Below are positions 1-25,069 of a DNA stretch of 25,069 bases, piece by piece. The DNA comes from a virus: positions 1 through 25,069 of the IMG/VR virus record IMGVR_UViG_3300042465_000905. One strand, given 5' to 3'. The notes under the pieces were generated by a model. The model searched no databases and had not been told where the DNA came from. It worked only from the letters and a program-made list of their open reading frames with translations. Position 1 is the stretch's first letter. Every line of letters begins with the position of its first letter. The position numbers were made by a program, and so were the translations under genes.

Positions 1-42
1 AAAGTAAAAGCAAAAGTAAAACCGTATCGAAAGGTTAGCTAA
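1..42 (+). CDS. C-terminal tail of an upstream gene (partial)
   Basis: Frame 1 is open from the window edge and ends in TAA at 40-42. It encodes only 13 lysine-rich residues (KVKAKVKPYRKVS). The stop shares its last base with the ATG of the next gene (TAATG), the same coupling seen at several later junctions, which is the main reason to believe this is a real gene end. The context just before an adaptor gene would suit a capsid, portal or other head gene, but nothing in 13 residues identifies it. Confidence 0.55.
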   Translation, partial: KVKAKVKPYRKVS

Positions 43-971
43 TGGCAACGACAGGTACAAGTACTTTTAATTTAGATGTAAACGACCTCATTGAAGAGGC
101 GTTTGAGCGTTGCGGACAAGAACTTCGCACGGGATATGATTTCCGTACGGCGCGCAGAAGTCTCAATCTGTTAACCATGGAATGGGCTAACCGTGGAATT
201 AACCTTTGGACAGTAGAGCAAGGTGTTATTCCTATGGTTCAAGGGCAGGCTATGTACCCTTACCCAGCAGATACCATTGACTTTATGGATCTAACGATCC
301 GTACCAATAACGGCACATCCAATCAGATAGATATTAATATCAGCCGTATTGCAGAGCCAACCTACATGAGCATCCCAAATAAGTTAACTCAGGGAAGGCC
401 GATTCAGGTTTACGTAAATAGACAGTCTGGCCAAGAAAACCTGTCAGATAAGGTGCTGGCAGCGAACATTACTGCTACAACCACCACGATCCAATTAAGC
501 TCATTGGCCGGAATAGCATCGTCTGGGTTCATCAAAATTGACAATGAGACCATTAGCTACCCTAACGTTGATACAACCAACAATCAATTAATTAACTGCG
601 CCCGCGGTCAGAATGGCACAACGGCTACCGCCCATACCGCAGCTGCACCAATAACCATTCAGAACCTGCCATGCCTTAATGTATGGCCAACGCCAAACGC
701 TCCAGGCACCCAGTATTTGCTGGTTTATTACCGTTTACGCAGAATACAAGACGCCGGATCAGGCGTATTTACGCAAGATATTCCATTTAGATTCGTGCCG
801 TGCATGGTATCTGGGCTGGCATATCAGTTAAGCACCAAGCTGCCAAACGTAGATCCGGGCAGAATAATGATGCTTAAAACAGAATACGAGCAGCAGTTCC
901 AGTTGGCAGCAGACGAAGACCGAGATAAAGCACCAGTAAGATTCGTTCCAAGGAATTTATTCTATGCCTAA
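42..971 (+). CDS. Phage head-tail adaptor-like protein with an inserted beta domain
   Basis: A 309-aa protein resembling adaptor/tail-accessory proteins that sit under the portal of short-tailed phages. Residues 10-130 hold a helical start (DLIEEAFERCG, then RRSLNLLTMEWANRG) followed by the WTVEQ...YPYP segment typical of this family. Residues 212-300 hold the matching C-terminal part (LNVWPTP, YYRLRRIQDAG, PFRFVPCMVSGLAYQL). Between these halves, residues about 138-208 form an extra domain with the pattern SGFIKIDNETISY...CARGQNGTTATAH, which I do not expect in the shortest family members. A related domain occurs in the nozzle-like protein encoded at 15713. The start overlaps the upstream stop as TAATG. 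Family assignment is from memory; the exact position in the particle is inferred. Confidence 0.7.
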   Translation: MATTGTSTFNLDVNDLIEEAFERCGQELRTGYDFRTARRSLNLLTMEWANRGINLWTVEQGVIPMVQGQAMYPYPADTIDFMDLTIRTNNGTSNQIDINISRIAEPTYMSIPNKLTQGRPIQVYVNRQSGQENLSDKVLAANITATTTTIQLSSLAGIASSGFIKIDNETISYPNVDTTNNQLINCARGQNGTTATAHTAAAPITIQNLPCLNVWPTPNAPGTQYLLVYYRLRRIQDAGSGVFTQDIPFRFVPCMVSGLAYQLSTKLPNVDPGRIMMLKTEYEQQFQLAADEDRDKAPVRFVPRNLFYA

Positions 972-1389
972 TCAGTTTGCATCTGGCAAACACTCCATTG
1001 CCGAATGTGATCGTTGCGGACAAAGATATAAATTAAAGGAGTTAAAGACGCAAACGGTAAAGACAAAACCTTTTAAAATAAAGGTTTGTCCTACCTGCTG
1101 GGACCCAGATCAACCGCAGCTGCAGTTGGGTATGTATCCAGTCAATGACCCACAGGGAGTACGGGATCCGCGGCCGGATATAAGCTACATACAGTCTGGT
1201 AACAGCGGATTGCAGATTAATTTAACCGGTATTGGGCCAAATGGATTTGGGAACCCAGAGCTGGGAAGTAGGATTTTTCAATGGGGCTGGAACCCTGTTG
1301 GCGGAGCAAGGTTATTTGACAGCGTTTTAACCCCAAATGACTTGATAGGCAACACACAACTTGGTACAGTAACAGTAGATATAACTTAA
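964..1389 (+). CDS. Zinc-ribbon phage protein of unknown function
   Basis: A 141-aa protein that overlaps the end of the adaptor gene by 8 nt. The N-terminal third has two CxxC pairs (Cys15/Cys18 and Cys42/Cys45) separated by 23 residues, a likely zinc ribbon. The spacer is strongly basic. The remainder is Gly/Pro/Asn-rich with a GNPELGSRIFQWGWNPVGG segment and no recognised catalytic motif. AAGGA about 10 nt before the ATG can act as ribosome-binding site. Its place between two adaptor-like genes suggests a head-completion or virion role, but this is inference. Confidence 0.75.
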   Translation: MPNQFASGKHSIAECDRCGQRYKLKELKTQTVKTKPFKIKVCPTCWDPDQPQLQLGMYPVNDPQGVRDPRPDISYIQSGNSGLQINLTGIGPNGFGNPELGSRIFQWGWNPVGGARLFDSVLTPNDLIGNTQLGTVTVDIT

Positions 1390-1398
1390 GGAGCTAAT

Positions 1399-1584
1399 AT
1401 GAGCTACAAAAAAGGTGCAGATGGCATCACCAAAAAGGGTAAAACCGATGCAAAAGTCTACCCAAATGAGGGTCCAAAAGTAATGGGTCGTGACGGTGGC
1501 AAAAAATCTGCTGGTGTGACAAACGCAAATCTGAAGTCAATGGGTCGTAATATGGCTCGTGCAGCTAATCAACGAGGTCGATAA
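1399..1584 (+). CDS. Small basic protein, unknown
   Basis: A 61-aa Lys/Arg/Gly-rich protein with no membrane segment and no recognised domain. A good ribosome-binding site (AAGGAG) precedes the ATG and the TAA overlaps the next ATG as TAATG, so it is expressed with its neighbours. The C-terminus (SMGRNMARAANQRGR) could bind nucleic acid, or be an internal virion peptide. Similar small basic proteins are common beside adaptor genes of uncultured aquatic phages (from memory). Function unknown. Confidence 0.7.
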   Translation: MSYKKGADGITKKGKTDAKVYPNEGPKVMGRDGGKKSAGVTNANLKSMGRNMARAANQRGR

Positions 1585-1844
1585 TGGCTAAATATTCTAT
1601 GAAAAAGAATGGTAAAGAAGTGGGACCTGCTGAAGTATATGCAGAGCCACATACCATGTCTGGCAAGAAAGTCACCACCGCAGAAAGCGCTGTAGTCAAA
1701 AAAGGCAACGGCGTAGATGGCGTAAAGATGTCAGTAGGTGGTTATTCTAAGAGCCAAAACAGTGAAGTTAAAACATCAGGCATCAAGATTCGCGGTACTG
1801 GTGCAGCAACTAAAGGTGTGATGGCCAGGGGGCCAATGGCGTAA
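1584..1844 (+). CDS. Small basic protein with a GIKIRGTGAATKG motif
   Basis: An 86-aa Lys/Gly-rich protein. The C-terminal motif GIKIRGTGAATKGVMARGPMA-like segment (residues about 66-86) is one I have seen repeatedly in uncultured phage genomes near adaptor genes, without a known function. It is coupled at both ends by TAATG overlaps (1584 and 1844). It may be a second small virion or DNA-associated protein paired with the 61-aa one upstream. No catalytic residues, signal peptide or membrane segment is visible. Confidence 0.7.
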   Translation: MAKYSMKKNGKEVGPAEVYAEPHTMSGKKVTTAESAVVKKGNGVDGVKMSVGGYSKSQNSEVKTSGIKIRGTGAATKGVMARGPMA

Positions 1845-2536
1845 TGAATTACAACGAGCTTTTTGCGCAGATCCAGTCGTATACGGAGAACCAATTCCCG
1901 CCAATGATATTGGCTAACGGGAGTTCTGTATCTGTTACGACCCAGATCAACACGTTTATTGAGCAGGCAGAGCGCCGTATATATAACACGGTGCAAATCC
2001 CTTCTTTGCGCAAAAACGTTACTGGTACCTGTACAGCCAGCAACAAGTACTTAGCCTGCCCAAATGACTACCTATCCAGTTTTTCATTAGCGGTGATTGA
2101 CACCGTTACTGGGGAATATGAGTACCTACTTAACAAAGATGTTAACTTTATTCGGCAGGCATATCCAAGCCCTACGGCTACTGGCAAACCGCGGTACTAC
2201 GCTTTATTTGGCTCACGGTTAAATGATCCAAACGAGCTTACTTTTATTCTTGGGCCTACCCCAGACTTAAGCTACAGCGCAGAGCTTCACTACTTCTATT
2301 ACCCAGAATCTATCGTTACTGCTGGTAATTCTTGGCTTGGTGACAATTACAGTCCTGTTTTGTTGTATGGCTCTCTTGTTGAGGCTTACACCTACATGAA
2401 GGGTGAAACAGATATGCTTTTAGCGTATAACACCAAGTACAATGAGGCAATGCAGCAGTTAAATCGTTTGGGAACTGGCCTTGAGCGTGGTGATGCTTAC
2501 AGGGACGGACAAGCAAAAATCAAGGTTAATCCTTAA
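1844..2536 (+). CDS. Phage adaptor protein (SU10-adaptor-like)
   Basis: A 230-aa protein of the phage adaptor/head-tail connector type. It starts with a helical stretch (FIEQAERRIYNTVQIPSLR), followed by a short beta region (YLACPNDYLSSFSLAVID) and the GKPRYYALFGSRL...FILGPTPD segment typical of these proteins, then YYFYYPESI-like strands and a C-terminal helical region containing YGSLVEAYTYMKGE. Length fits the family. It is translationally linked to the upstream small gene by TAATG. Together with the 309-aa protein it gives two adaptor-class proteins, consistent with a stacked short-tail connector. Family call is from memory; stoichiometry and position are inferred. Confidence 0.72.
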   Translation: MNYNELFAQIQSYTENQFPPMILANGSSVSVTTQINTFIEQAERRIYNTVQIPSLRKNVTGTCTASNKYLACPNDYLSSFSLAVIDTVTGEYEYLLNKDVNFIRQAYPSPTATGKPRYYALFGSRLNDPNELTFILGPTPDLSYSAELHYFYYPESIVTAGNSWLGDNYSPVLLYGSLVEAYTYMKGETDMLLAYNTKYNEAMQQLNRLGTGLERGDAYRDGQAKIKVNP

Positions 2537-2555
2537 ACTTTACTAGGAGCAAAAA

Positions 2556-2981
2556 ATGGCAATTACCCAAGCAATGTGTGACTCGTTCAAGGTAGAACTC
2601 CTGAACGGCGCACAGAATTTTTCAGCCGACACATACAAGATTGCACTCTATACCAGTGCTGCAACCCTAAGCAACGCGACTACCGCGTACACAACCTCAA
2701 ACGAAGTTGCAAACGGTGGCGGATACACAACGGGTGGAAATGTACTGGTTGTTTCACAGACCCCGACTAGCACAGGCAACGTAGCGTTTATCTCGTTTGC
2801 CAATAGCACTTGGGCAAATGCAACAATTACTGCAGCTGGCGCTTTGATTTATAACAACAGTCAAGCAAACTCTGCTGTAGCGTCCCTGAGCTTTGGTGGT
2901 GACAAGACCAGCACTGCAGGTACTTTTGCTGTTATTTTCCCAACGCCAGACGCAACCAGCGCAATTATTCGCATCGCTTAA
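2556..2981 (+). CDS. Conserved phage structural protein (fibre-associated)
   Basis: A 141-aa beta-rich, Ala/Thr/Asn-rich protein of a family common in aquatic phage genomes. Recognisable features are FKVELLNGAQNFSADTYKIA near the start, the central NEVANGGGYTTGG, and the C-terminal ALIYN...LSFGGDKTSTAGTF. AGGAG precedes the ATG. It opens the fibre block, directly before the large fibre gene, so a fibre base, connector or decoration role is plausible. No experimental function is known to me. Confidence 0.7.
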   Translation: MAITQAMCDSFKVELLNGAQNFSADTYKIALYTSAATLSNATTAYTTSNEVANGGGYTTGGNVLVVSQTPTSTGNVAFISFANSTWANATITAAGALIYNNSQANSAVASLSFGGDKTSTAGTFAVIFPTPDATSAIIRIA

Positions 2982-2994
2982 TCAGGAGCTGTAA

Positions 2995-4938
2995 ATGGCT
3001 CTTGTACTAAAAGACCGGGTAAAAGAAGGTACTACTACTAGTGGTACAGGTACTGTCGTCCTCAACGGGGCGGCTACTGGATACCAGTCTTTTGCCGTCA
3101 TTGGTAACGCCAACACTACGTACTACACTATTGCTGGTGGCAGTGACTACGAAGTCGGTATCGGCACGTACTATTCTGGCAATACATCTTTGTCCAGAGA
3201 TACTATTCTTGCGTCTAGCAATGCCAACGCCGCAGTAACTCTTTCGGGTACGTATGATGTATTTGTAACCTACCCTGCTGAGGTAGCTGTATATTTAGAT
3301 GGTGGCAATGCGGTATTTGCCAACGGCTCTTCTAATGTTACCTTTTCAGCAATTAATGTAAGCACCGCCACAATCAATACGGTTACGCTGACAAACGGCA
3401 CGATTAGCGCACAGCCAAACGCAGCTACCGATATTGTCAATAAGACCTATGTTGATGGTCTTGTGGCTTCGGGTATTCATTTCCACCAGCCAGTCCGAGT
3501 CGAATCTCCTACTGCCCTAGTTGCGGTATATAACCAGCCAAACGGTGCTGGTAATGGGGTAGGCGCTACCTTAACAAACAGTGGTGCAAACGTATCCCTT
3601 GTTGTTGACGGCGTATCTGTAGCAAACACCAACCGAGTTCTCATTTATACCCAATCAAATGCTGTACAAAACGGGGTGTATGTCGTTTCAGATATTGGTT
3701 CTAACGTAACCAGCTGGATCCTGACCCGCTCTGACGACACGAATACTTACGGATTAACCAGCCCAAACACCTTGGGTGAGGGTTCTACGTTCTTCGTTCA
3801 AGAGGGTGATACAGGCGCAGGCGAGACATATACCTGCAATACACCAGGCGTTATTACGTTTGGCACAAGCAATATTACGTTTACTCAGATTAGTTCAGCG
3901 CAGATTTATTCTGCAGGAACAGGCTTATCGCTTAATAACACCACATTTAGCATATCGAATACCGCAGTTACCGCTGGTACGTATGGTGATGCAGGAAACG
4001 TTTCGACTATTACAGTCAACGCCCAAGGTCAGTTAACTAACGCCGTAAATACAGCAATTGTTATTCCAAGCTCATCCGTTACTGGCTTGGGAACCATGGC
4101 ATTGCAGAATGCCACAACAGTCGCTATTACCGGCGGTTCAATCAACGGTACTCTAATTGGTAACGCAACAGCATCATCTGGCGCATTTACGACTTTATCG
4201 GCCTCTAGTAATGTCACCGGTGTAGGCTTTGCAAACTTCCTCAACGCTCCTCCGACTATCGGCGGGGTAACGGCAAACACAGGCGCATTTACCAGTCTTA
4301 GCGCATCAGGAACCCTAACCGCTTCAGCAAACGTAGTAATAAGCCAGCTAACAGGATTCCTGTACGGTAATAACACCAGCCCCGTAACGGCCAGCACGAC
4401 TATTCCAAGTTCAGCGGTGACTGGTTTTGGCACAATGGCAGAGCAAAACGCCAATAACGTAGCTATTACAGGCGGAGCGATTAACGGAACCCTGATTGGT
4501 AACTCTACCGCAGCGGCGATTACTGGTACTACGATTACCGCAAGCACAGTGTTTTCAGGATCAGGCGCTAGTCTTTCTGCCTTAAACGGCTCAAACATTA
4601 CCAGCGGAACAATTGCGGTTGGCGTAGGCGGCACAGGTATTGGAGCTTTGACCAACAATAATGTCATTCTAGGAAACGGCTCTAACGCTGTTAAGTTCGT
4701 AGCCCCAGGCACGGCTGGAAACGTATTGGTATCTGACGGCACTACATGGACATCAAACACGGCCCCATCGTCTGGCGCCTTGGCTGCAGGTAACAACTCA
4801 ATTATTATTAACAACGTGAACATTACGGCAAACGCTACAATTGCTGCGGGGCAAAACGGCTTCTCAGTAGGTCCAGTTACAACAGCAAACGGCGTATCGG
4901 TAACGGTTGCAAGCGGACAACAGTGGGTGGTGATATGA
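2995..4938 (+). CDS. Large modular tail fibre protein
   Basis: A 647-aa Ala/Asn/Thr/Ser-rich beta protein. Residues 1-100 are an N-terminal fibre-attachment module (MALVLKDRVKE, GSDYEVGIGTY, VFVTYPAE). Residues about 145-155 carry ATDIVNKTYVDG, a typical fibre joint. Residues about 160-300 are a beta domain of fibre type (NRVLIYTQ...NGVYVV, WILTRSDDTNTY). Residues 358-390 and 471-503 are two copies of a 33-residue tail-fibre repeat, and residues about 540-600 hold GGTGI...NNVILGNGSNAVKFVAPG...GNVLVSDG, a widespread fibre end module. AGGAG precedes the start. The stop TGA lies inside the ATGA that starts the next gene. It probably forms a trimeric receptor-binding or branching fibre. Confidence 0.8.
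   Translation: MALVLKDRVKEGTTTSGTGTVVLNGAATGYQSFAVIGNANTTYYTIAGGSDYEVGIGTYYSGNTSLSRDTILASSNANAAVTLSGTYDVFVTYPAEVAVYLDGGNAVFANGSSNVTFSAINVSTATINTVTLTNGTISAQPNAATDIVNKTYVDGLVASGIHFHQPVRVESPTALVAVYNQPNGAGNGVGATLTNSGANVSLVVDGVSVANTNRVLIYTQSNAVQNGVYVVSDIGSNVTSWILTRSDDTNTYGLTSPNTLGEGSTFFVQEGDTGAGETYTCNTPGVITFGTSNITFTQISSAQIYSAGTGLSLNNTTFSISNTAVTAGTYGDAGNVSTITVNAQGQLTNAVNTAIVIPSSSVTGLGTMALQNATTVAITGGSINGTLIGNATASSGAFTTLSASSNVTGVGFANFLNAPPTIGGVTANTGAFTSLSASGTLTASANVVISQLTGFLYGNNTSPVTASTTIPSSAVTGFGTMAEQNANNVAITGGAINGTLIGNSTAAAITGTTITASTVFSGSGASLSALNGSNITSGTIAVGVGGTGIGALTNNNVILGNGSNAVKFVAPGTAGNVLVSDGTTWTSNTAPSSGALAAGNNSIIINNVNITANATIAAGQNGFSVGPVTTANGVSVTVASGQQWVVI
4066..4503 (+). repeat. Two 33-residue tail-fibre repeats in the large fibre gene
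   Basis: The segments 4066-4164 and 4405-4503 encode two 33-residue units that agree at 27 positions, each centred on GTMA.QNA..VAITGG. They start exactly 339 nt (113 codons) apart. Third-position differences are frequent, so the units are old at DNA level while the protein pattern is kept. Such repeats are typical of trimeric phage fibre shafts. Confidence 0.75.
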
Positions 4939-5144
4939 GTACCATAACAGCAGGAAATACAGTAACTACAGCCATCACTATTACTGGTGATACGACTGGT
5001 AATTTAACGCTTTCTGCAAATGCCACTGGTACTGTTATTCTTACACGCCCATTACAATTTTCAGACGGAACAACACAAGCTACCGCAGCAGCAGTTTCTG
5101 GTGGTTTAAATGTAACGCTACAACAATCTTACGGAGGTTTTTAA
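4935..5144 (+). CDS. Small fibre-type protein carrying the DGTTQATA motif
   Basis: A 69-aa protein if started at the ATG at 4935, which overlaps the upstream TGA by ATGA. A GTG at 4923 in the same frame would add four residues but is less likely. The sequence is a short beta-rich fibre module (TITGDTTGNLTLSANATG) followed by LQFSDGTTQATAA, a motif often found at the heads of phage fibre proteins and repeated near the N-terminus of the adhesin encoded at 6973. It may be a stand-alone fibre adaptor or the remnant of a longer fibre. A GGAGG site inside its 3' end serves the next gene. Confidence 0.6.
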   Translation: MSTITAGNTVTTAITITGDTTGNLTLSANATGTVILTRPLQFSDGTTQATAAAVSGGLNVTLQQSYGGF

Positions 5145-5546
5145 ATGCCAGCAGGTACATCCCCAATTTTCCCGCAAGTGCCAAGTATTGGCATAGCCAG
5201 CCTTGTTTCTAATACAGCAGTCACTTCACGTTCAGTAATTGTTGGAACTACTGGTCTTACCCAATTAACCCCTAATTCAACAAACGGCACAAGAATTGAC
5301 TTTATTGAGGTTCAGGGTCAAGGAACTACTGTAGCAACAATTATTAACGTTTGGTTAAATGACGGTACTAACTCATACTTAGTTGAAGAGATTTCTTTGC
5401 CAGCAGCTACAGCCAATACAACGGTTGTTGCCTCAAGTAATACTATTGCTTTTACAAAGTTAACTCTTCCCCCCACTAATCGTTTGTTTGTGTCTCAGCA
5501 AGTATCGGCTAACGTAACCGTATTTGCATTTGGTGGAACCTACTAA
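5145..5546 (+). CDS. Beta-rich structural protein, probable virion component
   Basis: A 133-aa protein starting directly after the previous stop (TAA then ATG) with GGAGG upstream. Short beta strands alternate with Thr/Asn-rich turns (TRIDFIEVQGQGTTVATI, INVWLNDGTNSYLVEEI). The pattern resembles small phage surface or head/fibre decoration proteins commonly seen in aquatic phages, in which a strand-rich domain ends near a FVSQ...VTVFAFGG tail. No catalytic motif. Context in the fibre block supports a virion role. Confidence 0.62.
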   Translation: MPAGTSPIFPQVPSIGIASLVSNTAVTSRSVIVGTTGLTQLTPNSTNGTRIDFIEVQGQGTTVATIINVWLNDGTNSYLVEEISLPAATANTTVVASSNTIAFTKLTLPPTNRLFVSQQVSANVTVFAFGGTY

Positions 5547-5548
5547 AA

Positions 5549-6568
5549 ATGCCTTTCAATAAGTCATTCAAACAAGATGCCGTTATTACCCCACAAACGG
5601 GGATAACGGATCTTTCTCAATCTACTGGTGGATTAATTGTGCCTACAGGCAATACCGCACAACGCCCTACCAATGCAGTAGCAGGGACTTTTAGATATAA
5701 CAATCAAACTAATCAAACTGAAGTTTATTCAGGTCTTTCTTGGATAGCTATTACTTCTCAAATTTATGCTATAGATTACATAATAGTAGCTGGTGGTGGT
5801 TCTGGTGGTTTTTCCAGTGGATATGAAAAAGGCGGTGGCGGTGGTGCAGGTGGTTACCTAACCGCATCTTCAGTTAGTGTTACGGGCGGGACTGCATACA
5901 CAATTACCGTAGGCGCAGGGGGCGCTCAACCAGCAAGCGCTGGGCAAGGTAGCCCAGGAAGCAACTCTTCAATATTGACAGTAAATACCGCAGTTGGTGG
6001 TGGACGAGGTGGATCTGGTAGCACCGCTGGTCAGGCTGGAGGTTCTGGCGGTGGAGGCTCTGCTTGGGCTCCTGGTGTTGTAGCTGGAGGCGCTGGAACC
6101 TCAGGTCAAGGTAGTGCTGGCGGTAATGGTGTTGCAGATGCTGGAAGCGGAACTGGAACAGGAGCTGGTGGTGGCGGTGGAAAAAGCTCTGTTGGTGGTA
6201 ACGCATCCCTTAACACGGGCGGAAACGGTGGAGCAGGATTAGCTGATACATGGACTGGTGGATCAAGAACTCTTGCTGGCGGTGGTGGTGGTGCTGGATC
6301 AACTGCTGGTTCAGGCGGAGCAGGTGGTGGTGGGGCTGGAGGGGCAGGCACTTCAGGCGCTGCAGGAACTGCAGGAACTGTTAATACAGGTGGTGGTGGA
6401 GGCGGTGGGACCTATGGCGAGCCTAGTGGAGGTGCTGGCGGCGCTGGTGGTTCTGGAATTGTAGTTATACGTTATCTTGGATCTCAAGCTGGAACTGGCG
6501 GTACAGTAACCTCATCAGGTGGTTATACAATTCATACTTTCACTTCTAGTGGAACTTATACGGCTTAA
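5549..6568 (+). CDS. Glycine-rich adhesin-like tail protein (paralogue 1)
   Basis: A 339-aa protein, first of five glycine-rich paralogues. Residues 30-67 are the AQRP module (PTGNTAQRP ... FRYNNQT ... EVYSGLSW). From residue 75 a YIIVAGGGSGG strand leads into about 225 residues of glycine runs broken by short variable loops. Residues 303-339 are the family's closing segment (GIVVIRY, GTGGTVTS, IHTFTSSGTYTA). Glycine-rich arrays of this type are known from phage adhesins such as gp38 of T-even phages, where the loops between polyglycine helices bind receptors; relatedness here is by design, not proven homology. It has the shortest N-terminal part of the five. Confidence 0.75.
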   Translation: MPFNKSFKQDAVITPQTGITDLSQSTGGLIVPTGNTAQRPTNAVAGTFRYNNQTNQTEVYSGLSWIAITSQIYAIDYIIVAGGGSGGFSSGYEKGGGGGAGGYLTASSVSVTGGTAYTITVGAGGAQPASAGQGSPGSNSSILTVNTAVGGGRGGSGSTAGQAGGSGGGGSAWAPGVVAGGAGTSGQGSAGGNGVADAGSGTGTGAGGGGGKSSVGGNASLNTGGNGGAGLADTWTGGSRTLAGGGGGAGSTAGSGGAGGGGAGGAGTSGAAGTAGTVNTGGGGGGGTYGEPSGGAGGAGGSGIVVIRYLGSQAGTGGTVTSSGGYTIHTFTSSGTYTA

Positions 6569-6582
6569 CAAAGGAGATTTAA

Positions 6583-6963
6583 ATGGGACATTTTGCCAAA
6601 ATTGTAGACGGTAAAGTAACGCAAGTTATCGTAGCCGAAAAAGAATTTTTTGATACATTTGTAGATAGCTCGCCAGGTCAATGGTTACGCACGTCTTATA
6701 ACATGCGTGGTGGCGTTCATTACGAGCCAAATAGCGATACGCCTAAAGCCGACCAATCACAAGCTCTGCGTAAGAACTATGCTGGTATAGGTTATTCGTA
6801 TGACCCAGTACGTGATGCGTTTATCCCACCACAACCGTTTAATTCATGGTTACTAGACGAGCAGACCTGCTTATGGAACGCCCCGACACCAATGCCAGCA
6901 GACGGCAAGGTTTACGAATGGGATGAGCCAACGGTATCGTGGAAAGAAGTAGTAGCCGCTTAA
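6583..6963 (+). CDS. Conserved 126-aa phage protein of cyanophage type
   Basis: A 126-aa protein beginning MGHFAKIVDGKVTQVIVAEKE. The pattern GQWLRTSYNMRGGVHY, then GIGYSYDPVRDAFIPPQPF, then SWLLDEQTCLWNAP and YEWDE matches a family I recognise as very widespread in marine T4-like cyanophages and pelagic phages, where it has no assigned function. AAAGGAG precedes the start. It interrupts the adhesin array, between paralogues 1 and 2, which hints at a role in fibre or adhesin assembly, but this is inference only. Soluble, with no signal peptide. Confidence 0.75.
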   Translation: MGHFAKIVDGKVTQVIVAEKEFFDTFVDSSPGQWLRTSYNMRGGVHYEPNSDTPKADQSQALRKNYAGIGYSYDPVRDAFIPPQPFNSWLLDEQTCLWNAPTPMPADGKVYEWDEPTVSWKEVVAA

Positions 6964-6972
6964 GGACTAAAA

Positions 6973-8187
6973 ATGACTGTAATAGTTAACGGCACCACAG
7001 GTATTACCTTCCCAGATAGCACAACACAAGCTACGGCAGGTGGGGGTGGGGGTGGTTTAACTTGGCAAGCCGTTGTTACGTCTAATACGACAGTCAGTTC
7101 TAGCAATGCTTACGCAGTTAGTACTGTTGCAGGCCCAGTTGTTGTAACTTTACCATCCAGTCCGGGCGCTGGTAATACAGTTCAGCTAACTGACTACGCT
7201 GGTACATGGGGCGCTAACACTGTAACACTTAATCGTAATGGCTCAAATATTGCAGGTGCTGCAGCGAATGTAACAATTAATACTAACGGTGCTTCTGTAG
7301 CTCTTGTATACATTGATGCTGCACGAGGATGGATTCCTTTTAATGGGTTTCCAACATCTCCAATTGGAACTTATTCTGCAAGTTATTTAGTAGTTGCAGG
7401 TGGTGGTGGTGGCGGTGGTGTAGGCATGTCTGATAACCCATCTGGAGCAGGTGGTGGAGCAGGTGGACTATTACAAAGTACAACAACCGTAGCCCCAGGA
7501 ACAGCGTATACAATTACCATAGGCGCTGGAGGTTCTGGCGCAAGTAGCCAATCAACATCTGGTGCCAATACATCGTTTTCATCGATTGCGGTTGCATCTG
7601 GAGGTGGTTTTGGAGGAGGGAAAAGTACATCTGCGTATTATTCTCCAGCTGCTGGTGGATCAGGTGGTGGCGGATCGTATAACTTTAATAGTGGTGCATC
7701 AGGAACTGTAGGTCAAGGTAATAGCGGAGGAAATGGAACCAACGCTTCCCCATACCCTTCAGGCGGTGGAGGAGGATCTGGTGGCGCAGGATTTAGCTTT
7801 TCTGGAAACAATGGTGGGAACGGTGGTAATTCAACTTCTAGCAGTATTTCTGGAGCTTCCGTAGCTTACGCTGGCGGCGGCGGTGGTGGCGGTGGATTTA
7901 ACGGAACTACTGGTTCTGGCGGTGGCGGTGGAGCTGGTAATGGTGGATCAATTATTGGTGTTGGCACTCCAACATCGGGTAGTGCAGCAACAGCAAATAC
8001 AGGGTCTGGCGGTGGCGGAGCTGGTAATAGCGGATCATCAACAGGAACAGCAAATGGTGGAAATGGTGGTTCGGGCGTAGTGATAATTTCTTATGTCGGC
8101 ACACAACGTGGTACAGGTGGCACAGTCACTTCTAGCGGCGGCAACACCATTCATACCTTTACATCATCTGGCACTTACACGGCGTAA
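6973..8187 (+). CDS. Glycine-rich adhesin-like tail protein (paralogue 2)
   Basis: A 404-aa protein with a different head from the other paralogues. Residues 1-22 carry NGTTGITFPDSTTQATA, the same motif type as the small protein at 4935. Residues about 30-125 are a fibre beta domain (VVVTLPSSPGAGNTVQLTDY, TVTLNRNGSNI, VALVYIDAARGW) known from cyanophage fibres. Residues about 136-365 are glycine-rich, opened by SYLVVAGGGGGGG and containing a YAGGGGGGGG core, and the protein ends with the shared IHTFTSSGTYTA tail. It lacks the AQRP module. A likely receptor-binding protein with a swapped attachment module. Confidence 0.76.
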   Translation: MTVIVNGTTGITFPDSTTQATAGGGGGGLTWQAVVTSNTTVSSSNAYAVSTVAGPVVVTLPSSPGAGNTVQLTDYAGTWGANTVTLNRNGSNIAGAAANVTINTNGASVALVYIDAARGWIPFNGFPTSPIGTYSASYLVVAGGGGGGGVGMSDNPSGAGGGAGGLLQSTTTVAPGTAYTITIGAGGSGASSQSTSGANTSFSSIAVASGGGFGGGKSTSAYYSPAAGGSGGGGSYNFNSGASGTVGQGNSGGNGTNASPYPSGGGGGSGGAGFSFSGNNGGNGGNSTSSSISGASVAYAGGGGGGGGFNGTTGSGGGGGAGNGGSIIGVGTPTSGSAATANTGSGGGGAGNSGSSTGTANGGNGGSGVVIISYVGTQRGTGGTVTSSGGNTIHTFTSSGTYTA

Positions 8188-8189
8188 CC

Positions 8190-8474
8190 ATGCCAAGCAC
8201 AATTAATGCACAGCCAGGAAATGCCTCAACAATTACAGCGCTTATTAAGTCTGGTGCTAGTGATGCTAACCTTGCATTTGAAACAAACGGTATTGATGCA
8301 ATAGTAATAAATGGCAGTCAAATGGCAAATTTTGTATCAACAGGCGCAGTAAGAGTGCCAGCAGGAACAACGGCGCAGCGTCCAAGTAGTCCTGTAAACG
8401 GTATGATGAGATATAACACAACCACTCTTAGAGTAGAGGGGTATGCAAACAATACTTGGGTAGCTTTTTTATGA
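8190..8474 (+). CDS. Orphan N-terminal AQRP module protein
   Basis: A 94-aa protein that is only the head module of the adhesins. Residues 25-55 (FETNGIDAIVINGSQMANF) and 56-93 (VPAGTTAQRP, MMRYNTTT, YANNTWVAF) align closely with the first 90 residues of the next gene's product. The glycine-rich domain is absent. It ends GCT TTT TTA TGA, and the TGA overlaps the next gene's ATG (ATGA). It could be a stand-alone adaptor, a truncated paralogue, or the N-terminal part of a fusion made by a -1 frameshift at the run of T just before the stop. Confidence 0.68.
   Translation: MPSTINAQPGNASTITALIKSGASDANLAFETNGIDAIVINGSQMANFVSTGAVRVPAGTTAQRPSSPVNGMMRYNTTTLRVEGYANNTWVAFL
8465..8471 (+). promoter_or_regulatory. 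Candidate -1 frameshift slippery site T TTT TTA
   Basis: In the reading frame of the 94-aa gene the bases read GCT TTT TTA TGA, which contains the heptamer T TTT TTA in the frame needed for tandem -1 slippage, directly followed by the stop. A -1 shift enters the frame of the next adhesin gene just before its ATG, giving a fusion of about 534 aa. A 5-bp hairpin (CCAGC TCT GCTGG, 8490-8502) lies 18 nt downstream, farther than usual for a stimulator. Ordinary stop-restart at ATGA is the simpler explanation. Confidence 0.3.
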
Positions 8475-9793
8475 CAGTCAGAATAAATGCCAGCTCTGCT
8501 GGGCTAACCGAAACAGTCGATACAACTGGAATCCTTGAATTTCAAACTGCCAACACGTCTGCGCTCATTATTAACGCATCACAAAATGCTAACTTTACTT
8601 CTACTGGGGCTATTACTGTACCTGTAGGGACTACAGCTCAAAGACCTACCGCCACAAACGGCATGATCCGTTACAGCACAACAAACAACGCTTTTGAATA
8701 TTATGTAAATGGTGTTTGGGCTTTAGCAAACGTGACCCCGCCCCCCACAAATACCGTGGCCCCTGTAATATCCGGGTCTGCAGTAGTTGGGGCAAATTTA
8801 ACATCAACCACAGGAACGTGGAATTTTTCTCCAACGTCTTTTGCATACCAATGGTTTGCAAATACTACGGCTATTTCTGCTAATGCAACGGCTAATGTAT
8901 TTACTATTACAGCAACGGAGAATGGCGCAAACTTATATTGCAACGTAACGGCAATTAACGCTGCAGGAAATAGCACACCAGCCAAATCAAATACTGTTGG
9001 CCCAGTAACAAGTTCTTATGATGTTTCTTATTTAGCCGTTGCGGGCGGTGGTGGTGGAACTTATTATGTTGGTGGCGGTGGTGGAGGTGGGGGTTTATTG
9101 GCTAACACAACAGCACTTGGTATAGGATCCGTATATACAGTTACGGTAGGCGGTGGCGGTGCTGGCGGTTCAAGTGGCTCTAATGGTACAAATTCATCGG
9201 TAATAGGAACTGGAGTTTCAATAACTGCTATTGGTGGTGGTGGCACAAGCGCATTTGGTGTTGGTAAAAGTGGTGGTTCTGGCGGTGGCGGATCATTAAA
9301 TGCTACAGCTGGCGGTGCAGGAACTTCAGGCCAAGGTAATGCTGGAGGTAGTTCAAATGCTTCAGGTACACAATCTGCTGGCGGTGGTGGCGGTGCCGGT
9401 GGCGGTGGTGGAGGTGGTAGTAACGGTGCCGCTGGAAATGGTGGATCAGGAGCAGCATCGTCTATTACTGGCTCTAGCATAACCTACGCTGGTGGCGGTG
9501 GCGGTGGACATCAAGCTGGAACTGCTGGTTCAGGTGGTGCCGGTGGCGGCGGTTCAGGAACAAATAATGGTTCAACAGGGGGATCTGGAGGAACTAACCT
9601 TGGCGGTGGTGGAGGTGGTGGTGGTAACAACAACATAGATCAAGGTCAAGGTGGCCCAGGAGGTTCAGGCGTAGTTATTCTTTCTATTCCCACAGCAAGT
9701 TACTCAAACGTAACTACAGGCAGCCCAACAGTAACAACATCTGGCAGCAATACTATTCTTAAATACACATCTAGCGGTTCTTACACAGCCTAA
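8471..9793 (+). CDS. Glycine-rich adhesin-like tail protein with Ig-like domain (paralogue 3)
   Basis: A 440-aa protein if started at ATG 8471, chosen because it overlaps the upstream TGA as ATGA; a TTG at 8456 in frame is weaker. Residues 1-48 and the AQRP module at 50-86 mirror the 94-aa protein upstream. Residues about 96-180 form an Ig-like domain (VAPVISGSAVVGANLTSTTG, then YQWFANTTAI, ENGANLYCNVTAINAAGNS). Residues 186-395 are glycine-rich, opened by SYLAVAGGGGG. The end (ILKYTSSGSYTA) is a variant of the shared closing segment. It is the only paralogue here with an Ig-like insertion, which in phages usually adds weak surface or carbohydrate binding. Confidence 0.76.
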   Translation: MTVRINASSAGLTETVDTTGILEFQTANTSALIINASQNANFTSTGAITVPVGTTAQRPTATNGMIRYSTTNNAFEYYVNGVWALANVTPPPTNTVAPVISGSAVVGANLTSTTGTWNFSPTSFAYQWFANTTAISANATANVFTITATENGANLYCNVTAINAAGNSTPAKSNTVGPVTSSYDVSYLAVAGGGGGTYYVGGGGGGGGLLANTTALGIGSVYTVTVGGGGAGGSSGSNGTNSSVIGTGVSITAIGGGGTSAFGVGKSGGSGGGGSLNATAGGAGTSGQGNAGGSSNASGTQSAGGGGGAGGGGGGGSNGAAGNGGSGAASSITGSSITYAGGGGGGHQAGTAGSGGAGGGGSGTNNGSTGGSGGTNLGGGGGGGGNNNIDQGQGGPGGSGVVILSIPTASYSNVTTGSPTVTTSGSNTILKYTSSGSYTA

Positions 9794-9795
9794 TC

Positions 9796-10491
9796 ATGCT
9801 AGGTTTTACACCATTCGCATCCGCCCCGTTTTCTGACTTAGGCTCAGGGAATGCCGAGGTATTTCTTACTGGCGTAACTGGGGTAGGGCAGACTGGTGTT
9901 TTAGACGCAACTGGCACCGCCAATGTATTCCTAGTAGGCGTTCAAGCCGTAGGTCAAGTCGGTACGGTAGAAGCTCAAGCAGATGCCAACGTATTCGTAA
10001 CAGGTGTTCAGGCGGTAGGGCAGCTTGGAACGGCTGATGCAACAGGAACAGCCAACGTTAATTTGGTTGGTGTAGCGGCTATTGGGCAGGTTGGAACTGT
10101 AGATGTATCAGCTAACGCAAACGTTTACCTAGAAGGGGTTACAGGATATACTCAGCTAGGTACGGCCAATGCTACAGGCGGCGCAGATGTAGTTGTCTCA
10201 GGAGTGACTGCGGTAGGTGAAGTTGGTACTGTTCAGGTAGATGCTAGTGCCAATGCTCTTGTAACAGGTGTTACTGCAGTCGGTCAGGTAGGTACAGTAG
10301 CAGTTACAGCAAACGCAAACGTATTTTTGGTTGGCGTACAGGCAGTGGGCATAGTAGGACAGGTGCTTGTTTGGGGTCAAATACCAGACAATCAGACACC
10401 GGATTGGACAAATATTAATGACAACAGCAGCACTGGATGGACGCAAGTTGTTGATAATGCAGAAGAAAATTGGGACTTAATAGCGGCTTAA
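9796..10491 (+). CDS. Virion protein made of eight 22-residue repeats
   Basis: A 231-aa protein. Residues 1-20 are a short leader (GFTPFASAPFSDLGSGNA). Residues 21-196 are eight consecutive repeats of exactly 22 residues with consensus NVFLVGVQAVGQVGTVEA.A.A, with no insertions or deletions. Residues 197-231 form a Trp-containing tail (PDWTNIND, TGWTQVVDNAEENWDLIA). The regular alternation of hydrophobic residues and glycines suggests a beta-solenoid or stacked beta-hairpin. Similar repeat proteins with the same W-rich tail occur in uncultured aquatic phages (from memory), usually called structural. Position among adhesin genes suggests a fibre shaft or spacer. Confidence 0.72.
   Translation: MLGFTPFASAPFSDLGSGNAEVFLTGVTGVGQTGVLDATGTANVFLVGVQAVGQVGTVEAQADANVFVTGVQAVGQLGTADATGTANVNLVGVAAIGQVGTVDVSANANVYLEGVTGYTQLGTANATGGADVVVSGVTAVGEVGTVQVDASANALVTGVTAVGQVGTVAVTANANVFLVGVQAVGIVGQVLVWGQIPDNQTPDWTNINDNSSTGWTQVVDNAEENWDLIAA
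9856..10383 (+). repeat. Eight in-frame 66-bp repeats
   Basis: Eight units of 66 nt encode the 22-residue repeat of the surrounding gene. All units have identical length, yet their DNA differs at many third positions, so this is not a recent slippage array. Unit 8 has a degenerate end (GIVGQVLVWGQI) that leads into the C-terminal tail. Confidence 0.8.
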
Positions 10492-10492
10492 T

Positions 10493-11941
10493 ATGGCAAG
10501 TACATACTCTCCCTCGCTTAGAATACAGCTAATTGAAACAGACACCGAGTTTGAGGCTTGGGGTCAGCCGCTTGATAACAACCTAGGCACCGTTATTGAG
10601 CAGGCAATTGTTGGGTCAAACACCATTAGCCTGACAAACCTCACATCTTTAACTCTTTCTACTGCTAACGCTGCGGTAGACCAAGCCCGTAATGCCGTAT
10701 TAGTATTTGATGGCGCTCTTACCGCAAACTGCAATGTCGTAGCCCCCAGCGTCAAAAAAGTATACGTAGTTAGCAATAAGACTTCTGGTGGCTATCTAGT
10801 CAACATCAAGACTTCCAGTGGTAATGCCGTCAACGTTATTAATGGCACAAATCAGCTTGTTTATTGTGACGGTACAGATTTTAAGACCGCAGTCAATGTC
10901 AACACCATCATCGGCGACTTAGCGGTTTCCGGAAATGCCACTGTTAATGGAAGCGTAACGATTGGTGGGAATATTAGTGGTCCAAATAACCTTACCTCTA
11001 CAAGCGGTAACATCACCACAACATCAAACTCTTCTATTGTTGTGCTTAGCAATAATACTGGCGCTTTTGTTCTTCCAACAGGCAACACAGCGCAACGCCC
11101 TTCTACAGTAAAACTAGGTATGCAACGTTGGAATAATGAACTTAACTGGGTTGAAGTGTGGAATGGCATTGTTTGGTACCCATTGACAGGTAGTTACGGC
11201 GTTCAATACGTAGTTGTAGCTGGTGGTGGAGGTGGTGGTTTTGAATCTTTTCAAGGTTCAGGCGGTGGCGGTGCTGGAGGCATACTTATTGGTGGAACTA
11301 CCGTTCAAGCCAGCACTGCATACACAGTAACAATAGGCGGCGGTGCAGCGGTCAATGCCAAAGGAAGCAATACGTTTGCGCTTGGTTTTACTGCTTTAGG
11401 TGGTGGGTCTGGTGCCGGTAATAGCAACTCTGGAATTATTAATGGCGGTTCTGGGGGTGGTCGATGCACCCGTGATAATCCTGCTGAAAACTTCGGCCCA
11501 GGATCAGGCACAACAGGTCAAGGTAATAATGGTAGCTCTGGAATTTCTGGGTATGTAGGTGCCGGCGGCGGAGGTGGTGGACAATTGCCTACTGGAACTG
11601 CTGGGGGTAACGGTTTGTCTTCCTCTATTACTGGTACGTTAGCCTACTATGCAGGCGGCGGTGGTGGTGGTAATCGTCAAGTTGGTTCTGGTGGATCTGG
11701 CGGCTTAGGTGGTGGAGGGTTTAATAACACGGCTGGTACAGCAAATACAGGCGGTGGCGGTGCAGGTGGGGGGTCTGACCCTGGAGCTTTTACAGGAACT
11801 GCTGGTGGCTCTGGAGTAACTATTATTTCTTACGCAAGCCCAGTGCAAACAGCTACAGGCGGAACCGTAACTTCTTATACATCTGGAGGCACACTCTATT
11901 GGGTGCATACATTTACAACTAGCGGTACATTTACGGCTTAA
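10493..11941 (+). CDS. Glycine-rich adhesin-like tail protein (paralogue 4)
   Basis: A 482-aa protein. Residues 1-145 are a fibre N-terminal module frequent in aquatic phages (MASTYSPSLRIQLIE, WGQPLDNNLGTVIEQAI, QARNAVLVFDG, LVYCDGTDFKTAV). Residues 145-190 are a Thr/Asn/Ser-rich linker (LAVSGNATVNGSVTIGGN). Residues 194-231 are the AQRP module. Residues 241-440 are glycine-rich with a YYAGGGGGG core, and the end is WVHTFTTSGTFTA. It shares its whole architecture with the next gene, so the two are tandem paralogues. Likely receptor-binding fibre. Confidence 0.78.
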   Translation: MASTYSPSLRIQLIETDTEFEAWGQPLDNNLGTVIEQAIVGSNTISLTNLTSLTLSTANAAVDQARNAVLVFDGALTANCNVVAPSVKKVYVVSNKTSGGYLVNIKTSSGNAVNVINGTNQLVYCDGTDFKTAVNVNTIIGDLAVSGNATVNGSVTIGGNISGPNNLTSTSGNITTTSNSSIVVLSNNTGAFVLPTGNTAQRPSTVKLGMQRWNNELNWVEVWNGIVWYPLTGSYGVQYVVVAGGGGGGFESFQGSGGGGAGGILIGGTTVQASTAYTVTIGGGAAVNAKGSNTFALGFTALGGGSGAGNSNSGIINGGSGGGRCTRDNPAENFGPGSGTTGQGNNGSSGISGYVGAGGGGGGQLPTGTAGGNGLSSSITGTLAYYAGGGGGGNRQVGSGGSGGLGGGGFNNTAGTANTGGGGAGGGSDPGAFTGTAGGSGVTIISYASPVQTATGGTVTSYTSGGTLYWVHTFTTSGTFTA

Positions 11942-11953
11942 CAGGACTTAACT

Positions 11954-13426
11954 ATGCCATCAACTTATTCTCCCTCGTTAAAAATAGAATTGATCGGTAA
12001 CGGCGAACAGTCGGGTACTTGGGGTCAAACTACAAACAACAATATGGGTACGCTTATTGAGCAAGCGATTGCTGGCGTTGAACCAATTACCTTAACTGGC
12101 AATAAAACACTTACTAGTTTTAACGGTTTATCAGACGAAGCACGTAACGCCGTTTTAGTTTTTGGCGGATCTTTGGCATCCCCAGCAAACGTTATTGCCC
12201 CATCTACTCAAAAGACTTACATTATTACCAACAATGCTGGCGCTAACGTTACAGTAAAGACTGCTAGCGGTAATGGAGTAGTTATTGGTAACGGACTTAG
12301 CTCTTTAATTTACTGTGATGGCACTGACTTCTATACCGCAGTAAACGTAAACAACGTAATTGGCAACCTATCCGTATCTGGCAACGCAACAATTGCTGGC
12401 TCTGTAACCACAGGCGCTAATTTAACTTTTGCTAACACCGTTGTTAATACTTTAGGTAATCTTACCTTTACTGCCAACTCTGGGATTGTGGATATGTCGC
12501 CCAATACAGGCGCATTAGTCCCTCCAACTGGTACGACCGCACAACGTCCAGCTACCCCACGAGTTGGTATGAGCCGCTGGAATTCTGATACTGGTGCATA
12601 CGAAGTTTGGACTGGTGTTGAATGGAAACAGTTGGCGTCTGGTACTTATTCTATTGATTACATTATCGTAGCTGGTGGTGGTACTAGCGGTTTTGGAACT
12701 TCTTGGGCAGGCGTTTCTGGTGGCGGTGCTGGTGGTCTTTTATCCGCTGCATCTTATGGAGGTATTACACCTGGAAACTCTTACTCAATTGTAGTTGGTG
12801 CAGGCGGCGCTGGTGGTGGTTCTTTTGCCCAAAATGGCAGTAATTCGTCAGCCTTCGGCCAAACTTCTATTGGTGGTGGTTCTGGCGGTGGCGGTAACGG
12901 TGGTTCCGGCGGAGGCGGTGGTTTCTTACAAGGTGGTCAAGGAACTGTTGGACAAGGAAATAATGGTGGCTGGTCTAGCCCAACTGCAGATTATGGTTCT
13001 GGTGGTGGTGGAGGTGCTGGAGCTGCTGGTGGAAATGGCGTGCAAACTGCTGGGGGGAATGGACTTCAATTTGATATTACTGGCACGTCAACTTACTATG
13101 CTGGCGGAGGTGGTTGCGGATCAGGAGAAGATACAGGTACTTCTGCTCCTGGCGGTTTAGGCGGTGGCGGTGCAAGTGGAGTAGCTTTTGCAAGAACAGG
13201 CCAAAGTGGAACTGCAAATACTGGAGGTGGTGGTGGTGGAACTAATATTCTTTCAAACGACCAATACCCACCAGGCGTTGTATCTAGCGGCGGTTCTGGT
13301 GTAGTTATTATTCGTTATGCTTCTGCTACGCAACGCGGATCAGGCGGTACCGTAACAACCTATACATCTGGCGCAGTTACATACTGGGTTCATAAATTTA
13401 ATTCTTCAGGAACATACGTAGCATGA
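11954..13426 (+). CDS. Glycine-rich adhesin-like tail protein (paralogue 5)
   Basis: A 490-aa protein, tandem paralogue of the upstream one. Residues 1-140 are the same N-terminal module (MPSTYSPSLKIELIGNGEQS, TWGQTTNNNMGTLIEQAIAG, DEARNAVLVFGG). The AQRP module is at 189-227 (PPTGTTAQRPATP, MSRWNSDT, YEVWTGVEW). Residues about 237-455 are glycine-rich, opened by YIIVAGGGTSG, with YYAGGGGCG in the core, where one glycine of the run is replaced by Cys. It ends WVHKFNSSGTYVA. AGGA lies before the ATG; the TGA stop overlaps the next start as ATGA. Likely receptor-binding fibre with different loop sequences from its twin. Confidence 0.78.
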   Translation: MPSTYSPSLKIELIGNGEQSGTWGQTTNNNMGTLIEQAIAGVEPITLTGNKTLTSFNGLSDEARNAVLVFGGSLASPANVIAPSTQKTYIITNNAGANVTVKTASGNGVVIGNGLSSLIYCDGTDFYTAVNVNNVIGNLSVSGNATIAGSVTTGANLTFANTVVNTLGNLTFTANSGIVDMSPNTGALVPPTGTTAQRPATPRVGMSRWNSDTGAYEVWTGVEWKQLASGTYSIDYIIVAGGGTSGFGTSWAGVSGGGAGGLLSAASYGGITPGNSYSIVVGAGGAGGGSFAQNGSNSSAFGQTSIGGGSGGGGNGGSGGGGGFLQGGQGTVGQGNNGGWSSPTADYGSGGGGGAGAAGGNGVQTAGGNGLQFDITGTSTYYAGGGGCGSGEDTGTSAPGGLGGGGASGVAFARTGQSGTANTGGGGGGTNILSNDQYPPGVVSSGGSGVVIIRYASATQRGSGGTVTTYTSGAVTYWVHKFNSSGTYVA

Positions 13427-13620
13427 TTATTCAAAGACAAGCCATTGGCGATGATTGCGCAACCAAGATAGAGATTCTGTGTCCAAATTGCGAACGGGAT
13501 GTTAATGAGGCCGAACTAGCTTCTCAAAAGTGCAGCGATTGCGGGTACGATTTAACGCAGCCAAAGCAAAGTGTTGAAGTTCACGCAACCTCAGTACCAA
13601 CGGTTGCAATTACGTTTTAA
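13423..13620 (+). CDS. Small zinc-ribbon protein
   Basis: A 65-aa protein with two CxxC pairs, Cys20/Cys23 (CPNC) and Cys37/Cys40 (CSDC), 13 residues apart, a compact zinc ribbon. The segment between is acidic. The C-terminal 20 residues are hydrophilic then beta-like (VPTVAITF). It starts within the previous stop (ATGA). It could bind another protein or nucleic acid; no function can be assigned. It marks the boundary between adhesin block and lysis cassette. Confidence 0.7.
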   Translation: MIIQRQAIGDDCATKIEILCPNCERDVNEAELASQKCSDCGYDLTQPKQSVEVHATSVPTVAITF

Positions 13621-13629
13621 GGAAACACA

Positions 13630-14175
13630 ATGAACTATATCCTTTATCCGCTGTATGTAGTAATCAATCTTGTAGGAACTATTCTTACATTCCCATTAGC
13701 TTTTATTTTGCCAATCTTTAAAGAAGATAAAGAAGGCTGGAACTATAACGGCACAGAATGGGGTGTTGGTCCACGTTTATTTAAATGGTTATCGTGGTTT
13801 CAAACGCCTGACAACAGTTTAAATGGCGATCACCCTTGGGAATCTAAGCACAGTCATTCGTGGTGGTCTAGGGTTCAATGGCTATGGCGCAATCCGTTTT
13901 ATGGCTTTGCAGTCAAGTACCTACACGGCACAGACGGCATTAGCTATTTAGGTGATTTAAAGTGCAGCGAAACCAACCCAGGTTCACTTTATGTATATGG
14001 CAAAGGGCTATGGCAATTTGTACTGTTTAAGCCTATGTTTGGCAAAACTTTATACCTAAACTTTGGCTGGAATATCAAGGCATTAACAGATCCAGCATAC
14101 ATAAACGACCCCGTAAACGCACCTTATATTGCTGACTATGCCGCTACTTTTGCGTTTAGCCCAAGGCTTGTGTAA
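13630..14175 (+). CDS. Conserved phage membrane-anchored protein (WFQTPDN family)
   Basis: A 181-aa protein with one N-terminal hydrophobic segment (residues about 5-30) and a soluble domain containing LFKWLSWFQTPDNSLNGD (residues 50-67) and WLWRNPFYGFA (residues 85-94). I recognise this as a conserved phage family of unknown function, possibly the Pfam family DUF7338; the number is from memory. Members often lie near lysis genes. No peptidoglycan hydrolase motif is visible. AAGGA precedes the start and its TAA overlaps the i-spanin ATG as TAATG, so it is probably co-translated with the lysis genes. Confidence 0.7.
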   Translation: MNYILYPLYVVINLVGTILTFPLAFILPIFKEDKEGWNYNGTEWGVGPRLFKWLSWFQTPDNSLNGDHPWESKHSHSWWSRVQWLWRNPFYGFAVKYLHGTDGISYLGDLKCSETNPGSLYVYGKGLWQFVLFKPMFGKTLYLNFGWNIKALTDPAYINDPVNAPYIADYAATFAFSPRLV

Positions 14176-14561
14176 TGTTTGGGGTAAATATTTATGCCAT
14201 TATTGCTGTGGTTGCTGTGGCCCTATTTTGCGGTGGGTTTGTTAATGGTTGCTCCTATCAGCAAAGCAAAGCCGAAAAAGTCATCCGAGATAAAGAACAC
14301 CAGTACCAAGCAGATGCAGATCAGATAAGGAAGGACAAAGATGCACAAATTAAAGTTATTAATAATCAGCTTGTCGATGCTGTTAGTGAGTTGCGTAAGC
14401 GTCCCAGTCGTGCCGCAGAAACCAGCAATGGAAAAAGTTGCAACGGAGCCAGCCTTTTTGCCGAGGATGCAGAATTTCTTGTCAGGGAAGCTGCCAGAGC
14501 AGACGAAATGAGAGTTAGCCTAGCGGCTTGTTATAAACAATATGATTCAGTGAGTAAATAA
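14175..14561 (+). CDS. Rz: i-spanin (Rz-like inner-membrane lysis protein)
   Basis: A 128-aa protein with an N-terminal membrane anchor (residues 5-26), then a charged helical, probably coiled-coil, periplasmic region (residues 28-75, SKAEKVIRDKEHQYQADADQ) and a C-terminal part with LRKRPSR, two Cys (89, 119) and EDAEFLVREAARADEM. This layout is that of Rz-type i-spanins, which together with an o-spanin lipoprotein fuse inner and outer membranes in the last step of lysis. Length is within the usual range for such proteins. A second gene, the likely o-spanin, is encoded in the +1 frame inside it. Both ends overlap neighbours by TAATG. Confidence 0.78.
   Translation: MFGVNIYAIIAVVAVALFCGGFVNGCSYQQSKAEKVIRDKEHQYQADADQIRKDKDAQIKVINNQLVDAVSELRKRPSRAAETSNGKSCNGASLFAEDAEFLVREAARADEMRVSLAACYKQYDSVSK
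14327..14335 (+). promoter_or_regulatory. Ribosome-binding site of the embedded o-spanin gene
   Basis: AAGGAAGGA inside the i-spanin coding sequence, 5 nt before the o-spanin ATG. It is one of the strongest Shine-Dalgarno sequences in the window although it is not at a gene boundary, which supports independent initiation of the hidden gene. Confidence 0.7.
14341..14511 (+). CDS. Rz1: Embedded o-spanin (Rz1-like lipoprotein)
   Basis: A 56-aa gene lying wholly inside the i-spanin gene in the +1 frame, ending in TGA at 14509-14511. The product starts MHKLKLLIISLSMLLVSC: two lysines, a hydrophobic core and a canonical lipobox LVS-C with Cys18 as lipidation site. The predicted mature part is 39 aa with six prolines, as expected for Rz1-type o-spanins. 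A strong ribosome-binding sequence (AAGGAAGGA, 14327-14335) lies 5 nt before the ATG, within i-spanin codons. Embedded Rz/Rz1 pairs are well known from lambda. The combination of lipobox, size, frame and context makes this call strong although the gene is short. Confidence 0.85.
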   Translation: MHKLKLLIISLSMLLVSCVSVPVVPQKPAMEKVATEPAFLPRMQNFLSGKLPEQTK

Positions 14562-14923
14562 TGGAAGACAAAACATACGTAGAAACCGCTAAAGAAGTAG
14601 CTGGTAAAGCAATTGGTAAGCATGGACTAATCTATATCACCGTCATTGTGATTGTTGGTGTTGGCGCATCAATCATTTTGGAAGAATCCAAGATGGCAGC
14701 CGTAATGGGCTTGCTAGGCGCGTCTTTGACCGCCCTGATCTCTATGCTTAATAACGTGGCTGGCGCTACTCCAAAGCAAGATAAGCCTGAGTTTGAGATT
14801 ATGAAAGAACTTATTGCTCGTTTAGACGGCATGGCTGATCGTGATGCAATGAGTGTGAGCGTAGAAGGCGACAAAGTAGTTGTCAAAAAAGGCGATAACG
14901 AAACTCAAGTTGGCAGAAAATGA
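14561..14923 (+). CDS. Two-helix membrane protein, holin candidate
   Basis: A 120-aa protein with two hydrophobic segments, residues 22-40 (GLIYITVIVIVGVGASIIL) and 45-66 (MAAVMGLLGASLTALISML), joined by a very short turn (EESK). The C-terminal half is soluble: an amphipathic helix (KPEFEIMKELIARLDGMAD) and a beta-like tail. It starts one base into the previous stop (TAATG) and its TGA overlaps the next start (ATGA). Two closely spaced membrane helices in a lysis cassette suit a class II-type holin or holin partner, but the long soluble tail is unusual, and it may instead be an antiholin or membrane scaffold. Confidence 0.6.
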   Translation: MEDKTYVETAKEVAGKAIGKHGLIYITVIVIVGVGASIILEESKMAAVMGLLGASLTALISMLNNVAGATPKQDKPEFEIMKELIARLDGMADRDAMSVSVEGDKVVVKKGDNETQVGRK

Positions 14924-15189
14924 CAAATCAAGATACATGGATAAACACCAAATGGCGTCCAGCGATGGGTTGGACGTACATGGGTGTTTGTATTTTTGAC
15001 TTTGTAGTTGCTCCTATTTTGTGGAGTATTTTCCAAATAATAGGTGACGGCAAAGTTGATACTCAGTGGAAGCCTTTAACACTTGAAGGTGCTGGTTTAT
15101 TCCATATGGCTATGGGTGCTATTTTAGGTATAGCAGCATATGGTAGAACTAAAGAAAAAATAGAACAAATGGAAGTAGAAAAAGCATGA
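14920..15189 (+). CDS. Probable holin
   Basis: An 89-aa protein with hydrophobic segments at residues about 18-41 (TYMGVCIFDFVVAPILWSIF) and 56-74 (GAGLFHMAMGAILGIAAYG), and a charged C-terminus (RTKEKIEQMEVEKA). The pattern KWRPAMGWTYM...FDF...APILW and PLTL.G.GL.HMAMGAILG matches small phage proteins commonly annotated as holins (from memory). It lies directly before the endolysin gene and overlaps it by ATGA, the classic holin-endolysin arrangement. Holins set lysis timing by opening the inner membrane. Two holin candidates stand side by side here. Confidence 0.72.
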   Translation: MTNQDTWINTKWRPAMGWTYMGVCIFDFVVAPILWSIFQIIGDGKVDTQWKPLTLEGAGLFHMAMGAILGIAAYGRTKEKIEQMEVEKA

Positions 15190-15707
15190 ACTCTAACTTT
15201 GAAACCTGTTTGGCGCTGATGCTTGCTCACGAGGGCGGTTTTGTAAACCATCCTCAAGACCCAGGCGGCATGACCAACCTTGGCGTAACTAAGCGAGTTT
15301 GGGAAGAATGGACTGGGCATGAGGTTGATGAAAAGCAGATGCGCGCCCTAACGCCTGAGCTAGTAGCGCCACTTTATAAAAGGAAATACTGGGATGCTGT
15401 ACGTGCTGATGATGTTCTTGTGGATGGTGTTGATTATTGCGTTTTTGACGTTGCTGTTAACTCAGGCCCCGGAAGAGCCATTAAGTTTCTGCAGTCGTGT
15501 GTTGGCGTTACTGCTGATGGCGGTTTTGGCCCTGCTACTATGGCTGCCGTAACAAAAGCACAGGAAGACCCAGCACGATTAATAGAGATGTATTGCGCTC
15601 GGAGGCTAGAGTTCTTACAATCACTTAAGACCTTCGAAACGTTCGGCAAAGGCTGGTCCAGACGTGTTCAAGAAGTTAAAGATAAAGCACTTAAGATGTT
15701 AGGGTAA
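15186..15707 (+). CDS. Endolysin, glycoside hydrolase family 108 type
   Basis: A 173-aa lysozyme-like endolysin. Residues 5-92 match the GH108 domain: AHEGGFVNHPQDPGG with the presumed catalytic Glu16, TNLGVTKRVWEEW, YKRKYWDAVRADDV and DYCVFDVAVNSGPGRAI. Residues about 95-165 form the C-terminal peptidoglycan-binding domain usual in this family (GVTADGGFGPATMAAV, then SRRVQEVK). Length is as expected for a single-unit family member. There is no signal peptide, so export should depend on the upstream holin. It degrades the glycan strands of peptidoglycan. It overlaps the holin gene by ATGA. Confidence 0.88.
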   Translation: MNSNFETCLALMLAHEGGFVNHPQDPGGMTNLGVTKRVWEEWTGHEVDEKQMRALTPELVAPLYKRKYWDAVRADDVLVDGVDYCVFDVAVNSGPGRAIKFLQSCVGVTADGGFGPATMAAVTKAQEDPARLIEMYCARRLEFLQSLKTFETFGKGWSRRVQEVKDKALKMLG

Positions 15708-15712
15708 ACCCG

Positions 15713-17872
15713 ATGCCATTACAGAAAATCGTTCTTCGCCCTGGATTAAACCGAGAAGGTACTAACTACGCCAATGAGGGCGGGTACTATGACGGCGATA
15801 AGATACGCTTTCGTTCTGGTTTCCCAGAAAAGATAGGTGGTTGGATTCGTTTTAGCGCCGATAAGTTCTTGGGAGTTGCACGTTCGTTATGGAATTGGGC
15901 TACCTTAAACGGCGCCAATTACCTAGGGATTGGAACCAATCTCAAGTATTACATTGAGTATTCTGGAGAGTACTACGACATCACGCCGATTACTTCTACG
16001 GCAACTTTAAATAACGTCATATCTACTGGATATACCACCTTAGTTGCCAACTTAACCGCTAATGCTGACACCTTTGCAATAACAAATGGCACGTATTTCC
16101 CGCAGAATAGTGGGTTGGTAAAGATTAATAACGAGCAGATTTTTTACGCTACTTTAAGTTCTAACGTAGCTACCGGCTGTATTCGTGGTTACAACAACAC
16201 CACCGCGGCGAGTCATTTAGCTAATGCTACCGTTGCCAGTGCTTATTTATATGTAAATGACGCTGCGGCATCTAATGCAGCTATTAATACTCAATTTGTT
16301 ACTTTTGCTAACTCTACAGCGGTGGATGGTTTTTCAGCAAACCTCATTAACCAAGAACATCAAGCATTTAAATACACATCTGGCGGTTTCTTTTTCCTTG
16401 GATCCTCTCCAGATAACAGCCTTGCAAACGTAACCTTTGCCAATGCCTCAGTCATTAATGGCGGTGGCCCAACAATTAACGTCAGTTATCAAACCGAGCC
16501 TGGACTAGCCGTATATAGTATCGGTACTGGTTGGGGCGCTGGTCCATTTAACCGTGGTACATGGGGTTCTGCATTTACCAGCGGCGGTATTGGTCAACAG
16601 CTTCGTATTTGGACAAACGATAACTTTGGTCAAAACTTAATCTACGCACCACGCGGGGGTGAAATTTATTACTGGGAAGCAAACACAGGTTTAGCTGTAA
16701 GAGGTCAAAAGCTAGAAGACCTAGCAAACGTAGCAGTAGCCACTAGCGGTCAGTGGGTTCCAAAGGCCACCAATGCAGTTATTTCCTCGGCAATTCAGCG
16801 TTTTGTAATTGCCTTTGGTTCTAATTCATACGATCCTACAGACCCTGATACTCCGTTTGATCCAATGCTGGTGCGCTGGTCAGACCAAGAAGACCCATTT
16901 GCATGGGAGCCAGATGTAACCAATCAAGCTGGTGAGTTCCGTGTATCTAACGGTTCGTACTTAATGGATGCAGTAGCCACCCGCCAAGAGATTTTAGTTT
17001 GGACTGATTCTGCTCTGTATTCTATGCAATACCTAGGACCGCCCTACGTCTGGGGTTTCCAGATCCTGATGGATAACATCTCAATCATATCGCCTAACTG
17101 CGCAATTACGGTTAACAACGTGACGTATTGGATGGGCGCGGATAAGTTCTACATGTACTCCGGCCGGGTAGAAACACTGCCTTGTGCGCTGCGTCAATTT
17201 GTATTTGATGACATCAACAAAGACCAAGCGTGGCAAGTAACTTGCGGCGGTAATGAGGGTTACAACGAAGTATGGTGGTTCTACTGCTCTGCAAATAGCG
17301 TAATTATTGACCGGTACGTTGTTTATAATTACCTTGATCGAGTATGGTATTACGGCAACTTAAACCGCACCGCATGGCTTGATTCTGGTATCCGTCAAAA
17401 CCCAATGGCTACTACTCGTATTGGTGTAGATGATGTTGGCAACCCAATAGGAACTGCCGTATATCACGAACTTGGCAACGATGATCAAACCACAGCATCT
17501 ACTCTACCAATTGAAGCCTATGTACAGTCTTCTGACTTTGATATTGGTGACGGGCATAACTTTGGCTATATCTGGCGCATGATTCCTGACGTAAACTTCA
17601 ATGGCTCAAACGTCAATCAGCCAAGCGTAGTGATGGAGTTGCAACCCCGCCAGTTTGCAGGATCAGGCTATGGTACCCCAGCTAACTCTACAACCACCAG
17701 CGCAAACAACTTTACAGTATTCCCACAATACACAGTCCAGCAGTTTACAGAGCAAGTGTATACACGGGTTCGGGCGCGGCAAATGGCTATTAAGATAAGC
17801 TCAGATGGCTTGGGTGTATCTTGGCAGCTAGGCGCTCCACGGATTGATATTAAGAATGACGGACGTAGATAA
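15713..17872 (+). CDS. Tail nozzle / DNA-stabilisation-like protein
   Basis: A 719-aa protein starting MPLQKIVLRPGLNREGTNYA with GGYYDGDKIRFRSGFPEKI, a hallmark of a large tail protein found next to adaptor and ejection genes in short-tailed phages and analogous to P22 gp10 or nozzle proteins. The fold expected is a beta-propeller-rich ring. Residues about 111-182 hold an inserted beta domain (NSGLVKINNEQIFYA, CIRGYNNTTAASH) related to the one in the 309-aa adaptor. The rest carries Trp-rich stretches (EDPFAWEPDVTNQAGEFR, VWWFYCSANSVI, YNYLDRVWYYGNLNRTAW). The gene starts 5 nt after the endolysin stop. Function by family recall. Confidence 0.75.
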   Translation: MPLQKIVLRPGLNREGTNYANEGGYYDGDKIRFRSGFPEKIGGWIRFSADKFLGVARSLWNWATLNGANYLGIGTNLKYYIEYSGEYYDITPITSTATLNNVISTGYTTLVANLTANADTFAITNGTYFPQNSGLVKINNEQIFYATLSSNVATGCIRGYNNTTAASHLANATVASAYLYVNDAAASNAAINTQFVTFANSTAVDGFSANLINQEHQAFKYTSGGFFFLGSSPDNSLANVTFANASVINGGGPTINVSYQTEPGLAVYSIGTGWGAGPFNRGTWGSAFTSGGIGQQLRIWTNDNFGQNLIYAPRGGEIYYWEANTGLAVRGQKLEDLANVAVATSGQWVPKATNAVISSAIQRFVIAFGSNSYDPTDPDTPFDPMLVRWSDQEDPFAWEPDVTNQAGEFRVSNGSYLMDAVATRQEILVWTDSALYSMQYLGPPYVWGFQILMDNISIISPNCAITVNNVTYWMGADKFYMYSGRVETLPCALRQFVFDDINKDQAWQVTCGGNEGYNEVWWFYCSANSVIIDRYVVYNYLDRVWYYGNLNRTAWLDSGIRQNPMATTRIGVDDVGNPIGTAVYHELGNDDQTTASTLPIEAYVQSSDFDIGDGHNFGYIWRMIPDVNFNGSNVNQPSVVMELQPRQFAGSGYGTPANSTTTSANNFTVFPQYTVQQFTEQVYTRVRARQMAIKISSDGLGVSWQLGAPRIDIKNDGRR

Positions 17873-18559
17873 ATGGCTAACGCTATAAACCTTACTACTA
17901 CAATAGTTCCGTCAAAGGCGCCTAACTTACCGATTGCGCCTGTAGACTACAGCCAGCAATATCAAGATCAATTTAGTAACGTTCTCCGTTTATATTTTAA
18001 TCAGATCGACAATGACTGGGCAGCGGTGCTTGGCCCTAACGGTGGTAAATACACACGGTTTCCCCATATATCTGCGTTTGATTCAACCAGCCAATACGCA
18101 TTAGCTAACACAACAACTACCGTTTTATGGAGTACATTAGTAAGCGGATCAGGGTTTACCCTTAATGCAAATAGTACTGCAACATGCGAAATAGCTGGTG
18201 TATATAAGATTGACTACAGCCTTCAGTTTGCTAATACCGACAACGCTATCCATGATGCTGATGTTTGGTTAAAAGTAAACGGAACTAATGTTCCGGATTC
18301 GGCTACTAGGTTTACGCTTCAAGCTAGAAAAAGCGCAAGTTTATTTAATTACGTTTGCGGCTACTCTCATGTCACTTTTGAAATAGCTGCTGGAGACGTA
18401 ATTTCTTTAGTTTGGGCGTCAGATAAAGTCGCCACTGCTAATGCGTCATCGGATGGATTATTCATAGAAGCACTCCCAGCATCTGCAAGCCCGTATGACC
18501 GCCCCGCAATTCCTTCTGCCATAGGCACAATAGCCTTTGTATCTGCACCAACAACATGA
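17873..18559 (+). CDS. Jelly-roll-like fibre or decoration protein
   Basis: A 228-aa protein starting immediately after the nozzle stop. Residues 1-60 are an attachment region (VPSKAPNLPIAPVDYSQQYQ, RLYFNQIDNDW). Residues about 80-200 resemble a C1q/TNF-type jelly roll found at phage fibre tips and surface proteins (ATCEIAGVYKIDYSLQFANT, VWLKVNGTNVPDSATRF, SHVTFEIAAGDVISLVW). The C-terminus is Ala/Pro-rich. Such domains usually trimerise. It may be a fibre bound to the nozzle, or a head decoration. Fold call is by sequence pattern only. Confidence 0.68.
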   Translation: MANAINLTTTIVPSKAPNLPIAPVDYSQQYQDQFSNVLRLYFNQIDNDWAAVLGPNGGKYTRFPHISAFDSTSQYALANTTTTVLWSTLVSGSGFTLNANSTATCEIAGVYKIDYSLQFANTDNAIHDADVWLKVNGTNVPDSATRFTLQARKSASLFNYVCGYSHVTFEIAAGDVISLVWASDKVATANASSDGLFIEALPASASPYDRPAIPSAIGTIAFVSAPTT

Positions 18560-18593
18560 TAAACTTCAACATATTCGACCCTAAAGGCCATAT

Positions 18594-20162
18594 ATGGGCA
18601 TAAACTCGTTGTCACCGCAAAACATGCAAGGCGCTGGCCTACCTAGGATTGACCAATTTGCGGGCAACGCTATGTACCCGCAGAGTCAACAAGTTAACAC
18701 GCAATTTGCAACTCCTTCGCAAATGCCTACAAGCGCAGAAGTAGTGCGCTCAGATTATGATCCAGTAACTAATCCCTATACCGGCATGCCTGTTCAAAAC
18801 TTTGCCAAAGGCGGACTTTCTGGAATTCGTTTTGAGAATGGCGGCGATGTTGAAGATCAGCAACAATTAGATTCAGCACCGGAAGTCGTTGATTATAAAG
18901 CTCAATTAGAGAAATTATATCAAGGTATTTTAGGCCGTAGCACTGATGAGGGCGCTAAAGGCTGGGAAGATTTGCTAAATGCTGGTTATGGTATAGATGA
19001 AGTAGCTCGGCAAATTGGTGCAAGTACAGAAGCAAAAAACAAAACAGTAGCAGGACTTTCTGAAGAATTAAGGGCAAACGACCCTAATAACTTTGCAGGT
19101 AGCGTTGCTCAGCTATATGCTGCAGCGCTAGGAAGAACGCCTGATGCCGCGTCTTTAGAGGCCAATGTTAACCTATTAAACCGCAATCCTGATGCGTTTG
19201 CATGGCTTGCAGATACAGTTACAAAATCGCCAGAAGCAAAAGCATACGCTGAACAAAGCGGCGTTGATTTAGAAAAGGCTTATGAAGGTGCGGTCGGTAA
19301 CTTTAAGCACTTTACCCCCACGCCAAAACAAGGTGGGATAGGCGGGTTTTTCCAAAAGGTTGGTCCATTTTTGCCGTTTGCTTTAGCTGGTGGCGCTCTT
19401 GCTGCGCCTTATTTAGCTGGTGCTGCTGGCGCTGGCGCTGGGGCTGGGGCAGGCGGAGCGCTTACCACAGCAGAGCTGTTGGCTGGTGCAGGCGGTGCAT
19501 TTGTACCTACTGCTGGTAGTGGAGCAAGTTTTCTTTTGCCTACAGGAGCAGCAGCCGCTGGTGCTGCTGGTGCTGGTGCTGGTGGAGCAGCCACACAAGG
19601 TTTAACCCTTAAGAACGCATATGACGCATATAAGTACGGAAAAATGGGTTTAAATGTTTTAAATGCACTGTCTGGTGGAGAACAGCCCAATGAAATTGCT
19701 AATGTTCCAACCACAGATGGATATAGCGCATTTGATGCTGGAGTTCGTACTCGTGGATTGCCCGATATATCTGGGTATGAAAAGACTCCTTGGGCAAACC
19801 TGATGCCTCAGATTAGCTTGACAAGGTTATCTGATTTTGCTCCCACAAGAAATATGGCTGCTGGTGGCTCTACCGGAATTGGTCATCTTGGTGGATACTC
19901 AGATGGTGGCCGTTTACTCAAAGGTCCTGGCGATGGTATGTCAGATAACATCCCAGCATCCATTGCTGATAAACAACCAGCACGATTAGCTGACGGAGAA
20001 TTTGTAATCCCAGCAGACGTAGTTAGTCATTTAGGAAATGGCTCTACTGACGCTGGCGCTAAACAACTGTATTTAATGATGGACAAGATTCGCAAAGCCC
20101 GCACCGGAAACGAGAAGCAGGGCAAGCAAATCAATCCAAGTAAATTTTTACCCAAAGGATAA
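18594..20162 (+). CDS. Ejection-type virion protein with DUF4214-like repeats
   Basis: A 522-aa protein. Residues about 100-220 hold two repeats of DUF4214 type (KLYQGILGRSTDEGAKGW and QLYAAALGRTPDAASLEA). Residues about 248-335 are a Gly/Ala-rich hydrophobic stretch likely to insert in membranes. Residues about 430-505 are a conserved end (YSDGGRLLKGPGDGMSDNIP, PARLADGEFVIPADVVSHLG, DAGAKQLYLMMDKIRKAR) that I recognise from many uncultured phages. The motif FAKGG near residue 70 recurs in the next protein. AAAGG lies 6 nt before the ATG. Likely packaged and ejected with DNA; the exact role is unknown. Confidence 0.72.
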   Translation: MGINSLSPQNMQGAGLPRIDQFAGNAMYPQSQQVNTQFATPSQMPTSAEVVRSDYDPVTNPYTGMPVQNFAKGGLSGIRFENGGDVEDQQQLDSAPEVVDYKAQLEKLYQGILGRSTDEGAKGWEDLLNAGYGIDEVARQIGASTEAKNKTVAGLSEELRANDPNNFAGSVAQLYAAALGRTPDAASLEANVNLLNRNPDAFAWLADTVTKSPEAKAYAEQSGVDLEKAYEGAVGNFKHFTPTPKQGGIGGFFQKVGPFLPFALAGGALAAPYLAGAAGAGAGAGAGGALTTAELLAGAGGAFVPTAGSGASFLLPTGAAAAGAAGAGAGGAATQGLTLKNAYDAYKYGKMGLNVLNALSGGEQPNEIANVPTTDGYSAFDAGVRTRGLPDISGYEKTPWANLMPQISLTRLSDFAPTRNMAAGGSTGIGHLGGYSDGGRLLKGPGDGMSDNIPASIADKQPARLADGEFVIPADVVSHLGNGSTDAGAKQLYLMMDKIRKARTGNEKQGKQINPSKFLPKG

Positions 20163-20165
20163 AAA

Positions 20166-22361
20166 ATGGGAATTTTTGACTCATCTCCACTGCCTTCAAG
20201 CCCAACATCGCAAAGAATAGAAACATCAAGCATTTCGCCATTTGCGCAACCTTATGTTTCTAGCTACTTGGATCGCGCTCAACAACTAGCAAATCAAGCC
20301 CCAACAGCATTCCAAAATCAAGTTGGTTCATCTGCTCAAAATATGGGCATGCCAGGACAGTTTGCTATGGGTACAAACCTAGCAAACCAAGGCGGTCAAG
20401 GCGCACTATCTACTGCTCCAATCGCTTTGAACTATGGTCAGATGGGTGCGGATATTGGTCAAGGTGGTATTGGCATTGGCGCATTGGGTCAGCAATATGG
20501 TATGAACGCTGGCCAGAATTACGTCAATCAAGCAACCAACCCAAGTGCGGTTGGTGCTTTTATGAACCCCTATATTCAACAATCCTTAGCTCCGCAACTT
20601 GCTTTATTAAATCAACAGCAACAACTTGGCGCTCAAGGTATTGCTGCTAAAGCCGCAGGTCAAGGTGCTTTTGGTGGAAATCGGGCTACGTTAGCTCAAG
20701 GCTTAAATGCACAGAACTACGCATTAGCAGGTCAGCAAGCTATTGGCCAAGGCTACAACGAAGCATTTAGAAACGCTCAACAGGCCCAGCAGTTTGGGGC
20801 TAATCTTGGACTACAAGGTGCTATGCAGGGAACTTCTGCTGGTTTGGCTGGTCTTGATACAGGTATGCGTGGTGTTGGTTTAGGTTTACAAGGTGTATCT
20901 GGCGCTCAGCAAGGCTACCAGGGAGCCACTCAAGCTGGCTCTGCATTAGGTAATATTGGCGCTCAACAAGGTCAATATGAGTTGGCTAAACTTGCGCTAC
21001 AAAATCAGATTGCAAACCAACAATACAACCAGCCATTCCAGAATTTGGAATTTCAACGCACTATGTTATCTGGATTGCCTGTATCTTCTTCCACAACCCA
21101 AGGATTCCAAGCTCCTCCAAATAAACTATCTCAGATGGTTGGTTTAGGTTCTACTATTATTGGAGGCGCAGGTCTAGCTAATAAGGCTGGGCTATTTGAT
21201 TTCTTAAAAGGCGGCGGTGGTGGTAGTGGGATTACCTACGGAGATAATGGCTATACAACGTCTCTTGGTGATCTTATTACTAGTGATGGTTATAGTGATC
21301 TGTTTGCCAAAGGTGGAGAGGTTAAAGGCTACGCTAAAGGCGGTAAAGTTAAATATGCTACTGGCGGTGACATTGATCTTATGCCCACCGAAGAGCTTAC
21401 TCCATTGATGCAGAATCCAAACATTGACCCAATGGAAGCTGCTTTAATTCAACAAGAGTTAATGATCCGCGCTCGTATGGCAAGCAATCCACAGACAGCT
21501 CAGATCATGGGCGGAGGATTAGATACCATTCCTTCTGGAGATATGTTCCGTGCAGCAGGCGGTGGTATTGTTGCTTTTGCCCAAGGCGGTAAACCTCAAG
21601 AAAACTCTACAGATGACTACCTTGCTCAATACACAGACAAAAAGGGTAATGTTGACTTAAATAGAGCAGCATTAAGTTTATTGGGTCAGGCTAGACCAGC
21701 CGCAGAAACTGACAGCGCAACTCGTCAAGAGATTATGCAAGACATTAAAGAGCGCCGTGAGAGACTACCATTTGAGGCAGCAGTTCGCTTTGGAGTAAAC
21801 GCTCTTTCTGGTACTTCTCCTTATCTTGGGCCAAATATAGGTTTAGCTGGTGTTGACACCTTAAACGCAATGTCTAAAGAAGTTGCAGCAGAACGCACAT
21901 TAAAACGCGAACTGGCCAAGTTAGACGCAGAAGGCGCGGCTAAAGATGATGCACGTAGACTCCAGTTGGCCGGTACTTTACTGCAAATTCAAGGTCAAAA
22001 AGACATTAAAGCTGCTGCATTGGCGGCTGCTAGTGCAAATGCTGGTGATCCAGAATTAAAAGCACTGCAAAAAGCACAGGCTTTGATTAATAACGATGAT
22101 CAGATTCCAGCATTGCTTAAGCAGCGTGATATGGAAACCCCAGGATCGGCTAGGTACAACGCTTATAACGATGCCATTAACTCAATTAAGAAATCTTATT
22201 TTGATCAAGCTGGAATCAAGCGTCCATATGTTGCTCCTGCTAATGTACAATTTCCACCAGAGCCAGAGAAAAAAGGTTTCTTCAGTGGTTTATTTGGTGG
22301 AAGTAAATCAGAAGCTCCTGCTAAAAATAAGGTAGTACCATTTAGTCAACTCCCCAGCTAA
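20166..22361 (+). CDS. Ejection-type virion protein, Gln/Ala/Gly-rich
   Basis: A 731-aa protein. Residues 1-310 are rich in Gln, Ala, Gly and Asn and probably helical (YLDRAQQLANQAP, SLAPQLALLNQQQQLGAQGI). Residues about 315-355 are hydrophobic and Gly-rich (MVGLGSTIIGGAGLANKAGL). There follows a cluster of GG motifs (FAKGGEVKGYAKGGKVKYAT; later AAGGGIVAFAQGG), then a charged helical C-terminal half ending in a Phe/Gly motif (KKGFFSGLFGGSKSE). Its ribosome-binding site overlaps the previous stop. Composition and place between two other ejection-type genes indicate an internal virion protein that helps DNA cross the cell envelope. Confidence 0.7.
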   Translation: MGIFDSSPLPSSPTSQRIETSSISPFAQPYVSSYLDRAQQLANQAPTAFQNQVGSSAQNMGMPGQFAMGTNLANQGGQGALSTAPIALNYGQMGADIGQGGIGIGALGQQYGMNAGQNYVNQATNPSAVGAFMNPYIQQSLAPQLALLNQQQQLGAQGIAAKAAGQGAFGGNRATLAQGLNAQNYALAGQQAIGQGYNEAFRNAQQAQQFGANLGLQGAMQGTSAGLAGLDTGMRGVGLGLQGVSGAQQGYQGATQAGSALGNIGAQQGQYELAKLALQNQIANQQYNQPFQNLEFQRTMLSGLPVSSSTTQGFQAPPNKLSQMVGLGSTIIGGAGLANKAGLFDFLKGGGGGSGITYGDNGYTTSLGDLITSDGYSDLFAKGGEVKGYAKGGKVKYATGGDIDLMPTEELTPLMQNPNIDPMEAALIQQELMIRARMASNPQTAQIMGGGLDTIPSGDMFRAAGGGIVAFAQGGKPQENSTDDYLAQYTDKKGNVDLNRAALSLLGQARPAAETDSATRQEIMQDIKERRERLPFEAAVRFGVNALSGTSPYLGPNIGLAGVDTLNAMSKEVAAERTLKRELAKLDAEGAAKDDARRLQLAGTLLQIQGQKDIKAAALAAASANAGDPELKALQKAQALINNDDQIPALLKQRDMETPGSARYNAYNDAINSIKKSYFDQAGIKRPYVAPANVQFPPEPEKKGFFSGLFGGSKSEAPAKNKVVPFSQLPS

Positions 22362-22370
22362 GGGCTAGTT

Positions 22371-25069
22371 ATGCCAATAGATGTGCAAATGCCGGATGGG
22401 ACCATCATTAGTGGGGTCCCAGACAATATCAGTCAAGCCGATCTACTGGCTAGATATAAGGCATATGTACCGCCTCCACCAGAACCAGAAAGCGCTGGAT
22501 TCTCAGCCAAAGATACTGCTCTTGCTCTAGGTCAAGGTGTTGTTGGTGCTGGTAAATCTTTGGTTGATGTATTCGGTGCTGACACCCCTGCATCACAAGC
22601 ATTAGGTGATATATCTAAAGGTATAGCTGAGCAATACTCTCCAGCCCGTAAAGCAGAGATGGCTCGCCGTGAAACGCTACAAAAGCAGGCTTCTAAAGGG
22701 TCCGTTGGTGAAGAGATCGGCACCTTCCTTGCTGGTGTAGCTGAGGCACCCGTTCAATCCCTTGCACAAGGCTTAGGATCAATAGTTCCTTACGTTGGTA
22801 CAGGAATCATCGGTGGTATAGCCAAACTTGGTGGCGCTACCGTTAAAGCCATCAATACCGTAGTAGGTGCGGCGCAAGGTACTGGCGCTGTTAAAGGATC
22901 CTTATACGATGGCGTTAAGCAAGAGTTAGAAAAGTCAGGAATGAGCGAGAAGGAAGCCGCAGCTAAGGCTTCTAAAGCACAAGAATACCTAGGCGAAAAC
23001 TTCCTTGATATTGCTGGCGGTACTTTACTAGGCGCTGCTGCTGCCCGTGTCGGTGTGGAAAACTTACTTACCCCTGGCGCAGCTGCAAAACTAGATAAAA
23101 GACTACTTACCCGTGCAGGCAAAGCTGCCCTTGCTGAAGCTCCGCTAGAGGGCGCACAAGGTGGACAGGAGCAATTGGCTATCAATCGCGCCCTGCAGAA
23201 ACAAGGATTTGATGTAGGTACATTTGAAGGTGTAGCTGGTGCTGCTGCCCGTGATGCAGCCGTAGGTGCGTTAACTGGTTCAGCCGTAGGTTCTGTCCGC
23301 GCTCCTGGAGCTGAAGCAGTTACTGCTCCCCCAGTAGATCCTAACGCGCCCGCTGTTCCGCCAGTAGATACTGCCGCCCCAAGGACTGCACCTCCGTCAT
23401 CATCCCAAGATACGCAGGCCATGATTGATGAGTTTAGTGGCTTACCCCCTGCTGCACCGCCTGCTGATACAACCCCTATTGATACAGTTACTCCAGCAGC
23501 ACCTGTAGGCAATGAGATCTGGGAAAGCATACAGAACCGCGATAGATCTACCCCTGCCTCCATAGCTCAAATGGCCAAGATTGCCAATGAGCCAGACTAT
23601 AGCCGTGTCAGTATGTCCCGTGACTACGGCACTGGCGCTCCTATCGTAGCTGGTAGCGAGATAGATCCTATCCGTTTAGGTAGATCAGACACAGTAACTG
23701 GAGCAGATGGCAAGAAAGTTCCTATTCAGTATGGCGTTATCGAGGCCAGTGAGGTTATCCCATCGCATAACGCAGACGGCACCAAGAATCCTTCTTATGT
23801 TGATCAAAGCGTATCCGCTTTCCGAGCCATTACCAATGGCCGTGTAGCCGGTCTTCAGGCTGCCTATAACCAAGGCACAGCAAACGATTACAGAAAAGCT
23901 CTGTTAAGTGATGATTTACACGGGATAGATAGAAAAGTCATTGAAGGCATGCAGAACCCAATGCTGGTTCGTGTAATGCCTATGGATCAGGTAAGCAAGA
24001 ACACTGGCGATGTAAGCAATACCGGCGCTGGACTTACATTTAATTTTGTAGAACAGGCTAAGAACGATACCAATCGTATTGATCTGTCAAAGATTACATT
24101 CACCGACAATGGTGATGTAACGCCACAGACTATTCGTGATTTTGTAGCGGCCATGCCGACTACCGAACAGGGCAACCTGATGGGTAAGGATGGCAATCCT
24201 ACGAAGCAAGCGGTAGATCGTGTCAATGCAGCCATCTTCCAACAGGCTTACGGTAACGATAAGCTAACTGAACTGGCGTTCCAGGCACAAGATGAAGAGG
24301 CACGTAATATTGTCCGCGCCCTGAATATGGCGGCATCAAAGGCTATTCGCCTAGGTGATTCTGGTGACTATGACGTTCGCCCACTGGTAAACGAAGCAGT
24401 AGAACTGGCCATAAATGCCAGACGCAACAACATGTCTTTGAAAGACGTTGTGGCACAGGGAGACCTAACAGCTAATCCTTTAGCCAAAGATATAGTCCAA
24501 ATGTTTGCTGACAATCCACGATCAGCAAAAGCCATCGGTGAGAACCTGTCCAACCTGTTTGACAATGCGTTTGCAGAAGGCAGTAAAACTGACGAGGATA
24601 TGTTTGGTGCAGTGCCAAAACGTCCAGTAGATGAGCTAATCAGGGATTCTTTTGCTAAGAAAACTGAGCCAGATTTATTTGATGAGAAGAAGCCAGCGAC
24701 TACGGAAGGGCCAGCTACAGAAGTTATTGCAAATGAAACTACTCCTGAATTAAAAGATTTTGATATTACCAAATCAAAAGAAACAATTCACGATGAAATA
24801 AAAGACTTAGATGCTGAGCAACTCTCACAGTACCTAGTAGATAACGCACCTAATTCAGCCGCTAGACACATTGCTAATAAGATTCTTGCGCGCGTAAAAG
24901 ATCTTATTAAAGCTGGCATTCCTGTAAGAATTGAAATTAAAGACGGTCCAATTGTTAGAAAAGATGTTAGCAAACTAAAAGGAAATGAGCAGTCGGCAAC
25001 CGCGTATGGTTGGCAACAACCTATTCTTAATCAAACATTTAGAAAATTAGCTTATTACAAAATAAGTTT
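22371..25069 (+). CDS. Large polyvalent ejected protein with ddrB-like ParB-superfamily domain (3' end missing)
   Basis: Open from ATG 22371 through the window end, at least 899 aa. Residues 1-34 are a short phage N-terminal module (VQMPDGTIISGVPDNISQAD). Residues about 118-178 are Gly/Ala-rich and hydrophobic. Residues about 314-377 are a Pro-rich linker. Residues about 445-660 match the ddrB-like ParB-superfamily pattern: YGVIEASEVIPSHNADG, NGRVAGLQAAYNQG, MQNPMLVRVMP, FVEQAKNDTNRIDLS, and the following helical part TTEQGNLMGKDGNPTKQAVD with FQQAYGNDKL. Such domains are known from polyvalent phage and plasmid proteins thought to act in the new host. The final 100 residues begin another, unidentified domain (AARHIANKILARVKDLI). 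Confidence 0.72.
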   Translation, partial: MPIDVQMPDGTIISGVPDNISQADLLARYKAYVPPPPEPESAGFSAKDTALALGQGVVGAGKSLVDVFGADTPASQALGDISKGIAEQYSPARKAEMARRETLQKQASKGSVGEEIGTFLAGVAEAPVQSLAQGLGSIVPYVGTGIIGGIAKLGGATVKAINTVVGAAQGTGAVKGSLYDGVKQELEKSGMSEKEAAAKASKAQEYLGENFLDIAGGTLLGAAAARVGVENLLTPGAAAKLDKRLLTRAGKAALAEAPLEGAQGGQEQLAINRALQKQGFDVGTFEGVAGAAARDAAVGALTGSAVGSVRAPGAEAVTAPPVDPNAPAVPPVDTAAPRTAPPSSSQDTQAMIDEFSGLPPAAPPADTTPIDTVTPAAPVGNEIWESIQNRDRSTPASIAQMAKIANEPDYSRVSMSRDYGTGAPIVAGSEIDPIRLGRSDTVTGADGKKVPIQYGVIEASEVIPSHNADGTKNPSYVDQSVSAFRAITNGRVAGLQAAYNQGTANDYRKALLSDDLHGIDRKVIEGMQNPMLVRVMPMDQVSKNTGDVSNTGAGLTFNFVEQAKNDTNRIDLSKITFTDNGDVTPQTIRDFVAAMPTTEQGNLMGKDGNPTKQAVDRVNAAIFQQAYGNDKLTELAFQAQDEEARNIVRALNMAASKAIRLGDSGDYDVRPLVNEAVELAINARRNNMSLKDVVAQGDLTANPLAKDIVQMFADNPRSAKAIGENLSNLFDNAFAEGSKTDEDMFGAVPKRPVDELIRDSFAKKTEPDLFDEKKPATTEGPATEVIANETTPELKDFDITKSKETIHDEIKDLDAEQLSQYLVDNAPNSAARHIANKILARVKDLIKAGIPVRIEIKDGPIVRKDVSKLKGNEQSATAYGWQQPILNQTFRKLAYYKIS

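Follow-up and report, generated by a model that had tools for sequence, protein, structure and literature searches.

A probable set of slot-specific scaffolds with exchangeable glycine-rich tips in the tail-fibre region of an uncultured short-tailed phage

Five neighbouring genes of a short-tailed phage encode what we take, with a probability of roughly 80%, to be conserved scaffolds, each specific to its slot in the array and each bearing a glycine-rich tip that can be exchanged and that belongs to the Pam3 gp24 / polyglycine class. Comparison with related phages shows that the scaffolds are inherited with the slot, whereas the glycine-rich heads are not. The DNA analysed here (the window) is a virus sequence of 25,069 bases, probably a fragment, and its source is an uncultured and probably aquatic bacterial virus, the habitat being suggested only by cultured relatives (Pelagibacter, Roseobacter, and cyanobacterial phages). 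A megablast of the window found no close cultured phage at the DNA level, and a scan of bacterial genomes with gene w24 matched only two metagenome bins, from which no host is claimed.

To judge from gene order and domain matches, the array lies among the tail-fibre genes of a short-tailed phage. On one side the fibre region is bounded by two SU10-type adaptor genes and on the other by a P22 gp10/nozzle-like gene, so that adaptor and nozzle genes both lie alongside the array, as in a tail-fibre location, and phage SU10 has an equal set of parts, comprising adaptor, long and short fibres, and nozzle (PMC9509320). The features of the region are as follows.

42-971: SU10-type adaptor gene (Pfam SU10_adaptor, E 2e-10)
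1844-2536: SU10-type adaptor gene (Pfam SU10_adaptor, E 8.5e-22)
2995 to 13426: run of fibre-like genes, wider than the five-gene array
2995-4938: gene w07, matching a head-decoration PHROG
5549-5752, + strand: gene 1 scaffold, short N-terminus and AQRP module (repeat D12), 74% amino-acid identity to its nearest neighbour, the L172 slot
5753-6568, + strand: gene 1 glycine-rich head, tail type I (PF21722 E=2.9e-20; AlphaFold pLDDT 91.2; PDB and BFVD matches)
6583-6963, + strand: phrog_7759 protein (E=1e-30), candidate chaperone or partner in head assembly
6973-7359, + strand: gene 2 scaffold, DGTTQATA and fibre beta domain (phrog_31104, 972, 958)
7360-8187, + strand: gene 2 glycine-rich head, tail type I (PF21722 E=5.5e-18)
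8190-8474, + strand: headless AQRP gene, sharing 4 nt with the start of gene 3
8471-8734, + strand: gene 3 scaffold, AQRP, 72-75% in relatives
8735-9004, + strand: gene 3 Ig-like domain (phrog_26223 E=5e-15)
9005-9793, + strand: gene 3 glycine-rich head, tail type II (PF21722 E=5.6e-12)
9796-10491, + strand: repeat-rich protein, presumed fibre component, 85% in L172
10493-11182, + strand: gene 4 scaffold, YSPSL/WGQ module (10493-11047) and AQRP, 77% to the L172 slot
11183-11941, + strand: gene 4 glycine-rich head, tail type III (PF21722 E=6.5e-15)
11954-12634, + strand: gene 5 scaffold, YSPSL/WGQ module (11954-12502) and AQRP, 81% to the L172 slot
12635-13426, + strand: gene 5 glycine-rich head, tail type III (PF21722 E=5.1e-16)
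15186: endolysin gene
15713: P22 gp10/nozzle-like gene, annotated in relatives as stabilization protein

Several other features of this region deserve mention in their own right. That two distinct genes match SU10_adaptor suggests duplicated or split adaptor roles. The w07 product has 647 aa in the window and 646 aa in the closest relative, L172, but L094, L095, and L199 have a version of only 154 aa; about 490 internal residues are dispensable or variable among relatives. Downstream, the gene at 17873-18559, which is shortened in L013 and L174, has a weak match to BclA_C (C1q/TNF-like) and is a further receptor-binding candidate. The record holds no S74 chaperone end, and promoters and terminators in the window are at about chance level.

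The original prediction, made from the DNA alone, described five glycine-rich adhesin paralogues with a shared head, a common end, and four N-terminal designs. Intact open reading frames do begin at all five predicted starts (5549-6568, 6973-8187, 8471-9793, 10493-11941, and 11954-13426), and the N-terminal designs were correctly read as AQRP, DGTTQATA with a fibre beta domain, AQRP with an Ig-like domain, and, twice, YSPSL/WGQ with AQRP. The common head is borne out by matches of all five proteins to PF21722 (Gly_rich_2), above the curated cut-off of 24.3 bits (46.6-73.7 bits, E 5.6e-12 to 2.9e-20), and to phrog_2295 (E <=2.1e-32). The shared head end is homologous in all five; it is not a single end, falling instead into three types: I, '..GGTVTSSGGxTIHTFTSSGTYTA'; II, '..TTGSPTVTTSGSNTILxFTSSGSYTA'; and III, '..GGTVTSYTSGGxxYWVHTFxxSG'.

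An alignment of 82 sequences and its conservation profile show a C-terminal glycine-rich head in which conserved glycine motifs are separated by variable segments, the arrangement of a Pam3 gp24-type tip adhesin. The AlphaFold2 model of gene 1, built from 82 sequences, has a mean pLDDT of 91.2. Its head gave many strong matches in BFVD to phage 'glycine-rich domain' proteins (E down to 7.6e-27). The best fold match in the PDB was the tail tip of mycobacteriophage Bxb1 (9d93; E 1e-3, probability 0.99-1.00), and the Pam3 fibre 7ypx_A matched with a probability of 1.00, E 0.021, and TM 0.35; no PDB fold match fell below E 0.001, and TM-scores were low (0.31-0.35). The glycine-rich domains of ALK/LTK came next in the PDB fold search (E 2.7-7.5), a sequence profile separately picked the ALK homologue 7LIR (E 0.0064), and 7LIR is reported as structurally similar in the Pam3 paper (PMC9608196); these lines agree, each one weak alone. 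Matches to CBA120 TSP3/TSP4, which bear on the question of a branching XD domain, spanned only 43-51 residues at 2.1-3.8 Å (E 0.5-8). A PDB sequence search with a five-sequence profile returned no match and deeper profiles only weak ones, whilst AQRP matches to tubulin were rejected as chance. A tblastn search of phages with gene 1 was also without a match, which is not evidence of absence because BLAST masks low-complexity glycine sequence.

We also considered that the glycine-rich proteins might decorate the virion or act as environmental adhesins, on the capsid or tail surface, rather than being tips that bind host receptors. The adjoining w07, with its head-decoration match, would suit such a role, as would the Ig-like domain of gene 3, since Ig-like domains are also found on capsid decorations. 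Against this, the genes sit between the adaptor and nozzle genes, the fold matches of the head are tail-tip proteins, and YSPSL scaffold homologues are annotated as tail fibre or tail protein in the cultured phages HTVC023P, CRP-901, and MinM2. We therefore regard a purely decorative or environmental function as unlikely.

Support for slot-specific scaffolds with exchangeable heads came from eight relatives that share the overall order of scaffolds and spacer genes. In L172, the genes corresponding to those at 1844 and 15713 are 95% and 97% identical at the amino-acid level; in that phage slot 2 holds an AQRP rather than a DGTTQATA scaffold, slot 3 is without the Ig-like domain, and slot 4 is without a head. 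The DGTTQATA scaffold of gene 2 is 87% identical to that in the L095 slot. The Ig-like domain of gene 3 is present in L175, L178, and L199 and absent from L172, L095, and L176. L013/L095 and L173 have three YSPSL genes against two in the window, slot 3 of L013 has two tandem heads, and in relatives the YSPSL scaffold is joined to many unrelated C-termini; the repeat-rich gene precedes a YSPSL gene in most of the relatives listed. The headless AQRP gene is 75-77% identical in L172, L095, and L175, where it also lacks a head, and its counterpart bears one in L174 and L176. Two contigs from one metagenome (3300034061), L012 and L094, are similar to L172 in the sequence flanking the array at both ends, and the assembly may have broken at the array.

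Slot inheritance was measured in nine phages with positionally defined slots, by finding the nearest neighbour of each scaffold and head in the other phages and shuffling slot labels within phages; head boundaries were profile envelopes. Scaffolds had their nearest neighbour in their own slot in 38 of 44 cases, as against 8.9±3.5 expected, a value reached in 0 of 1000 shuffles. The corresponding figure for heads was 10 of 42, against 8.6±2.9 expected and reached in 373 of 1000 shuffles, which is an absence of signal that, taken alone, would also fit saturation. Raw head identity (54.9% for same-slot and 53.8% for different-slot pairs) was discarded as evidence for swapping, as glycine alone gives a floor near 54%, and the nearest-neighbour and DNA-block tests were used instead. 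At the DNA level, homology between the window and L172 runs at 77-88% along the scaffolds and neighbouring genes, stops near the scaffold/head junctions inside genes (window positions 5702, 8680, 10965, and 12550), and restarts near gene ends (6515, 9767, and 13289). Tail types I and II have traded slots 1 and 3 between these two phages.

The clean transfers were observed in relatives rather than in the window genome; when the heads of the window were searched for elsewhere, none had a close relative at the DNA level. One head is identical at 613 of 620 bases in L212 and L230, with identities of only 56.6% upstream and 73.8% downstream, in the gene end. The two contigs come from different metagenomes, and their nozzle genes are 57% and 22% identical to that of the window. 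Each of the two has a sister that shares its scaffold and bears another head: L345 has 99.3% amino-acid identity in the scaffold and 67.6% in the head, and L352 has 84.3% and 66.0%, the second head of L230 being kept at 96.1%. On this evidence a head can pass, nearly by itself, from one phage to another that is otherwise unrelated, a chimeric assembly being a possible artefact. Adjoining heads of L230 (IMGVR 3300028025_003386) match two phages, L212 (94.9% DNA) and L352 (92.7%). Other discrete changes include an extra tandem head that L210 has and L213 lacks, with flanks 88% identical, and, in L259/L262, a scaffold replaced with the head kept at 99%.

These blocks bear on the idea that heads were never exchanged and instead diverged in place, through point changes and slippage of glycine repeats, too fast for any slot signal to survive. 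Glycine repeats are indeed prone to slippage, and heads from the same slot are hardly closer to each other than heads from different slots, as saturation would give. Divergence in place does not, however, account for a head-only block 98.9% identical in DNA between unrelated phages whose sisters bear other heads, nor for discrete loss of a head, tandem gain of another, gain or loss of the Ig-like domain, and replacement of a scaffold. Heads also remain conserved along with their flanks at >=96% identity, and they are under purifying selection: pairwise dN/dS is 0.11-0.38, with no sign of diversifying selection when averaged over heads. We consider divergence in place quite improbable.

The pace of turnover was gauged by counting flank-anchored heads over 179 contig groups, a head being scored as 'replaced' when no alignment covered 80% of it; pairs share contigs, so the counts are descriptive, and below ~80% flank identity plain divergence contributes. 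Heads kept and replaced numbered 19 and 0 at flank identities of 99-100%, 1 and 0 at 96-99%, 5 and 4 at 93-96%, 1 and 0 at 90-93%, 4 and 16 at 86-90%, 5 and 16 at 82-86%, 5 and 18 at 78-82%, and 9 and 43 at 74-78%. Thus all 20 heads were kept at >=96%, and between 82 and 90% 9 were kept and 32 replaced. The case that would have counted against the original prediction, namely relatives that share all five genes and show no recombination, is accordingly found only at about 96% DNA identity or above, and the pattern breaks down below that. The prediction had also looked to near-identical genomes for variation in the array, and that comparison revealed none: L226 and L227, which come from two different metagenome assemblies, agree at 99.9% over a 16.1-kb stretch that contains the array, which speaks against quick switching.

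The same data weigh on an internal switch, in which a genome would store several heads and alter which of them is expressed, whether by inversion, by retroelement mutagenesis, or by gene conversion. Several heads of the same type do lie side by side, and other phages have scaffold-poor heads, with fewer than 30 residues before the head in 60 of 324 head ORFs. These last, in L210, L213, L346, L354, and others, are almost stand-alone tips. In the window, on the other hand, each of the five heads belongs to an intact ORF with a recognisable scaffold, and no orphan or silent head was found. Gene conversion among the window paralogues was rejected, as no two of the genes share an exact DNA match longer than 22 nt; misassembly between them is unlikely for the same reason. 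Only short, imperfect inverted repeats were found in the 25-kb fragment, rather than an invertible cassette of the Mu/P1 type. Neither an invertase nor the reverse transcriptase of a diversity-generating retroelement was matched among the scanned window genes (all except three of <90 aa, at 1399, 1584, and 4923), the record being a fragment to which an invertase could be distant. An internal switch seems to us very unlikely. Of the earlier proposal, then, modular swapping stands, on the slot test, the DNA breakpoints, and the L212/L230 block, and the cassette reservoir inside one genome does not; the data favour phage-to-phage exchange on an evolutionary timescale over shuffling of a genome's own stock. 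Joint display for broad binding, the other use that had been proposed, would be compatible with five intact genes.

The protein encoded between genes 1 and 2 may be a partner of the tips. In 68 of 80 related loci, among them one on a 335-kb contig, a head gene lies within 150 nt of its phrog_7759 homologue; as the loci were fetched by the phrog_7759 gene, this count characterises the surroundings of that gene, not the frequency with which head genes are accompanied by it. The protein has no Pfam match. Its model (pLDDT 93.8) has as best fold match the Pam3 fibre entry, chain 7ypx_a, at a non-significant E of 0.69. We hypothesise that it acts as a folding or assembly chaperone of the tips.

Five head genes is a high number, and not a unique one, for arrays of two to seven recur in other phages. 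Of 108 contig groups with heads, 52 carry a single head gene, 29 carry two, 12 carry three, 8 carry four, and 7 carry five to seven; truncation of the loci makes these counts lower bounds, and the sampling followed the genes of the window array. Contigs L281, L255, and L243 (335, 93, and 59 kb) have 5, 7, and 7 glycine-head genes, respectively, with a phrog_7759 neighbour. On another contig, L402 (3300033076_000334), genes for a fucosyltransferase-like protein, a family 2 glycosyltransferase, and a radical SAM protein lie at 4254-9043, near replication genes.

Parts of this arrangement have precedents. One is gp24/gp25 of myocyanophage Pam3 (7ypx, 7yfw; PMC9608196), whose fibre ends in a TNF-like and a glycine-rich domain, the latter with a conserved stem and a variable tip proposed to bind receptors, and whose chaperone gene, gp25, lies beside the fibre gene as the phrog_7759 gene does here. 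Pam3 nevertheless has one fibre, a contractile tail, and a helical N-terminus rather than AQRP or YSPSL, and the fold matches to it are weak (E 0.02 for the head). In gp38 of Salmonella phage S16 and the T-even phages, glycine-rich motifs likewise alternate with variable segments at the fibre tip, but S16 gp38 is a separate protein with a three-layer lattice docked on gp37, and no sequence or fold match to it was obtained. The Bxb1 tail-tip brush, the best PDB fold match, comes from a mycobacterial phage in which the domain sits in the tail tip rather than in a row of fibre genes. Ackermannviridae also have several receptor-binding genes with conserved 5' ends at one locus, which are proposed to recombine and whose head domains exchange as in the array (PMC11414711); theirs, however, are four tailspikes in a branched complex with XD domains, as opposed to five tips of the same class on different scaffolds. 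Alteromonas phages A5 and V22 share a fibre and cognate chaperone that are common to unrelated phages (PMC10579305), yet there a whole multi-gene module moved, compared with only about 620 nt of head here. In the metaviromic islands of marine phages, host-recognition genes, three of them gp38-type adhesins, vary within a conserved genome, especially in their C-terminal parts (PMC3909814), although that work rests on read recruitment, without slot/head analysis or polarised exchange.

We propose that phages infecting the same cell would exchange heads by homologous or homeologous recombination, with the conserved edges of the head, AQRP/YxxxYLVVAGGG at its start and GGSGxVII..TSSGTY at its end, as the putative recombination sites. 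The tips would bind host surface receptors, the five slots could give one phage several specificities, and the adjoining phrog_7759 protein may aid folding or assembly of the tips. A bolder version, which we put forward tentatively and hold to be possible rather than probable, is that five or more tips are displayed at once, that the sockets are standard plugs into a pool of heads held by unrelated phages, and that host range shifts slot by slot through import of single heads.

Polyglycine tips and domain exchange via conserved 5' ends were both known, and here they are combined in a multi-slot arrangement. Earlier descriptions of receptor-binding domain exchange have usually concerned phages with one fibre gene or a few different ones. 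Parallel slots carrying a single class of head allow inheritance of the socket to be separated from that of the tip, and make the rate of tip turnover visible. The system would permit a direct test, in uncultured phages, of whether host range is broadened by several displayed tips or by import of a single one.
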